In this document: positions 1 through 64,000 of the stretch, in pieces
Numbering within the stretch: the first letter of the stretch is position 1
Layout: each line of letters starts with the position of its first letter
Source of the DNA: Leptolyngbya sp. FACHB-8
GTDB lineage: Bacteria > Cyanobacteriota > Cyanobacteriia > Elainellales > Elainellaceae
Assembly: GCF_014695575.1 (NCBI RefSeq)
Contig: NZ_JACJOO010000064.1
Location: 62,001-126,000, forward strand
Direction of reading: 5' to 3'
Length of the DNA stretch: 64,000 bases
Notes under the pieces: model-generated
Database searches by the model: none
What the model saw: the letters and a program-made list of their open reading frames with translations, nothing else
What the model was told of the DNA's origin: nothing
Made by a program: the position numbers and the translations under genes

Positions 1-181
1 TGGCAGTGGCGATCGCCATCCCCGTTGACTTCCCGGCACCTGGTACTGCCGACACGGCCAGCGGCCCTTCCGTCCAATCGGCCAACGCCTGCTGGCCGGG
101 CCGCAATTGGTCGCGCAACTGTCGCAGTTGTACATCCAACTCCTGCCACCGTTGCTCAATATTCAGAAATGCGTCAACCAT
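1..181 (-). CDS. UvrD/Rep-like ATP-dependent helicase, N-terminal part (cut by window edge)
   Basis: The frame opens with ATG at 179-181 and runs off the left edge of the window, so only about 60 residues are visible. They contain a segment RPGQQALADW followed about 15 residues later by a Walker A motif, VPGAGKST. A Q-containing motif just ahead of GAGKST is the usual opening of superfamily 1 (UvrD/PcrA/Rep-type) helicases, which unwind DNA during repair. The call rests on these N-terminal motifs alone. The other helicase motifs and any RecB-like nuclease domain would lie outside the window. The gene points away from the CPBP gene, and an A-type repeat element lies between them. Confidence 0.7.
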   Translation of the reverse strand, partial: MVDAFLNIEQRWQELDVQLRQLRDQLRPGQQALADWTEGPLAVSAVPGAGKSTGMAIATA

Positions 182-254
182 ACCCTGACCTGACAGAGGG
201 GCTATCTAGCCCTATTCTCGCTTATAGCAATGTGCAAGTGCGTTAAGTGCAGAA

Positions 255-291
255 ACGGTGGTGTGGGGCACGAAGTGCCCCACACCACCGT
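255..291. repeat. Perfect 16-bp hairpin
   Basis: Arms 255-270 and 276-291 are perfectly complementary, with loop CGAAG. The stem ends in TGGGGCA, similar to the tips of the B-type hairpins. It lies just upstream of the helicase gene. Confidence 0.85.
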
Positions 292-331
292 ACTTAATCA
301 ACGTGCACAGCGCTATGTACAGAACTGACGC

Positions 332-546
332 AACCTGAGTTCACCTTTTTCAAGGACCATGTAAAGTCATTAGTTCGGACAGTTTTTCTGAAACCCTTGA
401 TTTTGCGTGCGCTTCGCGCACGCAAAATCAAGGGTTTCAGAAAAACTGTCCAGAGTATTGTAAAGTGCAACCCTTGAAAAAAGCGAGTTTTGCGTGCACA
501 AAGCGCACGCAAAACTCAGCACTTCAACTTATCCCAAACTCACGTT
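332..546 (+). repeat. A-type repeat element, copy A1, interrupted by a second hairpin
   Basis: The left end, AACCTGAGTTCAC, and the right end (528-546; reverse complement AACGTGAGTTTGGGATAAG) match the ends of the other A copies. The inner hairpin 485-517 (13-bp arms) carries the family core TTTTGCGTGC. The first inner hairpin of the family survives only as separated arms near 345-355 and 471-482. A 75-nt hairpin (377-451) sits between them. The element fills the gap upstream of the CPBP gene. Confidence 0.75.
377..451. repeat. Perfect 36-bp hairpin nested in element A1
   Basis: Arms 377-412 and 416-451 are perfectly complementary over 36 bp, with loop TTC. This is the longest stem in the window. 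The tip carries GCGTGCGC/GCGCACGC, the core shared with several other elements. It splits the first hairpin of element A1. Confidence 0.9.
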
Positions 547-679
547 ACGCAATTTTATTGGATGGGCTGTGTTTTACCCATCACATCCAGCAAATTTGGA
601 ACGAGGACGAGCGCTACGAGCTGAGATTCAGTACTTTGGTGGTATTGCATTGTACGCCACCTATCCCTGTAGCCAGCTT

Positions 680-1384
680 ATGGTTCAAGGTCAAATCAAG
701 CAAAAGGCAGCCCTCGCATTACTCCTGTTTGTGCCCGCAGCCAGCCTTGGTATTGCGGCCCGATTGTACAGTCCTGGCCTATTTGGGGCAATCACCTTTG
801 TTGCAACACGAGTATGGCTGATTGCACTGCCGCTGCTGTGGTTTCTAAAAGTGGATCGAGCACCTTTTACGCCCTCTCCTCCATCGGCGAAAGATTGGCG
901 AACTGGACTGGGACTGGGGCTCCTCATGCTGAGCATCATCTGGATAGCTTACGTATTAGGACAGCACTGGCTCAACCCCATAACAGTTCAGGAAAAAGCC
1001 CAACAAGTTGGCCTTACAAACCCCACGCTTTACATCGTAAGCACCCTTTACTTTACATTCATCAACTCCTTCATCGAGGAATACACCTGGCGCGGGTTCG
1101 TCTATCGTCACTGCGAAACCCTTATCCCCGGTCTTGGCGCAGTTTGTCTTGCAGCTCTCTGCTTCACCCTGCATCACACCATTGCGCTGGCCGCTTACAC
1201 AGGCAATGGGTGGGTTGTTCTATTAGGCTCTTTAGGGGTATTTAGCGCAGGGGCCTTGTGGTCCTGGTGCTATCTCACCTCTGGTTCTTTATGGGCCTGT
1301 TATATCAGTCATGTATTAGCAGATGTAGCGATCGCCCTCATCGGCTGGCAACTCCTCTTCAGCCCAACCATTTCCCTAACCTAA
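680..1384 (+). CDS. CPBP family intramembrane glutamic protease-like protein
   Basis: This is a multi-pass membrane protein of 234 residues. It carries the three conserved stretches of the CPBP (CAAX protease/bacteriocin-processing, Abi) family: EEYTWRGF near residue 133, then FTLHHT, then ISHVLAD near the C-terminus. In this family the glutamates and histidines form the active site of an intramembrane protease, but substrates are mostly unknown. The frame stays open upstream to 494, where it overlaps the A1 repeat. I chose the ATG at 680 because a hydrophobic N-terminus (ALALLLFVPAASL) follows it and the earlier residues look like translated repeat. No strong Shine-Dalgarno sequence is visible. 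A second CPBP gene lies at 58661-59245. Confidence 0.8.
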   Translation: MVQGQIKQKAALALLLFVPAASLGIAARLYSPGLFGAITFVATRVWLIALPLLWFLKVDRAPFTPSPPSAKDWRTGLGLGLLMLSIIWIAYVLGQHWLNPITVQEKAQQVGLTNPTLYIVSTLYFTFINSFIEEYTWRGFVYRHCETLIPGLGAVCLAALCFTLHHTIALAAYTGNGWVVLLGSLGVFSAGALWSWCYLTSGSLWACYISHVLADVAIALIGWQLLFSPTISLT

Positions 1385-1445
1385 AACTTGCCCTGCCAGT
1401 GAAGCACTCCTACCGGCAAACCATACGAACTGACCTACATACCCC

Positions 1446-1493
1446 TCACAAACCTGATCCAAACCCCACCAATGCGAAGCGGCCTAACACCAT
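1446..1493 (+). repeat. Dispersed 45-bp repeat, copy 1
   Basis: The segment holding CAAACCTGATC, then AATGCGAAGCGGCCTAACACCA, recurs inverted at 4899-4942. It is noncoding and lies between the CPBP gene and the terminator. Confidence 0.6.
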
Positions 1494-1507
1494 CGGTATT
1501 TCGCCAC

Positions 1508-1541
1508 AAAAAAAGCGACGGGCTAAACCGTCGCCTTTTTT
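1508..1541. terminator. Bidirectional rho-independent terminator
   Basis: GCGACGG and CCGTCGC form a 7-bp GC stem flanked by an A-run on the left and a T-run on the right. It can terminate both the CPBP gene (+) and thrS (-), which converge here. Confidence 0.85.
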
Positions 1542-1558
1542 AACTGAAAGAAAATGAC

Positions 1559-3385
1559 TTAAAAGTCCTTAAACTGGGCGATCGCCTCATCCATCCGCTG
1601 AATCACCTCACTCACCGCCAGGGAACCCAACTCTCCAGACGCCCGAGTCCGAATGCTCAGCGCTTGAGCCTCGACTTCCTTGGCCCCAACAATTGCCATG
1701 ACAGGAACTTTCTCCTTCTCAGCATTGCGGATCATCTTGCCCAGACGTTCGCCGCTCTCGTCAACTTCCGCGCGGATATTGTGCGATCGCATCTGCTCCA
1801 CCACCTGACGGCAGAACGGCAAAAACTCCTCCGTCACCGGCAGCAAACGGGCCTGAACCGGAGCCAACCAGAGCGGAAAATCCCCTGCATATTCCTCAAT
1901 CAAGATCCCAATTAACCTCTCTAAAGAGCCAAAAGGTGCCCGGTGAATCATCACAGGACGTTGACGAGAACCATCTTCCGCCACATATTCCAGGTCAAAC
2001 CGCTCCGGCAGGTTGTAGTCTACCTGCACCGTCCCCAACTGCCATTCCCGCTCCAGAGCATCCTGAACCATAAAGTCCAGCTTGGGACCATAGAAGGCCG
2101 CTTCCCCAACCCCCATGAAGTGAGGCAAGCCCAGGGTTTCAACCGCGCGCTGAATCGCATTCTGAGCCTTTTCCCAGGCATCATCACTTCCAATGTACTT
2201 ATCGGAATTGGGGTCACGGAAGCTGAGACGGGCCTTGAAGTTCCCCAAGTTAAGAGCCTTAAACACCGTCTGGATCAGGTCTACAACCTTCAGGAATTCA
2301 TCATCCAACTGATTCGGCGTCACGAAGAGGTGAGCATCATCCTGGGTAAAGCCGCGAACCCGCGTCAGACCGCCCAGTTCCCCCGACTGCTCATAGCGAT
2401 AGACCGTACCAAATTCCGCTAGACGTAAGGGCAGGTTTCGGTAAGAGCGCAGCTCAGACTTATAAATCTGCACGTGGAATGGGCAGTTCATCGCCTTCAG
2501 CACAAACCCCTCTTCCTGCTGACGGGTTTCGTCGTTATCTGACATCAGCGGGAACAGGTCATCCCGATACTTCTGCCAGTGCCCCGAAGTCTTGAACAAA
2601 TCTACCCGTCCGATGTGAGGAGTCACAACAGGAAGATAACCCCGCCGGATTTGCTCCTGCTTCAGATAATCCTCCAACGTGGAGCGCAGGAGAGTGCCTT
2701 TTGGTGTCCACAGAGGCAAACCTGGGCCAACCAGATCACTAAATACAAACAGCCCCAGTTCTTTGCCCAGCCTGCGGTGGTCGCGACGAATGGCCTCTTC
2801 CTTGCGGCGTTTGTACTCAGCGAGCTGCTCAGGCGTCTCCCAAGCGGTACCGTAGATACGCTGCAATTGCGCCTTCTTCTCGTCACCTCGCCAGTAAGCT
2901 CCAGCCACGCTCTCCAGATCGATCGCATCGGGATTAATCATCTCCGTGTTCTCGACGTGAGGACCCGCACAGAGATCCCACCAGGCCTCTCCCAGGTGAT
3001 AAATGGTGATCGGCTCTTTCAGGTCCTCCAGGATTTCAAGCTTGTAAGGCTCCTGGATGGACTGGATCCGCTTCGTCGCTTCTTCTCGACTCACCTCTTC
3101 GCGGATAACCGGCAGCTTACGGCGGATAATTTTAGCCATTTCTTTTTTAATAGCCTTGAGATCTTTCTCGGTGAAAGGTTCTGGGCTATCAAAGTCGTAA
3201 TAAAACCCGTTCTCGATCCAGGGGCCAATTGTCACCTGGGCCTTAGGAAAGAGTTTCTGCACTGCCATCGCCATAACGTGCGACGCAGTGTGACGAATCT
3301 TTTGGAGGGTTTCGGATTCGCTGGTCTTGGGCAGATAGATCTTTTCCGCTGGAGAAGGAGCCACGGGTGGCAGATCGTTTGGCAT
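1559..3385 (-). CDS. thrS: Threonyl-tRNA synthetase
   Basis: This enzyme charges tRNA-Thr with threonine in the cytoplasm. The N-terminal editing domain begins around IRHTASHVMAMAV and includes the HxxxH-type metal site (HTASH). The class II catalytic core follows, with motif 2 near FGTVYRYEQSGEL, then VQVDYNLPERF and the motif 3 region HRAPFGSLERLIG. An anticodon-binding domain closes the protein. It is about 608 residues and lacks the N-terminal TGS domain, as cyanobacterial ThrRS usually does. An in-frame GTG at 3397 is a possible earlier start. I prefer the ATG at 3385, but neither has a clear ribosome-binding site. The gene converges on the CPBP gene over a shared terminator. Confidence 0.97.
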   Translation of the reverse strand: MPNDLPPVAPSPAEKIYLPKTSESETLQKIRHTASHVMAMAVQKLFPKAQVTIGPWIENGFYYDFDSPEPFTEKDLKAIKKEMAKIIRRKLPVIREEVSREEATKRIQSIQEPYKLEILEDLKEPITIYHLGEAWWDLCAGPHVENTEMINPDAIDLESVAGAYWRGDEKKAQLQRIYGTAWETPEQLAEYKRRKEEAIRRDHRRLGKELGLFVFSDLVGPGLPLWTPKGTLLRSTLEDYLKQEQIRRGYLPVVTPHIGRVDLFKTSGHWQKYRDDLFPLMSDNDETRQQEEGFVLKAMNCPFHVQIYKSELRSYRNLPLRLAEFGTVYRYEQSGELGGLTRVRGFTQDDAHLFVTPNQLDDEFLKVVDLIQTVFKALNLGNFKARLSFRDPNSDKYIGSDDAWEKAQNAIQRAVETLGLPHFMGVGEAAFYGPKLDFMVQDALEREWQLGTVQVDYNLPERFDLEYVAEDGSRQRPVMIHRAPFGSLERLIGILIEEYAGDFPLWLAPVQARLLPVTEEFLPFCRQVVEQMRSHNIRAEVDESGERLGKMIRNAEKEKVPVMAIVGAKEVEAQALSIRTRASGELGSLAVSEVIQRMDEAIAQFKDF

Positions 3386-3876
3386 TGGATTGAACACTTT
3401 AGGAATAACAACGTATGACGGGCGGGGGGAATGCCGATAACATTCATCACCGTCTAGCCGCCACCCTCTGGATGGCAGTTCTTCTATCTTAAGCCGTCAA
3501 ATTCGCAAGGGGTGACCTTTATACCAAATGAAGCTGAGTCTTATGATCTGAGCCCTGACGGGTAGGGCTTAGACCATAGGACTCAGTTTCGTATTGAAAA
3601 AAATATCATAGTCAGCTCTACATAGCCCGAACTTAAGTCCTATAGATCAATAGATCAAGAGCCATACCTGACCCTATAGTCAACGTGAACAGACACAGTA
3701 GTGACTTTAGTCAGACCATTTGACGCAAACCTTAATTTTGTATATAGAAGACACACAAAGCCAAAATTGAGAAAAACTATGTGAACTATAGCTTTGCCAT
3801 AGTCATGAAAAATTATTACGAAACGTAAATCGCGTTAAGATTACCAGTAATGTAGGAACAAGTTTTATAAAATCAG
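3386..3876. other. Divergent intergenic region (thrS / DUF2605)
   Basis: This 491-bp gap separates divergent genes and should hold both promoters. The only structure I see is the imperfect inverted repeat at 3526-3595. The right half is AT-rich, and no reading frame is convincing. Confidence 0.6.
3526..3595. repeat. Imperfect 30-bp inverted repeat
   Basis: Arms 3526-3555 and 3564-3595 pair with a few mismatches around the loop GACGGGT. It lies about 140 bp upstream of the thrS start. No second copy was noticed in the window. Confidence 0.6.
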
Positions 3877-4203
3877 ATGTTTGACGCGCATCCCCCAGAG
3901 CAAGAGGTCCTGAGTTCATTGCTGAAGCCGCTCCTGGAAGATTTTCAGTATTGGTTTGGGCGATCGCGCACCCTGCTTGAAGAACAAACGATTGATTTTT
4001 TAGGGTCAGAGGCACAAGCAGCTCTGCTAGAGAAAATCAAACAGGCTGAGCAGGAAGTTCGTACTTCTGAGCTTCTACTAAATGCAACGGATGGTCAGGC
4101 TGGCGTAGAAACAGGGGTTTTAATGAACTGGCACCGTCTGGTTTCCGAATGCTGGCAAGTGGCTATCCGTTATCGTTTAGAGTCCTCTCCACAACAAAAT
4201 TAA
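3877..4203 (+). CDS. DUF2605 domain-containing protein
   Basis: This is a soluble protein of 108 residues with no membrane segment. The LLEDFQYWFGRSRTLLEEQ stretch and the downstream helical region (LLEKIKQAEQEVRTSELL) match my recollection of DUF2605, a small cyanobacterial family of unknown function. The gene is followed after 48 bp by a DUF2973 gene on the same strand. These two families commonly sit side by side in cyanobacteria, which supports both calls. It is probably cotranscribed with its neighbour and ended by the terminator at 4642-4679. Function is unknown. Confidence 0.75.
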   Translation: MFDAHPPEQEVLSSLLKPLLEDFQYWFGRSRTLLEEQTIDFLGSEAQAALLEKIKQAEQEVRTSELLLNATDGQAGVETGVLMNWHRLVSECWQVAIRYRLESSPQQN

Positions 4204-4251
4204 ACCGATTAAGATCTAAATACAGCGCTCTGCATACAAGCACACCCCCGT

Positions 4252-4557
4252 ATGTTGCACTTACTTTATATCCTCGCTTTTACCATTCTGGCTTTCCTGG
4301 CGGTTATGAACATGGTTCGTAACCTGATGACGCTTGGCTCAGAGGCCAGTCGGCCTGTAGGTTCCGGGAGACCGGGTTCAGGGCAACGGCGTAATCCCCC
4401 TCACCCTGAGTTGGTTGACGAAAGTGGCAGCTTGATTGACGAACCCTATTTGGTGATGAAGTCAATCTCAGTAGATGATGCCCGAGAACGTCTGGATGCT
4501 CTGTACGAATCCTCTCCTGGCCCTAGCACGCTAGATAAAGGCCCAGATGAAAGCTGA
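4252..4557 (+). CDS. DUF2973 domain-containing membrane protein
   Basis: This protein of 101 residues has one N-terminal hydrophobic helix (LLYILAFTILAFLAVMNM) and a soluble, proline- and acid-rich tail ending EPYLVMKSISVDDARERLDALY. That pattern fits DUF2973, a cyanobacterial single-pass protein family of unknown function. It follows the DUF2605 gene, its usual neighbour. The tail would face the cytoplasm or lumen; the sequence does not say which. Confidence 0.75.
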   Translation: MLHLLYILAFTILAFLAVMNMVRNLMTLGSEASRPVGSGRPGSGQRRNPPHPELVDESGSLIDEPYLVMKSISVDDARERLDALYESSPGPSTLDKGPDES

Positions 4558-4641
4558 GGTTTGAGATGCAGAGCGAGGGTAGGTTGCATCTATCCCTCTA
4601 AGTTTTTAAGAACAGGTCAGAAAATCTCACCCGTTCTATTC

Positions 4642-4679
4642 AAAGGGAAGTGCGCGGTTTAATCGCACTTCCCTTTTTG
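4642..4679 (+). terminator. Rho-independent terminator after DUF2973 gene
   Basis: A 13-bp stem (AAAGGGAAGTGCG with CGCACTTCCCTTT) is followed by a T-run. It closes the DUF2605-DUF2973 unit. Confidence 0.85.
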
Positions 4680-4898
4680 TCATGCCTTATGGGATGAGCG
4701 TCTTGCCCATTTGGATCTTTACTCCCGTAGTGCATGGACTACAGGTAAGTTTTTGGACAGAAATCTTTGTAGTGGTACTTCGAGGGAGTGGGTAGGTGTC
4801 AATAGTCCTACTTGGAGGTGCATCGCCCTCCAAACCTCCCGACTCGGGGACGGGGTGCCCCTCCCCCAGACCCTCTAGGCAAGGAGATTTTGCAAGGG

Positions 4899-4942
4899 TG
4901 GTGTTAGGCCGCTTCGCATCTGTGAGGTTTTGATCAGGTTTG
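4899..4942 (-). repeat. Dispersed 45-bp repeat, copy 2 (inverted)
   Basis: The reverse complement reads CAAACCTGATCAAAACC, then ATGCGAAGCGGCCTAACACCA. It matches 1446-1493 with few differences. Confidence 0.6.
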
Positions 4943-5030
4943 GGTGATGAGATTGCACCTCGTACTAGACCTCCTGTGTTGAATATTGTGCGGCTCTGCC
5001 GCATAACATTCAATGCCCTTAACAAGTGCT

Positions 5031-5648
5031 TTAAGCTTTCACAGGAACTCCAAAGCTAGCCAAGAGTTCTGTTCCCACTTGAACGTAATCTTGCCAGCCT
5101 TCTAAAGCGCGGGGATCTTTGATGGCGGCGATCGCAGTTCCTGCTTGAGCTGCTTTCTGGTAAGCCGAAAGGCGGCGGATACCGGTTTCGAAGACAGGCA
5201 TTTTTGCGTCCTGAAGCATGGCTTTGACGCGATCGCCATCCCTATTTGGCTTGGGTGGCACAATCGTAATCAAAATTCGGTAGCGGGTTGCGCCTACCTC
5301 GTGGAGATGTTCCAGGGTCAATGTCAGGGCATCCAGGGCCAGGACATCTGGCGTTGTAGGTAGCACCAGCAAATCACAGCCGTCGGTAAGTAGGGCCAAA
5401 TCTTCGTGGGCAGGGCGGGCGCGGGTGTCGATCACTACGTAATCGAAGCGGCGGATACGGGAGGGCGATCGCCACTCATCAATCACTTCAAAGGGAAGGC
5501 TACCCCGGCTAGCCCAGGTCGTTGCCGAACGGTTGGGATCCGCATCAATCAGCAGAGTTTCTCCCTGGGTTTGCAAAAATGCCGCCAGGTGAATAGCCGT
5601 TGTGGTTTTGCCAACCCCACCTTTAAAACTGGCGACGGTAATGATCAT
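5031..5648 (-). CDS. Orphan ParA/MinD-family ATPase
   Basis: This is a P-loop ATPase of 205 residues. The deviant Walker A motif KGGVGKTT at residues 9-16 keeps the signature lysine, LLIDADPN forms Walker A', and YVVIDTRARP is the Walker B/switch II region. ParA proteins form gradients on the nucleoid and position plasmids, chromosomes or protein bodies. No parB, parS-like site or second cargo gene lies next to it, so the cargo is unknown. A carboxysome-positioning (McdA-like) role is a thought prompted only by the ccm operon 9 kb away. A soj-type chromosome role is equally open. It diverges from the prenyltransferase gene with 163 bp between them. Confidence 0.85.
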   Translation of the reverse strand: MIITVASFKGGVGKTTTAIHLAAFLQTQGETLLIDADPNRSATTWASRGSLPFEVIDEWRSPSRIRRFDYVVIDTRARPAHEDLALLTDGCDLLVLPTTPDVLALDALTLTLEHLHEVGATRYRILITIVPPKPNRDGDRVKAMLQDAKMPVFETGIRRLSAYQKAAQAGTAIAAIKDPRALEGWQDYVQVGTELLASFGVPVKA

Positions 5649-5811
5649 CGAAGGTACAGACGTCCTATCCTACAAATCGTCGTTGGTTGTTATAAAGAGG
5701 ACAGGCTCTATCCCGGCCTTAACAACCACTTTCCCATTGTCGAGGCTGGTGCCACGGTTTTGGGTTCCCTTTCCGGCAAAATGAAGAAGTAGCCGCCTTG
5801 ATAGTCTGCCC

Positions 5812-6693
5812 ATGTTGACCGAGCAAAATCCCAGAAAAGAACCGACCTGGCTTACGATTATTCGGCTGCTGCGCTGGCATAAACCCGCCGGACGCCTCAT
5901 TCTCATGATCCCTGCACTGTGGGCAGTGGTACTGGCATCTCGCGGTGCGCCGCCGCTGCTCCTGGTGGGCATTATTGTCCTCGGCACCCTGGCTACTAGC
6001 GCCGCGGGCTGTGTCATCAACGACCTCTGGGACCGAAATATTGACCCACAGGTGCAGCGTACCCGCACTCGCCCTTTGGCTTCCCGTGCCCTGACAATTC
6101 AAACGGGCATTGTGGTTCTGCTGGTGTCTCTCCTGTGTGCTTATGGCTTGTCCCGCTTCTTAAATCCATTGAGTTTTTGGCTGTGTGTGGCGGCAGTTCC
6201 GGTCATTCTGCTATACCCCGGTGCAAAGCGAGTGTTTCCTGTGCCGCAGTTGGTGCTGGCGATCGCCTGGGGGTTTGCCGTCCTGATTAGCTGGACAGCG
6301 GTCACTGGCTCTTTAGAGCCTGCTACCTTCTGGCTTTGGGGGGCAACCGTTACATGGACCCTAGGCTTTGATACGGTATACGCTATGGCTGATCGAGAAG
6401 ACGATCGCCGGATTGGGGTAAATTCCAGCGCATTATTTTTTGGCAAACACGCACCGTTAGCTGTGGGTATCTTTTTTGCCGCGACGGTGGTGTTGCTAGC
6501 GATCGAGGGCGTCGCATTATCCCTCAACTGGATGTATTGGTTAACAGTGGTGTTTGCAGCGATCGCCTGGGTTCGTGAAACCTGGCAGTTGACGCCATCG
6601 CAACCTCACCCATCCATCTATGGCAAAATTTTTGGTCAGAATGTTTGGATTGGTTTCATCCTTCTGGCTGGCATGATTCTTGGCAGTCTCTAA
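5812..6693 (+). CDS. plqA: 4-hydroxybenzoate polyprenyltransferase (UbiA family), likely PlqA
   Basis: This is a membrane prenyltransferase of 293 residues with about eight hydrophobic segments. The two Asp-rich substrate motifs of the UbiA family are present: NDLWDRNID (allylic diphosphate/Mg site) and DREDDRRIGVNS. In cyanobacteria the closest role is 4-hydroxybenzoate solanesyltransferase, the membrane step of plastoquinone synthesis. Chlorophyll synthase and tocopherol or menaquinone prenyltransferases share the fold, but the R-T-R-TRPL stretch after the first motif and the length favour PlqA/UbiA. It stands alone and diverges from the ParA gene. Confidence 0.85.
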   Translation: MLTEQNPRKEPTWLTIIRLLRWHKPAGRLILMIPALWAVVLASRGAPPLLLVGIIVLGTLATSAAGCVINDLWDRNIDPQVQRTRTRPLASRALTIQTGIVVLLVSLLCAYGLSRFLNPLSFWLCVAAVPVILLYPGAKRVFPVPQLVLAIAWGFAVLISWTAVTGSLEPATFWLWGATVTWTLGFDTVYAMADREDDRRIGVNSSALFFGKHAPLAVGIFFAATVVLLAIEGVALSLNWMYWLTVVFAAIAWVRETWQLTPSQPHPSIYGKIFGQNVWIGFILLAGMILGSL

Positions 6694-6729
6694 TATTTTT
6701 TCAATCTGAGATTGTGTATGAATAACCTG

Positions 6730-6782
6730 TAAAAGTTTTTGAGGGAGAAGCGGCTAAGCCGCTTCTCCCTCAAAAACTTTTA
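6730..6782. repeat. 25-bp near-perfect hairpin
   Basis: Arms 6730-6754 and 6758-6782 pair around the loop TAA. It lies 37 bp after the prenyltransferase stop and may also act as a terminator, since T-runs flank both sides. Confidence 0.85.
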
Positions 6783-6817
6783 TTGATAATTCTAAATAAC
6801 CTGAGTCCGGTTTAAGT

Positions 6818-6941
6818 AACCTTAGTTCGGGATAAGCCCAAAAGCCCATTTTTGCGTGCGCGAAGCGCACGCAAAAATGGGCTTTTTCGAGTGCCGCGCT
6901 TTGCGCGGCACTCGAAAAAGCCCTTAACCCGAACTGGGGTT
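6818..6941 (-). repeat. A-type repeat element, copy A2
   Basis: The left end AACCTTAGTTCGGGATAAG and the right end (6923-6941; reverse complement AACCCCAGTTCGGGTTAAG) form 19-bp imperfect terminal inverted repeats. Inside are two perfect hairpins: 6841-6885 (21-bp stem, loop GAA, core TTTTTGCGTGCGC) and 6879-6923 (21-bp stem, loop TTT). The two stems share the GGGCTTT arm, so they cannot both form fully at once. Confidence 0.85.
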
Positions 6942-7167
6942 AAGTACAGGAGAAAAATTAAAACCCTTCCAAAACCTGAGTTTTTTGTTGCAGTAGCTTT
7001 GTCACGGCAACGAAAAAATTCGGGTTTAGAGGTTTTGCTTGAGGTTGAGCTTTTTAGTAAAGTGCGTTCTTCCCTTCGTGGCTGATTTTAAGAAGCTTTA
7101 CTGCCCCTTCCCCAAATCTTTCAAAACCCGTCATAACAGCAGATAAAGCCCACGTCTTTGTCTTGAC

Positions 7168-8181
7168 ATGAACCCCATTGCCAGTTGTCCCGGTTGCGCC
7201 CGTTCCCTTGGTCGGTTTGAAGCAGACGGACGGTTTCGTGCCACTTGCTTTAATTGCCGACTCAAAGTGGAAGGATTTTGGGGCAGGTTATCTCACTGGC
7301 ATTCAAAAGGTGAGCCACTGTTATACCTGCACCCTCAATTACCCAAGTTATTTCGACGCCGCTACGAGTTTCGCATTGCGACTCCAGGCCGTGAGTTAAA
7401 GCTTCTGAAGTTCACAACCCCCGGACTCGTTGATCAGGTACCCGCAAGGCCGGGCGATCGCATTGGCATTCTCTATTCGGGTAGCGCCGATCACCTGGAG
7501 AAGCTGATGGCAATTCAGAATTATTCCCTGGGACAAACCTTCCGGCCCAGCGCCGCAATTCCTAGCACGGCCCATCTATGGAAGGTACGGGGTGGGATGT
7601 CTGCCGCACTGGGCATTAGTGCTCTCATTGGTGGGGTTAATCTGGGCATCATCACAGCCGCAGCCGTCGCTATTTCGCTGCTCTCTCGCATTGACAGTGC
7701 GGCTGAACTATCCAGTCCGCCATTGCGGCGCGATCGCCCCGATGAGGTGCGTTTGATGGCTGAACTCAAGTTGGTACAGCAAAAGGCCGACTTACAGTAC
7801 CACAGCGAAGTTTTAAAGCAAGAAATTCAGGAGCACCGAGAGTTAATTAAACGGTTCCAAACCCTTCGCAGTAAGATGATGGCTCACAATGCCAGCCTCT
7901 ACGCACCTCGGGTTAGCCGTCTTGAAGGGGCAATTCAGCTGCTCAAACAACGTATTAACCATACCCAGCAGCTTATTGAGGGCTACCAGCAGACAACACA
8001 GATGCTGGATATTGAATTAGAGGCCGCTAGTTTGGCCGATCGCCTTCCCAATGCCGATGATTTCACGCGTCAGGTATTGAAACGGGTGGAGGAACTGCGG
8101 GCGATCGAAGCCGAACAACAGGCCGCTTGGCAACGGGTACAAAGCCGCTCAGATTTTTATCGTCTTGTCCAGGGAACTTAA
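7168..8181 (+). CDS. Zinc-ribbon, membrane and coiled-coil protein of unknown function
   Basis: The product has 337 residues. It starts with a CPGC...CFNC pair (about residues 8-30), a probable zinc ribbon. A beta-rich stretch follows, then a Gly/Ala-rich hydrophobic segment near residues 145-172 that could span the membrane, and a long charged helical region (about 195-335) with coiled-coil character. I do not recognise the family by name. The layout suggests a membrane-anchored scaffold or assembly factor, but that is inference. The gene is preceded by repeats and closed by the hairpin terminator at 8195-8229. Confidence 0.7.
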   Translation: MNPIASCPGCARSLGRFEADGRFRATCFNCRLKVEGFWGRLSHWHSKGEPLLYLHPQLPKLFRRRYEFRIATPGRELKLLKFTTPGLVDQVPARPGDRIGILYSGSADHLEKLMAIQNYSLGQTFRPSAAIPSTAHLWKVRGGMSAALGISALIGGVNLGIITAAAVAISLLSRIDSAAELSSPPLRRDRPDEVRLMAELKLVQQKADLQYHSEVLKQEIQEHRELIKRFQTLRSKMMAHNASLYAPRVSRLEGAIQLLKQRINHTQQLIEGYQQTTQMLDIELEAASLADRLPNADDFTRQVLKRVEELRAIEAEQQAAWQRVQSRSDFYRLVQGT

Positions 8182-8194
8182 CACGTCACAACAA

Positions 8195-8229
8195 CAAAGA
8201 AGGGCGGCACTTTGTGCCGCCCTTCTTTG
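8195..8229 (+). terminator. 16-bp perfect hairpin after the zinc-ribbon gene
   Basis: Arms 8195-8210 and 8214-8229 pair around loop TTT. It lies between convergent genes and is followed by a lone A-type end at 8238-8255 (ACCTGAGTTCGGGTTAAG). Confidence 0.75.
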
Positions 8230-8287
8230 AAAGATTCACCTGAGTTCGGGTTAAGGGTATTCGGGCCTACTCTAAATTGAGGCTAAA

Positions 8288-9421
8288 TTATGCCGTTTGA
8301 ATCCAAAGCAAACGTGAATCTTCTAAGCGCTTTAACCATGCCATGATATGCGCACGATTAGCCTCCTGCTCTGCCGGATTGGTTGTATCCAACGGGTGTG
8401 GCATCAGGCCAAAAACGGTGGCCGTCGTCACACAGAACATAGACTTTTGGAAGCTGACGCAAATTTTAACCCGCAGGTCATCCTCACCCCGTCCTTTCTG
8501 CTGGTAAAACCTATGCAGATAATCTGGGATGAAATGCCGCATATCCTGCATGAGAAGCGTTGGTGGAATTCCGGCTCCTCCGACAGGCAATGGATCAGCA
8601 AACAGTGCCCCGTAGTTAAAGTCCCCCTGTTCAGGAGAAATCTGATTGGCTTGAGCGTTATAGGAAACCGTTCCAAAGAATGGGAACGATCGCAGAAAGA
8701 CCGCTTCTACATAGGGCAACGCCGTATCCACCAGGAAAGTCAACCCAGCAGACTTTGGAATGATGTCGTAGGATTTGCCCTTGATTTCGACCGTGTAAGT
8801 AATTGGTTTAGCCGCAGCATTAACCAGACCCTGCTTAACATGCTCTACCACATCGGCAATGGAACGAATTTCTCCCTGGTCATACCGATCTGACAGCTTC
8901 AAGAACATGTCACTCATCACTTCCCAAAACTGCCCTAAGCCGCTGTAGAAACAGAGCTGTCGCACCTGTTCCACTAAGAAATTCGGCATTAGACCATTCA
9001 ACCCTGACATCAACGGGTTACTCTTCACCTTGGCCTGGATAGCAGCTTTTGCGTTTTGTTCAAACTCGGGGGTATCCAGGTAAGCATCCAGACCACCGCC
9101 ACCATGCCAGAACATAGCCTTCATGCAATATTCAGCAAATTCATAATTGATGCGATCGTGCCACCAGTGCCGCAGCAGCTTTTGTGTCGTCACGTCCCCA
9201 TTGAAATATTTGAAAAAGGGAAACAACACCAAAAACTGATGGTCTGCAATGTAGGTCAGGTTGCGCCAGTAAGCACCCAGTACAATGCCGTAGCTCTTGA
9301 GAATCCCTACGACTTCCAGCAAGTTTTCGGGAGTATCGGGTAGCAGTGCTCCTCCCGACTGGACACGCTCCAACAGGCCGTTTAGGGCAGGATTGGTTGG
9401 CTTAGCTTCGAGACTTACCAT
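8288..9421 (-). CDS. cupB: CO2 hydration protein CupB (ChpX)
   Basis: CupB-type proteins bind a specialised NDH-1 complex (NDH-1MS') on the thylakoid membrane and convert CO2 to bicarbonate using redox energy. The product is 377 residues, the usual length for CupB; CupA is longer. The segment around H85-WW-H88-D-R90 resembles the His/Arg zinc site reported for CupA, followed by the NYEFAEYC stretch typical of the family. It lies 10 bp downstream of ndhD4 in an ndhF4-ndhD4-cupB unit. That linkage and its position beside the ccm genes support the low-affinity, constitutive system over ndhF3-ndhD3-cupA. No strong ribosome-binding site is visible, so it may be translated by coupling with ndhD4. 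Confidence 0.9.
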   Translation of the reverse strand: MVSLEAKPTNPALNGLLERVQSGGALLPDTPENLLEVVGILKSYGIVLGAYWRNLTYIADHQFLVLFPFFKYFNGDVTTQKLLRHWWHDRINYEFAEYCMKAMFWHGGGGLDAYLDTPEFEQNAKAAIQAKVKSNPLMSGLNGLMPNFLVEQVRQLCFYSGLGQFWEVMSDMFLKLSDRYDQGEIRSIADVVEHVKQGLVNAAAKPITYTVEIKGKSYDIIPKSAGLTFLVDTALPYVEAVFLRSFPFFGTVSYNAQANQISPEQGDFNYGALFADPLPVGGAGIPPTLLMQDMRHFIPDYLHRFYQQKGRGEDDLRVKICVSFQKSMFCVTTATVFGLMPHPLDTTNPAEQEANRAHIMAWLKRLEDSRLLWIQTA

Positions 9422-9431
9422 AGAGTATCGA

Positions 9432-10952
9432 TCACTGCGAAACGATAGGAAGAGGAGTAACAGAAGGTGTTGCTAAAGCAGTGGCAGTTGGCGTAGTTGG
9501 GGGAACTCCCAGGGCTACGCTGGTTTGTTCACTCCAGCGCAACATCCAACCCGGCTGTAAGCCAAAGATAATGACCAGCGCGACCATAATGATGGAGGGA
9601 ATGCGATCGCTCCAATAAATCCGGGGCAGGTTTGACAGACTCTCGGGCAAGCGTCCAAAAAAGGCCCGGTTCACCAAATTCAGGAAATAGACGGCGGTCA
9701 ACGCGGTACCAAGCATACACAGCAAGGTTTGTACCGGAAACACCGTAATGCTGGCTCGGTAAACAATAAACTCTGCAATGAAGCCCACCATGCCAGGAAT
9801 TCCTGCGCTGGCCATAGCCCCCACAACCATAAGCGTGCCAATCAACGGTAAACCCCGTTCCGGAGCCAACAAGCCCCGCAAAATGTTGACATCGCGGGTA
9901 CCGGTTTTCTCGTAAATCACCCCAACCAGTAGGAAGAGGAGAGCCGAGATCAAGCCGTGGCTGACCATCTGGGCGATCGCCCCTGCCAAGCTCAGGGGGG
10001 TCGCTGCCGCCACAGCCAGCAAGATGTAACCCATGTGACCGATAGAGCTATAGGCCACGATTTTCTTCATATCGGTCTGGGCGATCGCCACGAACGACCC
10101 ATACAGCACGTTAATAACGGCAAAGATAGCGATGGCTGGAGCTAATACATGCCAGGCTTCCGGGAAAAGCCCCAGACCAAAGCGCATGATGCCATAGGTA
10201 CCTAGCTTCAGCAGGACACCCGCCAGTAGCACAGATGCCTGAGTGGGTGCTTCCACGTGAGCATCGGGCAACCAGGTATGAACAGGTACCACCGGAATTT
10301 TGATACCAAACCCAATCAGTAGGGTAGTCAGCAAGGCGAGCTGAGTCGCCAGGGGCAGGCCATGATCGAGTAACCGAGCATAGTCAAAGCTACCCACACC
10401 ACTTAACAGGGCCAACCCGAAGAAACCTGCCAGCAGCAAAATGCCAGAAATGGCGGTATAAATCAAAAACTTCATGGCGGCATAGCCCCGCCGTGCTCCC
10501 CCCCAGATGGCAATCATCAGGTAGAGCGGAATCAATTCCACCTCGTAGAACAGGAAGAACAGCAGAAGATTCTGAGCAAGGAATGCTCCAGCCACCCCAG
10601 CAGACAGCACCAACATCAAGCTGTAGTAAAGCTTCGGACGATTGACGTCTGGTTTGCTGCTGTAAACCACCAGGAACACTAACAAGCTATTCACGGCAAT
10701 CAGAGGCAATGACAGACCATCGACCCCCATCTGGTAGGTCAGCCCTAAGGGCTCAATCCAGTTCAGGGATTCGATGAACTGCATCCCTGGAATCGCAGGG
10801 TCAAACTGCGCCATGATTACCCCTGTCCAGAGCAGCACCAGCGTGGCGATCGCCAATGTCAGTTGCCGCAGCCGCGCTGCCGTCAACGAAGCCGGTGCCA
10901 GGGCAATGAATAAAGCCCCTAGCAGTGGCAATCCAATCAACACACTCAGCAT
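9432..10952 (-). CDS. ndhD4: NAD(P)H-quinone oxidoreductase subunit NdhD4
   Basis: This antiporter-like subunit of NDH-1 has 506 residues and about 14 membrane helices. The proton-antiporter (PF00361) core includes VPVHTWLPDAHVEAPTQASV and IAQTDMKKIVAYSSIGHMGY, with the conserved lysines and histidine. In cyanobacteria the D4/F4 pair replaces D1/F1 to make the CO2-uptake form of the complex. The frame extends to 11015, but I chose the ATG at 10952 because the hydrophobic helix MLSVLIGLPLLGA begins there and GGGA precedes it. It sits 102 bp downstream of ndhF4 and 10 bp upstream of cupB. Confidence 0.92.
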   Translation of the reverse strand: MLSVLIGLPLLGALFIALAPASLTAARLRQLTLAIATLVLLWTGVIMAQFDPAIPGMQFIESLNWIEPLGLTYQMGVDGLSLPLIAVNSLLVFLVVYSSKPDVNRPKLYYSLMLVLSAGVAGAFLAQNLLLFFLFYEVELIPLYLMIAIWGGARRGYAAMKFLIYTAISGILLLAGFFGLALLSGVGSFDYARLLDHGLPLATQLALLTTLLIGFGIKIPVVPVHTWLPDAHVEAPTQASVLLAGVLLKLGTYGIMRFGLGLFPEAWHVLAPAIAIFAVINVLYGSFVAIAQTDMKKIVAYSSIGHMGYILLAVAAATPLSLAGAIAQMVSHGLISALLFLLVGVIYEKTGTRDVNILRGLLAPERGLPLIGTLMVVGAMASAGIPGMVGFIAEFIVYRASITVFPVQTLLCMLGTALTAVYFLNLVNRAFFGRLPESLSNLPRIYWSDRIPSIIMVALVIIFGLQPGWMLRWSEQTSVALGVPPTTPTATALATPSVTPLPIVSQ

Positions 10953-11054
10953 GACTGTCCCGTTCTCCCTTGCAATGCCTACCCAACACTCGACCCGTTC
11001 AATCCGCTTCAGCATCCAGGCAGCAAGCCTGTTGCCTCCTCTCTGCCGTCTGCC

Positions 11055-12896
11055 TTACAAAAAGGCAAAACCCAGCCAGGCAATCCCCACAATCACGCCA
11101 ACAAACAACGTCAGCAGATAATTACGGGATTGTCCCGAGATTGTATATTTCAAGCTTTCGCCCCCCAGAATGGACGCGACACCCATCAGGTTAATCATGC
11201 CGTCTATGACGTAGCGGTCAAACCAGGCGATCAGAACCGCCCCCTGGCGCACCGCAAAAACAACCGTGACGCGATAGAGCTGATCTGTGTGAAAGTCATA
11301 AGCCAGAATGTTTTGCAGAACCTTCCACCCACGGCCCCGAAGTTCGGGCGATCGCGGTGTTAAATACAACGCTGCCGATAAGCCCACCCCAACAGCACTG
11401 GAAAAAAGCAGTGCTCCTGTCGCCATCCAGTTCATATCTTCCATCGGCGGTAGAAGATTCCACTGCCACAGCATGACCGGTACCAGCAGCGTCGCGATCG
11501 TCAGAGAAATCGAGGGTACTGCCAGTGACCAGGGCACTTCTGGAGCCCGACGCGTTTTAGGCTGTGGCTCACCCCAAAAGATGAGACCAAAGACCCGCAT
11601 CAGGTTAAACGCGGTCAAACCATTCACCAGAAGCAGAATTAGCAACAAACCAGAGGAATTTTGAGCAACCGCACTGGCCCACTGCTGCATTGACCAGAAA
11701 CTGCCCAGGGGCAAGAGGGCCACCATACCCAGCGCACCCACCACATAAGAGAGCACCGTTGCGGGCATCCGAGAACCCAAGCCGCCCATCTCGGTCAAGT
11801 TCTGGGTACTGGTCGTCAGAATAATAGAACCCGTACTCATAAACAGCAGCGCTTTGGCCATCGCGTGGGTAAACAGGAACAACAGCGCCGTATCCTGTTG
11901 TTGCATCCCTACAGCCAAAAACACCAACCCCAGATAGGCACTGGTTGAGTGACTCAACGCCCGTTTAATGTCGATCTGGGCAATTGCTACCAAAGATGCC
12001 CCGACGGCTGTCACCGCTCCCAATGTCATCAAAACTGTTAGGGCAACCGGAGACAACGCCAGCACAGGCTCAAGGCGAATCAGAACGTAGGCACCACATG
12101 CCACGACCACTGAGTTTCGCAGGATGGAAGCAGGGTTAGGGCCTTCCATCGCCTCATCGAGCCACAAGTTCAGGGGGAATTGAGCACACTTACCGACCGG
12201 CCCGAATATTAGCGCCAGTCCGAGCAGCGTGGCGACGAGGGGCGACAGTTGTGCCGTTTCGGCCCAGATGCTGAGCTGACCAAAGTCAAGGGTTCCGGCG
12301 ATCGCACTCAACGACACCACACCCATCAGCAGCAATAAATCTCCAACACGCTTGGTCAGGAAAGCATCCCGAGCTGCCGTAACCACCAATGGTTGCGCAT
12401 ACCAGAAGCCGACCAGCAGGTATGTGGAAAGCGTGAGAATCTCCAACAGAGCATAGCTCAAGAACAGAGAATCACTCAGAGCCAAGCCTGTCATGGCCCC
12501 CTCAAAGAAACCCATGAGCGCATAGAAGCGGGCCAATGCCCAATCCTTTTCCATGTAGCCCAGGGTGAAGATCTGCGCCAGCAGGCTTAGCGCGGCAATT
12601 AGCACAGCAGCCCCTAAGCTGATACGCGACAATTCCACAGAAAGGGTCAACTGCAAATCCATGAAGTTGAGCCAGGGGCGGTCGATATGGAGTACTGGCA
12701 AATCCCACACGATGAACAGCAGAGTCACTGCATGCCCCAGGGACAGCAAAGTCATCAACACATTAAAGTAAGCCGCAGGTCGGGGGCCAGTACGCTGAAT
12801 TATCCCCGTTGACCAGGGCAAGGTCAGCAAGGCTCCCAGCAAGCCATACAGGGGTACCCACCAGACCGTATCCACCAAGAACTGTGCCATCCGCAA
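11055..12896 (-). CDS. ndhF4: NAD(P)H-quinone oxidoreductase subunit NdhF4
   Basis: This is the distal antiporter-like subunit of NDH-1 (613 residues, about 16 helices). It contains the PF00361 region with FPLNLWLDEAMEGPNPASILRNS and IAQIDIKRALSHSTSAYLGL. The usual LPDAMEGPTP motif of NdhF reads LDEAMEGPNP here, as in the F3/F4 CO2-uptake forms. It leads the ndhF4-ndhD4-cupB operon. The first ATG at 12896 is used; an ATG two codons later is equally possible. The operon promoter should lie in the 1.3-kb gap shared with ccmK. Confidence 0.92.
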   Translation of the reverse strand: MRMAQFLVDTVWWVPLYGLLGALLTLPWSTGIIQRTGPRPAAYFNVLMTLLSLGHAVTLLFIVWDLPVLHIDRPWLNFMDLQLTLSVELSRISLGAAVLIAALSLLAQIFTLGYMEKDWALARFYALMGFFEGAMTGLALSDSLFLSYALLEILTLSTYLLVGFWYAQPLVVTAARDAFLTKRVGDLLLLMGVVSLSAIAGTLDFGQLSIWAETAQLSPLVATLLGLALIFGPVGKCAQFPLNLWLDEAMEGPNPASILRNSVVVACGAYVLIRLEPVLALSPVALTVLMTLGAVTAVGASLVAIAQIDIKRALSHSTSAYLGLVFLAVGMQQQDTALLFLFTHAMAKALLFMSTGSIILTTSTQNLTEMGGLGSRMPATVLSYVVGALGMVALLPLGSFWSMQQWASAVAQNSSGLLLILLLVNGLTAFNLMRVFGLIFWGEPQPKTRRAPEVPWSLAVPSISLTIATLLVPVMLWQWNLLPPMEDMNWMATGALLFSSAVGVGLSAALYLTPRSPELRGRGWKVLQNILAYDFHTDQLYRVTVVFAVRQGAVLIAWFDRYVIDGMINLMGVASILGGESLKYTISGQSRNYLLTLFVGVIVGIAWLGFAFL

Positions 12897-14172
12897 CCGA
12901 TCCTCAAAGAATAATTCGCCAGAAGTACACTATGCCCCACCCAGAGGATATAAGCAGCCTACAGGCCAACTCAACCTTTAAGCCATACCTGGCTAACCCA
13001 AATCTCATCACCAAACTGCATACAAACGAATTATTTGCAATACCAGCTGGGAATGAACTAACCCTCCATTAGAGCCTGGAATCGACGATATGACCCGAGT
13101 CAATCCGCAACCCAATCGATCTGAGCCACGCCTGTATCGTCGAAGGACACAATTCCAAGCTCAACGTTAATAAATTAGTGGGAATTATATCACTTCCAGC
13201 AAAAGCTTTTACAAAGTGTAAACAAAAAGGATTGCGCTTTGAAAAACAATATTGCAAGCCTTTAAGACAATACTTTTAATACAAAGACTTTCTCCGCTGC
13301 ATCTATCCAACAGCATAGAGACACCCGGCAGAAAAATTATCCAAACTTTACAACTAAACACAAAAAAGTATTTTTACAAAACAACAGAAATACGCTTAGT
13401 GAATACCTTTTAAGCTTTCAAAATTCTTTGCTAAAAGTTCTATAATTAGCACCCTTTCTTCTTACAATTAACGATGGTCTATATATCAGCTTCCATCTAT
13501 TTATTCAGGAGGTGTTTCGATCCACAATCTAAGCTCAACAAGAGTAAACCGGGTCCGTTTTCGGGAACGGTATTAAATACTTGCAGGGAGAAAGGCGATC
13601 GCGCCCTGGTAGTATAATCCGCGATTATATCCAGTATAAAAACAATCACTTTGGTTTATATTGCCAAAGCTACACACCTCCCTGTATTCTGACGATCGGG
13701 AACTGAGAGGTGCATTCCCAATTAAAATCAGGTGGTTGCCGTTTTCTCAGACGAGAACTGCGGTGAGGAGTCACTCTATCTTCTGCACCATCTTGCTTAC
13801 GGCTTCATACGAACAGAGTGTCGGAGGTCAGTTGGGCAAGGTTTATTAGAAGATCCTGTCAGAGCCGTTGTTATTAGAGCGTACGCGAGCAGATTAAGCC
13901 ATCACTTTAGCGAACCTAATAACGACATATCAAATATCTATCTGACAGAAGGGTAAGAAGGGTTTCTTTGCAACCTGCTTTTATAAGCCCAACTTTGTTG
14001 AGGTTGACTTGATCTTTTGGTCATAGCCTCTGGGTTTTGGCGGTTTTAAGGGGCTGTCTGTAGCTCTGCGATCGCTAATGGGGAATTTCTTGCTGGATGG
14101 ACTTCATCCCGCTGGGAGCACCTGCTGAATTTAAATAACTTGAACAGTTGACATTCTGGAAGGGAGAGAACG
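12897..14172. other. Long divergent region between ndhF4 and ccmK
   Basis: This 1,276-bp gap separates the CO2-uptake and carboxysome operons. It is AT-rich around 13,200-13,460 and has none of the long hairpins seen elsewhere. The short frames in it (for example 12931-13072, 13732-13956) resemble nothing I know and lack good ribosome sites. It should contain promoters for both operons and probably a long 5' leader for ccmK. A Shine-Dalgarno-like GGGAG stands just before the ccmK ATG. Confidence 0.6.
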
Positions 14173-14514
14173 ATGGCTATTGCAGTTGGCATGGTAGAAA
14201 CGCTGGGCTTCCCCGCCGTAGTTGAAGCAGCGGACGCCATGGTGAAGGCGGCACGGGTAACCCTGGTGGGTTATGAAAAGATCGGTTCCGGTCGCGTTAC
14301 CGTAATCGTTCGTGGCGATGTTTCTGAAGTTCAGGCTTCTGTTGCTGCCGGTATCGAGAACGTGAAGCGAGTGAATGGAGGCCAGGTGCTCTCTACACAC
14401 ATCATCGCGCGTCCCCATGAGAACCTCGAGTACGTTCTGCCGATCCGCTACACCGAAGCGGTTGAAGCATTCCGTGAGAGCGTGAGCGGTATCCGCCCCG
14501 TTAACCGTCCGTAA
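14173..14514 (+). CDS. ccmK: Carboxysome shell hexamer protein CcmK
   Basis: This bacterial microcompartment (BMC) protein forms hexamers that tile the flat faces of the beta-carboxysome shell. The 113 residues hold a single BMC domain. The pore-lining motif KIGSG lies at residues 36-40, and the R-P-H-EN-L-E stretch around residue 80 is canonical for CcmK1/K2. GGGAGAGAACG precedes the ATG. Many beta-cyanobacteria carry two ccmK genes in tandem here; only one is present. The gene leads ccmKLMNO with a 5-bp gap to ccmL. Confidence 0.95.
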
Positions 14515-14519
14515 TCCTA

Positions 14520-14822
14520 ATGCAGATTGCAAAAGTATGCGGAACCGTTGTTAGTACTCATAAAGAACCCAGTCTCCACGGTGTCAAATTCCTGCTTCTC
14601 CAATACATCGATGAGCAGGGCGACCCACTTCCTGAGTTTGAAGTGGCAGCTGATACCGTTGGGGCTGGATGGGGAGAGTGGGTTTTGGTAAGCCGGGGTA
14701 GTGCGGCTCGGCAAACCCCTGGAGGAGAAACTCGGCCTCTAGATGCTCTCGTCATTGGGATTATTGACACGGTCAGCTTCGACAATCATCTGCTTTACAG
14801 TAAGCGAGACCAAGATCGGTAG
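14520..14822 (+). CDS. ccmL: Carboxysome vertex pentamer protein CcmL
   Basis: CcmL pentamers cap the vertices of the carboxysome shell. The protein is 100 residues, the usual length. It begins MQIAKVCGTVVSTHK, contains DTVGAGWGEWVLVSRGSAAR in the middle and ends with IIDTV; these are hallmarks of the CcmL/EutN family. It starts 5 bp after the ccmK stop, so translation is probably coupled. It is followed by a 321-bp gap before ccmM. Confidence 0.95.
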   Translation: MQIAKVCGTVVSTHKEPSLHGVKFLLLQYIDEQGDPLPEFEVAADTVGAGWGEWVLVSRGSAARQTPGGETRPLDALVIGIIDTVSFDNHLLYSKRDQDR

Positions 14823-15143
14823 TCGTTCTGATATAGCTTTTTTCCAATCAAGGTTTGGCATCTTTATAGATATCTAACTTTTTAAGAAAAGAGCATTTAG
14901 GCGACCCTGCTGAGCTAATTTCAAGAGCGTGAGCGATGGGGCAACGAACATGTGGAATGCAGCGCTGAGCCAGTCCACGTTGAGCGTTCGCCCGATCGCT
15001 TTACGCCGTTTCAAATCTTTATCATGCTCTCTTGATATTGATGACAGAACGGCAGCTCATGAAGACTACTGAGCAATAGATTCTGAGATTGGCTCCTGAA
15101 ATTGGCGTAAACCCTAGCGACGCCTGGCACGACAGGAGAAGTA
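14823..15143. other. Intergenic region ccmL-ccmM
   Basis: This 321-bp gap contains no hairpin family member and no convincing frame. AGGAGAAG precedes the ccmM ATG. A separate ccmM promoter or a processing site is possible, but no motif is clear. Confidence 0.5.
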
Positions 15144-16820
15144 ATGACAATGGTGGCTCACGCAAGTGTAACTCCCCCGACGACGGGGCAGCCACGCCTT
15201 TCAATTCATAAAACAGCCCAGGTACATGCCTTTTCCCAGGTGGCGGGAGATGTATACGTGGGAGCCGACGTGCTGATTGCACCCGGTTGTTCGATTCGGG
15301 CCGACGAGAGTAGCCCTTTCCATTTAGGGGATGCCAGCACTGTTGAAGAAGGTGCCATTATTCATGGGCTACCACAGGGTAATGTATTAGGAGACGACCA
15401 ACGCCCGTACTCCGTCTGGATCGGTCAGCGAGTCACGCTGACGCACATGGCCCTGGTACATGGCCCAGCTTACGTAGGGGATGACTGCTTCATTGGTTTT
15501 CGCTCGACGGTCTTTAATGCGAGGGTTGGCCAGGGTTGCATCGTAATGATGCACGCACTGATCCAGGATGTTGAAGTACCGCCTGGTAAGTTTGTTCCGT
15601 CCGGTTCGATTATTACAACCCAACAACAAGCCGATCGCTTGCCCGATGTGCAATCGGTTGATGTTAATTTTTCTACGCAAATTGTGGGGATTGCGGACGC
15701 TCTGCGGGCAGGAGCACCCAGTACTGGGAACGCTATCCCTATGGCTCCGGCTCGATCTGCTGCTATCTCGCCGCCAGAAAGTTCTACTCGTTCCAGCTAC
15801 AAACCCGATATGCAAAATACACAATTAAACCCGGAAGTTGTTGACCAGGTGCGGCACCTGCTGGCACAGGGGCTCCGCATTGGTACCGAACATGCTGACA
15901 AGCGCCGTTTTCAAACCAGTTCCTGGTATAGCTGTTCGCCCATCCAGGCTAATCGCGAGTCTGAAGTGCTGTCTGCTTTAGAAGCCTGTCTGGCCGAGCA
16001 TGGGGGCGAGTACGTACGGATGTTTGGTGTTGATACTCGCAATAGACGTCGCATTGGTGAGTTGGTAATTCAGCGTCCCAACGGCAATACTTCCAATGGT
16101 TACGCTTCCCGCAACAGCGCTCCGGCTCCCAGCAGCTACAGCTCCTCCAGCAGCTACAGCCAGCCCAGCAGCGCTCCTGCCAGCAACTACCGTGGGGGTC
16201 TGGATCCGTCAGCGGTTGAACAAGTACGTGGTTGGTTGAGCCACGGCTTCCAGGTGGGCATGGAGCATGCGGATCATCGCCGCTTCCAAACTAGCTCCTG
16301 GCATAGCTGCACCCCCATTCGCTCTAGCCGAGACAGCGAGGTGCTGGCCGGACTAGAAGCTTGCCTGGCCGAGCACGGGGGTGAGTATGTTCGCATCTTT
16401 GGGATTGATGCTCGTAACAAGCGTCGGGTTGGCGAAATTATTGTGCAGCGTCCTGGCGGCAACAGCAGCAATGGGCAATCTGCTCGCCCTGCAGCTCCCG
16501 CGCCTTCTTACAGCTACTCCAACTCGGCTCCGGCTTCTAGCAGCGCACCCAGTGGTGGCAACACTGGCTTGAGCCCTGAGGTTGTTGATCAAATTCGCGG
16601 GTGGGTGAGCCAGGGTTGCCGCATTGCCGCTGAGCATGCCGATGCCCGTCGCTTCCAGACCAGTTCCTGGACGAGCTACGGCATCCTTGAAGGTGACGTT
16701 TTTGCTGCGTTAGAACAGTGCACCAAGGCAAACAGCAAGCACTACGTGAAGGTTTACGGGGTTGATCCTCAAACCAAGCGTCGGGTTGGTGAACTGATTG
16801 TTCAACGTCCCTCCCGTTAA
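15144..16820 (+). CDS. ccmM: Carboxysome assembly protein CcmM (gamma-carbonic anhydrase plus three RbcS-like domains)
   Basis: CcmM crosslinks Rubisco into the carboxysome core and recruits CcmN. Residues about 18-200 form a left-handed beta-helix gamma-carbonic anhydrase domain with candidate zinc histidines in [16 protein letters not shown] and MMHALI. Three small-subunit-like domains follow at about 229-312, 354-437 and 477-558, joined by Ser/Pro/Gly-rich linkers. Paired cysteines occur in the first (C264, C282) and second (C389, C407); the third has tyrosine at the first of these positions. The in-frame ATG at 15810 (residue 223), just before domain 1, could give the short M35-type form by internal initiation, though no clear Shine-Dalgarno precedes it. 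AGGAGAAG lies before the main start. Confidence 0.96.
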
Positions 16821-16838
16821 GTTCTATCAAGATTTTTT

Positions 16839-16857
16839 AGGGGCCTGTGGCCCCTAG
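16839..16857. repeat. Short GC hairpin after ccmM
   Basis: AGGGGCC and GGCCCCT pair around TGT. A T-run lies on the left side only, so it is not a typical terminator for ccmM. It may stabilise the 3' end of the message. Confidence 0.5.
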
Positions 16858-16872
16858 AGAATTTCAAAGATA

Positions 16873-16900
16873 CATCTGCGGGGCGATCGCCCCGCAGATG
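16873..16900. repeat. 28-bp perfect palindrome centred on a HIP1 site
   Basis: The two 14-nt halves are exact reverse complements with no loop. The centre is GCGATCGC, the HIP1 octamer. It lies in the 149-bp gap between ccmM and ccmN. Confidence 0.85.
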
Positions 16901-16969
16901 TCGTCAGTAAGCTTTTAAGATTTGCAGATATTAATCAAACGATTTTATTGGTGACAGGTTTCCAGACGG

Positions 16970-17674
16970 ATGCACAGCTCCCTCCAAGCCGGAATACCTG
17001 AGATGAATGGCCACCTTGAGGCACAGAACCCAGAGATACCCTATTGGGTAGTAGGGGAGGTTGTTGTTGACCCAAGTGCGGCGATCGCCCCCGGCACATT
17101 ACTATTAGCTGAACCCGGTTGCCGTCTCTTCATTGGCCCTGGGGTTTGCATGGGTACCGGAAGCATTGTGCATGGATTTGGTGGAGACTTAACCATTGAA
17201 GCTGGAGCGGTTGTTGGATCTGCAGCGCTTCTGTTGGGCAATGGTAAGATTGGAGCAAAGGCTTGCATTGGAGCCTCTGCTACCTTGGTAAACCCGACAG
17301 TCGAGGCGGGACAGATGATCCTTCAGGATTCTTACAATGGCTCGTTGGGCCTGGAAGGGGTTTTCGAACCGCCCTCTCCAGAAGATTTGGTGGCGGCAAT
17401 CCCTGATGCACCTCGGACATGCGAGGTCAGTCCTCATGAGCAAGGTCCAGACTCAGATTCTGAAGCCAAATCCGTTGCGGAGCCTTCTCAAAATTCATCG
17501 GTTGGCGGCACTTCAATGCCTCCCATCGCCTCTCAGGTTTACGGCCTCGAAGCCTTCTACCGTCTAATGACAATGATATTTCCGAGTCGGGATTTTCCGA
17601 CTGGATCACCTGCATTATCCAATACGCCCCCTGCAAGTCCGACCCACGATCTGCCTGAGGGCGGGGAGTCCTGA
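16970..17674 (+). CDS. ccmN: Carboxysome assembly protein CcmN
   Basis: CcmN bridges CcmM in the core to the CcmK/CcmO shell. Residues about 28-125 form hexapeptide (left-handed beta-helix) repeats such as VVDPSAAIAPGTLL and IGAKACIGASATLV. A flexible linker follows, and then an amphipathic encapsulation-type helix, VYGLEAFYRLMTMIFP (about residues 189-204). That helix usually ends the protein; here about 30 more Pro/Ser-rich residues follow. The 234-residue length assumes the ATG at 16970. An ATG at 17003 is also possible, and neither has a strong ribosome site. The stop overlaps the ccmO start by one base (TGATG), indicating coupled translation. Confidence 0.9.
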   Translation: MHSSLQAGIPEMNGHLEAQNPEIPYWVVGEVVVDPSAAIAPGTLLLAEPGCRLFIGPGVCMGTGSIVHGFGGDLTIEAGAVVGSAALLLGNGKIGAKACIGASATLVNPTVEAGQMILQDSYNGSLGLEGVFEPPSPEDLVAAIPDAPRTCEVSPHEQGPDSDSEAKSVAEPSQNSSVGGTSMPPIASQVYGLEAFYRLMTMIFPSRDFPTGSPALSNTPPASPTHDLPEGGES

Positions 17675-18507
17675 TGACGTCAACGAATGACAAGGCGGCT
17701 CCATCTGTCAATCCAGCCCGTCCGGAACGGGACTTCGGCGATGCTGCCCTGGGAATGGTTTCTACCCGTAGCTTTCCGGCGATCGTCGGGACAGCCGATA
17801 TGATGCTGAAATCATCTGGGGTAGCCCTGGTGGGATTTGAGAAAGTTGGAAGCGGTTACTGTACTGCCGTTGTTCGAGGCAATATTTCCGATGTCCGGAT
17901 TGCCGTTGAGATGGGTGAGCAGGCCGCCAAAGGCTTTGACCAGTTCGTCTCAAAGTCCATCATTGCGCGACCGTCTCGGAATTTGGAGGCCGTGCTGCCC
18001 ATCGGTAGTCGGTTAGCTCAGTATGTGTCTGATCGGGGTACCAGCCGCCTGAACCGCATGGCGGTAGGACTAATCGAAACCCGAGGATACCCGGCTCTCG
18101 TTGGGGCTGCAGATGCCATGCTCAAAGCGGCTGACGTGCATCTAGCTGCCACGGAAACCATTGGCTCAGGATTGTGTACGGCCATCATCCGAGGGCGCGT
18201 ATCGGATGTGGCGATGGCGATCGAGGCGGGAATGCATGAGGCGGAGCGCATTGGTGAGCTTCACGCAGTCATGGTAATTCCTCGCCCACTGGAAGATTTG
18301 GAAGAGGTGCTGCCACTGGCAAGCTGCTGGATTGAGACACCCCGACCTCTGGTGCTACCGATTGAGCTCAAGCAGCGGGAGCAGGAAACTGTGGAGCAGC
18401 AAGCTCCTGCAGAAGAATCCCATCAACAACAAGCTCTCCCAGAACCAGGACCGGTAGCGCTACCAGATTTACGAGCGATTCCCCAGAAAGAACCCGAGGA
18501 TGCGTAG
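17674..18507 (+). CDS. ccmO: Carboxysome shell protein CcmO (tandem BMC)
   Basis: This shell protein has two BMC domains in one chain and is thought to form trimers at shell edges. The domains lie at about residues 20-108 and 124-215. Each opens with a CcmK-like phrase (GMVSTRSFPAIVGTADMMLKSS and GLIETRGYPALVGAADAMLKAA, read from about residues 28 and 128) and keeps a pore loop, KVGSG and TIGSG. A Gln/Glu/Pro-rich tail of about 50 residues ends the 277-residue chain. The ATG shares its A with the ccmN stop. It closes the ccmKLMNO unit, followed directly by a 19-bp hairpin. Confidence 0.93.
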   Translation: MTSTNDKAAPSVNPARPERDFGDAALGMVSTRSFPAIVGTADMMLKSSGVALVGFEKVGSGYCTAVVRGNISDVRIAVEMGEQAAKGFDQFVSKSIIARPSRNLEAVLPIGSRLAQYVSDRGTSRLNRMAVGLIETRGYPALVGAADAMLKAADVHLAATETIGSGLCTAIIRGRVSDVAMAIEAGMHEAERIGELHAVMVIPRPLEDLEEVLPLASCWIETPRPLVLPIELKQREQETVEQQAPAEESHQQQALPEPGPVALPDLRAIPQKEPEDA

Positions 18508-18509
18508 CT

Positions 18510-18553
18510 AACACAAAGAGAAAGAGACAGCGGTGTCTCTTTCTCTTTGTGTT
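18510..18553 (+). terminator. 19-bp perfect hairpin after ccmO
   Basis: Arms 18510-18528 and 18535-18553 pair perfectly, starting 2 bp past the ccmO stop. A short T-rich stretch follows. It probably ends the ccm transcript. Confidence 0.75.
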
Positions 18554-18574
18554 GATGGTCACTTTTATCAAAAG

Positions 18575-18665
18575 CAGGACTTACGCATCTATGTTGTAAT
18601 TGGGGTGCTTCGCACCCCAATTACAACATAGATGCTCTAGATATAGCGGACTTGCGTAAGTCCTG
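18575..18665 (-). repeat. B-type repeat element, copy B1
   Basis: The ends are perfect 13-bp inverted repeats, CAGGACTTACGCA and TGCGTAAGTCCTG. An inner 24-bp perfect hairpin (18585-18608 with 18612-18635, loop TTC) sits off-centre. The asymmetric part GCTCTAGATATAGCGGACTTG is to the right, so this copy is inverted relative to the other two. It is 91 bp and lies between convergent ccmO and the kinase gene. Confidence 0.85.
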
Positions 18666-18675
18666 AAAAGGACTT

Positions 18676-20631
18676 TTATTTCTGAACCTGCGTTGCCACT
18701 GAAACATTCGTGACAGCTGGATCCGTTTTGAGGCTATTCAAAGCCCGCTGCCGCCCTTCGATCGCAGCCGTCAAATCAGGCTTAAGCTGGAGCGCCTTAT
18801 CGTAGGAGGAAAGTGCTGCATCGTACTTTTGCAACAGTTCCAACACCCGCCCGCGATCGTGCCAGGCCCAAGAATTATCGGGCTGAATTCGCAGCACCCG
18901 GTTGTAACAGACGAGCGCCTCGGCAGGCTTGTTGACCATCTCCAGAACGGCTCCTAACTTGAACCAGGCCAAATGGTCATCGGGTTGCAGTTTGACTACC
19001 TGGCTGTAGGATGCGATGGCTGCCTGGTATTGCTTCAGATTTTCCATGGCCATGCCGCGCATGAGCCAGGCTAAAGGGTCTTGGGGGTTGGCTCGGATAG
19101 CCGCTTCGCAAGAGGCGATCGCCTCTTCATAATGCTGCAATCCATACAATTGATCCACCTGCTTCAGCTGGCTGAGCAAGCGTTTGCGGCTCTGGATTGC
19201 CAGCTTAAAGTCGGGCTTGAGTTGAACGGCACGAGCGTAAGAAGAAGCAGCATCTTCATAACGCTGGGCCGCTTCCATAGCACGGCCTCGGTCATGCCAG
19301 GCCCAGTAGTTATCGGGCTGAAGTTCAATGACTTTGTCGTAGGAAGCGATCGCCTCATCCGCATACTCTAGATGCTCTAGCGCACGACCCCGCTTGAACC
19401 AGGCCAGATAGTCTTCAGGTTGCAGTTTGAGCACCTGATCGTAGGATTCTACTGCTTCGCCATACTGTTTCAGGTTGTCGAGAGCGATACCTCGCTTAAA
19501 CCAAGCCAGATATTCATCGGGCTTAATTTGGAGCACCTTGTCGTAGCATTCTACTGAAGCCCGGTAGCGCTGTTGCTGAAACAGGTCATCCCCTCGCTCC
19601 ATCCAAGCTAAGTGCTCTTCTAAGCTGTGGTGACGTACTGAAGGTAGGATAACAACTTCGTGGGTGGGAGCAGGGGATAGGCGTTGCAGAGCCTGAAGAG
19701 CATCGGCCGCTGTCTGATAACGCTGACGAAAATCGTAGCGGATCATTGTGTCGATGACTTCTGCCAATTCAACACTGACATCAACGCGATCGCGCCAAAT
19801 GATTTCTCCAGTGCGGGGGTCTTCCGGAAGCTGACTGGGTTTACAGCGAGCCAGAGCTTGAATCCCTACAATACCCACGGCATAGACGTCGCTACTAAAG
19901 CGAGGCTTACCAGCAATTTGCTCATTGGGCATGTACCCGTTGGAACCGATGGCAATGGTAAAGCTGGTTTGTTGATTCAGGGTCTCAGACATCTGATGAA
20001 CCCCAATTTGCTTCACGGCTCCAAAGTCGATCAGCACCACGCGCTGGTCACTGCGGCGTCGGATCAAGTTGGAGGGTTTGATGTCGCGGTGGATAACTTG
20101 TTGCTGATGGACAAATTCCAGAGTTTGCAGGATGTCTTGAAGCAGGTTGATGACATAGGATTCATCCTCCCCCTTGGCCGCTTTTAGCTCTTTGCTAATC
20201 AGCGTGCCTTCAATATATTCCTGTACGAGGTAAAACTCCTCGTTCTCTTCAAAGTGAGCATACAGACGTGGAATTTGGCTATGGCTTCCCAGACTGTAGA
20301 GTACCTGGGCTTCCCGATCAAATAACCGCCGCGCCGCTTGTAGAGACTCCGGATCGGTAACACGAGGTTTGAGTAGCTTGACCACACATAGGGGCTTACC
20401 GGGTAGGTGCTGATCGGCAGCCAGATAGGTTTGGCTAAACCCTCCCCCCCCTAAGTGACGAACAATTTGATAACGGCCCCCGATGGTTTTTCCCAACATA
20501 CCTAAGCGAGGCTCCCGATGTTGTGTTTTGACGTGTGACGAATCAGGGGTCGGCTTCTCCTCACTGGGTCTTGAGGAGGTAGATGCCCATTGTTTTGCGG
20601 ATATTACTTCTGCAGTAGACATATCTAGCAT
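18676..20631 (-). CDS. Serine/threonine protein kinase with C-terminal TPR repeats
   Basis: Residues about 45-310 form a Hanks-type kinase: glycine loop LGGGGFSQTY, catalytic lysine in CVVKLLKP, catalytic loop HRDIKPSNL and IDFGAV in place of DFG-A. It is followed by about eight 34-residue tetratricopeptide repeats, recognisable by repeated AWFKRG and YDKVLQ-PD patterns, which bind partner proteins. No transmembrane helix is evident, so it is probably cytoplasmic. Substrates cannot be told from sequence. I used the ATG at 20631; a GTG at 20637, preceded by AGGGAG, is also possible. It converges on the ccm operon, with a hairpin and a B element between them. Confidence 0.92.
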   Translation of the reverse strand: MLDMSTAEVISAKQWASTSSRPSEEKPTPDSSHVKTQHREPRLGMLGKTIGGRYQIVRHLGGGGFSQTYLAADQHLPGKPLCVVKLLKPRVTDPESLQAARRLFDREAQVLYSLGSHSQIPRLYAHFEENEEFYLVQEYIEGTLISKELKAAKGEDESYVINLLQDILQTLEFVHQQQVIHRDIKPSNLIRRRSDQRVVLIDFGAVKQIGVHQMSETLNQQTSFTIAIGSNGYMPNEQIAGKPRFSSDVYAVGIVGIQALARCKPSQLPEDPRTGEIIWRDRVDVSVELAEVIDTMIRYDFRQRYQTAADALQALQRLSPAPTHEVVILPSVRHHSLEEHLAWMERGDDLFQQQRYRASVECYDKVLQIKPDEYLAWFKRGIALDNLKQYGEAVESYDQVLKLQPEDYLAWFKRGRALEHLEYADEAIASYDKVIELQPDNYWAWHDRGRAMEAAQRYEDAASSYARAVQLKPDFKLAIQSRKRLLSQLKQVDQLYGLQHYEEAIASCEAAIRANPQDPLAWLMRGMAMENLKQYQAAIASYSQVVKLQPDDHLAWFKLGAVLEMVNKPAEALVCYNRVLRIQPDNSWAWHDRGRVLELLQKYDAALSSYDKALQLKPDLTAAIEGRQRALNSLKTDPAVTNVSVATQVQK

Positions 20632-21111
20632 TCCCACAAAACTCCCTGATTCGATCGCACTTCAAGATTCATGACGTTGTTGAGCCGTTGGCTAAGCCCG
20701 GCAGAAGCCAGTTTTACGGGTAAGATGCAGTTATAGGCCTGGCTCTCTCCAGTATTTCCTATAAATTAATGAGTACGGCTAAAGACAGTTTCAAGATTGA
20801 ATCAAGTTTTAGCTTAGCTTTGTTACTTTTCAACCGTGTAAACCGATCCGAACCGTAATTTCACGGGGACACTCTGCTGTAAATTCCTGGGCGCTTCTAA
20901 GACTTTGCAGTTTTTACGGAGGCGGATATCCCTGAGGCCACCTGGTTTTTCATTGAAGATACTGAGAGAAAATCCGTATCGCTAAGAGCTGATGCAAAAA
21001 GTTAATTGGGAGGGCGCGGTGCATACGCACTACACCTTCCCAAAATCGGGTTTTCGTTTTTCGAATAGGTTCTTAAAATAAACCACGTTTAAATTTCTGA
21101 TACGTTTAAGC

Positions 21112-21216
21112 AACCTGAGTTCGGATTAAGAGAGTTTTCAAGTGCCACACGTTGTGTGGCACTTGAAAACTCTTATCTTGGCCTGCGCTTCGTGCACACC
21201 AAGATGGGAGTTCAGT
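21112..21216 (+). repeat. A-type repeat element, copy A5
   Basis: The left end is AACCTGAGTTCGGATTAAG. A perfect 20-bp hairpin follows (21131-21150 with 21154-21173, loop GTT), then a second hairpin (21175-21205) with arms ATCTTGG/CCAAGAT around a GCGCTTCGTGC core. The right end is degenerate (reverse complement of the last bases: GACTGAACTCCCA). Confidence 0.7.
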
Positions 21217-21325
21217 CTATCCTCGCACAGAGCTACTTGGAAAGATCAACGCTACTACTTAGCCCTACAACTCAAGACAAACATTAAACTCCTCCAGAAC
21301 CGATTTATAGACGGATCTCATGCGA

Positions 21326-21392
21326 AATAAACCCCGCTTTTTTGAGGAAAGTTCAACTACGCCGAACTTTCCTCAGAAAAGCGGGGTTTATT
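21326..21392. repeat. 29-bp imperfect hairpin
   Basis: Arms beginning AATAAACCCCGC at 21326 and ending GCGGGGTTTATT at 21392 pair almost fully around the loop AACTACGCC, with one mismatch in the middle. Confidence 0.8.
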
Positions 21393-21854
21393 AAATTCAG
21401 GCTCCGACAGTAGTGATATAACTGTCCGGATGTTTTGGAGAACCCAAGTGAGATATGTTTATCCCGTTTTTTAAAGAGCATTCGCGAATTCGGTAGAAGC
21501 ACTATATCTTGCAGAAGGAGAAAAAATTCTTTTGAAAATAATGTTGTAGAAAGTTGAAACGAGCAATAACTTCCATTGTCGATTTAAAACATTGGAACCA
21601 ATTCCTTAAAATATCGATCTGAATGCATAGCATAGACAGAAAATCAACATCTCCAGAAAAAATGTACAAAGTTTCAGTTGTTGCATCCATGGCAACTTTA
21701 TGGATTGGAATATTCTAAAATCCATTCGGAAACTTCAGGTTGTGGGCTAAAGTCTTAACTGAAAGTTGTACGACAGCCAAATTTTTGGATCAGGGTAAGA
21801 TTCAGGGGTTTAAATAGTGGGCTGTGGCTTTGGGTGTGGGGTTAAGGAAAGGAC

Positions 21855-24800
21855 ATGACCAATTCACCAAATGGGGAACAACCCCCAGAGCAGGAACACG
21901 TCCCAGCAGGACGACGAAGCCGGAGACGCCGACTTTGGCGGCGGGTAGGCTTGGGCATTGGCGCAACCCTGCTACTTGGAGGAGCCGGGGGAGGGCTATG
22001 GCTCTATCTTTTCGTAACCCGAGATTTGGCTCCTACGGTGGCAAAGCAACTTGCCAATTTGGTGAACCGCCCTGTAGAAATTGAAGATGTTGAATCCTTC
22101 TCACTGACAGGTGTCACCTTTGGGGCTTCCACCTTACCCGCCACAGACACCGATCTCGATCAGATCGATATCAATCAGATTGTTGCCACCTATGATCTAT
22201 GGGAGATTCTCTGGACTCGGCGTGTGGGTCTGGACGTTACCCTGGTCAATCCGCGCGGCGTCATCGATCAGACACCCGATGGAAAGTGGATTGTTACCAA
22301 ATTTGGCCGTACGGAGGAGGAAGAGGAAGACGAGAAAGCCGGGCCCTTTAAAGTCGAGTTGGATAACCTCAAGGTACGTAATGGGGAGTTGACATTACTT
22401 CCCTCCCCAACCGTACAACAGGAGATTGGTAAACCCAATGTGGGTAAAAGCCTTGGGGCCAGGCCGGAAGTTAACTTTTCCGACGTGAATGGAGATTTGT
22501 CCTTACAGGACGACAATAACGTACTGACATTTGACGTACGGATGACTCCTCGCACAGGGGGACGGGCCCGGTTGTCAGGCCGGTTACTGTTGGAGGAGGA
22601 GCTATATTCCTTTACTTTGCGAAGCCGGAACCTGGCAGCCGCTGATGTCAGCTCGTTAATTGCGATTCCTGTCACTCTGGATGCTGGGTTACTGACGACC
22701 AATTTAACGGTGTTGGTAGAGGAGAATACGCTGCGATCGCTCGATGGATTCGTCCGTGTGCGTCAGGGTAGAGCGGTCGTGCAGGATGTACCGCAACCCA
22801 TTCAGAATGTGCAGGCGAATGCACGGTTTCGGGGGCAGCGAATCGTTATTCAGAACAGCACGTTTGAGTACGGTGAGATTCCGGTTGCCCTGCGGGGAGA
22901 TATTCACTTAGAGAGGGGCTATGACCTCGTCGCAGAAGCGAAGAACGTTCCTTTCGGAACCATCCAGCGTACGGTAGGGTTTGATGTACCCATTCCGATT
23001 GCAGGCAATTTTGATGTAGCCGCGACCCTGGGGGGCGACATTGACGACCCCGATGTTGCTGGGCGGGTACAGACCAACGGTCCAGCTCGGGTGGATCGGG
23101 TCACATTAAACTCAGCCAGTACCACTTTTGCCCTCGACGTTGACGAAGACGGCAGTATTCTGAACTTGCCCGAGGTGCGCGCCAATGTTGCAACGGGAGG
23201 AAGCCTGCAGGGTGGTGGCTCTGTCACCCTGGGCGATGCAGGGCAGATTGCACTGAACTTTGCAGTACGGAACGTAGCCAGTGATGCGATCGCCCAGTCC
23301 TACGGAGCCAACCTTCCCAATCGGCTACGCCTGGGCATCACCGATGCGGATGTTCGAGTATCAGGTCCCCTGCAACGGGTACAAACCCAAATTCAGGCAC
23401 GCTCGCGCGGAGGTACTTACCCACTCCAGGGTGAGGTGTTAATTGCGGGAGGAAATATCGGCTTCCGCAATGTTCGAGCGCAAGTGGCGGGGGGCACCGT
23501 AACGGGAACAGGGGCGATCGCCAATAACCGCCTGGAAGCGGCTGTCCGGGTCAACAATGTTTCTTTAAGCGAGTTTTCGCCCCAAGTACAAGGGGTGCTG
23601 AATACAGATTTACGGGTTGCCGGGAACCTGCGTGACCTGGGCCCCGGTAGTGTGCGAGCCGAGGGGAATGTGCGCCTAACCCAGGGAGTTCCCTATCTGC
23701 AAGGCCCTCTGAATGCGTCATTTGCCTGGTTGGGCGATCGCCTGCAAATCAACCAGGCCACCGCCCCCGGCTTTTCCGCCAGCGGTACTGTGTTTACTAG
23801 CCTTAGTGGTTCACCCCAAATCTCTCGCTTGGATGTAGGGCTACAGCTTCGAGACTATAACCTGACTCAACTACAAGCCTTTCTGCCCGATCAGGTGCAA
23901 TTGGCAGGGCGAGGCACATTTGACGGGCGAGTCACAGGTACCCCGCAATCCCCCAGTGTGGAGGGTCGTCTACAGACCCGTGACCTGGTGGTCAATCGTC
24001 TGGCATTTGATTCGGTGCTGAGCGGACCGATCGCCTTTACCCGAAATCGAGGCGGACGCATTGACTTAGTAGGAGCCCAGGACCGAATTTTTGCCGAACT
24101 CAACAGCCGCAACCGACCGACCGAATTTTTAATTCGCCGTGGAGAAACCGTAGCTCAGGGAACCACAGAGGGCGATCGCTTGCAAGCCCAGGTCGTTAAC
24201 TTCCCGGTGGCATTTCTCAACTTGCCCCCTGTCGCAACGTTGGGAACACCTCGAGGTACTCTGACGGCGGGCAACTTTACAGTGAATTTGAATACCCTGG
24301 CAGCCAGTGGAGATATTCAAGTCGCTGACCCGGCGGTGGGATATGTGAGTGGCGATCGCCTCAGCACACGATTCCGTTATGAAGAGGGCGTCCTGGCTCT
24401 ACAGAATGGCGAGTTACTGCTAGGGGACAGCCGTTTTCTGGTGGGAGGAAGTGTTGAGACGCGGGGCGATCGCACAGTCCGAGTGCAGGTAGCTGCTGAT
24501 CAGGGCTATGTGCAGGATGTATTAACAGCGTTGCAATGGTATGAGTTTGGAGACATTGGTCGGGGGTTTGGGGCACCCAATTTTGCAGCAGCTGAAGATG
24601 TCACAACCGTTGCCGTGGGAAACCCCGAAGACTCGTTGCTGAATCAACTCCGTCGTCTAGCCGAAATTCAGGCTCTTGAAGACATTGAGGAGCAGGAAGC
24701 CGCCCAGGGCATCCAGCTACCAGACCTGCGGGATTTATCCGGGGTGTTTACGGGAGTTGTATCGGTGAACGGCTCTCTCGCGGAAGGCCTAAACACCGAG

Positions 24801-26699
24801 TTCGATGTAAACGGTGTCGATTGGGTTTGGGGAGAATACCAGGCGGATCAGGTGATTGCCCAGGGTAGCTTTAGTGATGGAGCCGTCACACTGCTTCCCT
24901 TGCGGGTGCAGGCCAACGAGGACGCCTACATCGATATTTCTGGCCAGTTCGGCGGCGAAAGCCAGGATGGACAAATACAAATCTCCAACATCCCAGCAGA
25001 AGGGGTACGCGATCTACTGAATGTGCCGGTAGATGTGACAGGAGACTTAGACGCCAACGTATTAATTGGGGGGAGCCTCGATAACCCCCTGGCTCGGGGT
25101 ACCATTCTGCTCGATCGTGGCACCTTCAACCAGAAAGCATTGGACCGGGCTCGTACCAGCTTCAGCTATACCGATGCACGCCTTAGTTTTATTGGCGAGG
25201 CTGCCATTCCCGATACCAATCCCCTCCGGGTCGAGGGAAGTATTCCTTATCAACTCCCCTTCATGGCTGTGGAGCCAGCGTCTGACAATATCACCTTAAA
25301 TGCTCGGGTTGAGGATGATGGCCTGGAACTCCTCAGCTTGTTTACCAATCAAGTGCAGTGGGAAGGCGGGGAGGGAGTCGTTGACCTGAATGTGACAGGC
25401 ACTTTATATGAGCCCCAGATCGTAGGAACTGCCACCTTCACGAATGGGATTGTTTCTGCCCTTGCTCTACCTGAGCCTTTGACCAATGTAAATGGCAATG
25501 TCACCTTTGATCGCCGGTTGATTCGGGTGAATGGCTTGCAGGGGCAATTCGAACAGGGGTTTGTGACAGCCCAGGGGTTATGGCCGATCTTCAATGAGTA
25601 TGACTTACCAGAGTCGACCGAACTCGAAGCAAGCAACCCATTAGCTGTAACCCTCAGCGATGTAGTGCTGAACTTTAAAGGGCTGTACCGGGGAGGCGTC
25701 GACGGTCAGGTTGAGTTGTTGGGAACTGCGTTTGCTCCCATTGTGACTGGCGATATTGAGCTGTCCAGTGGGCAGGTCGAACTGGCCAGTAATCGGGGCG
25801 GAGGTGCCGCTGCTCCCACCCAGGAACCCTACCAGAGTGGCCCGACTCGACCTCCACGACTGGAGGATTTGAAGATTACTCTGGGCGATCGCCTTCGCAT
25901 TACCCAGAACCCGATCCTCAATTTTGTGGCGCGGGGTGATCTGCTGATTGATGGCCCTATTGGCAATCTTCGGCCCGAAGGTACGATTCGGTTACGCAGC
26001 GGGCAGGTGAACTTGTTTACGACTCAATTTGGACTGGCAGGCGGCTATGAAAACATTGCCCGGTTCTACCCCAATCGGGGGCTCGATCCATTCTTGGATG
26101 TCCGGTTAGTAACCTCGGTACCCGAACTTCAACGCGTGCCGGCCCCCTCCACTTCGCCATTTGGTACGGCTGAAATCGCAGAAACTCTGGCAACGGACAT
26201 TGGAGCTGTGGGCACAGTACGGGTTGAAGCCCGAGTCGAGGGATATGCCAGCCAACTCTCAGAAAACCTGGAGCTGAGTAGTAGCCCTGCTCGTACCCAA
26301 AGCGAGATTATTTCTTTGTTAGGAGGAAACGTGGTGGCGTCTTTGGCTGAAGGGGATGGATCGTTGGCGATCGCCAACCTCGCCAGTTCGGCCCTTCTAA
26401 CCCAGCTGCAAAATCAGCTGACTCGTGCTCTAGGGATCACAGAATTCCGGCTGTACCCAACAATTTTGCCGGAGGATGAAACGGCGAGAGGTTCTTCTAC
26501 CGGCACGTTGGAGCTTGCATCCGAATTGGGGGTGGATATTACAGGGCAATTCTCGGCATCGGTCCTGGCTATTCTTACGGCAGATGCACCCGTACAGTTC
26601 AACCTGCGCTATCGTCTCACGGATCAACTGCTGCTGCGCGGTTACGTCGATACAGAGGGAGGACAGGGAGCTATTCTGGAGTTCGAAACGCGTTTCTAA
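21855..26699 (+). CDS. TamB-like translocation/assembly protein (AsmA-like, DUF490)
   Basis: This very long protein (1614 residues) has one N-terminal membrane helix near residues 33-55, preceded by an Arg-rich cytoplasmic stretch. The rest is a long series of beta-rich repeats and ends with the DUF490/TamB C-terminal domain (about 1250-1614), including the closing phrase LRYRLTDQLLLRGYVDTEGG. TamB-family proteins span the periplasm between the inner and outer envelope and help lipid transport or outer-membrane protein assembly. The exact role in cyanobacteria is less certain. AAGGAAAGG precedes the ATG with good spacing. The gene stands alone and converges with the MIF-like gene over a shared hairpin. 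Confidence 0.9.
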   Translation: MTNSPNGEQPPEQEHVPAGRRSRRRRLWRRVGLGIGATLLLGGAGGGLWLYLFVTRDLAPTVAKQLANLVNRPVEIEDVESFSLTGVTFGASTLPATDTDLDQIDINQIVATYDLWEILWTRRVGLDVTLVNPRGVIDQTPDGKWIVTKFGRTEEEEEDEKAGPFKVELDNLKVRNGELTLLPSPTVQQEIGKPNVGKSLGARPEVNFSDVNGDLSLQDDNNVLTFDVRMTPRTGGRARLSGRLLLEEELYSFTLRSRNLAAADVSSLIAIPVTLDAGLLTTNLTVLVEENTLRSLDGFVRVRQGRAVVQDVPQPIQNVQANARFRGQRIVIQNSTFEYGEIPVALRGDIHLERGYDLVAEAKNVPFGTIQRTVGFDVPIPIAGNFDVAATLGGDIDDPDVAGRVQTNGPARVDRVTLNSASTTFALDVDEDGSILNLPEVRANVATGGSLQGGGSVTLGDAGQIALNFAVRNVASDAIAQSYGANLPNRLRLGITDADVRVSGPLQRVQTQIQARSRGGTYPLQGEVLIAGGNIGFRNVRAQVAGGTVTGTGAIANNRLEAAVRVNNVSLSEFSPQVQGVLNTDLRVAGNLRDLGPGSVRAEGNVRLTQGVPYLQGPLNASFAWLGDRLQINQATAPGFSASGTVFTSLSGSPQISRLDVGLQLRDYNLTQLQAFLPDQVQLAGRGTFDGRVTGTPQSPSVEGRLQTRDLVVNRLAFDSVLSGPIAFTRNRGGRIDLVGAQDRIFAELNSRNRPTEFLIRRGETVAQGTTEGDRLQAQVVNFPVAFLNLPPVATLGTPRGTLTAGNFTVNLNTLAASGDIQVADPAVGYVSGDRLSTRFRYEEGVLALQNGELLLGDSRFLVGGSVETRGDRTVRVQVAADQGYVQDVLTALQWYEFGDIGRGFGAPNFAAAEDVTTVAVGNPEDSLLNQLRRLAEIQALEDIEEQEAAQGIQLPDLRDLSGVFTGVVSVNGSLAEGLNTEFDVNGVDWVWGEYQADQVIAQGSFSDGAVTLLPLRVQANEDAYIDISGQFGGESQDGQIQISNIPAEGVRDLLNVPVDVTGDLDANVLIGGSLDNPLARGTILLDRGTFNQKALDRARTSFSYTDARLSFIGEAAIPDTNPLRVEGSIPYQLPFMAVEPASDNITLNARVEDDGLELLSLFTNQVQWEGGEGVVDLNVTGTLYEPQIVGTATFTNGIVSALALPEPLTNVNGNVTFDRRLIRVNGLQGQFEQGFVTAQGLWPIFNEYDLPESTELEASNPLAVTLSDVVLNFKGLYRGGVDGQVELLGTAFAPIVTGDIELSSGQVELASNRGGGAAAPTQEPYQSGPTRPPRLEDLKITLGDRLRITQNPILNFVARGDLLIDGPIGNLRPEGTIRLRSGQVNLFTTQFGLAGGYENIARFYPNRGLDPFLDVRLVTSVPELQRVPAPSTSPFGTAEIAETLATDIGAVGTVRVEARVEGYASQLSENLELSSSPARTQSEIISLLGGNVVASLAEGDGSLAIANLASSALLTQLQNQLTRALGITEFRLYPTILPEDETARGSSTGTLELASELGVDITGQFSASVLAILTADAPVQFNLRYRLTDQLLLRGYVDTEGGQGAILEFETRF

Positions 26700-26713
26700 A
26701 GTCTGCTTTAAAG

Positions 26714-26750
26714 GTTGTTTTTTCGTGCGCTTTACGCACGAAAAAACAAC
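26714..26750. terminator. Bidirectional hairpin terminator
   Basis: A 16-bp perfect stem (GTTGTTTTTTCGTGCG and its complement) around loop CTTTA lies between convergent TamB-like and MIF-like genes, with T/A-runs at both sides. The tip CGTGCG/CGCACG echoes the A-type core. Confidence 0.8.
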
Positions 26751-26769
26751 AATAAAAAAAGGGCTCTAG

Positions 26770-27123
26770 TTAACCAAACGTGGAACCATTCCAGCCCCAG
26801 AGATAACCTTTTGCGTCTGCAAATTCAATATAAATACGATTGGTAGGTACCCCAATCGCAGAGCTGACTTGATTGCAAAAGTCCTGGCTCATGGCTTGCG
26901 TTTGGTCGGCACTAAAAGAACCCACACTTTTCACTTCTACGTAGCAGACCGGATCAGTCGTGCCGCCAAATGTCATAGGAACATTGCTTTCAAAAGCCGT
27001 CATGACATAGGATTCGGGCTTTCGGGTATGTTTGGCAAGGCTACCTGACAGTTGTTTGAGCAGCGTTTCGATGCTGGCAGCATCGGGGGTAGGGATGGAG
27101 GTTTGAACTTTAATCAGCGGCAT
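26770..27123 (-). CDS. MIF/tautomerase superfamily protein (phenylpyruvate tautomerase-like)
   Basis: This 117-residue protein belongs to the macrophage migration inhibitory factor-like tautomerases. Pro2, exposed after removal of Met1, is the catalytic base of the family and is present (MPLIKVQT). The phrases TRKPESYVMTAFE and IGVPTNRIYIEFADAKGYLWGWNGSTFG match the family's second half. These proteins form trimers and tautomerise phenylpyruvate in vitro; the physiological role in cyanobacteria is unclear. It is a single gene between the TamB terminator and a flavin reductase-like gene on the same strand, 156 bp upstream. Confidence 0.9.
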   Translation of the reverse strand: MPLIKVQTSIPTPDAASIETLLKQLSGSLAKHTRKPESYVMTAFESNVPMTFGGTTDPVCYVEVKSVGSFSADQTQAMSQDFCNQVSSAIGVPTNRIYIEFADAKGYLWGWNGSTFG

Positions 27124-27216
27124 AGACAGTTTAGGTATCGCTCATATTCTTACGGCATGGGCATTTGTGTAGCCCACACACGATTGAAGCGGATAGAACA
27201 ATTGGGACTAACAGCA

Positions 27217-27250
27217 TTTTCGAGGGCGGCCTATAGACTGCCCTCGAAAA
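27217..27250 (-). terminator. Hairpin after the flavin reductase-like gene
   Basis: TTTTCGAGGGC and GCCCTCGAAAA form an 11-bp stem. Read on the minus strand it follows the flavin reductase stop by about 30 bp and ends in a T-run. Confidence 0.65.
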
Positions 27251-27279
27251 CGCCTACTTTTGCTGATCTTGACCTGCTG

Positions 27280-27759
27280 TTATCCACCGTAATTCCAGCC
27301 GGTGGTCTCCAACCGTAGCGGGTTGCCTTCACGATGCACACCCGCCGCAACCACTTCACCGACAAAAACGGTGTGATCGCCCTGTTCGACAGAACCAATA
27401 ACACGGCATTCCACGTAACCAAGGGTGTCAGTAATGATGGGACAACCTGTTTCGCCCAGGTAAAATTCCACGTCCTCAAATTTATTGCCAACCCGACGCA
27501 TGGGTTTAAAGAATTTTTGAGCCAGTTCTTTTTGCCCATCCTCCAGGACACTAAGGGCAAACACATTGCTGGCTTTAATCATGCTGTGAGAAATGGAAGA
27601 GGTGTTGACGCAGTTGACTACCAGGGGCGGTGTAAAGGAGCCTTGCATGACCCAGCTCGCCGTAAAACCATTGACCTCCTCCCCATCTGTGACACCACAA
27701 ATATAGAGACCGTGGGGAATCTTGCGGAGAATCGTCTTTTTCGCCTGTTCGTCCAGCAC
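27280..27759 (-). CDS. Flavin reductase-like domain protein
   Basis: This 159-residue protein has the single-domain FMN-binding split-barrel fold of the flavin reductase (DIM6/NTAB) family. It shows KIPHGLYICGV at the N-terminus, NGFTASWVMQGSFTPPLVVNCVN for flavin contacts, and NVFALSVLEDGQKELAQKFF. Such proteins bind FMN and reduce flavins or act as electron-transfer partners; in cyanobacteria the same domain forms the C-terminus of flavodiiron proteins. The standalone form's role is unknown. The start is a GTG at 27759, giving VLDEQAKK; no nearer ATG fits the conserved N-terminus. A DUF1517 gene lies 61 bp upstream on the same strand. Confidence 0.88.
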   Translation of the reverse strand: MLDEQAKKTILRKIPHGLYICGVTDGEEVNGFTASWVMQGSFTPPLVVNCVNTSSISHSMIKASNVFALSVLEDGQKELAQKFFKPMRRVGNKFEDVEFYLGETGCPIITDTLGYVECRVIGSVEQGDHTVFVGEVVAAGVHREGNPLRLETTGWNYGG

Positions 27760-27820
27760 AGTTGTGACTCCGGTTACACAGTACAGGGTTAGTGTATCCG
27801 GTTTGGTTATGGCTGAGTCG

Positions 27821-28873
27821 CTAGATCTGCACCATGCCAGAATAGTTTGTCAGTAGTTCATCCCGGGTCAGGCTATCACTCGGATCTTGGGGCGACCAGA
27901 GGACTTCGTAGATCAGCAGGGATTCTGGCGAGATGGAACCCAGGCGCTTGAGGGCCGTACGGAGATCATCTGAGTTATAGATAGGCCCCGAGATGAGTGG
28001 GCGATCGTCCGTACTGCCAACCAACAGGGTCACGACGATGTAGGACGCCGGGTCTTCCTCTCGGTGAAGGCGATCGCGTCGTTGAACCCGCCCACCGACA
28101 TTCACCAGTGACTCCACATCAAACTTACTGCGTTCTTCCAGAGACAACTGCTCAAAGAGCTGGGATGCATGAGCTCGACTATCAACGCTTTGGGATTGGG
28201 ACAGGACATGCGTCCAGTTTTCGGGCGATCGCAACAGCACCAAAACCGTTTCCCGCAGAGCTTGAACCAACCCCTCCTTGGTATTCAAATTCCCCTGCTC
28301 CGCAATTTGGTTGAGGGTATCTTGAATGTACCGAGCTTGAGCCAGGAGGGCGACCTGAAGTTGCGTCACAGTCACCCGGTCGTTGTGCAACTCACCCGAA
28401 GCACTACCGTACCCATGGCTAGCCGGGCCTCGTCGGGATGAAGCCAGCTTCAGGTAAGTCATGATAATAGGCAACACGCCAAAGCCCAGGAAGAATAGCA
28501 GGAATATAAAATCTAACCCTGAGGAACTCGGCCCAGGAATCACCGGACCAGAACCATAACCACCACCCGGAACGGGGACAATCACCGGGCCAGATGGATA
28601 ACGGCGGTAAGGACGGCCGTAGGGCTCCTCATAGGGACTGTAGTCCGAAGGGTAGTTCCAACCACTGGGCGGAGACGAGGGTCGATAATCGGAGGGCGGC
28701 AGTGTTCCGCCGCCGCCAGCAGGAGGAGCGCTATCAAAACCACCGCCTCGAGTGCGTCCGCCGGAGGTGGTGCTCAGGGCAATGTCGCCCACGCCCAAAA
28801 TGCCCAGGCTGAGGAGAGCGATCGCCCCTGTTCGGATCCATCCTTTCGTTCCTGCACGCTGTAGTCTGCCCAT
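27821..28873 (-). CDS. DUF1517 domain-containing membrane protein
   Basis: The product has 350 residues. A signal-like or first membrane helix (about 12-34) is followed by a Gly/Pro/Tyr-rich low-complexity stretch to about residue 110, a second hydrophobic helix (DFIFLLFFLGFGVLPIIMTYL, about 121-142) and a soluble C-terminal domain of about 200 residues. The C-terminal half (VTVTQLQVALLAQARYIQ...LIYEVLWSPQDPSDSLTRDELL) fits DUF1517, a family shared by cyanobacteria and chloroplasts with no settled function. It may be cotranscribed with the flavin reductase-like gene downstream. Confidence 0.85.
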   Translation of the reverse strand: MGRLQRAGTKGWIRTGAIALLSLGILGVGDIALSTTSGGRTRGGGFDSAPPAGGGGTLPPSDYRPSSPPSGWNYPSDYSPYEEPYGRPYRRYPSGPVIVPVPGGGYGSGPVIPGPSSSGLDFIFLLFFLGFGVLPIIMTYLKLASSRRGPASHGYGSASGELHNDRVTVTQLQVALLAQARYIQDTLNQIAEQGNLNTKEGLVQALRETVLVLLRSPENWTHVLSQSQSVDSRAHASQLFEQLSLEERSKFDVESLVNVGGRVQRRDRLHREEDPASYIVVTLLVGSTDDRPLISGPIYNSDDLRTALKRLGSISPESLLIYEVLWSPQDPSDSLTRDELLTNYSGMVQI

Positions 28874-29158
28874 GATGTGCGTCCTGTGCTATTGCAGTTT
28901 GCTTAAAATTGTGGCGCTCATTTATCTCACAAGCTTCTTAATTAAGCACGCCAATATGAGGGCTTCGTGCCCCACAGCACTATTAATTTGCACTGAATAT
29001 GACGGCTTATTATTAACAGCCAGTGTGAAAGAAATCGAGATGGCTTACAACCGCCCTGAGAAGGAGGCCTAAAGAAGCAAAATTAATACTTTTATTCACT
29101 TTTTTGAAAAAGTTTTTTCCTGTTCCCATACAAGGGAATAGTGGTGTATCTCGAAATC

Positions 29159-29263
29159 TACAGCGCTTTGCGCTTGAGTCAGCCATGGTTGTTTTTGTGA
29201 GAGCCGCGCGGAGCGCGGCTCTCACAAAAACAACCATATTTTAAGTGTTTGAAAAGCGCTGTA
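29159..29263 (-). repeat. C-type repeat element, copy C1
   Basis: Both ends read TACAGCGC/GCGCTGTA. Inside is a perfect 25-bp hairpin (29185-29209 with 29213-29237, loop GGA) with arms starting ATGGTTGTTTTTGTGAGAG. The side sequences AGTGTTTGAAAAGCGC and GCGCTTGAGTCAGCC recur in C2 and C3. Confidence 0.85.
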
Positions 29264-29287
29264 ACTAATACCAAGCGATAGAAATCA

Positions 29288-29373
29288 GGTACATCCCAGT
29301 TTTGTTAATATGGCGGGCTTTGCCCACCACATTAACAAAACTGGGTTTTCAATCTGCAAGAGTAGGATGTACC
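29288..29373. repeat. Hairpin element with GGTACATCC ends
   Basis: Terminal 9-bp inverted repeats GGTACATCC and GGATGTACC enclose a 22-bp-class hairpin (CCCAGTTTTGTTAAT... with its complement, tip GGGCTTTGCCC). Its design resembles B (short ends, off-centre hairpin). Only one copy is in the window. Confidence 0.7.
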
Positions 29374-29386
29374 CTAGAAATCAACC

Positions 29387-29432
29387 GATGTTTAGAGATA
29401 GGGGTACGAAGCATTCCCCATCTCTAAACATC
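29387..29432. repeat. Hairpin, 14-bp outer stem
   Basis: GATGTTTAGAGA and TCTCTAAACATC pair, with GGGG/CCCC closing the top around TACGAAGCATT. It lies 121 bp before the GIY-YIG gene. Confidence 0.75.
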
Positions 29433-29553
29433 AGCAACTTCATGAGAATTGTTGATTGAATTGTTTTTTTACAGTTAATGAACCAAAGTTGATAGGAGAA
29501 ACTTAGCGATTACTCTGAAAAGAGCGAGTGTTCCTCCCCCAAACGACTGACCC

Positions 29554-30078
29554 ATGACACCCTTATCACAACTCGATTTTCAGCCTTATTTAACAGAGCA
29601 AGGCCAAATTGCTCCCGACCTGGAGGGAAAAATCGGAGTTTACGCCATTTTTGATGCCAATCAGGTGCTGCAATTTGTTGGTTATTCCCGCGATGTGGCT
29701 TTAAGCCTGCGTCAGCATCTGGTGCGCCAACCCGATCATTGCTACTGGTTGAAGGTGGAGATGTGCGATCGCCCTAACCGCACCCTCTTGGAGGAAACTC
29801 GCACAGCCTGGATTACTGAAAACGGCACCACACCTGCTGGCAATAGTACCGACACAGATGTCTGGAACCAGCCTATCGACGTCCGCCCCTGGCTTACCTC
29901 CGAGGAAGTCACCGCCTGCGCCCAAGCCGAAGAACTGGAGCGAGCCAAGCTCCTTAAAACAGCCGCCAGGCGGGCAGAAGCGGAAGTCTTGGCCCGTCTG
30001 GAAGCCAGGGGGGTTACGATCCCTTTACGATTTGACCCAAAACTCAAAGACGTAGGGCAGCTGAACCTTAAAGCATAA
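29554..30078 (+). CDS. GIY-YIG nuclease family protein
   Basis: The product is 174 residues. Residues about 28-95 resemble a GIY-YIG domain in which GIY reads GVY (IGVYAIFD) and the second element reads FVGYSRD. A helical stretch with an arginine-containing LRQHL and a glutamate-bearing LLEETRTAWITENG follows. Related proteins occur in cyanobacteria and plant chloroplasts, and the motif is weaker than in UvrC or homing nucleases, so catalytic activity is uncertain. The C-terminal third is Ala/Glu-rich and helical. It stands alone and is followed by a long hairpin. Confidence 0.75.
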   Translation: MTPLSQLDFQPYLTEQGQIAPDLEGKIGVYAIFDANQVLQFVGYSRDVALSLRQHLVRQPDHCYWLKVEMCDRPNRTLLEETRTAWITENGTTPAGNSTDTDVWNQPIDVRPWLTSEEVTACAQAEELERAKLLKTAARRAEAEVLARLEARGVTIPLRFDPKLKDVGQLNLKA

Positions 30079-30150
30079 GCTACATAGTTCCAACTTTGGG
30101 GTAGGGGTGTTGCTTACATCGCTACCTCCAAGGTTTTGGGCTTTTACTCG

Positions 30151-30215
30151 GGTCTGTTTTAAAGGTTATTTACTCGTGTACAAAGCGCACGAATAAATAA
30201 CCTTTAAAACAGGCC
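30151..30215. terminator. 25-bp hairpin between convergent genes
   Basis: CTGTTTTAAAGGTTATTTA and its complement pair around a CGTGTACAAAGCGCACG tip related to the A-type core. It separates the GIY-YIG gene and the CHASE2 gene, which converge. Confidence 0.75.
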
Positions 30216-30236
30216 GAGCCAAGCATTGAACACTTT

Positions 30237-31751
30237 CTATTCAGGGCTCCCATCCGTCTTCTCAAACTCCAGGGTTGATTTAGAGAGACTTTGCTTCCGC
30301 TGCTCCCGAATTGTCTTCGCTCGCGAAACTAAATCCTGAAAGTATCCCGAATCTGTGATCTCGCTGACCTCCCGTTCCCGCTTTGCCTGATCAATCTCAA
30401 TCTTGGGTTGCACCATCCCCTTCACCTTCTCCCGCATCTGCTCATAGATGGCCTGCGTATATCCACCTTCATCGGCACGGCTCAGCAACGCCACTCCAAA
30501 TGCTGAACCCAGCACTGCAAAAACAGCTGGAATAAGGGGGAGCCATCCTCCCTCGATAAAGGCTACAAAACAGATCAAATACAACCCAACTAGAAGAGCC
30601 TGTTCTAAAACAATAAAGAGCCAGATGCGATGGTTGGTATAGGCGATCGCACCGCCCGCGATCGCCCATCCCAGAATCCACAAAACTTCCACCGACCACG
30701 GCCAGTACCACATCAAGGGCCGTTCTCCCAACGCCGCACTGATGAGCTGGCTGGTTCCCTGAGCATGGATTTCTACCCCTGGCATCAGGTCGCCCCCATC
30801 TCCCGCCGCACTAAACGGAGTGGCTAGTAAATCCTTCGCGACTGCTGACGTGTACCCAATCAGCACAACCTTGCCCCGAATCCAGTCGGGCTTCACCGCA
30901 CCCTTTAACACGTCTGACAGGCTTACCACTCGAATAGTCTTCTCAGCGCCCTGATAATTCATCAGCACCTGATAGTCATAGGCCTGAGTGCGCCGGTAGC
31001 CCGCAGCCTGTTGCCCCAGACGGTGCAGCGTGGCCTGCCCTAACTGAATTTCACCATCCTCTCCCGCTGTCGCTTCGATCCCCTGGGAGGACAGGTAAGC
31101 CAACGCCATGGAGAAATGTAGAGAAACCATTTGGTTCTCCGGGTTCGTATCATTGCACAGGTGCTGAACCGGAAGCGGCACCTCCGATGGCCCCGGTACC
31201 GATACCAAAATGCTACGACGCACTATTCCATCTGGGTCCTTAGGGAAATCCGCAAAGGCTGTGCGCTCTGGCGGAGCACCGGGAGCCGGAGGTACTCCTG
31301 GATTGTCACCCCCACTCATCTGACAACCAGAAATAATTTGCTCGTTTTTAGCCATGACCGATGCGAGCTCTGCTCGGCCATCGCCTTGAGGAATATCACG
31401 GGCAATATCAACCCCAATCGCTAGAGGATCATTTGCCACCAGCGCCGTGAGAACATCCGCCAGGGTGCGATCGCGAATGGGGAACTCTTGCCGGGTTTGA
31501 ATATCTGTTTCATCCACTCCCACCACCAGCAATCGATCATCCAAAGGAGCAACTGGGCGGCGACGCATGTAGTGATCATAGGCAGCTAATTCAGGGCCTT
31601 GTAGCCACCCCAGCCAACGGGCAGCCACCACACTTCCCGTTACCAATAAACTGGCAGACAACGTCGTCGCCACAATAGCGGGTAGGCGTGACGTCAGGGT
31701 CGATGTTTTTTCCCGAACTGCCGCCCCAAGTTGCGTAATTTTAAGTGGCAT
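30237..31751 (-). CDS. CHASE2 domain membrane protein without an output domain
   Basis: The product is 504 residues. One N-terminal membrane helix (about 25-47) is followed by an extracytoplasmic CHASE2 sensory domain (about 50-345) with typical LLVVGVDETDI and GKVVLIGYTS phrases. Three C-terminal membrane helices follow (about 355-440). The last 80 residues are charged and helical but contain no kinase, cyclase or GGDEF domain. CHASE2 normally feeds such domains, so a partner protein is likely. The frame extends to 31877, but I chose the ATG at 31751, which begins MPLKITQLG. The gene diverges from a DUF928 gene, a pairing common in cyanobacteria. Confidence 0.85.
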   Translation of the reverse strand: MPLKITQLGAAVREKTSTLTSRLPAIVATTLSASLLVTGSVVAARWLGWLQGPELAAYDHYMRRRPVAPLDDRLLVVGVDETDIQTRQEFPIRDRTLADVLTALVANDPLAIGVDIARDIPQGDGRAELASVMAKNEQIISGCQMSGGDNPGVPPAPGAPPERTAFADFPKDPDGIVRRSILVSVPGPSEVPLPVQHLCNDTNPENQMVSLHFSMALAYLSSQGIEATAGEDGEIQLGQATLHRLGQQAAGYRRTQAYDYQVLMNYQGAEKTIRVVSLSDVLKGAVKPDWIRGKVVLIGYTSAVAKDLLATPFSAAGDGGDLMPGVEIHAQGTSQLISAALGERPLMWYWPWSVEVLWILGWAIAGGAIAYTNHRIWLFIVLEQALLVGLYLICFVAFIEGGWLPLIPAVFAVLGSAFGVALLSRADEGGYTQAIYEQMREKVKGMVQPKIEIDQAKREREVSEITDSGYFQDLVSRAKTIREQRKQSLSKSTLEFEKTDGSPE

Positions 31752-31959
31752 TGCTGTAGTAGATTTAGGCGAAAACTTTCTAGCGTTCCAGCTATCACGA
31801 CTGTTATACCAGGGGCCAGAGGTATACAGGCTACTGCTGATGTGAATCGTCACTTGTATTCGTAAGCGATTCAGCAAAGCCCCGGTATGATGCAGTTAAG
31901 GTGAGTTAGCAATTTTCCGTTAGGACAATAAAAATTCAGCTCCTTACCAAGCCAACCCT

Positions 31960-32841
31960 ATGGATATATTCCCCTTGAGTCGAGCTTTCTCTCTTGGATT
32001 CTGCCTGGTAACGGGAATGTTGACAGTATTCCCTAACATCGCCCTTGGGGCTACTACCACAGCTGGGCGTTCGGTGCTATCCCACCGAGAATCGTCCTTC
32101 CCCTCAACCCAAGTATCTCCTGCGGCCGCTTCTTCCAGACGCGTCGCTCAGCGTCTCAACTTCTCAGTGCGTAATGTTCGTTCTTCCCCCAGCCGCATTG
32201 GGGGGTTTGCCCGAGGGGATGCGTGTTTCTCTAACCCTCAGGATGCTCAGCGTCCGATGGCGCTTCTTCCGGTTCCAGCTAACGAAACTGGTAGCCAGGA
32301 GTTGGAAACCCAGGCCATTGGCCTGATGAACACCCTTGAAGACCGCCCGACATTTTTTGTTTACGTCCCTGCGATGGGCGTACAGAAAGGGGAATTTACT
32401 CTATGGAGCGACGATCAGACTGAGCTTTTGACCGAAAAAACCGTAACATTACCTGAGCAAGCCGGGGTGGTCGCCCTGACGCTGCCTGAGGAAATCGTTT
32501 TGGAGCCAGGAGACACCTACTACTGGACATTAGAGGTGTTGTGCAATGAAGACGATCGCTCGCGCAATGCCTTTGTGGAGGGCTTGGTACAACGGGTAAC
32601 GCCCGACACCGCCCTGGTTGAGCAGCTACAACAAGCACTTCCGCGCGATCGCCCGGCTCTCTATGCCGACGCAGGCTATTGGTACGAAACCCTCTCCTCC
32701 CTGGCCCAGTTGCGCTACGAAAACCCAGCCGATACGAGCCTCCAGGCAGAGTGGGAAAACCTGCTTGACTCCGTTAACCTGGATACCGCAGCTGATGCTC
32801 CCCTGGCCCCTCCGCCCCCCTCAGAGCCTGCGCCCCAATGA
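31960..32841 (+). CDS. DUF928 domain-containing exported protein
   Basis: The product is 293 residues with a Sec-type signal peptide (about residues 8-31, ending near ALGA). The body from about residue 75 to 275 fits DUF928: ETGSQELETQAIGLMNTLEDRPTFFVYVPA is followed by a conserved ALLPVPANE-type strand pattern, then DTYYWTLEVLCN and YADAGYWYETLSSLAQLR. The family is cyanobacterial, periplasmic and of unknown function, and is often encoded near CHASE2 genes, as here. The stop overlaps the next start by 4 nt (ATGA), so it is translationally coupled to an ABC permease gene, an unexpected partner. Confidence 0.85.
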   Translation: MDIFPLSRAFSLGFCLVTGMLTVFPNIALGATTTAGRSVLSHRESSFPSTQVSPAAASSRRVAQRLNFSVRNVRSSPSRIGGFARGDACFSNPQDAQRPMALLPVPANETGSQELETQAIGLMNTLEDRPTFFVYVPAMGVQKGEFTLWSDDQTELLTEKTVTLPEQAGVVALTLPEEIVLEPGDTYYWTLEVLCNEDDRSRNAFVEGLVQRVTPDTALVEQLQQALPRDRPALYADAGYWYETLSSLAQLRYENPADTSLQAEWENLLDSVNLDTAADAPLAPPPPSEPAPQ

Positions 32842-33722
32842 CATCAAAACGCCCCCAGCAAGCCGAACACAGTGAAACGGTAGAAGCCTGGTTGTTTCTG
32901 CTACCGGCCCTGGTGTTGCTGGGGGTCTTTGTGGTGTATCCCATTGGATACCTGACCTACCTCAGCTTCACCCAAGGCAGCTTCACCCGCGAAGGGGTGC
33001 ACTGGGTGGGAGGCCAGAACTATCTACGGTTGGTGTTAAACCCCGATTTTTGGCAGGTTTTGGGCAACACGATTTACTTCACCCTTGCAACAGTCATTCC
33101 CAGTCTGGTCATTCCTCTGGGCCTGGCCGTGTTGCTAAACCGCTCAGTAGCTTTGCGAGATTTGTTACGAACGGCCTATTTTATTCCCTCGATCACCTCC
33201 CTGGTGGCCGTCGGGTTGGGGTTTCGCTGGCTGTTTCAGACAGATGGTCCGGTCAATAACCTGCTGGAACCCCTGGGTATCGTCCCCATTCCCTGGCTAG
33301 GCAGCACTACATGGGCTATGCCGGTGCTGATTTTGCTGAGTTTCTGGAAGCAAATCGGCTTTAATCTGGTAGTTTTTCTGGCCGGGTTACAGACGATTCC
33401 CCAAAACCGTTACGAAGCGGCAGAGTTGGATGGGGCAGGGCCCTGGCAACAGTTCTGGCACATTACCCTACCTGGCCTGCGGCCTACGCTCATTTTCGCC
33501 GCTGTCACCACAGGTATTTTCACATTGCGAAGCTTTGAGCAACCCTATGTGATGACGGGGGGTGGCCCTCTCAATTCCACCAACCTGCTCGTGTTTTACA
33601 TCTACCAGGAAGCCTTTGGTCAGTTCGACTTTGGCTATGCCGCAGCGGCGGCAACAGTGCTGCTGCTGGTGGCCCTGGTGCTGGTTTACATTCAGTTGCG
33701 TGTGACACAGGACGAGGGATGA
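32838..33722 (+). CDS. Carbohydrate-type ABC transporter permease (MalF/UgpA family)
   Basis: The product is 294 residues with six predicted membrane helices. The permease EAA loop reads EAAELDGAGPWQQFWHITLPGL (about residues 194-215), which docks the ATPase. Helix pattern and the WLFLLPALVLLGVFVVYPI opening match the first permease of sugar importers (MalF/UgpA/LacF type). No second permease, binding protein or ATPase gene lies nearby, so its partners must be encoded elsewhere, as often happens in cyanobacteria. The substrate cannot be read from the sequence. It begins inside the DUF928 stop codon. Confidence 0.92.
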   Translation: MTSKRPQQAEHSETVEAWLFLLPALVLLGVFVVYPIGYLTYLSFTQGSFTREGVHWVGGQNYLRLVLNPDFWQVLGNTIYFTLATVIPSLVIPLGLAVLLNRSVALRDLLRTAYFIPSITSLVAVGLGFRWLFQTDGPVNNLLEPLGIVPIPWLGSTTWAMPVLILLSFWKQIGFNLVVFLAGLQTIPQNRYEAAELDGAGPWQQFWHITLPGLRPTLIFAAVTTGIFTLRSFEQPYVMTGGGPLNSTNLLVFYIYQEAFGQFDFGYAAAAATVLLLVALVLVYIQLRVTQDEG

Positions 33723-33740
33723 GAACCGTTTTTGGTAGTG

Positions 33741-33804
33741 CTGAATAGGGGATGAAATGGGATTTGGAACTGTGGTTCCAGATCCCATTTCATCCCCTAT
33801 TCAG
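33741..33804 (+). terminator. 30-bp hairpin after the ABC permease gene
   Basis: CTGAATAGGGGATGAAATGG and its complement pair, with a small bulge near the tip (TGT). It lies 18 bp past the permease stop. No T-run follows directly, so a terminator role is likely but not certain. Confidence 0.7.
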
Positions 33805-33855
33805 TAACACCCTTTTTGATAGGCCAAGATGTGGGCATCGCTATAAAATGGCGGA

Positions 33856-35523
33856 ATGCGACGCATTGGGAAACTCAATCATATTTTGTCTGATCGGGGC
33901 TTTGGGCTGGATCACTACATCGCCCTGGCGCTACTGGGAGCGGCACTCGTCGCATTCACTTTCAACTTAGGTGGGTTAGCTCTGCGAGATTGGGACGAGG
34001 GCACCGTTGCTCAGGTCGCCCGAGAAATTTGGCGATCTACCTGGCAATCTCCGGCCGATGAAGCGTCTCAATCCCTGACCTGGCTTTTTCCGACTCTGGG
34101 TGGCGAGCCCTACGTCAACAAGCCGCCGTTGATCCATAACCTGATGGCGATCGCCTTCCAATTAGGTGGCATCAACGAATTCACAGCCCGGCTCCCCGGT
34201 GCTTTACTAACCGCAGTATCCGTACCCGTCCTCTACGCTCTGGGCCGGGAAGTCTTTCGACGGCGATCGGCAGCATTGATGGCTGCGCTGGTCTATCTCA
34301 CCAGCCTGCCCGTCATGCGGTTAGGTCGCCTGGCCATGTTAGATGGAGCGGTGCTGTGTTTCTTGCTGGTGATGCTGTGGTGTACGGTGCGATCGCGCCG
34401 AGACATTCGCTATTCGCTGGGTATTGGCATTGGTTTTGGGCTCATCAGCTTAACGAAGGGAGTGCTGCTGGGGATTCTGTTGGGGGCGATCGCCCTTCTA
34501 TTCCTGGCCTGGGATACGCCCCGATTACTACGGCAGCGGTATCTGTGGCTAGGTTTAGCTTTGGGGGGTCTGCCCGTCGCACTGTGGTATGGGGCGCAAG
34601 TGTGGCACTATGGCACTGATTTTTTGGGGCGCAACCTGGTCAATCAGTCCCTCAGTCGCGTCTGGGATAGCGTGGAAGATAACAGCGGCCCACCCTGGTA
34701 TTACCTGCTAGAGCTATTGAAATACGGCTTACCCTGGCTGGTTTTTCTGCCCATTAGTTTGCAAAAAGCATGGCAGAACCGGGATTTGGGTTGGGCCAAG
34801 CTGGTATTGGTATGGGCTGGAGTTTATTTTGTCACGATCTCCTTAATGGGAACAAAACTGCCCTGGTATATCCTGCCGCTGTATCCAGCATTGGCCCTGG
34901 CGATCGCTTCCCACCTGGCTGACATGTGGGAGAACGGGCGACACATTAACGAGCGGCAATATTTTCTGGGTCATTACAGCTGGAGTTGGTTTTGGGTGTT
35001 TATGGGTCTGGCTGCACTCAGCCTCGGCGCTGGCCTCTACCTGGGATTTTGGCAGATTCTGCCACAGCCAAATGTAGGTTGGATGTGTCTGGTTCTGGCG
35101 GGCACCCTGTTTTCGACAGCCATTCTTCTGGCTCGCCGCAGCCCTCGATTTATGGCTATTTTGGCCTGGGGAACATTCTTGACCCTGCTCTTACTGATGG
35201 GCTCCTCCCACTGGGTTTGGGAACTAGCAGAAGACTATCCGGTCAAGCCCGTAGCCACTCTGATTCAGAACAACACACCCCCTGGGGAACGAGTCCATAT
35301 GTCGGCCTCCTATCACCGACCCTCGTTGGATTTTTATAGCGATCGCCAGGTCATTCCTGCCAACCGCAAACGCCTGCAACAACTTTGGCAATCCGAACCT
35401 CAGGTTTACCTGCTGCTAAATCGCAATACCCTGAAACAATGGCGTCCTTCACCACGTCCTACTGTGCTTGGCACAGCTGAAGGTTGGACACTGGTTCATC
35501 ACGGCAACAGTCAAGCTCAGTAG
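33856..35523 (+). CDS. Glycosyltransferase family 39 (ArnT/PMT-like) membrane protein
   Basis: The product is 555 residues with about 12 membrane helices. The first extracytoplasmic loop carries DWDEGTVAQVAREIW, the acidic catalytic loop typical of GT39/ArnT-like enzymes that use polyprenyl-phosphate sugars. A second conserved loop, EPYVNKPPLIHNLMAIAFQL, follows, and the C-terminal soluble tail starts near residue 460. Such enzymes add sugars to lipids or proteins on the outer face of the membrane. The acceptor is unknown. The gene stands alone between hairpins. Confidence 0.88.
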   Translation: MRRIGKLNHILSDRGFGLDHYIALALLGAALVAFTFNLGGLALRDWDEGTVAQVAREIWRSTWQSPADEASQSLTWLFPTLGGEPYVNKPPLIHNLMAIAFQLGGINEFTARLPGALLTAVSVPVLYALGREVFRRRSAALMAALVYLTSLPVMRLGRLAMLDGAVLCFLLVMLWCTVRSRRDIRYSLGIGIGFGLISLTKGVLLGILLGAIALLFLAWDTPRLLRQRYLWLGLALGGLPVALWYGAQVWHYGTDFLGRNLVNQSLSRVWDSVEDNSGPPWYYLLELLKYGLPWLVFLPISLQKAWQNRDLGWAKLVLVWAGVYFVTISLMGTKLPWYILPLYPALALAIASHLADMWENGRHINERQYFLGHYSWSWFWVFMGLAALSLGAGLYLGFWQILPQPNVGWMCLVLAGTLFSTAILLARRSPRFMAILAWGTFLTLLLLMGSSHWVWELAEDYPVKPVATLIQNNTPPGERVHMSASYHRPSLDFYSDRQVIPANRKRLQQLWQSEPQVYLLLNRNTLKQWRPSPRPTVLGTAEGWTLVHHGNSQAQ

Positions 35524-35847
35524 CGGGTGAAGAGCTACTCACCCCACTGGCTAACCGATCGAGCCACAGCTCATGCTGCCAGGAGGTGCTGTTTTAGACG
35601 TGTGGTTGGTTGTTGTGAGAGAAGAACTGTAACCTTGGCCCGGTGAGTTAGGACATCACGATTGAAGGCAATGCCTTCAATCGTGATGTCCTAACTCACC
35701 GGGCGATAGCAATAAGCGCCCCTCTCACAACAACCAACCACATTTTTGCAACACGACCTGTCAGGCCAGAATAGGGGATGGAAATAGGGCAATACACTGA
35801 AGGCATTCAGTTCCTGTCATTTCGAAAGACTATAAAGGGGTTATGTA
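35524..35847. other. Intergenic region with nested hairpins
   Basis: Most of this 324-bp gap is the nested hairpin at 35601-35742. The rest carries no evident gene. AAAGGGG stands about 10 bp before the MscS start. Confidence 0.7.
35601..35742. repeat. Nested double hairpin (21-bp outer, 31-bp inner stem)
   Basis: The outer arms, TGTGGTTGGTTGTTGTGAGAG (35601-35621) and its complement (35722-35742), are perfect. Between them lies a second perfect hairpin, 35639-35669 with 35673-35703, loop AAT. The outer arm resembles the C-type arm (GGTTGTTTTTGTGAGAG), so the inner hairpin may have inserted into a C-like stem-loop. Confidence 0.85.
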
Positions 35848-37200
35848 ATGGTTCGATGCTTAGTTGGGCTGAGGCGCCTGGGGATTGTAGGAGTAATATT
35901 TCCCCTATTGATACTGCTGGTGCTGGGAAGCCCGGCGTTTGGCTTCACCCTCTCAACAGGAATTGCCCAGACTACCATCCTGACCAATCTAACCACTGGG
36001 GAGTGGGCTGTCGTTGCAATGGGCAGCATCCTGGCCCTGGCGATCATCCTGCATCTGACCTTAGGGCGGTTAGCTCGCCGTTCCTGGCTACCGTTTCTAC
36101 AAACGACGATTCCGCAGCCCGAAGGAGCTCCAGAATCCCGCATTTTGTCCGCAGAGACACTGTATCGCACTCTGTTACTGGGCAGTCGAACTGTGCTGTG
36201 GGTCGGGGTTGGCCTGGCCCTAACCCAGTTGTTTCCGATTACGCGTGTTTGGAGCGATCGCGTTCTCTGGGCCCTGGTTAGCAGTTTCACCGCCCCCATT
36301 CTCTCCCTCGGCCGCAGCCAGTATTCCCTCAAAGACATCATCCTGCTGGTGGTCATGATTCTGGCCCTGATCGCGATGTCTAAGACCGTAGCAGAAATGT
36401 TCAAGCGTCGGATCCTCTCCCTGGCCCGGATCAATCGAGGGATGCAGGAAGCGATCGCCGTCATTTTTCGCTATATCCTGATCGTCATCGGCGTCATGGT
36501 CTTGCTACAAGTTTGGGGGCTAGATATTAGCTCCCTGGCAATTCTGGCCAGTGCCTTGAGCGTCGGCGTTGGTTTTGGTCTACAGGATATCGCCAAGAAT
36601 TTTGGCAGCGGTCTGGTCCTGGTGTTTGAGCGCCCTATTCAAGTGGGCGACTTTGTCGAAATTGGCGAGTGCATCGGTACCATTGAGCGCATCGGAGCCC
36701 GCAGTACCCTCATCCGTACCCTGGATCAGGTGTCGATTATCATGCCCAACTCTCGCTTTCTTGAGCATGAGGTAATCAATTGGAGTCATGACAATCCCCT
36801 ATCACGACTGCATGTTCCGGTAGGAGTCGCCTACGGTTCTGATACTGAGCAAATCCGAGGCCTACTCTTGGAAGCAACTCAGAACCATCCCCATATCCTC
36901 AGCCACCCCAAGCCAACGGTGATGTTCACAGAATTTGGGGAGAATAGCCTTAATTTTGAGCTCCTTGTCTGGACCCGAGAACCCAGTCTGCAAGCTGTTC
37001 TCAAAAGCGATCTCAACTTTCGTATTGAACGCCTCCTACGCCAAAACGGCATTGAAATTCCATTTCCTCAACGGGATTTGAATGTACGAGGCACCCTACC
37101 CGTCACCCTACCCGATGGCGTGGTTGACGCGCTGCAACAGATGGCAGGGCAGACATCACCCGTCACAAAATCCACGGCTGATACACCGACGGACTCCTAA
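35848..37200 (+). CDS. Mechanosensitive ion channel family protein (MscS type)
   Basis: The product is 450 residues. A signal-like first helix (about 8-32) is followed by further membrane helices, the last of which is the pore helix around ASALSVGVGFGLQDIAKNFGSGL. The MscS beta-domain follows (VFERPIQVGDFVEI...IRTLDQVSIIMPNSRFLEHEVINWS), then the alpha/beta C-terminal domain to about residue 425. These channels release osmolytes under hypo-osmotic shock. The protein is longer than E. coli MscS, with extra N-terminal helices. It is a single gene with repeats on both sides. Confidence 0.93.
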   Translation: MVRCLVGLRRLGIVGVIFPLLILLVLGSPAFGFTLSTGIAQTTILTNLTTGEWAVVAMGSILALAIILHLTLGRLARRSWLPFLQTTIPQPEGAPESRILSAETLYRTLLLGSRTVLWVGVGLALTQLFPITRVWSDRVLWALVSSFTAPILSLGRSQYSLKDIILLVVMILALIAMSKTVAEMFKRRILSLARINRGMQEAIAVIFRYILIVIGVMVLLQVWGLDISSLAILASALSVGVGFGLQDIAKNFGSGLVLVFERPIQVGDFVEIGECIGTIERIGARSTLIRTLDQVSIIMPNSRFLEHEVINWSHDNPLSRLHVPVGVAYGSDTEQIRGLLLEATQNHPHILSHPKPTVMFTEFGENSLNFELLVWTREPSLQAVLKSDLNFRIERLLRQNGIEIPFPQRDLNVRGTLPVTLPDGVVDALQQMAGQTSPVTKSTADTPTDS

Positions 37201-37950
37201 TTTTTCGCAAACCGGTTTGGTTACACCCTTCTGACCATCGTTTTATAGCGATGTGCGAATTGGTTCTATACACAAGGGATAGGGTATGGGGTGTAAGACA
37301 CCTCATACCCTATCCCTTGTGTACTGGGCGTACTTGCATACCCTGGGGCTAGTCCAACCTGTGATCGCGGTCACAATTGGATGGCGATCGCAGACATATT
37401 CACCCCCCCGTAGAATCACTGAGAGAACCCTCAATTGCCCTAATACTGAAGATGTTGGTGCTCTACTTTTCGCCCCCAATCTATGCTGAATCTACCCCCT
37501 TTCCATCTGGCCATTGTCCACTTCTACGCAAACCTCTATAAAACCGTCACTTGTGAAGTAGCCCCAAAACCCAGCCAGCTCACTGGCCCCACTTGTGAAT
37601 CCCTTCAAAATGTCCCAGTTGAGTTTCAGGCTCTCCTGCCTGCCAAGGTCTATCCCCATTTACATCCCCAAAACTACCCCGTACCCGATTCAACTCAGCG
37701 GAAAAGATGGATTTGAGAATGAGCCACTCAACGGTAGAAGGCCTATGGTGGCGAGTTTAGAAACATCTCGGTAGCTCCGTAGCCATTCTCCGTACACAAG
37801 TATTTGGCTGATAGATCTTCCCCAAAAACACGGTCTCGATTCCCTTGAGAAAATGGCTTAGTAAGAGAGAACAGGACTTCAGGATTGGGAGTACGTGGCA
37901 TACCTACACCTAACCCTGAACCCCTACAGATTTTTCTATTGGGTGTTTCT
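37201..37950. other. Intergenic region MscS-radC
   Basis: After the hairpin at 37269-37323 I see no repeat family member. The frame 37483-37716 and the open extension of radC upstream of 37951 have no recognisable protein features. About 600 bp therefore remain unexplained. Confidence 0.5.
37269..37323 (+). terminator. 26-bp hairpin after the MscS gene
   Basis: Arms 37269-37294 and 37298-37323 pair with one G-T position around the loop AAG. It lies about 70 bp past the MscS stop. Confidence 0.7.
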
Positions 37951-38682
37951 ATGACCTATAGCTTGCGGGTGGCGGATTTACCCCTCACCGAGCGCCCCCG
38001 TGAACGATTGAAGGAATCGGGGGCACGCCACCTATCAACAGCAGAACTACTAGCTATTCTCCTGGGTACCGGACAAGGACCCGGGAAGCTTTCCGCCGTC
38101 GGTTTAGGGCAACATATTTTGCAGGTGTTGGGCAGTAGCCAGCGAGAGCCCATGACTGTCATGCGCACCGTCAGCATCCATGAGTTGACGCAAATCCCTG
38201 GGGTTGGAGATGCAAAGGCATGCACCATCATTGCAGCCGTGGAGTTAGGCAAGCGGGTATTTCAGTCACGGCCAAGCGATCGCCCCATTGTGGATGACCC
38301 GGCGATCGCCGCCGCCCTCCTGAGCCACGACCTGATGTGGCAAACTCAGGAAAAATTTGCCGTTCTCCTCCTCGACATCAAACACCGTCACCTCGGTAGC
38401 CACATCATCAGCATCGGCACCGCCACCGAAACCCTGGCTCACCCCCGCGAAATTTTCCGTGAAGTCATCCGTCAGGGAGCCACGCGAGTCATCGTGGCCC
38501 ACAACCACCCCTCCGGCAGCACCGATCCCAGCGCCGAAGACATTGCCCTCACCCGGCAACTGCTCCAGGGAGCACGCCTGCTAGACATTCCCCTCCTCGA
38601 TCACCTCATTCTAGGAAACGGAGACTTCGCCAGCCTCCGTCAAAAAACCACCCTCTGGGAAGAATGCCCCCAGGGAGCCTAA
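37951..38682 (+). CDS. radC: RadC family protein (JAB/MPN+ domain)
   Basis: The product is 243 residues. It has the N-terminal helix-hairpin-helix region ([17 protein letters not shown], about residues 76-92) and the C-terminal JAB metalloprotease-like domain with JAMM motif [14 protein letters not shown], and EX-type residues around [16 protein letters not shown]. RadC was once linked to recombination repair, but its biochemical role is unresolved. The frame is open further upstream (to 37885), but the conserved N-terminus [20 protein letters not shown] begins at the ATG at 37951. It is monocistronic, with A-type repeats downstream. Confidence 0.94.
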
Positions 38683-38710
38683 TGTCCAATCCGGTTGAAT
38701 AACCGTAATC

Positions 38711-38833
38711 AATCTCAACTCGGGATAAGTCCAAGAGTCCACTTGCCGTGCGCAGAACGCACGACAAAGTGAGCTTTTTCGAGGGGCACGCTTTGCGTGC
38801 CCCTCGAAAAAGCCCTTAACCCGAACTCAGGTT
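38711..38833 (-). repeat. A-type repeat element, copy A3
   Basis: The left end AATCTCAACTCGGGATAAG and the right end (38815-38833; reverse complement AACCTGAGTTCGGGTTAAG) define it. It has the same two-hairpin layout as A2: a degenerate core hairpin (CCACTTGCCGTGCGC...GTGCG) and a perfect one, CTTTTTCGAGGGGCACGC with its complement around TTT. It is 123 bp against 124 bp for A2, although the arms differ in sequence. Confidence 0.85.
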
Positions 38834-38844
38834 AAATAGAGCTA

Positions 38845-38884
38845 TGAGATGGGATATGTGACTACAGCTCCATATCCCATCTCA
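38845..38884. repeat. 14-bp hairpin
   Basis: TGAGATGGGATATG (38845-38858) pairs perfectly with 38871-38884 around a 12-nt loop. Confidence 0.75.
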
Positions 38885-38934
38885 TATCTTTCGGCAACGG
38901 AAAAGTTCTGTACTAACGCCCGCCAGCATAGCCG

Positions 38935-38990
38935 GATAGAGTTTTAGGGAGAAAGAAGCACGAAATGCCCCTCCTCCCTAAAACTCTATC
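38935..38990. repeat. 17-bp hairpin
   Basis: GATAGAGTTTTAGGGAG (38935-38951, first base G/C) pairs with 38974-38990 around a 22-nt loop containing GCACGAAATGC. Confidence 0.75.
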
Positions 38991-39181
38991 TGACCCTGTA
39001 CTCAGACACGAGGAAGAAAGAACACCTACTCCTCTACTTTCTCTGCCCCTACAGAAACCAAAAAATCGACATTTTGAAAGACATTCGAAAAAAAGCCTTT
39101 ACCACGTTGCAGGTGATAGCATCCTGCCTTATACTAAAGCCTCGAAATTAGTGCTCAACGCCAACGAAACGGCAGGAGGCA

Positions 39182-39553
39182 ATTATCCCTGAAACGTTAT
39201 CTCTAACGGTTAGTTTGAGAGGCAACCGCGAGGTGCGAGAAAACCTGCAGCTCTTCCGCCTTGCCGGTTTACTCGACGCATTTTCTGAGCCCACCTTCCG
39301 CAAAGTCATGGACAAATGCGTCGAAGATGGCCCAGCAAATCTGATCCTCGATTTGTCTCAAATTGACTTTATCGACAGTTCCGGTCTCGGAGCTCTAGTT
39401 CAGGTTGCCAAAAAAGCTCAGAGTGCCGGAGGCATGATTCAAATCGTCACCAACCCCCGGGTCACCCAGACGGTCAAGCTGGTGCGATTAGAACAGTTCC
39501 TTTCGCTGCAACCCTCAGTTGAGGTCGCCATTCAAAATGTCAAGCAGTCTTAG
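39182..39553 (+). CDS. STAS-domain anti-anti-sigma factor with apparent ATT/ATC start
   Basis: STAS proteins of this type relieve inhibition by an anti-sigma kinase when unphosphorylated. The DLSQIDFIDSSGLGALVQVAKKA stretch carries the serine usually phosphorylated (DSSG). Reading in frame upstream of the only standard start (TTG, 39215) gives IIPETLSLTVSL, which looks like the missing first beta-strand and resembles the N-terminus I recall in cyanobacterial homologues. No ATG, GTG or TTG lies in that stretch before the stop at 39149. A strong GGAGG (39175-39179) stands just before ATT (39182) and ATC (39185). The true start is therefore probably ATT or ATC. The gene overlaps mrnC by 17 nt. 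An RsbU/RsbW-like pair lies 7 kb downstream. Confidence 0.85.
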   Translation: MIPETLSLTVSLRGNREVRENLQLFRLAGLLDAFSEPTFRKVMDKCVEDGPANLILDLSQIDFIDSSGLGALVQVAKKAQSAGGMIQIVTNPRVTQTVKLVRLEQFLSLQPSVEVAIQNVKQS

Positions 39554-39980
39554 CTGCCTGACACCTGCCATTACCCCGGATGATTTACGCCGGTTATCAC
39601 CGGGGGTATTGGCGCATCTAGGCGATGCTGTGTACGAACTCTTTGTACGCACATCCTGCCTATTGCCACCCCGCCGCTTGCAGGCTTACCACGCTCAAGT
39701 TGTGCGGCAAGTGCGAGCCGAAAGCCAGGCTCAATCTCTCAAGGTTTTATTACCCCAGCTAACCCCCAGTGAACTAGAAATTCTTCGCTGGGGGCGTAAT
39801 GCGTCTCCTAGAGGCCCTAAGCGGCTTGATCCGGGCACTTACCAGGAAGCAACAGCCCTGGAGACGCTACTGGGCTATCTGTATTTATCCGATGCTCCCC
39901 GCCTGGATGAATTGCTGATGGCGCTGCGAGAACAGATGCAATTCGACGAGGCTTCCCCCTCCAGTTCGGCAGATTTGTAA
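39537..39980 (+). CDS. mrnC: Mini-ribonuclease III (MrnC)
   Basis: The product is 147 residues with a single RNase III catalytic domain and no double-stranded RNA-binding domain. The signature LAHLGDAVYELFVRT holds the catalytic acidic residues, and LDPGTYQEATALETLLGYLYL the second acidic cluster (usually RN...Y..AT.FE..LGYL). In Bacillus Mini-III matures 23S rRNA; cyanobacterial copies are thought to act in rRNA processing too. The ATG at 39537 lies inside the STAS gene, 17 nt before its stop, so the two are probably coupled. It is followed after 110 bp by rlmB, another 23S rRNA gene. Confidence 0.92.
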   Translation: MSSSLSCLTPAITPDDLRRLSPGVLAHLGDAVYELFVRTSCLLPPRRLQAYHAQVVRQVRAESQAQSLKVLLPQLTPSELEILRWGRNASPRGPKRLDPGTYQEATALETLLGYLYLSDAPRLDELLMALREQMQFDEASPSSSADL

Positions 39981-40090
39981 ACTTGCCCAGCTGGAGGAAG
40001 GGGGATCAATTTCAAGGTGCTAGGCTGGAAGCCGGCGAAATTTTTATTGTGCAATTCACTGTGCGGGCCTGAACAGGCCGGGGGAAATCT

Positions 40091-41713
40091 ATGGCAGCAA
40101 ATGATCGGAAATTTAACCGGGGTAAGCAAGACGGTTATAGCAAACCGTCTCGGCCCGGGACTAAGGCTGGCCCCCGGCGCCCTGACGCAGAGGGGGAAGG
40201 CTATAGCCGGGGAGGTGGCAAGCGATCGCCCTCCTCACGCGACTTTCGCCGCCCCGGAGAAGGCGGCTACTCTGACAAACCCCGCCCGAAGCGAGAAGGA
40301 CGCCCCGATCGCGACGGTAAACCCGAAGGTCGTCGTGATTCTCGCCCGGATAACCGCGGGGAATATCGGCCCAAACCTCGCCCGGATAACCGGGGGGACT
40401 TCCGCCGCGATGCCCGCCCAGAGAACCAGAAGGAGTATCGTCGGGACGATCGTGGCAATGAGAATTTCCAGCGAGAAGAACGCCCCTACGAGGCGCGTGA
40501 ACCTCGTTATGAGGATCGTCCTAAGAAAGACTTCCACCGCGACAATCGTCCGAGTGGCCCAAAGAAGGATTTCCGCCGCGAGGAGCGTTTCAGCAAGCCA
40601 CGCGACTTTGACCGCGAAGAACGTTCCAGTGGCAAGGATTCTCACCGTGAGGAGCGTTTTAGCAGCAAGGATTCTCGCCGCGAGGAGCGTTTCAGCAAGC
40701 CGCGCGACTTTAGCCGCGAGGAGCGTTTCAGTGGCAAGGATTCTCACCGTGAGGAACGTTCTCATGGGCCACGGGATGCTCAGCGGGAGGAGCGTTTCGC
40801 GAAGACACGTGACTTTAAACGTGAAGGGTCTGGTGATACGCGTAACTTCCGTCGTCAAGATTCTCATGCAGAATCTCACTCTCAGGCCCGCCGGGGTACC
40901 GCTGCGATCGCCACAACCGAGCGCAGCGAGACAGAAGAAAACCCTGATTTGGTCTATGGTCGGCACACAGTGCAGGCCTTGTTAGAGAGCGAGCGTCAAA
41001 TCAACCGCATCTGGCTCTTGCCCCACCTGCGCTATGACCACCGTTTCCACAGCCTACTCAATCAGGCCAAAGCAAACGGCACCGTTATCGACGAAGTAGA
41101 AGCTCGTCGTTTGAGCCAGCTCACCCAGGGTGCAACCCACCAGGGCATCGCCGCCCAGGTCGCCCCCTACGACTATTTGGAACTCTCCGTTCTAATTGAG
41201 CAGGCCAAAGCAGCAACCGAATACCCCGTGATTCTGGTTGCGGATGGCATTACCGATCCGCACAATTTGGGAGCCATTATTCGGACAGCAGAGGCTATGG
41301 GAGCACAGGGGCTCGTAATTCCCCAACGGCGTTCTGCTGGCATCACCTCGACTGTCATGAAAGTCGCAGCGGGAGCCATGGAAAACTTCCCCGTATCGCG
41401 AGTCGTTAACCTCAGCCGGGCTCTGGACGAACTCAAAGAAGCAGGTTTCTGGGTCTATGGTACCGATGCCCAGGCTCCCCAGACTATCCAAAACACTGAC
41501 CTGAAAGGTCCCGTCGCCCTGGTCGTTGGCTCGGAAGGTGAAGGATTGGGAATGTTAATCCAAAAATCTTGCGATGCACTGGTTGCGATCCCCCTAAAAG
41601 GCAAGACATCCAGTCTTAATGCATCTGTCGCAACAGGGATGGTACTTTACGAAGTTTATCGCCAACGGGGATCACAAAGCTGGACTCTTGATCCCCAAAA
41701 TCCAGTCAGATAG
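40091..41713 (+). CDS. rlmB: 23S rRNA 2'-O-methyltransferase RlmB (SpoU/TrmH family) with a long charged N-terminal extension
   Basis: The C-terminal half (about 283-530) is a standard SpoU enzyme: substrate-binding domain [21 protein letters not shown], then motif 1 [18 protein letters not shown], motif 2 [12 protein letters not shown] and motif 3 [17 protein letters not shown]. It methylates the ribose of G2251 (E. coli numbering) in 23S rRNA. The first about 280 residues are almost wholly Arg, Glu, Asp, Lys, Ser, Phe and Gly, with repeats such as [10 protein letters not shown] and KPRDF. This region is predicted to be disordered and RNA-binding. Cyanobacterial RlmB often has some extension; this one is long. 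GGGGGAAA precedes the ATG. The gene follows mrnC. Confidence 0.93.
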
Positions 41714-41829
41714 CCTACTTGAGAGCCTTGAATCTTTCGTTTAAACCCGTTAATTTGGGGGTGTTATTACTCCTATCACCCGATTAAAACCGACTAAAAC
41801 CTGTTTATCCTGGAAGCGGCCAAGAAATT

Positions 41830-42105
41830 ATGAGTGAGATTTGGACTAACATCCTGCATACATTGGGGCTTGCCTGGTGGGTGGAAGTGATCACAGAGTC
41901 ACCTCGCTGCACCTACTACTTTGGACCGTTCGCCAGCTCTGAGGAGGCAAATGCTTCCAAGCAAGGGTATGTGGATGACCTTGTACAAGAGGGAGCCCAG
42001 GGAATTAAGGTTGCTATTAAGCGGTGCAAACCCAGAAAACTGACTGTTTCGGATGAAGCTCCCGAGCTCAGCGGTCGTTCAACAACGCCACTATTTAGCC
42101 GTTAG
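41830..42105 (+). CDS. DUF1816 domain-containing protein
   Basis: This is a small soluble protein of 91 residues. The core LAWWVEVITESPRCTYYFGPFASSEEA (from about residue 14) is the DUF1816 signature, a cyanobacterial family of unknown function related in part to CpcD-type linker proteins. The C-terminal 25 residues are less conserved in character. The gene has its own start close to a GGCCAAGAAATT leader. It is 117 bp after rlmB on the same strand, and converges with the next hydrolase gene only 14 bp away. No terminator is evident between them. Confidence 0.85.
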   Translation: MSEIWTNILHTLGLAWWVEVITESPRCTYYFGPFASSEEANASKQGYVDDLVQEGAQGIKVAIKRCKPRKLTVSDEAPELSGRSTTPLFSR

Positions 42106-42119
42106 CTCCCATAGTTGCG

Positions 42120-43025
42120 TTATCGATCGACCGATTCTAACCCCTCAATGGCTTCGGGATGTCGCTCCAGCCATTGATCTAAGTCTCTAAGAACCAGGTG
42201 TGGAATTTCCCATGGAAAAAGGTGAGCGGTATTGGGGTAACAATGCCACTCACTTTGAGTTAAATGTTGAGCGGTTTCATAGCTGGACGCAGCCGTAATG
42301 TGGCGATCGCCCTCCCCTGCCATGACTAAACAGGGCACCTGAATTTTTTCTAACTCTGCCTGGCGGTTGTAGCGCTGACGCAAAGCTGTGTTGAGGGCTC
42401 GGTTTGCCTGGGGGGATGTTTTTTGATAGGCATACACCGCATCCTGAGCCAGGTATTGGTAGGTTTCTGGGGTGTGCTGATTAATCAGGTAGCGAAAGAG
42501 CGATCGCTTGCCAAACATCTCAATGTTCCAATCCCAACCGGGATTCGCCCAATTCACCAGGGCGGCCACCCCGGTGAACAGATTGTCTTGCCAGGAAATC
42601 GGTGGATGGCTGCCTCGAGGGTACGCCGCTGTTGCCACCAGAACTAGCCCACTGATACGCTCTGGCTGCCGGAGTGCCAGCTCCATCGCTAAAATCCCTC
42701 CTAGCGACCAGCCCAACACCAGACAGCGAGAGATATTCTGCCGGTCTAGCAGGGCCTCCAGATCTGCCAGATGATCTTCCATAACAAAATCTTCCTGGGT
42801 CTGGCTCTGCCCATATCCCCGTAAATCAGGGGCCAGAGTCCGAAAGCGGCGGGACAAGTGTTGGGTAAACACCGACATGCTCCGTCCGCACCCTGGGTGC
42901 CCATGCAAGCACAACACAGGATACCCTTCCCCTTGCGCCAACACATGCAAGGGATAGGCTGACTGAGAAGACGCATTAGAAATCAAACCAGACATAGGCT
43001 CCAGGAAATAACGTTGAACAATCAT
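42120..43025 (-). CDS. Alpha/beta-fold hydrolase
   Basis: The product is 301 residues. It shows the oxyanion-hole phrase HGHPGCGRS, the nucleophile elbow GWSLGG (Ser near residue 107), an acid in VMAGEGDRHI and a C-terminal histidine in NTAHLFPWE, a complete catalytic triad. The substrate is not readable from this; similar proteins include esterases and epoxide or haloalkane-type hydrolases. The first ATG at 43025 is used; an ATG ten codons on is possible. A separate, unrelated-looking hydrolase gene lies at 44156-45064, with the EI24 gene between. Confidence 0.85.
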   Translation of the reverse strand: MIVQRYFLEPMSGLISNASSQSAYPLHVLAQGEGYPVLCLHGHPGCGRSMSVFTQHLSRRFRTLAPDLRGYGQSQTQEDFVMEDHLADLEALLDRQNISRCLVLGWSLGGILAMELALRQPERISGLVLVATAAYPRGSHPPISWQDNLFTGVAALVNWANPGWDWNIEMFGKRSLFRYLINQHTPETYQYLAQDAVYAYQKTSPQANRALNTALRQRYNRQAELEKIQVPCLVMAGEGDRHITAASSYETAQHLTQSEWHCYPNTAHLFPWEIPHLVLRDLDQWLERHPEAIEGLESVDR

Positions 43026-43106
43026 CGGGGCGTAGCATTGGGTTCAGAATCTCTCGCCGTTTTCCTACTTTCCCCGAATGCTTCGCGTTACCTCAGCAAA
43101 TTTGCC

Positions 43107-44159
43107 CTAATCTAAATTCTGTTCCACAGCAGATTCAGATAGCGCGGCAGCAGATTTATCCACAATCGCTAAATCCCGTTCCTTCATCCAGGGATAAACC
43201 CAGTCACAGAAAAATAGCGTCCCTGCTGTCACACAAACGGGGATTGCGAGCAAGTTCACTAGTGGTACACTCACCAACACCAAACACACCAGCCCAAAAC
43301 TTGCGCTGGCAGGCAGTGTGCGTATAAATACGCCCAACTTCTCCCGAAACCGGAGACGGCGACGCTCTAAAGCAGAGTCTAGAAAATCAAGACAAACAAT
43401 GGTGCCAGCAAGAGCAATACTCAGGGGCGTAGCGATCGCCGCTACCAATGGAACAAACCCCAACACAAACAGCGGCACCCCCACTCCCAGGCTCAGCACC
43501 AGCTTCTTCAATTCATACAGAATGGCTCGGCCAATATCCCGCGCCACCCCAACTTCCACAATGGTCACCTGCCCTGTCTGCCGCTTTTCCAGTTCCTCAG
43601 ACAGCTTGCCGTACCAGGGAGCGCCCAGCAATACTCCAAACTGCAACAGGATAAACCCCGTAACCAGCAGCAGCACCAGGGTGAGCACCAAGCGCACCAC
43701 CCAGAGGAGCGCGATCGCCAACCAATCCGGAATTTCAGCAAACCAATTAGGTAACGCCGGTCGCCAACTGAAGCTCCATTGAGGCCAGGGAATAGACCAG
43801 TTAGAAGGGTTAAGCCAGGTGGGCCAGCTCACATGCCAGCTAGCAGGCCAGTGGGGAAACCATGCGGGTACATGGGTCATCCAGGCCGGAAAGGTAAAGT
43901 GCCAATCCGGTAAGGTGTCGGCCCAGGCAGGAATTTGCGCGGTCCAATGGGGAATGTCGAGGGCGATCGCATCCACCAGGCGCAAACCCCCTGTAATCAG
44001 GGCAGCATAAAGGGTAATCCCCAAAGCAAAGTTAATGGCAATGGGAATCAGGACATATCGCCGCAGGGGAGGGGTTTGAATCAGAAGCCACAGTGCCCGC
44101 AGGGGATAGACAATTCCTGCCAGCAACCCGGCAGGAATGCGCATCAGGCCGTTATTCAT
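43107..44159 (-). CDS. EI24/CysZ-like membrane protein with a tryptophan-heptad insert
   Basis: The product is 350 residues, with an EI24-type start (GLLAGIVYPLRALWLLIQTPPLRRYVLIPIAINFAL) and end (SFGLVCLVLVSVPLVNLLAIPVCVTAGTLFFCDW). EI24/CysZ proteins are membrane proteins; CysZ moves sulfate, but this one's role is unknown. Between the first and next helices (residues about 70-146) lies an unusual segment with 15 tryptophans. Trp occurs every seventh residue at 72, 79, 86, 93 and 100 and again at 125, 132, 139 and 146, mostly preceded by Pro and a small residue (PAW, PDW, PHW). The gene overlaps the upstream hydrolase by 4 nt, so the two are coupled. Confidence 0.8.
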   Translation of the reverse strand: MNNGLMRIPAGLLAGIVYPLRALWLLIQTPPLRRYVLIPIAINFALGITLYAALITGGLRLVDAIALDIPHWTAQIPAWADTLPDWHFTFPAWMTHVPAWFPHWPASWHVSWPTWLNPSNWSIPWPQWSFSWRPALPNWFAEIPDWLAIALLWVVRLVLTLVLLLVTGFILLQFGVLLGAPWYGKLSEELEKRQTGQVTIVEVGVARDIGRAILYELKKLVLSLGVGVPLFVLGFVPLVAAIATPLSIALAGTIVCLDFLDSALERRRLRFREKLGVFIRTLPASASFGLVCLVLVSVPLVNLLAIPVCVTAGTLFFCDWVYPWMKERDLAIVDKSAAALSESAVEQNLD

Positions 44160-45064
44160 GGGTCTATGCCGTACTCAATCCAGTGGAGAATTTCCTGGTT
44201 AACACGTTCTGCAGCCTCATCATAGGGGCAATGGCCTGAATCCGGCAGCTCCACCAGCTTCAACCGCGAGTTAAAGTCGGTCAATTGCCGCCCCCACTGA
44301 ATGGGAATCACGCGATCCTGCTCGCCCCATAGTACCAGGGCAGGAATGTGCAGGTTGTTCAGGAGAACTCGTGTATCGGCACTAAAATCCGTCGCAGTTC
44401 GTGCCCGTACCAGCTTCAACAGCGTTCTCTCAGCTCCCGGCTCTTGGGCTGGAATAATGAAACTGGAAACTAGCTCATCCGTTACGTTCTGGGCATTCGC
44501 ATAGACCTTCTGCAAAGCCGAACGGATAAAAGAAGGGCGACGGGCAACCCGCAAAATCAGACTAATGAGAAAGGGATTTGCAAAAGCAGTTTCGATGGAT
44601 TGCACCATGGATTGCAGCCAGTTGGGCAACATCTCCTGGCGGGTGGAAGGTAACGTCACCAGCACAAGACGCTGCACTAGATCAGGGTCAGCAATGGTAG
44701 TGCTTAGGGCTACAAGTGCTCCCAAGGAGTGCCCTACCAGCACCACAGGTTCCCCCACAAACTGCTCGCAGAAATCACGCACCTGTTCCACCCACAGGTT
44801 TACCCGGTATTCAGTCGACGCTTTTTCTGATGCACCGAAACCTAAGAGATCGAGAGCATAAATCGTGTGATGTTGGCTGAGTGGCAGCAGGTTAGCATGC
44901 CATTGGGTGAGAGCGGCTCCAAAGCCGTGCAAAAACACAATCGGGCATCCGTCGGGGTTGGGCGATCGCAAACAGGTATAGCGCACTCGCCAACCTCGCC
45001 AGATCCAATCCCGTTGTACACCCAGTTGATCCTGCCAGAGAGTAGGGGGGGATCGCCGTGGCAT
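44156..45064 (-). CDS. Alpha/beta-fold hydrolase (cyanobacterial/plastid type)
   Basis: The product is 302 residues. It contains LHGFGAALTQWHAN at the oxyanion hole, VGHSLGALVAL at the nucleophile (Ser near residue 117), LVLWGEQDRVIPI with the acid and LPDSGHCPYDEAAE with the histidine, a full triad. The close-packed DRV/GHCP pattern resembles cyanobacterial and plant proteins of the pheophytinase-like group, but substrate is unproven. I chose the ATG at 45064 over the TTG at 45070. Its stop overlaps the EI24 gene start by 4 nt (ATGA). Confidence 0.88.
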   Translation of the reverse strand: MPRRSPPTLWQDQLGVQRDWIWRGWRVRYTCLRSPNPDGCPIVFLHGFGAALTQWHANLLPLSQHHTIYALDLLGFGASEKASTEYRVNLWVEQVRDFCEQFVGEPVVLVGHSLGALVALSTTIADPDLVQRLVLVTLPSTRQEMLPNWLQSMVQSIETAFANPFLISLILRVARRPSFIRSALQKVYANAQNVTDELVSSFIIPAQEPGAERTLLKLVRARTATDFSADTRVLLNNLHIPALVLWGEQDRVIPIQWGRQLTDFNSRLKLVELPDSGHCPYDEAAERVNQEILHWIEYGIDP

Positions 45065-45252
45065 CCTCAATCAAACCTGATTCGACTCTTCCCATGCTAA
45101 CCTCTTCACCCAGGGGTTTTCATCAGGTGAGGTTTCATCCCCCTTGCTGTCAGTCAGTACTATTCATTTCCAGAATTTTGACAGGTGGCATGGGGCAGCA
45201 AAGCCCGTCCTACACATCAACTACCAAAATCTTCTTGCAGAACCCGTCAAAT

Positions 45253-45372
45253 AACCTGACGGTGGGCTAAGGGCATTTTCAAGTACAGCGTAAGATGCAG
45301 CACTTCAAAATGCCCTTTTTTGCGTGCGTTCCGCGCATGCAAAAAAGGGCACTTCAGCTAATCCCGAGAGAT
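45253..45372 (+). repeat. A-type repeat element, copy A7
   Basis: The left end AACCTGACGGTGGGCTAAG and the right end (45358-45372; reverse complement AATCTCTCGGGATTA) enclose two hairpins: GGGCATTTTCAAGT with ACTTCAAAATGCCC, and TGCCCTTTTTTGCGTGCG with its near-perfect complement, loop TTC. As in A2, the middle GCCC-bearing arm is shared by both. It lies between the hydrolase and ilvE genes, both minus strand, in a 335-bp gap otherwise without features. Confidence 0.8.
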
Positions 45373-45399
45373 TATTAATATTGAATTAGGTTGGGCTAC

Positions 45400-46317
45400 T
45401 TAATTGTTGATGGGAATTGCAAAGACCCAATCTTTGTATTGAGGGTCGCGGTTCTCGGTAATCGCTGTCAGCTTATCCCGTAGCTTTTCGGTGATGGGGC
45501 GATCGCTCCCATAGGTGTAGTTTTCCACCCGGCTTACAGGGGTTACGCGAGCAGCGGTACCGCTTAAGAACACCTCATCCGCAGCAAACAATTCCGACTT
45601 GTCGACAGAGCGCTCCTCGACCGGAATACCCAAATCTCGGGCAACGGTCAGAATACTATCTCGTGTAATTCCTTCCAGGATGTCCTGGTCAAACCCAGGG
45701 GTAATAATGCGACCATCACGAACGATGAAAATATTCATTCCCGAAGCTTCACTGACTTTACCCTGGGAGTTCATCAGGATAGCTTCGTCAAAGCCTGCAT
45801 CAACCGCCTCCGTTTTCGCCAGAGAAGAGGTAATGTAAGCGCCACTAATTTTGCCGCGCAGGGGCAAGCTGCGGTCTTCTTGCCGATACCAGGAACTAAT
45901 ACGACAGCTCACGCCCTCAGGAGAGAGGTAATCGCCCAATTCAAGACCATAGATAAAAAAGTCTTTCTCAACATTGTGCAGGCGGGGAGAAATTCCTAGA
46001 TCCGAGGTGTAAACAAAGGGGCGGATATAAAAGGATTTATTGGGCCGGTTTTTCTGAACGAAGTCAACAATAACTTGCTGAATTTTATCGGCAGGCAAAT
46101 CATAATGCATGAAGCGAGCACTCTGGCTCAGACGCTTGCTATGCCGATCCAACCGAAATAACAAAACCTGATTCGGATTCTGGGGATCAGGGATACCCCG
46201 CAGCCCGCCAAAGGCTCCCGTCCCATAATGCAGCGCATGGGTTGCGATGGAGATATTCGCTTCAGCAAACGGAACAAATTGATTTCGAAAGTAGGCGAGC
46301 GGCAGGAAGGTATGCAT
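45400..46317 (-). CDS. ilvE: Branched-chain amino acid aminotransferase
   Basis: IlvE performs the last step of leucine, isoleucine and valine synthesis, using pyridoxal phosphate. It is a fold-type IV aminotransferase of 305 residues. ALHYGTGAFGGLRGI marks the N-terminal substrate region, the cofactor lysine is K156 in RGKISGAY, and EASGMNIFIVRDGRIITPG and GITRDSILTVARDLGI are hallmark stretches. The frame extends to 46428, but the usual N-terminus MHTFLPLAYFRNQFVPF begins at the ATG at 46317. It is a single gene. Confidence 0.95.
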   Translation of the reverse strand: MHTFLPLAYFRNQFVPFAEANISIATHALHYGTGAFGGLRGIPDPQNPNQVLLFRLDRHSKRLSQSARFMHYDLPADKIQQVIVDFVQKNRPNKSFYIRPFVYTSDLGISPRLHNVEKDFFIYGLELGDYLSPEGVSCRISSWYRQEDRSLPLRGKISGAYITSSLAKTEAVDAGFDEAILMNSQGKVSEASGMNIFIVRDGRIITPGFDQDILEGITRDSILTVARDLGIPVEERSVDKSELFAADEVFLSGTAARVTPVSRVENYTYGSDRPITEKLRDKLTAITENRDPQYKDWVFAIPINN

Positions 46318-46927
46318 AAGTCCGTATGAGAGATTCAGAAAGCCGTCTGCGGCGTTGAAATAAGTTGGATGGTGGGGCCATTCCACTGGAACGGCAAAGC
46401 TGAACGCACCCGCCAAAGGCCCAAACAAAGCGCCAATCCACCCAGAGTGAGATCACTCTAGATAGCCTAAGAGGATCGGGACCATTGATCAAGCATACAG
46501 TCCTGACTGACCATTAATTGCCTCATCTGCCATGGATAGCGATCCCCCTATTTTGCGCCTCCCTTTTCGCGATCGCCCTGTCGATCAAGCACAGGGGTTG
46601 CATGCCAGAGCATGCTTTAAAGCAACACAGGAGAGTTAATTTTTAGGGCACTTCACACCATAAAAATTAGCTCTCCCAGGCAGGAATGGTATGAGATTCC
46701 AGTCAACTGATCCGCCCAATGCGGGCTAAAATCTTCTGGCCCGGTCGTTAGCATCACCGCTATTCAGGGTACTTTTTGTTCAGAGGTGATCAGGTATCTC
46801 TGTCCAATCTGTAGCAGCCCAACAACGGCTATGGATTGGATGATGTAAGTGTGTGGTGTTGATGACAGTAACCTGCGTTCGAGCGTAAGGCTCAGCGTCC
46901 GCAGAACGCGACGAGGTGAGACGGGGA
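46318..46927. other. Divergent intergenic region ilvE / RsbU-like gene
   Basis: About 600 bp between divergent genes. It holds one hairpin (46630-46676) and the ribosome-binding site GAGGTGA (46912-46918). No gene is evident. Confidence 0.6.
46630..46676. repeat. 16-bp hairpin
   Basis: GGAGAGTTAATTTTTA pairs with TAAAAATTAGCTCTCC, with one mismatch, around a 15-nt loop. Confidence 0.75.
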
Positions 46928-48598
46928 ATGGTTCAGGAGAATGACAATAAGCTGCGATTGATGGTCGTCGATGACGAATCCGACAACCTGGATTTGCTGT
47001 ATCGCACCTTTCGACGGGATTTTCAGGTTTTCCGCGCAGAAAGCGCCCTGGAAGCCCTAAAAATTCTGGAATCATCGGGCGAGATGGCCGTGATTATCTC
47101 AGATCAGCGGATGCCACGAATGAATGGGACAGAGTTGCTGAGCCGTGTGGCTGAGCAATCTCCCGATACTATCCGCATTCTGCTGACAGGCTATACCGAT
47201 GTAGAAGATCTGGTCGATGCCATCAATAGCGGCCAGGTGTTTAAGTATGTCACTAAACCCTGGAATCCAGAAGAACTGAAATCTGTTGTTCAACAAGCTG
47301 CTGAAACCTACCGGCTCGTTAAACAACGCATTCGTGAACTCAATCGCGCTCTACGGCGAGAATCGGCCTTCAACGCCGTCATGAGCGCCATTCGAGAATC
47401 CCTCGACTACGACAGCATGTTGCAGACCATCGTAGCCACCATGGGGCAAACCCTGGCCGCAGATGTCTGTCTCCTGCATCCTCTAGATGCCATAGGGGAA
47501 TCTGCTGACACCTACCGGGTGTTATCAGGAACCTACGCTTATGAGAGCGACAGCCTTGAGAAGGAGGGGGCGATCGCCCAAATTGATCGCACAGGGGTTG
47601 GGCTTGAAGTCTATGCCCACAACTTGCATCCTCAAGTGCTTCGCCTTGGTGATACGTCCTACACCTGTTTGCTCAGTGCTCTCACCTATCAGCAGCACCC
47701 TCTGGCACTATTGGCCCTTTACCGTCATACCAGTAAGGTGCCCTGGGCAAAAGATGACATTGAGTTATTAGAAGCTGTAGCCAGCCAGGCAGCCCTAGCC
47801 ATTTTCCAGGCTAAGCTTCACCAGCGCATCCAAAAACAATCGGAGCAGATGCAAGCAGAGCTGGCAGTAGCCCGCCAGATTCAAAGCAACCTGCTACGCC
47901 AGCAACTTCCCAAGTTAGATCAGGTGCAAATTCAGGCCTGTTGCCACCCAGCACGGGAAGTGGGAGGGGACTTCTTCGAGGTGTATGTGCATCCGAAGGG
48001 GGATGTCTGGCTTGGAGTCGGGGATGTATCAGGGAAGGGAGTCCCTGCGGCTCTCTTTATGGCCAGCGCTATTACGGTTTTGCGGCGGGAGCTCTCCCAG
48101 GAAATCTCCCCAGAACCGGATCGTGTGATGCAAAACCTGAACAGTACCCTATCGGATGATCTGGTCAGTAATAACTGCTTCATCACGATGGTGTTGGCCC
48201 GCTACAGCCCCCAAACCCAGGAATTGGTTTATGCCAATGCCGGCCATATCTACCCCCTCACATGGGAGCGGATAGCGGCAGCAGAGCAGGCGATCGCTGA
48301 ACCCACGTACCTTAAAGTGCGCGGTGTTCCCCTCGGCATCCTGCCTCATTGGAAAGCCCCTGCCGGGCGGCTCACCCTGAAATCGGGTGAGGTTCTCCTG
48401 TTAGCCAGCGATGGTTTAACCGAAGCGACCCTGGACAACCCCGTGTCTGGAAGCCAGGAAATGCTCCGTCAAAGCGGCCTCTGGAAGCTTTTCTCCCAAA
48501 GGAACGATCTCAACTTGTCTGAAGTCCTGCACTATATTCAGTCCCACAGTCCTATCCAGGAAGACGATCAAACGATCCTTTCACTGGAGGTTTTGTAA
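46928..48598 (+). CDS. RsbU-like PP2C phosphatase with receiver and GAF domains
   Basis: Such proteins dephosphorylate a STAS anti-anti-sigma factor in response to a signal. Residues about 9-125 form a response-regulator receiver: acidic pair in VVDDES, phosphoacceptor in ISDQRMP and lysine in VTKPWNPEE. A GAF-type domain follows (about 150-290), then a short coiled coil and a SpoIIE/PP2C phosphatase (about 335-556) with VGGDFFEVY, GVGDVSGKG and LLLASDGLTEA. The ATG at 46928, preceded by GAGGTGA, is preferred over a start four codons earlier. It lies 5 bp before an anti-sigma kinase-like gene, forming a partner-switching pair. Confidence 0.92.
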   Translation: MVQENDNKLRLMVVDDESDNLDLLYRTFRRDFQVFRAESALEALKILESSGEMAVIISDQRMPRMNGTELLSRVAEQSPDTIRILLTGYTDVEDLVDAINSGQVFKYVTKPWNPEELKSVVQQAAETYRLVKQRIRELNRALRRESAFNAVMSAIRESLDYDSMLQTIVATMGQTLAADVCLLHPLDAIGESADTYRVLSGTYAYESDSLEKEGAIAQIDRTGVGLEVYAHNLHPQVLRLGDTSYTCLLSALTYQQHPLALLALYRHTSKVPWAKDDIELLEAVASQAALAIFQAKLHQRIQKQSEQMQAELAVARQIQSNLLRQQLPKLDQVQIQACCHPAREVGGDFFEVYVHPKGDVWLGVGDVSGKGVPAALFMASAITVLRRELSQEISPEPDRVMQNLNSTLSDDLVSNNCFITMVLARYSPQTQELVYANAGHIYPLTWERIAAAEQAIAEPTYLKVRGVPLGILPHWKAPAGRLTLKSGEVLLLASDGLTEATLDNPVSGSQEMLRQSGLWKLFSQRNDLNLSEVLHYIQSHSPIQEDDQTILSLEVL

Positions 48599-48603
48599 AG
48601 CTT

Positions 48604-49071
48604 ATGAGAACAGAACTACACGTACCCAGTGATCTCAAGTTTCTATCCATCGTGGAGAATTGGCTGCTGGGTGCCCTGGAGATGGAATTCGGGCATGAGG
48701 TCGATTGGCAAAAGCAATGCACTCGCCTACGCTTGGTGCTAGTGGAAGCCTATTCCAATGTTGTTCGCCACGCCCACCGAGACAAACCCAATCTGCCTGT
48801 TTTGATTCGTTTGGAATTGCGCGATCGCGATGTCCACCTGGAAGTGTGGGATCACGGCAAAGGCTACGACCTGGGCACCTATCTCCCCCCCTCCCCCGAT
48901 AGCTGGCAGGAGCAGGAGGGAGGTTATGGCTGGTTAATTCTGAACCGCTTGATGGACAAGGTCGAATATCGTCTGCAAATCAACGGCTACAATTGCCTCA
49001 CCCTGGAGACAACCCTTCCAATGCAGGAGGGGGAAGCGGCCCCGCTTCCAACCCAGACCGAAGCACCCTGA
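48604..49071 (+). CDS. RsbW/SpoIIAB-like anti-sigma ATP-binding protein
   Basis: The product is 155 residues with a GHKL-type ATPase domain. The N-box reads EAYSNVVRHAH, the G1 box DHGKGYD and the G2 region GGYGWLILNRLMD. RsbW-like proteins bind a sigma factor or phosphorylate a STAS partner. The gene begins 5 bp after the RsbU-like gene and is probably cotranscribed. The STAS gene at 39182 is a candidate partner, but it is 7 kb away and other STAS genes probably exist in the genome. A 24-bp hairpin follows the stop by 12 bp. Confidence 0.9.
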   Translation: MRTELHVPSDLKFLSIVENWLLGALEMEFGHEVDWQKQCTRLRLVLVEAYSNVVRHAHRDKPNLPVLIRLELRDRDVHLEVWDHGKGYDLGTYLPPSPDSWQEQEGGYGWLILNRLMDKVEYRLQINGYNCLTLETTLPMQEGEAAPLPTQTEAP

Positions 49072-49082
49072 CACCACTGACC

Positions 49083-49133
49083 TGACATCAGGAGGAGGGT
49101 GGCCGCTAAGCGGCCACCCTCCTCCTGATGTCA
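49083..49133 (+). terminator. 24-bp perfect hairpin after the RsbW-like gene
   Basis: Arms 49083-49106 and 49110-49133 are perfect around loop TAA, starting 12 bp past the stop. It is followed by TTTT. Confidence 0.8.
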
Positions 49134-49142
49134 ATTTTGGAT

Positions 49143-49338
49143 TACAGCGCTTTTCAAACACTTAAACAGGACTTATGCAAGCCCGCTATCCGTAGTGCAT
49201 TTGTGTTGTGGGTGGGGGTGCTTCGCACCCCACCCACAACACAAATGCGTAAGTCCAGATCTGGTTGTTTTTGTGAGATTGGCACTTCGCCTAGCTCTCA
49301 TAAAACAATCGTGGCTGATTAAAGCGCAAAGCGCTGTA
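49143..49338 (+). repeat. C-type element copy C2, interrupted by a B element
   Basis: The ends TACAGCGCTTTTCAAACACTT and GCGCAAAGCGCTGTA match C1 (in reverse) and C3. The inner arm TCTGGTTGTTTTTGTGAGA and its damaged complement are present. Removing 49167-49258 restores a CTTAAA-ATCTGGTTG junction identical to that of C3 (CTTAAAATCTGGTTG), leaving a C element of 104 bp. Confidence 0.85.
49167..49258 (+). repeat. B-type repeat element, copy B2, inserted in C2
   Basis: It begins CAGGACTTATGCAAGCCCGC and ends GCGTAAGTCCAG. The inner hairpin (49197-49221 with 49225-49248, loop TTC) has one extra G in one arm. No target duplication is visible at the flanks (CTTAAA / ATCTGG). Confidence 0.85.
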
Positions 49339-49393
49339 AGAGTAGTTGCAAGGGCGATTCCCATCGCCACTCGCTCATGCGCCCTTCAGGTTG

Positions 49394-50385
49394 TCAACGA
49401 CTGTAGAGCCAGAGCCAAAGGGGAAGGGTGGCTAGTAACATGAGCGTACTGACCACAATGCTGCTGGCAATTAACTCTCGCTCCAGGTCATACTCTTCAG
49501 CCAAGATCAAACCTGCGAAGGCAGTGGGCATCCCTGCCATCAACACCATGGCTAAACGCGGTTGATCAGGTAGGTGGAGCAGCGATATGGTACAGCCAAT
49601 AACAATCGGTAGACTAACGGTTTTGATCAGCGTGGGGATGAATGCCATTTTCAACCCTGCCCAGCCCTTGATCTGCCGTAACCGAATACCCATTAACAGC
49701 AAAGCCGCTGGAATAACAACCCAGAGCGATCGCCGCAACCCTAACTCCACAACCATTGGCAATACGAGAGGACGGGATAGCACCCCAAACCCAAAAGCCC
49801 ACAGTGAAGGAACCGTGAGAATATCACGCACAATAGTCAACCAGGAATTTTGGGCCTGCGATCGCCCATAAAAGCTTGCTAACACTACCCCTACACCATA
49901 GAGGTGCCTAGAACGTTATGGGCTACGCTGTAGAGCACGATCCACCCCCGATATGGCTCATCAATAAACGTGGGTACTACCGATAAACCCACAAAACCTG
50001 TATTGCCCAGAATGGACGCCAACAAAAAGGCACCCCGCCGAGAAGCAGGGTGCCAGGGATTTTCAGGGTGATTAGAGAGCTGGTCTGGGGTAGATGGGGC
50101 CTTGGGAGTGAGTAGGGTTGAGCGGCAATCGAGGCCCCAGAGGGTAAGGGTGGCGATCGCCAAACCAGCTAGCAGACCCCAGAGCGTGATTACGGGAACC
50201 AGCGTTGCCCGTACCGAAAAATTGGTTTGGTGCGCCAGGGTAAAAATTTGAACAGGCACCCCAACCCAGTACAAACCTCGCCCCAGGAGCCGGGGAAACG
50301 CTTCTGGCAGAAAAGGAACCAGCAGTAGCCCCAACCCTGTCCATAGCAATAAAGGGACATAGGCATGGAGCAAGGTATCAGTCAT
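49394..50385 (-). pseudogene. AEC (auxin efflux carrier) family transporter, frameshifted
   Basis: Two minus-strand frames (50385 to 49891 and 49885 to 49394) together make one complete AEC permease of about 328 residues and ten membrane helices. The first frame ends in HNVLGTS-M-V-stop; a 2-nt shift there yields HNVLGTYGVGVVLASFYGRSQ, which joins smoothly into the second frame. On the plus strand the extra bases are in ATAGAG at about 49898-49903, consistent with a duplicated AG. The family exports or imports organic anions; the substrate is unknown. Either the gene is broken or the two bases are a sequencing error. It follows ftn2 by 24 bp on the same strand. Confidence 0.85.
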
Positions 50386-50409
50386 GCTGGGTTAGGTTTT
50401 AGCAACAGG

Positions 50410-52797
50410 TTAGTTGGGCTGATCTGGGGTTTGAGCATCACCCGTCGAATCGTCAGTATCCAGCGTGGCCGGTAAAGGTGTTCGATTGGGGGAAGACGAT
50501 GGACTAGGTGAGGGGGCGATCGCATCCGGCGAGGCTTCTGTTTCATCCGGGGTTGTGGATGTTGCATCGGGAGTTGTGGAAGTATCAGAGGTGGCTGCCC
50601 CATCCGAGGTTGTGTCTTCCTCTACTGCCGTAGCCTCTCCCAAAGGTTCAATCTCCTGGATCAACCAGTTCGTCCCCTGGCGAACAAGGCTATAACGCAC
50701 TCGTAATTGCTCATCTGGTTCGTCATCAATTCCCTCAACAACCGTGGCAATCATCTGGGCTTGATTCGGCTGCTGAGGATTGGGTTCTTCCACTTCCACA
50801 TTGACAATTCGGTGTCGGTACTCCTGTACCTCACTACTTTGGGCAGCGGCCTGTCGCTCTGCAAGAATTGACCCTGTCAGAACCGTAGCTAACTTACTTG
50901 TATCCCGACTTGGGCTAGTAGCCGCAGCCTTCGCCTCCAGCCAGCGCTGAAGAACACCCCGAGCGACATCTACCGTGATCGGGCCAGTGGCCGAAGCGGC
51001 TGAGGCTGCATCAGCAGATGGAATCTCGATAGGTGGATTGTTAATGCTGATTTCGAGTTGTTCGCCTTTCAAAGTAGGGCCACCCAATGAACGGGTAATC
51101 CAACCTAGCAATACCCATGCCAGGTAGAGTAGGCACAAACCCGCTACCCCAAGGGCAACCAGGAACAGCATTCGATCTAAGCGAGGGTTATTACTACTGC
51201 GGGGAGACAGGGAAGTCATCCGAGGTGGGCTACCAGACGAGGAGCGACGGGCCGTCGGAATTCGGCTGGGCGGAGAACTGGCTCCATTGTCTCCTGTACT
51301 CAAGCGACCTTCTGGAGAAAGTTGAGAAACGCGTTCTGCCGTCGGAAGGCTACCGGAAAATCCATTGCTGCCAACCCCCGGCTCCATCGTGGCTGTTCCA
51401 CTTACGGTACGGGTCTGGTTGGGAGTCCCGACAGCATCATAGGGGGCTCCCCGCTCTGCTATGCTTTCGCGGGTGCTGGTACGCCCAACCACTGGCGTTG
51501 TGTCAGGAGGAGGTGGATAACTTTCAGGCTCGTTGGGCAATTCTTCGAGGTAAGTCTGCACCTGAGGATCTGCAAAGTAATCCTTTAAGGAAGCCTGCTG
51601 TTGTACCAGATCGCGGAAGTGAGGGAATACTTCGCCCTGTAGCCAACGCTCACTGTAAAGGCACAGGCCAGGTAAGAGGTCTGGAGAACCTTTTGAGTGC
51701 TCACGGATGAAGGCAATGGGTTCGTATTCCTGGCTCAGCTCCAGTGCTCGATTTGCCTCTTCCGTTTGTCCTAATAGAAGAGCACAGACGGCCTGCTCCA
51801 GATGGACGTCCTGACGGGTTCCAAGCCGAAGTAGCAGATGCTTCGCTCGACGCACGAGGGAGGGTTGGCGGTAGGCAAACCCTTTGGCTATCAGCGCATA
51901 GATCGCTAAATAGGTGGCAACTGCCGAAGGACGACGGGCTTCCGTTTCAAACAAAGTGACCTGTTCAGAAGCGGTGAGATAACTCCGCAATTGTTGAATA
52001 AAGCGGAGAAAATCATCGACATTCAAGCCTGACTGGTCATTACCGCTGCCATCAATGCCGCCTCGTTCTTGCAGCATGTCTTGTAGCAGGCTCAATCCCT
52101 GACGCCGTTCTCGTTCACTGGAAGTCGGCAAAGACAGCAGTTCCAGCACTCGGTAGGGCCGTAGCTTGTAAAGGTCTGACTGCATTTCACCTCGCACGCT
52201 GGCAAAGATCCCTTCCCGTAGCAGCAGGTCTTGACCGGCTTCTAGAGAACCAGCAGCACTTTCGTACTGGCCTTGTTGCCACTGTTCGCGGCCTAGCTCT
52301 AAATAAGCCAGAGCCACCGTCAATAAAATGTCAGACCGGACAATGTCAAATTGAGTGGGTTGCCCGGCGGATAAATTTGCATGGCCACTCAAGCAGGGAC
52401 GGCCCAGTTTGAGCACCAGCTCATACTCGCCCAGTTCCAATAGAATCAGCAGGGCACCCACTAGCTGGGATTCCCGAATGTCAATGCTAGGGCCATAGGG
52501 GTCAGTCTGGGTCGGAACGACACTCAGTGACGCCCCACCAATGCTAGCCATGAGCCCATCTCCAAGATCTTCCTGAGTGCGATTCAGGAAGCTTGAATCG
52601 TAAAGGCGCCGCTGCTCTGGGTCAGACAGCACGGCATAAGCTTCATCCAGGAGCTGTTTGCGTGAGGCGATCGCCGCTTCCGAATATTCTCGACGCGGGA
52701 GTTGCAAGGCGCGATCGCGGTGAGCCTGCTGTAACTGCTCAGCGGTTGCCTGAATGGGTAGGCCCAATATTCGGTAATAGTCCAGCGGAATCCTCAC
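50410..52797 (-). CDS. ftn2: Cell division protein Ftn2 (ZipN, ARC6 homologue)
   Basis: Ftn2/ARC6 anchors and stabilises the FtsZ ring at the inner membrane in cyanobacteria and plastids. The product is 795 residues. An N-terminal J-like domain (DYYRILGLP...LLDEAYAVLSDPEQRRLYD, about 5-65) is followed by a helical ARC6-type region to about 400. A disordered Ser/Pro stretch follows, then a membrane helix near 545-567 (MLFLVALGVAGLCLLYLAWVLL) and the C-terminal IMS domain (about 605-725) on the periplasmic side. The last about 70 residues are Ser/Thr/Pro/Asp-rich. The start is a GTG at 52797, preceded by GGGGA. Confidence 0.93.
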   Translation of the reverse strand: MRIPLDYYRILGLPIQATAEQLQQAHRDRALQLPRREYSEAAIASRKQLLDEAYAVLSDPEQRRLYDSSFLNRTQEDLGDGLMASIGGASLSVVPTQTDPYGPSIDIRESQLVGALLILLELGEYELVLKLGRPCLSGHANLSAGQPTQFDIVRSDILLTVALAYLELGREQWQQGQYESAAGSLEAGQDLLLREGIFASVRGEMQSDLYKLRPYRVLELLSLPTSSERERRQGLSLLQDMLQERGGIDGSGNDQSGLNVDDFLRFIQQLRSYLTASEQVTLFETEARRPSAVATYLAIYALIAKGFAYRQPSLVRRAKHLLLRLGTRQDVHLEQAVCALLLGQTEEANRALELSQEYEPIAFIREHSKGSPDLLPGLCLYSERWLQGEVFPHFRDLVQQQASLKDYFADPQVQTYLEELPNEPESYPPPPDTTPVVGRTSTRESIAERGAPYDAVGTPNQTRTVSGTATMEPGVGSNGFSGSLPTAERVSQLSPEGRLSTGDNGASSPPSRIPTARRSSSGSPPRMTSLSPRSSNNPRLDRMLFLVALGVAGLCLLYLAWVLLGWITRSLGGPTLKGEQLEISINNPPIEIPSADAASAASATGPITVDVARGVLQRWLEAKAAATSPSRDTSKLATVLTGSILAERQAAAQSSEVQEYRHRIVNVEVEEPNPQQPNQAQMIATVVEGIDDEPDEQLRVRYSLVRQGTNWLIQEIEPLGEATAVEEDTTSDGAATSDTSTTPDATSTTPDETEASPDAIAPSPSPSSSPNRTPLPATLDTDDSTGDAQTPDQPN

Positions 52798-53068
52798 AAT
52801 TCAGTTCCCCAATATCCATATCGTCCGACTAACCGGTTGGCGCGGGCTTCTTAGCCCCACTCAGCCTCTTAATTCCGCAGAAAGTGAACCACACCCTGCG
52901 AAGCCAGTCTATATACAATAACCGTTTCAAAAGTAGTGGCTACCCTGTTCCGAAATTTACTCACCAGCATACAGAAATCTATAGACTTTGCCACAGGTCT
53001 TCATATCTTGTTGGCAGGTTTTTCCTACCTTATGATCAAGGCTGTCGTTTCTGACACTTGATCTCGAC

Positions 53069-53965
53069 TTGCTAAATCTCAGGGCCAAGTTTGCCAGCGT
53101 TTTACGAAAGCTGGCCCAGCGTATACATCCTCTCCCACAGGCAGTTCCGGAACGTTGTCCAGGAACTTATTTAGGAAATCACCGTTATCTAACCACCACA
53201 ATTCATGGGCACAAACTATTTCTGGATTCACGGGATGTGAGCTTGAGCCCACACATCATTTTGGATGGAACCTGGGAACCCTGGATTACGGCTCTCGTAA
53301 AAGATTTGGTCAAGCCGGGAATGCGCGTTCTAGAAGTCGGCAGTAATTGCGGCTGGTATACCTTGTTGATGGCTCAAGGCATTGGCCCAGAGGGAAGGCT
53401 GATTACGTTTGAGGCCAATCCAGGTTTAGCGCAACTCACCTTTGACAGCCTCAACATCAACGGATACAGCGATCGCGTTCGTCTACACAATCTGGCAGCC
53501 AGCAATGCTGACGGGGAAGCGACTTTCCGGATCTTTGAGCGTCATCTGGGAGGAGGCACGCTGGGAGCGGTGGGACAGGAGCACCTGGATAGATTTCAAG
53601 AAACCATCAAGGAAATTACCGTTCCTACCGTGGCATTGGATGAATTCCTGGAAGGAGGCGATCGCATCATTGACCTGATGAAGATTGATGCGGAAGGAGC
53701 CGAGCCTATGGTCTTTCAGGGTATGCACAATCTTCTGAAGGAGAACGAAAATCTAACAATATTAATGGAGTACAGCTTCTCCCAGATAAAAAATTGTGGG
53801 TTTAAACCTGTTGCTGAAATGGGTGCGCTTTTTGATCTGGGGTTTAAGGCATTTCGCATCGCAACGACACAACAATTGATCCCCGTAAACCTGGCGGAAC
53901 TATCCAAACTCCGGCACTGTGAACTTTTACTGACTCGAGATGAGCAGAAGCTCCCAGGTTTGTGA
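53069..53965 (+). CDS. FkbM family methyltransferase
   Basis: The product is 298 residues of the FkbM class of S-adenosylmethionine methyltransferases. Motif I reads VLEVGSNCGWYTLLMA, followed by ITFEANPGL and the IDLMKIDAEGAEPMVFQGM motif typical of FkbM proteins. They often methylate sugars or polyketides; the acceptor here is unknown. The start is a TTG at 53069 (LLNLRAKF...), because no ATG precedes the conserved domain in frame. The N-terminal boundary is therefore uncertain. It stands alone; a 216-bp gap to pdhA follows. Confidence 0.88.
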   Translation: MLNLRAKFASVLRKLAQRIHPLPQAVPERCPGTYLGNHRYLTTTIHGHKLFLDSRDVSLSPHIILDGTWEPWITALVKDLVKPGMRVLEVGSNCGWYTLLMAQGIGPEGRLITFEANPGLAQLTFDSLNINGYSDRVRLHNLAASNADGEATFRIFERHLGGGTLGAVGQEHLDRFQETIKEITVPTVALDEFLEGGDRIIDLMKIDAEGAEPMVFQGMHNLLKENENLTILMEYSFSQIKNCGFKPVAEMGALFDLGFKAFRIATTQQLIPVNLAELSKLRHCELLLTRDEQKLPGL

Positions 53966-54181
53966 ATACTGAACTCTATTCGCAATCAGCCCCAGTGCCG
54001 CTTTGGCGTGCGCTCTAACCATTCAGTGATTTTCGCCGCACAGGACTAAGAGTCTTATTTTGCCGCCACAAAGTGACAGCGAAATAAAGCCCTCAGGTTT
54101 TGCCTTTGGACAGGTGCAACATGTGTGATTAGATAGGTTAGGATGTTCAATCCACTCCATGACTAGATACAGGACGCGTTG

Positions 54182-55213
54182 ATGGTACAAGAGCGAGTAC
54201 TGCCGTCATTTTCGACTGCCCAGGCCAACATCACCCGTGAAGAAGGGTTGACTATCTATGAAGATATGGTCCTAGGGCGGCTGTTTGAAGATAAGTGTGC
54301 CGAGATGTACTATCGCGGCAAAATGTTTGGCTTCGTTCACCTCTACAACGGCCAAGAGGCAGTCTCGTCCGGCGTCATCAAGGCGATGCGGAAGGATGAC
54401 TTCGTCTGCAGTACCTACCGGGATCACGTTCATGCTCTCAGTAGCGGAGTTCCTGCCCGGGAGGTCATGGCTGAGCTGTTTGGTAAGGTGACCGGATGCA
54501 GCAAAGGACGGGGCGGTTCTATGCACCTGTTCTCGGCTGAGCATAATTTGTTGGGAGGATATGCCTTCGTTGCAGAAGGGATTCCCGTGGCAACCGGAGC
54601 CGCATTCCAAAGCAAATATCGCCGTGAGGCCCTGGGTGATGCCTCCGCAGATCAGGTGACTGCCTGCTTCTTTGGAGACGGGGCCAGCAACAATGGTCAG
54701 TTTTTTGAGTGCCTGAACATGGCTGCTCTCTGGAAACTGCCCATTCTGTTTGTGGTTGAAAACAATAAGTGGGCGATCGGCATGGCCCACGATCGCGCTA
54801 CCTCTCAGCCCGAAATCTACAAAAAAGCCAGTGTCTTTGGCATGGCTGGTGTAGAAGTAGATGGGATGGATGTGTTGGCGGTTCATTCAGTCGCTCGCGA
54901 AGCTGTAGCCCGCGCCCGTGCTGGAGAAGGCCCAACTCTGATTGAAGCCCTCACCTATCGCTTCCGTGGTCACTCCCTGGCTGACCCAGACGAACTTCGC
55001 AGTAAGCCTGAGAAGGACTTCTGGTTTGCCCGTGATCCAATTAAACGCCTTGCCGCTTATATGACCGAGCAAGGATTAGCGAGTGTAGACGAATTGAAGG
55101 CAATTGATAAGCGCATTCAAGAGAGCATCGAAGATGCGGTGACCTTTGCCCTCGAAAGCCCCGAACCCGACCCTGCAGATTTGTATAAGTACGTATTTGC
55201 TGAGGACGAGTAG
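54182..55213 (+). CDS. pdhA: Pyruvate dehydrogenase E1 alpha subunit
   Basis: With PdhB this thiamine-diphosphate enzyme decarboxylates pyruvate to feed acetyl-CoA synthesis. The product is 343 residues. Conserved features include [18 protein letters not shown], the thiamine-diphosphate/Mg motif [24 protein letters not shown] and the phosphorylation-loop region [15 protein letters not shown] chose the ATG at 54182; a TTG three bases before is less likely. It is followed after 27 bp by crr7 and the pair is closed by a terminator at 55520. Confidence 0.97.
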
Positions 55214-55240
55214 GTCGTCACTCCCGTTTCGGAGAGAACC

Positions 55241-55498
55241 ATGCCTGATCCCATCATGTACCAGGAAGATGCTTACGTCGTTCTGGAAACCAACCAACCG
55301 GAGGTTTTCCTGACGGCAAAGGAACTTCTGGAAAAGCTATCGGGTATCCTGGCTCAACGGCAGGATGATCTTCCCCGTGACTTGCAGAGTATTCCTCAGA
55401 TATCAGCTCAGGCTCAGCATTTGATGGAAACCTCCTGCGAACTGGATGTAGGACCGGGAGAATACCTGCAATGGTATGCGGTTCGGCTTGAGAAGTAG
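55241..55498 (+). CDS. crr7: CRR7-like protein (chlororespiratory reduction 7)
   Basis: The product is 85 residues and soluble. The C-terminal half, with SCELDVGPGEYLQWYAVRLEK, and the DLPRDLQSI phrase resemble plant CRR7 (PF12095), a factor needed to build the NDH-1 complex in chloroplasts. In cyanobacteria its role is probably similar but is not established. GGAGAGAACC precedes the ATG. It lies 27 bp after pdhA and probably shares its transcript. Confidence 0.85.
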   Translation: MPDPIMYQEDAYVVLETNQPEVFLTAKELLEKLSGILAQRQDDLPRDLQSIPQISAQAQHLMETSCELDVGPGEYLQWYAVRLEK

Positions 55499-55519
55499 GT
55501 ATTAAGAACCTCAAAGAAG

Positions 55520-55558
55520 GAGTGTGCGTTGTGCATTGCATGACGCACACTCTTTTTT
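55520..55558 (+). terminator. Rho-independent terminator after crr7
   Basis: GAGTGTGCGT and ACGCACACTC form a 10-bp stem with a T-run of six. It closes the pdhA-crr7 unit. Confidence 0.85.
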
Positions 55559-55562
55559 AAGT

Positions 55563-55645
55563 AACCTGAGTTCGGGTTCAGATCTTTTCGGCGTGCGTAG
55601 AGCGTGCGCCAAAATAGGCACTTAGGCTTATCCCAAATTGAGATT
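55563..55645 (+). repeat. A-type repeat element, copy A4 (short)
   Basis: The left end AACCTGAGTTCGGGTTCAG and the right end (55627-55645; reverse complement AATCTCAATTTGGGATAAG) are the two family ends. Only the core hairpin (GGCGTGCG...CGTGCGCC) is present; the first hairpin is missing, so the element is 83 bp. Confidence 0.85.
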
Positions 55646-55653
55646 GAGTAAAC

Positions 55654-55685
55654 AAAAAAGCGCGGCGTTTAGAGCCGCGCTTTTT
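55654..55685 (-). terminator. Rho-independent terminator of the DUF2854 gene
   Basis: AAAAAAGCGCGGC and GCCGCGCTTTTT form a GC stem with flanking A/T runs, so it can work in both directions. It sits 17 bp past the DUF2854 stop. Confidence 0.85.
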
Positions 55686-55701
55686 ACAATCCGGTTTGTA
55701 G

Positions 55702-56253
55702 TTATGCAACCGGGCTGGATATCAATTTGATTTCGATCTGGTGGGGAGCCGGTTCTGCAACCTCAGCACGAATACCGGGACCAAAGAAACGTTCAAGTTT
55801 GTCGCGTTTCGCCTGCCAGCTTTCCAGGCTGACGTACTCAGAGTCAAACTCTAAAACCAGAGCATAGGAACCGGCGATCGCCTCCTCTCGAATTCCCTGC
55901 AAAATTGGCTGCTCATCATCCATGACCCCAAGCTGTAAGGCATCCAGAGAGCTATCCAAGTGAGCGTTCTGGCCGTAGCGGTAACGGGTGACATCCTTGC
56001 GAATCTGATTCTGGGTTTCGGTAGCCTGTTGTTCCCGCAAAGCCAGCACGTCTGAAGTGGTGGGCTGGCTAAAGGGAACAGGCTGAAGTTCAGCAGCGCT
56101 AAGGGCTAAGCCGCCCAAGAGGAGAGGAATACCATAGAAAAAGCCGACCAGGTTTAAGGTGGCGCGTTCAGTAAAGTAGGCAAAGAAGCCTACTAGTGTC
56201 AGCGCCCCTCCCACAAACAAACCAAGTTTTCCAAGCGAAAAGCGACCAAACAT
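55702..56253 (-). CDS. DUF2854 domain-containing membrane protein
   Basis: The product is 183 residues. Two N-terminal membrane helices (about 10-30 and 33-55, with FAYFTERATLNLVGFFYGIPLLLGGLAL) are followed by a soluble alpha/beta domain. It fits DUF2854, shared by cyanobacteria and plants, with no proven function. The C-terminal domain has QPILQGIREEAIAGSYALVLEFDSEYV. It converges with the pdhA-crr7 unit over A4 and two terminators. Confidence 0.85.
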   Translation of the reverse strand: MFGRFSLGKLGLFVGGALTLVGFFAYFTERATLNLVGFFYGIPLLLGGLALSAAELQPVPFSQPTTSDVLALREQQATETQNQIRKDVTRYRYGQNAHLDSSLDALQLGVMDDEQPILQGIREEAIAGSYALVLEFDSEYVSLESWQAKRDKLERFFGPGIRAEVAEPAPHQIEIKLISSPVA

Positions 56254-56309
56254 AAGTTTATGTATCCAGGGCGAGTCTTTGTTTATTATTCACTATCCAG
56301 TTCTGTTCT

Positions 56310-56367
56310 AGACCAGCGGTTGGTTTTCGCGGCGTAGCACGGCTCCACCAAAACCAACTGCTGGTCT
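56310..56367. repeat. 18-bp hairpin
   Basis: AGACCAGCGGTTGGTTTT pairs with AAAACCAACTGCTGGTCT, with one mismatch, around a 22-nt GC-rich loop. Confidence 0.8.
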
Positions 56368-56413
56368 AATACTCAGCGGCTTCATAGTAGTTGATTTCCC
56401 TGTGCAGTCTCGT

Positions 56414-56470
56414 TCAGGTTAACGGTTTTTTTGGGTGCCTAAAGCACACGCAAAAACCTCGTTAACCTGA
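56414..56470. repeat. A-related hairpin with TCAGGTTAAC ends
   Basis: The arms begin TCAGGTTAAC and end GTTAACCTGA, which contain the first bases of the A-type left end in both orientations. The centre TTTTTGGGTGCC...GCACACGCAAAAAC resembles the A core. It looks like a shortened or rearranged A element. Confidence 0.6.
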
Positions 56471-56496
56471 GCTGACTTAGAATCTATCGAGAAAGC

Positions 56497-56556
56497 AAAA
56501 ACCCACTTTGGGAGGGTGGGGGGTGTACATACCTCACCCTCCCAAAGTGGGTTTTT
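56497..56556. repeat. 22-bp perfect hairpin
   Basis: AAAAACCCACTTTGGGAGGG (+TG) pairs with 56535-56556 around a 16-nt loop. It lies 75 bp before the next gene. Confidence 0.85.
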
Positions 56557-56630
56557 GGATAGGCGCTTAGAACAGAATCCTCACGGTTTGATAGGATGGA
56601 ATCTGTGTCAAATTCCGGTGGGACGTACTC

Positions 56631-56822
56631 ATGGCAGACCCGCAAATCCTTAGAGAACGATTCAACCAGATTCGGAGCAAGCGCGATTCCTTGCTGCGTC
56701 TCCTGGAGCAGCCAAATTTAGGAACACTTCGCATTGATGTCAACCAGGCTCTAGAAGAACTGGATGATCTGATTGACGACTTCAATCGTACGTTCCCAGA
56801 AAGCAATTTCCCCCAGAATTAA
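56631..56822 (+). CDS. Small conserved helical protein, function unknown
   Basis: The product is 63 residues, charged and almost wholly helical by composition (LRERFNQIRSKRDSLLRLLEQ and VNQALEELDDLIDDFNRTF). No cysteine or membrane segment is present. The reading frame, codon use and ATG fit a real small gene, and proteins of this look occur in cyanobacteria, but I do not recognise a named family. It lies 88 bp before a ferredoxin gene on the same strand, which might be coincidental. Confidence 0.7.
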   Translation: MADPQILRERFNQIRSKRDSLLRLLEQPNLGTLRIDVNQALEELDDLIDDFNRTFPESNFPQN

Positions 56823-56910
56823 GACCTTGTTTTGTTTGTTCCTTCGTGCTCAAAAGGCACGAAGATTTTGCATTCCCCACGTTATCTTTTAACATCACGC
56901 GATTACCATC

Positions 56911-57240
56911 ATGGCCGAGAGCTACACTGTCGAAATTCGCCACCAGGGCAACACCCAAACCATTACCGTTCCTGCCAACCAAACCGTACTGGTAGCAGCT
57001 CAGGCCGCTGGATTAGATCTGCCGTCTTCCTGTAATGCAGGTGTTTGTACCACCTGTGCCGCGCAACTTCTGTCAGGGACGGTTGAGCAGGGTGACGGTA
57101 TGGGCATTAGCCCCGAGCTTCAAGAGAAAGGGTATGCTCTGCTGTGTGTCGCCTATCCGACATCAGATTTGGTGCTGGAAACCGAGAAGGAAGACGTGGT
57201 TTACGAGTACCAGTTTGGGGCAGCCCAGAGCAAAAAATAA
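56911..57240 (+). CDS. Plant-type [2Fe-2S] ferredoxin
   Basis: The product is 109 residues. The four iron ligands are C41, C46, C49 and C79 in the pattern C-x4-C-x2-C-x29-C (SCNAGVCTTC and LLCVAYP). It carries electrons between photosystem I or NAD(P)H-linked reductases and acceptor enzymes. Compared with PetF (about 97 residues) the N-terminus and C-terminal tail (QFGAAQSKK) are longer, so it is an accessory ferredoxin rather than the main one. It is followed after 8 bp by a small gene and then a DUF3326 gene, which it probably serves or shares a transcript with. Confidence 0.93.
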   Translation: MAESYTVEIRHQGNTQTITVPANQTVLVAAQAAGLDLPSSCNAGVCTTCAAQLLSGTVEQGDGMGISPELQEKGYALLCVAYPTSDLVLETEKEDVVYEYQFGAAQSKK

Positions 57241-57248
57241 GCGGTCTG

Positions 57249-57434
57249 ATGTTGACACAGTTCGTACAAGTTGAGGTGCCCCTGCAAAACAACCCGGCGC
57301 ACCTGGAACGAGCGATCGCCCAAACACTCCAAACCCATGGCGACCCGCTCCGCTGGGCCATTACCGGTATTGATGCAGTGCAAGGAATTGCCCGCATTGA
57401 AGCTGTGGTGACAATTTCAACGAGGGTAGTGTGA
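57249..57434 (+). CDS. Small conserved protein between ferredoxin and DUF3326
   Basis: The product is 61 residues (MLTQFVQVEVPLQNNPAHLERAI...). It alternates strand and helix and has no cysteines. The real start is the ATG at 57249; the same frame is open upstream only because it overlaps the ferredoxin gene. The stop overlaps the next start by 4 nt (GTGA). Tight packing with ferredoxin and DUF3326 genes suggests shared function. I do not recognise a named family. Confidence 0.75.
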   Translation: MLTQFVQVEVPLQNNPAHLERAIAQTLQTHGDPLRWAITGIDAVQGIARIEAVVTISTRVV

Positions 57435-58507
57435 ATCAGCGACCTTACACGGCCATGGTGGTCATCCCCACCGGAATTGGCGCGGCGATGGGGGGCTATG
57501 CTGGCGATGCCCTGCCCGTGGTCCGGGCGATCGCTCAGGTTGCCGATCGGGTCATTACCCATCCCAATGTTTTAAATGGAGCCAGCCTCTACTGGCCGTT
57601 GCCCAACGTTTTCTACGTCGAAGGCTATGGGCTCGATCAGTTTGCATCGGGGCATTGGGGGCTGCGCCCTGTACACCAAAACAGAATCGGGCTGCTGCTC
57701 GACCAGGGAATTGAGCCCGATCTGCGGTGGCGTCACTTACAGGTCGCTGATGCTGCTCGGGCTACCCTGGGGCTTTCTCTGACCGATTACGTTGTCACGG
57801 ATCAACCCCTGGGAGTCGAGCTGCGTACCGCTTCTTCTGGGGCAACGTGGGGCACCATTCAACATCCCGATAGTTTGCTGCGTGGGGCAGAGCGTCTGAT
57901 TCAAGCAGGGGCAGAAGCGATCGCCATTGTTGCCCGCTTTCCTGACGACGAAGGTAGCCCCGAGCTACAGAGTTATCGGCATGGGCAAGGAGTTGACCCG
58001 CTGGCAGGAGCTGAGGCGGTTATCAGTCACCTGCTGGTGCGTCAGTTTCGCGTACCTTGCGCCCATGCTCCAGCCCTCTCGCCATTACCCTTAGATCCTG
58101 ACATTTCTCCCCGTTCGGCTGCGGAGGAATTAGGTTATACCTTCTTACCTTGTGTGTTAGCTGGTTTGAGCCGTGCTCCTCATTACGTCACGTCGATAGC
58201 TCAAGCGAACGGTATCTGGGCCAATCAAGTGGATGCCCTGGTGGTACCCGAGGGAGCCTGTGGGGGAGCTGCGACGCTGAGCCTGTCTCAAACGGCAACG
58301 ACACTCATTACGGTGGCTGAAAATACCACACGCATGCAGGTTTCGGCGGAGGCATTGGGGGTACGAGCGATCGCAGCCTCGTCCTACCTCGAAGCCATTG
58401 GTATTATGGCGGCTCATCGAGCCGGGGTTGCCCCCTCAGCCCTTCAGCCCCAGATCTCATCTCTAAGGCCCTTACAGGAATCTACAATTTCCCTGAGAAT
58501 GGCTTAA
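57431..58507 (+). CDS. DUF3326 domain-containing protein
   Basis: The product is 358 residues, soluble, and fits DUF3326 throughout: VVIPTGIGAAMGGYAGDALPVVRAIA at the start, VITHPNVLNGASLYWPLPNVFYVEGYGLD, and VVPEGACGGAATLSLSQTATTLITVAENTT near residues 275-300. The family is found in cyanobacteria and plants and has no established function. It begins with GTG overlapping the stop of the preceding small gene, so its translation is coupled. A gap of 150 bp follows before the CPBP gene. Confidence 0.88.
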   Translation: MNQRPYTAMVVIPTGIGAAMGGYAGDALPVVRAIAQVADRVITHPNVLNGASLYWPLPNVFYVEGYGLDQFASGHWGLRPVHQNRIGLLLDQGIEPDLRWRHLQVADAARATLGLSLTDYVVTDQPLGVELRTASSGATWGTIQHPDSLLRGAERLIQAGAEAIAIVARFPDDEGSPELQSYRHGQGVDPLAGAEAVISHLLVRQFRVPCAHAPALSPLPLDPDISPRSAAEELGYTFLPCVLAGLSRAPHYVTSIAQANGIWANQVDALVVPEGACGGAATLSLSQTATTLITVAENTTRMQVSAEALGVRAIAASSYLEAIGIMAAHRAGVAPSALQPQISSLRPLQESTISLRMA

Positions 58508-58660
58508 AAATTAGTCTGGAGTCTAACCCGCAGGCTTACCTTAATATCTTCTGTCACTGTTTCTGATAGACAAATGGTAGTCTGAAGCCATCGCCCCTTG
58601 TTTTTGAGAGTGCGATCGCTGTTGACCCATAGATTTCTTTTCTCATGCTCTTGACCTACT

Positions 58661-59245
58661 GTGGCTGAACTCCCGCCTCCTCAACCCGCTGAATCCTTAA
58701 GCCGCGTGCAGCTTCTGGCTGCGATGGGCATGACTGCTGTGGTGCTTCTGATCATCGCTCGCCTCTGGATCTGGCTGGATGATGTGCCGCTAATGGCAAC
58801 CAAGCTAACGACAGACGTGTTACTTCTAGGTTGTGTCATTGGCTTGGGCATTACGCTGTGCAGTGAGGGGTTGTATCGCATCTGGAAGGACTACCGAGAG
58901 GGAGCCGACGTCTATCTGAGTATGATTCTCAGACCTCTTAAAATGGCTGATCTCATTTGGTTGGGGGTTCTACCCGGCATGAGTGAAGAACTGCTATTTC
59001 GAGGGGTTATGCTTCCGGCGATCGGGCTGAACTGGTTTGGGATTCTCATTTCCAGCCTGTGCTTTGGGGTGTTGCACTTTTTTAGTCCGCGTCACTGGTG
59101 CTATGTGGCTTGGGCAGCAGTTGTCGGTGGAGTTTTGGGCATCAGCGCTTTACAGACCCAAAACCTTTTAGTGCCCGTCGTAGCGCACATCGTGACCAAC
59201 ATCCTCTCCAGTCTCCTCTGGAAGTACAAGCAGGCACATCACTGA
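58661..59245 (+). CDS. CPBP family intramembrane glutamic protease-like protein (second copy)
   Basis: The product is 194 residues with about five membrane helices. It carries the CPBP motifs GMSEELLFRGVMLPAI (EE near residue 109), LCFGVLHFFSP and VVAHIVTNILSS. The start is a GTG at 58661; no ATG in this frame precedes the first helix (VQLLAAMGMTAVVLLIIARLWIW). It is shorter and not closely similar to the CPBP protein at 680-1384. A 27-bp hairpin follows the stop. Confidence 0.88.
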   Translation: MAELPPPQPAESLSRVQLLAAMGMTAVVLLIIARLWIWLDDVPLMATKLTTDVLLLGCVIGLGITLCSEGLYRIWKDYREGADVYLSMILRPLKMADLIWLGVLPGMSEELLFRGVMLPAIGLNWFGILISSLCFGVLHFFSPRHWCYVAWAAVVGGVLGISALQTQNLLVPVVAHIVTNILSSLLWKYKQAHH

Positions 59246-59272
59246 AGGATTTCTGGCAGCAATTCTCAGTAT

Positions 59273-59329
59273 GGGCATCAAAGCCAAGAGTTCACGCCCG
59301 TAGGGCGTGAACTCTTGGCTTTGATGCCC
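59273..59329 (+). terminator. 27-bp perfect hairpin after the CPBP gene
   Basis: Arms 59273-59299 and 59303-59329 pair around loop GTA, 27 bp past the stop. The T-run is poor, so it may be a repeat element as much as a terminator. Confidence 0.75.
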
Positions 59330-59389
59330 GAAAATCGTTCACATGGGGCAGCGGTTTTCGGGCTGGATTCCAAAATGAGAGTTGCTAAT

Positions 59390-59427
59390 AAACGGCTGAG
59401 GCGTTCTTTCGAACGCCTCAGCCGTTT
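59390..59427 (-). terminator. 17-bp perfect hairpin
   Basis: AAACGGCTGAGGCGTTC pairs with its complement around TTTC. It lies 21 bp downstream of the small minus-strand gene and ends in TTTATT on that strand. Confidence 0.75.
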
Positions 59428-59447
59428 ATGCTTTGATTTTTTAAATT

Positions 59448-59663
59448 TTATCGTACTTGACGGGAAACAAATTTCTCGAAGCTAGCTTGAGTCTGGTGTA
59501 GTAGGCTTTCACGACTATCCATCGACTGAGTGAGAGTCGGTACAAGCTTGCGAGCTTGCAGAGCCATGTGGAGTTGAAGATGTGCAACGTATTCGCTGAA
59601 GTCTTCCCGCTCAGGAGATGAAGAAAGATGTTCAGGATGGGTGATGACAGTGTTCTCGTTCAT
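59448..59663 (-). CDS. Small hypothetical protein
   Basis: The product is 71 residues from the ATG at 59663 (MNENTVITHPEH...). It is charged and helical, with no membrane segment or cysteine. A terminator-like hairpin lies directly downstream on the same strand, which supports a real transcript. I do not recognise the family. It sits between the CPBP and Ycf20 genes, with no evident link to them. Confidence 0.6.
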   Translation of the reverse strand: MNENTVITHPEHLSSSPEREDFSEYVAHLQLHMALQARKLVPTLTQSMDSRESLLHQTQASFEKFVSRQVR

Positions 59664-59813
59664 CCGCTTCAAACGCTCAAGTATTGCTCAACCAACACTG
59701 TTGAAGCTATCACGAGGGTAGCCCTCTTTGGAAGCCTGCAACGAACCGTAATGCTTTTTACCCCCTTCGGTTGAGTTTTGTAAAAGAATTTGTACGAACT
59801 GTAACCTACTTCA

Positions 59814-59918
59814 TTACGCGCCTTGAGTTTGAATCAGCTACGGTTGTTTTTGTGAAAACCCGCCCAGCGCAGTTTTTACAAAAACAACCAGATTTTAAGC
59901 ACTTGAAAAGCGCTGTAA
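59814..59918 (-). repeat. C-type repeat element, copy C3
   Basis: The right end AAGCACTTGAAAAGCGCTGTAA and the left GCGCCTTGAGTTTGAATCAGC match C1 and C2. The inner arm GGTTGTTTTTGTGAAAAC and its complement GTTTTTACAAAAACAACC pair imperfectly around CGCCCAGCGCA. It is 105 bp and complete, and serves as the uninterrupted reference for the C2 insertion. Confidence 0.8.
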
Positions 59919-59920
59919 GC

Positions 59921-59987
59921 TGCTCAGAAAAAAGTTTGGGAAAGGAGTAGCTTCGCCGATTCTTTCCCAAAAGCACTCCTTTGAGCA
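59921..59987. repeat. Two-part hairpin
   Basis: Outer TGCTCA/TGAGCA and inner TTGGGAAAG/CTTTCCCAA pairs enclose GAGTAGCTTCGCCGATT. Confidence 0.65.
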
Positions 59988-60031
59988 TAAGAACCGCTAT
60001 AGGATAAAGCCATCAGTTTGACAAAAACGCG

Positions 60032-60388
60032 ATGCAGAACACCCGCCTTAATCGCCTTGTTAGCGGTACAACGCAGCAATTTGGCCAGTGGATTCGTAAC
60101 CCCTGGCGGCGTATTTCTCTGATTGTGTTAGGGCTGCTCTTTGGCAACTTCCTGGCAACAGCTTTTGCCACCAGTGCCGGACAACAGGCTGAGCTGGATA
60201 TTTTGGCAGGGGCAACCCTGGTAGCTTTCACGGAGGGAACCAGTTGGTTCTTCTACAGACGCAGTGGTCGGGGAGGCCGAACGGTACTCCCCAACGAACC
60301 AAGAGCCCTGCTGACAGAAGTGCTGAACGCGATCAAAATTGGGCTTACCTACGGCCTGTTTATTGAAGCCTTTAAGCTGGGAAGCTAA
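60032..60388 (+). CDS. ycf20: Ycf20-like protein (DUF565)
   Basis: The product is 118 residues with an N-terminal arginine-rich segment and two or three membrane helices (about 28-47, 52-73 and 98-115). ISLIVLGLLFGNFLATAFATSAGQQAELDIL and LLTEVLNAIKIGLTYGLFIEAFKLGS are the Ycf20/DUF565 signatures. The family occurs in cyanobacteria, algae and plants; in plants it is linked to photoprotection. A function in cyanobacteria is not settled. It lies 9 bp before the glycerate kinase gene and probably shares its transcript. Confidence 0.9.
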   Translation: MQNTRLNRLVSGTTQQFGQWIRNPWRRISLIVLGLLFGNFLATAFATSAGQQAELDILAGATLVAFTEGTSWFFYRRSGRGGRTVLPNEPRALLTEVLNAIKIGLTYGLFIEAFKLGS

Positions 60389-60397
60389 AGGGTGAAT

Positions 60398-61435
60398 ATG
60401 GATACTAAGCTGGAAGGTTATCTACAAGGAGTCTTAAGGGGAGAGGTACTGACATCAGAGGCGATCGCCTACCTCTCCGCCATCCCCTCTGCCTTTTCCC
60501 AGAGCCCGTCGGCGCTGCAAAAACGGGCTGCCCAACTGCACCAGTATTTCCCCGCTATTGAGGATTTGTGTCTCAACACCTTGGACTGGTCTCAGGTACC
60601 CCTCCTGACCCTGTGGCAACTCTGGCTTCCTCTGGCACAGCAAATCGTGGCCTTACGGACCGAGCGGCAGCGGCCCGTTATCCCTGGTTTTTTGGGTGGT
60701 CAGGGAACAGGGAAAACAACGCTGGCTCAAATCTTGACCCGCTTGTTGACCGCTATGGGTTGCTGCGTTGCTAGCCTTTCCCTGGATGACCTTTATAAAA
60801 CCCACGAGGAACGCCAGCGTTTACTCGAAACGGACCCGCGCCTGCGCTGGCGAGGCCCACCCGGAACCCATGATGTTGAGGACGGGCTGAAGGTTTTGCA
60901 CCAGGTACAAATGGGTACAGATGCACCCATTTGGGTTCCTCGTTTTGACAAGTCCCTGCATGGAGGGATGGGCGATCGCATTCCCCCTGAGCCTATCACC
61001 AGCATTGATGTACTGCTCTTTGAAGGGTGGTTTGTGGGGATTCGCCCTATCAACCCCGCCCTGCTGGAAACTGCCCCCCCGCCTATTGTGACGGAGAGCG
61101 ATCGCACATTTGCCCAGGACTGTAATACTCGCCTGCATGCCTATATCCCCCTGTGGGACTTGCTAGACATGCTGGTCGTCTTGAACCCCGTGGATTACCG
61201 CTTCAGTAAAACGTGGCGGAAACAGGCAGAACATCAGATGGTGAAACAGGGGCGATCTGGCCTATCCGATGATGAGATTGAGCAATTTGTGGAGTACTTT
61301 TGGAAAGCTCTGCATCCAGAGTTGTTCTGGCCACCGTTATTGCAGGACTCGCAGCGGGTTGATGTGATTGTGGACATTCAGGCCGATCACGCGCCTGGGA
61401 TGGCGTATCGGCCGGGACACAAACCCTTGGGTTAG
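60398..61435 (+). CDS. D-glycerate 3-kinase (plant/cyanobacterial type)
   Basis: This enzyme phosphorylates glycerate to 3-phosphoglycerate, the last step of photorespiration. The product is 345 residues from the ATG at 60398; a GTG at 60392 is also possible. It is a P-loop kinase with Walker A GGQGTGKTT, an aspartate in SLSLDDLYKT, and LLFEGWFVGIRP, and it belongs to the phosphoribulokinase/uridine kinase-like fold. The HDVEDGLKVLHQ stretch and the C-terminal PGMAYRP also match glycerate 3-kinases. It is close to Ycf20 (9 bp) and ends 5 bp from the convergent cupin gene. Confidence 0.9.
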   Translation: MDTKLEGYLQGVLRGEVLTSEAIAYLSAIPSAFSQSPSALQKRAAQLHQYFPAIEDLCLNTLDWSQVPLLTLWQLWLPLAQQIVALRTERQRPVIPGFLGGQGTGKTTLAQILTRLLTAMGCCVASLSLDDLYKTHEERQRLLETDPRLRWRGPPGTHDVEDGLKVLHQVQMGTDAPIWVPRFDKSLHGGMGDRIPPEPITSIDVLLFEGWFVGIRPINPALLETAPPPIVTESDRTFAQDCNTRLHAYIPLWDLLDMLVVLNPVDYRFSKTWRKQAEHQMVKQGRSGLSDDEIEQFVEYFWKALHPELFWPPLLQDSQRVDVIVDIQADHAPGMAYRPGHKPLG

Positions 61436-61440
61436 GCCGT

Positions 61441-61830
61441 TCAAAAGCCGAGTTCGTAGAGCTGCACGTTTTCCTGCTCGTTGGGGTCGTTACGAGCGAC
61501 AAGGGCGATCGCCACTTCCGTGTCACTCAAATTGCGCGGCTGATGCGGCACCCCAGCGGGAATGAAGATGAAGTCTCCCGTCTCATTGATGACCGATTCC
61601 TTAAGACCCTCACCATAAAGGGTTTCGACGCGACCTTGCAGGAGATAAATTGCCGTTTCATACCCCTTATGGAAGTGAGGTTCCGCCTGGGCACCGGGAG
61701 GAATCACGACCATATTCATGGATATTCCTGTCGCCCCTACAGTCGCTTCAGAAATGCCCACGTAATTCGGTAGCCGCTGAACGGTGTCGATGGTGACATT
61801 CGGTCGTACCGTTCTGATCTTTTCTTGCAT
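61441..61830 (-). CDS. Cupin domain-containing protein
   Basis: The product is 129 residues with one cupin domain. Metal-ligand phrases are PHFHKGYETAIYLLQG (H-x-H-xn-E-like) and a second histidine in PAGVPHQPRN. Small cupins of this kind are dioxygenases, isomerases or binding proteins; the substrate is not visible. It converges with the glycerate kinase gene and diverges from the racemase-like gene (118 bp between starts), so it might be functionally linked to that gene. Confidence 0.88.
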   Translation of the reverse strand: MQEKIRTVRPNVTIDTVQRLPNYVGISEATVGATGISMNMVVIPPGAQAEPHFHKGYETAIYLLQGRVETLYGEGLKESVINETGDFIFIPAGVPHQPRNLSDTEVAIALVARNDPNEQENVQLYELGF

Positions 61831-61948
61831 AAGAGTCCCTCAACCGGTAAGTCTATAACGCTGTGCGTGTGGACTCAGTCAGGTAGGTGGTGCCATTCAC
61901 GACCCTGACCGCTATCTCTATTGTCAAGCGTTTTTTAGAGGACGGGTG

Positions 61949-62674
61949 ATGCGCATTAAAGTAATTAATCCCAATACCAGTGAGGAAATGACGGCATCGA
62001 TTGGGGCGATCGCCCAATGCCATGTCGCCCCTACCACAGAAGTTGTCACCGTTTGTCCCCAAAAGGGGCCAGTCTCCATTGAGAGTTTCTACGACGAGTA
62101 CCTCGCCATCCCCCAGGTGTTAGCAGAAGTGATGCGGGATGAACCCCAGTTCGATGCCTTTGTGCTGGCCTGTTGGGGTGATCCGGGTATTGAAGCCGTG
62201 CGGGAAATCACGACCAAGCCGGTGGTAGGGATTGCAGAGGCATCCATGTACGCCGCGAACGCGATCGCCCCACGCTGGTCTGTGATCACCACCCTACGCC
62301 GCAGTTACCACATGGTCGAAGCGATTGTGCAACGCACAGGATTGGGCGATCGCTGTGCCTCTATCCGCTGTGTCGATCTTCCGGTGCTCGCCTGTGAAGA
62401 AGACCCCTCGGCCATCATCGAAGGGTTATCTCAGATGGGTTTGCTGGCCCTGAAGGAGGATGGTGCAGAAGCACTGGTGCTGGGTTGCGCCGGGATGGGC
62501 GGCCTGGATGAGAAGTTAAGCCAGCGGCTGGGAGTTCCCTGCGTGGATGCCGTCGCCGCTGGAGTTCGTTTTGCTGAAATGCTGGCTGGGATGAAATTGC
62601 AAACCAGCAAGTGGCTAACCTATCGTTCACCTGAACCCAAGCTTCGCAAAGGAATGGAACATCCATTCTGTTGA
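61949..62674 (+). CDS. Aspartate/glutamate racemase family protein (hydantoin racemase-like)
   Basis: The product is 241 residues. It shows the family's opening VINPNTSEEMT, and the two catalytic cysteines in LACWGDPG (usually ACFGDPG) and VLGCAGMGGL. Members racemise hydantoins, aspartate or glutamate, or isomerise maleate. The NPN start and LGCAGM region favour the hydantoin racemase branch. I used the ATG at 61949, preceded by GAGGACGGGTG; a GTG three bases earlier is possible. It diverges from the cupin gene. Confidence 0.9.
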   Translation: MRIKVINPNTSEEMTASIGAIAQCHVAPTTEVVTVCPQKGPVSIESFYDEYLAIPQVLAEVMRDEPQFDAFVLACWGDPGIEAVREITTKPVVGIAEASMYAANAIAPRWSVITTLRRSYHMVEAIVQRTGLGDRCASIRCVDLPVLACEEDPSAIIEGLSQMGLLALKEDGAEALVLGCAGMGGLDEKLSQRLGVPCVDAVAAGVRFAEMLAGMKLQTSKWLTYRSPEPKLRKGMEHPFC

Positions 62675-62702
62675 TGCTACGGGTGCTTTACGCACGTTTG
62701 CC

Positions 62703-63260
62703 CTACCTGGCCGTACGCATGGCAGAGAGTTCTTCCATGAGAGGCATCAGGTTTACCCCATTGATGTACATCTGATCCGTGGGGTAGTTCTCCATCAGCT
62801 CCAGCAGCGTAATCTGTTGATCTGAGCCAGTCGATTGGGCAATAGCTGAGCGCAGGGCAGGAATGTTATCCTCTCCCGAACCGGTATGTATGACGTCCGT
62901 AAAACGGGCCAGAAGGCGATCGCCCGTAGGCCCATTCATCAAATCATTGAGCAATGTTTCACTCAAAGGCATTGAAGTATTCAAGGCACCCTGGGCGGTA
63001 GCTGTATCGACCCCAGCAATTCCCAGGTAGAACGCCAGGGATTGCGACGGTTCCCCAGTACGAGCCAGGGTTTGCAAGTCACGTAAGGGGAAAGAGGCTG
63101 ACAGAGGCCCGTAGGTTACGACAACTTCCTCAGCCGCCAGGGAGGGTGCTGAATGACCGAAAGCACCTAGAGTCACCAGCAGTGCTAAAGCCCCTGTCCA
63201 GCAGACACTCCGGGCGAGGCGGGTTAGAACAGTAGAGAGTAGGGGACGGGAGGCACGCAT
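62703..63260 (-). CDS. DUF1400 domain-containing exported protein
   Basis: The product is 185 residues with a signal peptide (about 20-43, cleavage near SLAAE). The remainder EEVVVTYGPLSASFPLRDLQTLARTGEPSQSLAFYL and the following helical region match DUF1400, which is usually the N-terminal part of cyanobacterial alpha/beta hydrolases. Here it stands alone without the hydrolase domain, a form seen in other cyanobacteria too. Its periplasmic function is unknown. Confidence 0.85.
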   Translation of the reverse strand: MRASRPLLSTVLTRLARSVCWTGALALLVTLGAFGHSAPSLAAEEVVVTYGPLSASFPLRDLQTLARTGEPSQSLAFYLGIAGVDTATAQGALNTSMPLSETLLNDLMNGPTGDRLLARFTDVIHTGSGEDNIPALRSAIAQSTGSDQQITLLELMENYPTDQMYINGVNLMPLMEELSAMRTAR

Positions 63261-63463
63261 AGATCTTAAGGATGCACAGAGTAAAGGTCATGTTTGAGTG
63301 ACGACACCCAGAGTCTAAAAGCTCCCATTGTAGGCTAGGGATCTTCAAATTCTTCTGCCGGGAGTTAAGAACGTTAGGGCCAAGGTGATTAACCAGTCCC
63401 AATGATACGATTGTTCTCAAATACCCCCAGTTGGGTTTCTAAGGATCACCAATAGAACAACCT

Positions 63464-63554
63464 CAGGACTTATGCAAGCCCGCTATATCTAGAGCATTTA
63501 TGTTGTAGTTGGGGGGCAAAGCACCCCAACTACAACATAAATATGTAAGTCCTG
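63464..63554 (+). repeat. B-type repeat element, copy B3
   Basis: It begins CAGGACTTATGCAAGCCCGC and ends TATGTAAGTCCTG. The inner hairpin (arms GCATTTATGTTGTAGTTGGG and its complement, tip GGGGCAAAGCACCCC) has the same layout as B1 and B2. It is 91 bp. Confidence 0.85.
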
Positions 63555-63619
63555 AACCTGTCCTTCTTTTTGCGGGAGGGGCGGCTGCGCTGCCAATCCT
63601 ACACAAAGAAGGACAGGTT
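63555..63619. repeat. 17-bp hairpin abutting B3
   Basis: AACCTGTCCTTCTTT pairs with AAAGAAGGACAGGTT around a 35-nt loop with GCGGCTGCGCTGCC. It begins on the base after the end of B3. Confidence 0.75.
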
Positions 63620-63826
63620 ATTAAATAAATGCACGCTCCTAAGGAGACAACATTGCAGAACAGAATAAAAGCGATCGCCTGCGCTGAACCGTTCTTGCCA
63701 TTTATCTGCACTCAGTACAGGCAAACTGACACGAACTGTCCAGTATTAAGCGGCGGCAATCAACCAATTCCAAACGGAGGCAAACTTAAGCCAGCGAAGA
63801 CTAGTAGGCTGCGGCCTAAGTTCACA

Positions 63827-63873
63827 ACCTATGTTTTGTGTGGGGTGCTTCGCACCCCACACAAAACATAGGT
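63827..63873. repeat. 22-bp perfect hairpin with B-like tip
   Basis: Arms 63827-63848 and 63852-63873 pair around loop TTC. The tip GGGGTGC-TTC-GCACCCC is identical to that of B1, but the CAGGACTTAYGCA ends are missing. Confidence 0.85.
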
Positions 63874-64000
63874 GATGGATTTCCGCCTCAGCGTACTAGA
63901 GTGTTGTTACTTTGTAATGCAAAGAATTCTATTCCTTGGGAATAATGGTGGATGTCACAAATCCCGATTGCTTGGATGCGTGCAGAAAATGGGTGTCATG

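Follow-up and report, generated by a model that had tools for sequence, protein, structure and literature searches.

The EI24/CysZ-domain membrane protein of Leptolyngbya sp. FACHB-8 carries an insert rich in proline and tryptophan between its two long transmembrane helices. Comparison with homologous sequences shows that this insert arose, in one clade, by expansion of a conserved Phi-P-x-W motif that almost every relative has once in the TM1-TM2 (H2-H3) loop and that has here been multiplied about tenfold. It is a clade-specific expansion of a conserved motif within a known family, and the clade in question is one group of filamentous cyanobacteria. A single loop motif has here become a long repeat that is kept by selection, and a homologue with an intermediate form, L021, is also found. 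The open literature searched contained no paper on cyanobacterial EI24-domain proteins.

The EI24 Protein and its Insert

The analysed window is a stretch of 64,000 nucleotides. The features discussed below are located in it as follows:

43107..44159, minus strand: EI24/CysZ-domain membrane protein of 350 amino acids bearing the insert (open reading frame and PF07264 match)
43722..43955, minus strand: insert of Pro-Trp repeats separating TM1 from TM2, residues 69-146 (count of Trp and PxW, low AlphaFold pLDDT)
43860..43955, minus strand: N-terminal block of the insert, residues 69-100, with W72, W79, W86, W93, and W100 (homologue listing and alignment)
43767..43859, minus strand: middle of the insert, residues 101-131, with variable number and order of units (homologue comparison)
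43722..43766, minus strand: C-terminal block of the insert, residues 132-146, WRPALPNWFAEIPDW (homologue comparison)
43962..44048, minus strand: first long transmembrane helix, residues 38-66, corresponding to CysZ H2b (AlphaFold model and CysZ comparison)
43626..43721, minus strand: second long transmembrane helix, residues 147-178, corresponding to CysZ H3a (AlphaFold model)

The protein matches the whole Pfam EI24 profile (PF07264, positions 1-199 of 199, E=1.4e-31, 110.6 bits against a cut-off of 32). The insert, residues 69-146, reads IPHWTAQIPAWADTLPDWHFTFPAWMTHVPAWFPHWPASWHVSWPTWLNPSNWSIPWPQWSFSWRPALPNWFAEIPDW, and tryptophans are found at residues 72, 79, 86, 93, 100, 104, 108, 112, 115, 121, 125, 128, 132, 139, and 146. 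The preliminary description of this gene reported 15 tryptophans in residues 70-146, with two runs in steps of seven. This count is exact (residues 70-146 correspond to positions 43722-43952 of the window), and permutation of the same residues showed that the pattern is not random. Residues 68-150 contain nine pairs of tryptophans exactly seven apart, compared to a shuffled mean of 2.3 (P=5e-5), and 10 PxW units compared to a mean of 2.5, a number not reached in any of the 20,000 shuffles. The Trp/Pro pattern is thereby confirmed as real and well above chance. A frameshift or an assembly artefact is ruled out by the presence of a similar segment in homologues from about 20 other species.

Origin from a Single Loop Motif

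It had been proposed that a Pro-Trp element is foreign to the EI24/CysZ fold, but this does not hold. A [LIVFT]Px[WFL] motif is found in the TM1-TM2 loop of 45 of the 47 non-expanded cyanobacterial homologues, at the canonical position in 43 of the 47 by our own reading of the listed positions. The three solved CysZ proteins have LPxW or LPxF in the H2-H3 loop as well, namely SLPEW (6d9z), SLPHW (6d79), and WLPDF (3tx3). Since the seed motif is present in both groups, the insert is a multiplied form of a standing motif.

Measured between fixed anchors, the loop of the 47 non-expanded homologues of the tree set has 41, 42, 50, 59, or 63 residues, with 41 and 59 prevailing, while it has 103-145 residues with 12-18 prolines in the 23 expanded ones. 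The intermediate L021 has a loop of 73 residues with three PxW. Beyond this clade, Pfam EI24 homologues have a loop of nearly fixed length, in which the motif occurs once. Unit number and loop length thus vary among the homologues, as the preliminary description anticipated, and the same segment at constant length in unrelated cyanobacteria, which would have pointed to a standard family feature, was not found.

A search of 60 related genomes showed that the nearest homologues belong to the host's own family, and nearly all of these have a similar insert. Insert-bearing relatives include Filamentous cyanobacterium LEGE 07170, which is of the same genus, Drouetiella hepatica, Oculatella sp. LEGE 06141, and Phormidium tenue FACHB-886. 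The short form of the loop is found in Microcoleus, Tychonema, Spirulina, Hydrococcus, Geitlerinema, and Xenococcaceae. When 291 genomes of the class were searched with Pfam, three further expanded proteins came to light outside the family, L127 (family f3) and L128 and L129 (family f16).

In a homologue tree built from 235 columns with the insert excluded, all 23 expanded proteins fall on one side of one branch, so that one change is needed, and L021 is placed beside them. The branch has a support of 61/76 and is kept in 65% of the bootstrap trees. Support for the single origin is therefore weak, and the expanded copies L127-L129 from other families weigh against it. Gain of units is favoured over loss because proteobacterial CysZ has one motif; this is an outgroup argument, apart from the tree.

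The genus g17 of the host's family (L024, L026, and L027 from genomes G017, G032, and G026) has a 41-residue loop with a single LPxW. These proteins sit near the expanded clade in the tree and constitute a natural control for the insert. No EI24 match was found in nine of the 36 genomes of the host's family, and the EI24 gene seems to be dispensable there. Given this and the short loop of g17, the insert is not generally needed. Five of the same-family genomes without EI24 (G008, G016, G020, G022, and G030) are listed as 99-100% complete, and all five encode an Sbp-type sulfate-binding protein.

The Repeat Unit and its Evolution

The unit can be written Phi-P-x-W/Phi-(x-Phi)n, where n is mostly 1 or 2, giving steps of five and seven. 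Over all relatives the motif is repeated 65 times with step 5 and 61 times with step 7, compared to shuffled means of 1.7 and 1.3. Altogether 164 steps are odd and 41 even, an odd fraction of 0.80 against 0.55 after shuffling. Around the tryptophan of PxW, hydrophobic residues occur most often at -5, -3, +2, +4, and +7, and seldom at -4, -1, +3, +5, and +6. Tryptophan itself is not obligatory, as several relatives have LPxI or LPxV. The earlier statement that there is a tryptophan at every seventh residue is thus correct for the FACHB-8 protein but not as a general rule, and the heptad is one form of the unit, not a strict one, since the step of five is as frequent and the tryptophan can be replaced. 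A strict alpha-helical heptad of the coiled-coil type was rejected; its 3-4 spacing would suit the steps of seven, but the proline in every unit and the equally frequent steps of five do not fit.

The first four heptads (IPHWTAQIPAWADTLPDWHFTFPAW / VPTWTASFPHWAIDLPDWKLTAPGW and similar) are conserved by position in the nearest relatives (L001-L007, partial matches included, and L127), and so is a C-terminal W-x-P-x-L-P-x-W-x-x-x-Phi-P-x-W block. These two conserved ends are the two tryptophan runs that were noted at the outset. The middle cannot be aligned by position among the same relatives. When L022 is compared to L017 from the same genus, it has two extra five-residue units as well as a four-residue insertion outside the units. 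Sequence comparison thus shows that units come and go as wholes. The DNA pattern of three heptads occurs nowhere in the FACHB-8 genome except in the EI24 gene; in the 291 genomes of the class, its matches outside EI24 resemble DNA repeats or chance hits.

The idea of a recent tandem repeat expansion needs to be split. Units have indeed been multiplied between TM1 and TM2, but the DNA retains no memory of a duplication, and "recent" cannot be upheld. When the DNA of the FACHB-8 insert is shifted by 15 or 21 bases, its identity is no higher than the encoded protein requires (z -0.4 in both cases), so no residual duplication is seen, and TRF finds only one array, a 12-base repeat in 2.5 copies; recent tandem duplication in this gene was excluded on these two results. 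In all expanded sequences, the third base is equal in 34% of the pairs of proline codons that are five or seven codons apart, compared to 33% of all proline pairs. Only L008 and L013 give hints of short exact DNA copies, with a P of about 0.02-0.03 that is not significant given the 24 sequences, while 15-bp tandem DNA repeats are found within the inserts of L003 and L010.

The protein pattern, in contrast, has been kept. At aligned orthologous positions of the insert the identity is 89% for P, 89% for W, and 43% for x, and the hydrophobic class is kept at 95%. For the pair L003/L004 the insert has a dN of 0.25 and a dS of 1.95, giving a dN/dS of about 0.13, a rough ratio since many dS values are near saturation and the repeat alignment is uncertain. 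The C-terminal core of the same pair has a dN of 0.06 and a dS of 0.77, and the dN of the insert is thus around four times higher. Since the units have lost their DNA similarity and P and W remain 89% conserved, the pattern is maintained by selection and the expansion is not recent. Selection has kept the P, W, and hydrophobic positions, and the x positions have drifted. The pattern is old, yet evolves faster than the core.

Pro-Trp-rich stretches are also found in the antimicrobial peptides indolicidin and tritrpticin (PMC6017362), but this is an analogy only: these are short, cationic, free peptides, while the FACHB-8 insert belongs to a transporter-like protein, in which it forms a loop of about 80 residues with almost no charge. 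The PEVK-rich region of periaxin (PMC7072810) consists of consecutive pentapeptide units with a recurring proline and is predicted to be extended or disordered, and its units may be compared to the LPxIS and LPxVQ units of L022. Again only an analogy is intended and no homology is claimed, as the periaxin region is eukaryotic, highly charged, and not a transmembrane loop.

Structure and Placement of the Insert

The prediction of the insert's structure that had been called for was made, and AlphaFold gave no fold. In the models of FACHB-8 and L015 the cores are confident, while most of the insert has pLDDT block means of about 38-59; for FACHB-8 the block means are 46-59 over residues 81-140 compared to 84-97 in most of the core. 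A known folded domain was rejected on the basis of these low-confidence models and because no sequence match was found in PDB (best E 0.17, an antibody fragment). The first long helix is modelled as spanning residues 30-82, and the second begins at LPNW, residue 138. The short helices within the insert mostly start at P-x-W or just past a proline, as the TM2 helix does, in both low-confidence models; at this confidence it is no more than a hint.

Residues 1-38 contain four K/R and no D/E, while residues 67-147 contain one K/R and five D/E. According to the positive-inside rule, this charge distribution places the N-terminus inside and the insert outside, and the insert is therefore predicted to lie on the outer (periplasmic or lumenal) side of the membrane.

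The Wimley-White interface sum of the insert is -16.2 kcal/mol, which is among the lowest 0.5% of the 70-residue stretches of the open reading frames of the window. Other stretches with low sums belong to the same EI24 gene or to other, probably transmembrane, open reading frames. Some relatives have sums near zero (L014 -0.6, L019 -0.5, and L022 +1.3), indicating that the common feature is an amphipathic pattern and not tryptophan alone. Many tryptophans are replaced by Ile, Val, or Leu in L014 and L022, so anchoring by tryptophan cannot be the whole role.

Possible Roles

The likeliest placement of the insert is at the membrane interface. We consider the chances about even that the expanded seed motif serves as an uncharged amphipathic anchor or cover on the membrane surface at the periplasmic face. 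Each unit would then repeat the local role of the original motif, which opens TM2, the proline starting a turn or capping a helix and the tryptophan lying in the membrane interface. Together the units might form a nearly uncharged, proline-broken chain of amphipathic character round the tip of TM1-TM2, lying against the membrane on its periplasmic or lumenal side. Such a chain could anchor this tip and possibly cover the outer face of an oligomer or the mouth of a pore. A bolder and clearly less probable version is that multiplication of the helix-starting LPxW anchor has created a new type of membrane-surface repeat, where the parity rule (steps of 5 or 7, rarely 6) sets an amphipathic extended chain. 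If true, multiplied LPxW would be a distinct class of interface-binding repeats that alters the seating of a CysZ-type channel in the membrane or its gating by the membrane. The homologues provide a natural series of one, three, and about four to 13 PxW units on one fold, which makes them test material for Pro-Trp interface motifs.

The insert might instead be disordered alone and pack on an adjacent protomer, against its head or its transmembrane region. CysZ assembles into antiparallel dimers, three of which can join into a trimer of dimers, and the dimer interface of IlCysZ uses H2-H3 (PMC5967866); with the protomers inverted, the tip of H2-H3 would come close to the head of the neighbour. 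The low confidence of the single-chain models and the conserved ends around a variable middle in the nearest relatives also agree with such a clasp. However, the inverted topology is known from CysZ and putative for cyanobacterial EI24, and a specific interface is hard to reconcile with a varying number of units in loops of 103-145 residues, making this reading rather unlikely. Equally doubtful is neutral growth by replication slippage in a permissive loop, the insert having no function beyond being tolerated at the membrane. The order of units and the length of the loop do vary, sister species differ by indels of unit length, L003 and L010 have their 15-bp repeats, genus g17 lacks the insert, and in L003/L004 the insert accumulates dN around four times as fast as the core. 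The same pair nevertheless displays the low dN/dS of the insert, and the odd-step rule and the conservation of P and W have outlasted the DNA similarity of the units; neither is the three-heptad pattern matched elsewhere in the genome. It is quite improbable that the tryptophan side chains form an array binding an aromatic pigment, a quinone, or a glycan such as periplasmic peptidoglycan. Their regular spacing and the predicted periplasmic side would suit this, but the tryptophans are exchanged for Ile, Val, or Leu in L014, L017, and L022, and the unconserved gene neighbourhood suggests no ligand.

Relationship to CysZ and Genomic Context

The interface anchor or cover favoured above would be situated on a CysZ-type scaffold. 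The FACHB-8 model and CysZ 6d9z have the same fold (Foldseek E=9.7e-8, TM-score 0.68 by target length), and the model has the two long transmembrane helices, the two hemi-penetrating hairpins, and the head of CysZ. The CysZ sequence profile also matches the protein (E=1e-20), which scores 99.7 bits against the NCBIfam equivalog NF003433, below the cut-off of 140. The H2-H3 loop is about 60-80 residues longer than that of CysZ.

The sulfate-binding motif GLR(R) of CysZ lies between H1 and H2 (PMC5967866). The FACHB-8 protein has P-L-R-R, where Gly is changed to Pro and the Arg residues are kept. The first Arg of this motif (window 44055-44072, minus strand, residues 30-35) is found in 21 of the 23 expanded and in six of the 48 non-expanded homologues, while Trp or Leu takes its place in the majority of the other cyanobacterial EI24 proteins. 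Several of the non-expanded homologues that keep the Arg sit near the expanded clade, and its co-occurrence with the insert may reflect shared ancestry, not a functional link. By analogy to CysZ, sulfate or sulfite is a candidate substrate of the EI24 protein. The FACHB-8 genome also encodes two Sbp-type sulfate-binding proteins and one SulP-family protein, so other routes for sulfate uptake are likely to be present.

The EI24 gene is flanked by two alpha/beta hydrolase genes on the same strand (44156-45070 and 42120-43025, minus strand), of which the upstream one overlaps the start of the EI24 gene by four bases. Apart from L031, which is of the same genus, only L041 has this upstream pairing too. 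Deducing a function from the gene neighbourhood was rejected, as the neighbours are not conserved and gave no lead. In a single case, L039:2950-4805, the EI24 gene is followed by a gene that overlaps it by one base and by eye looks like a TauE/SafE-type sulfite exporter.
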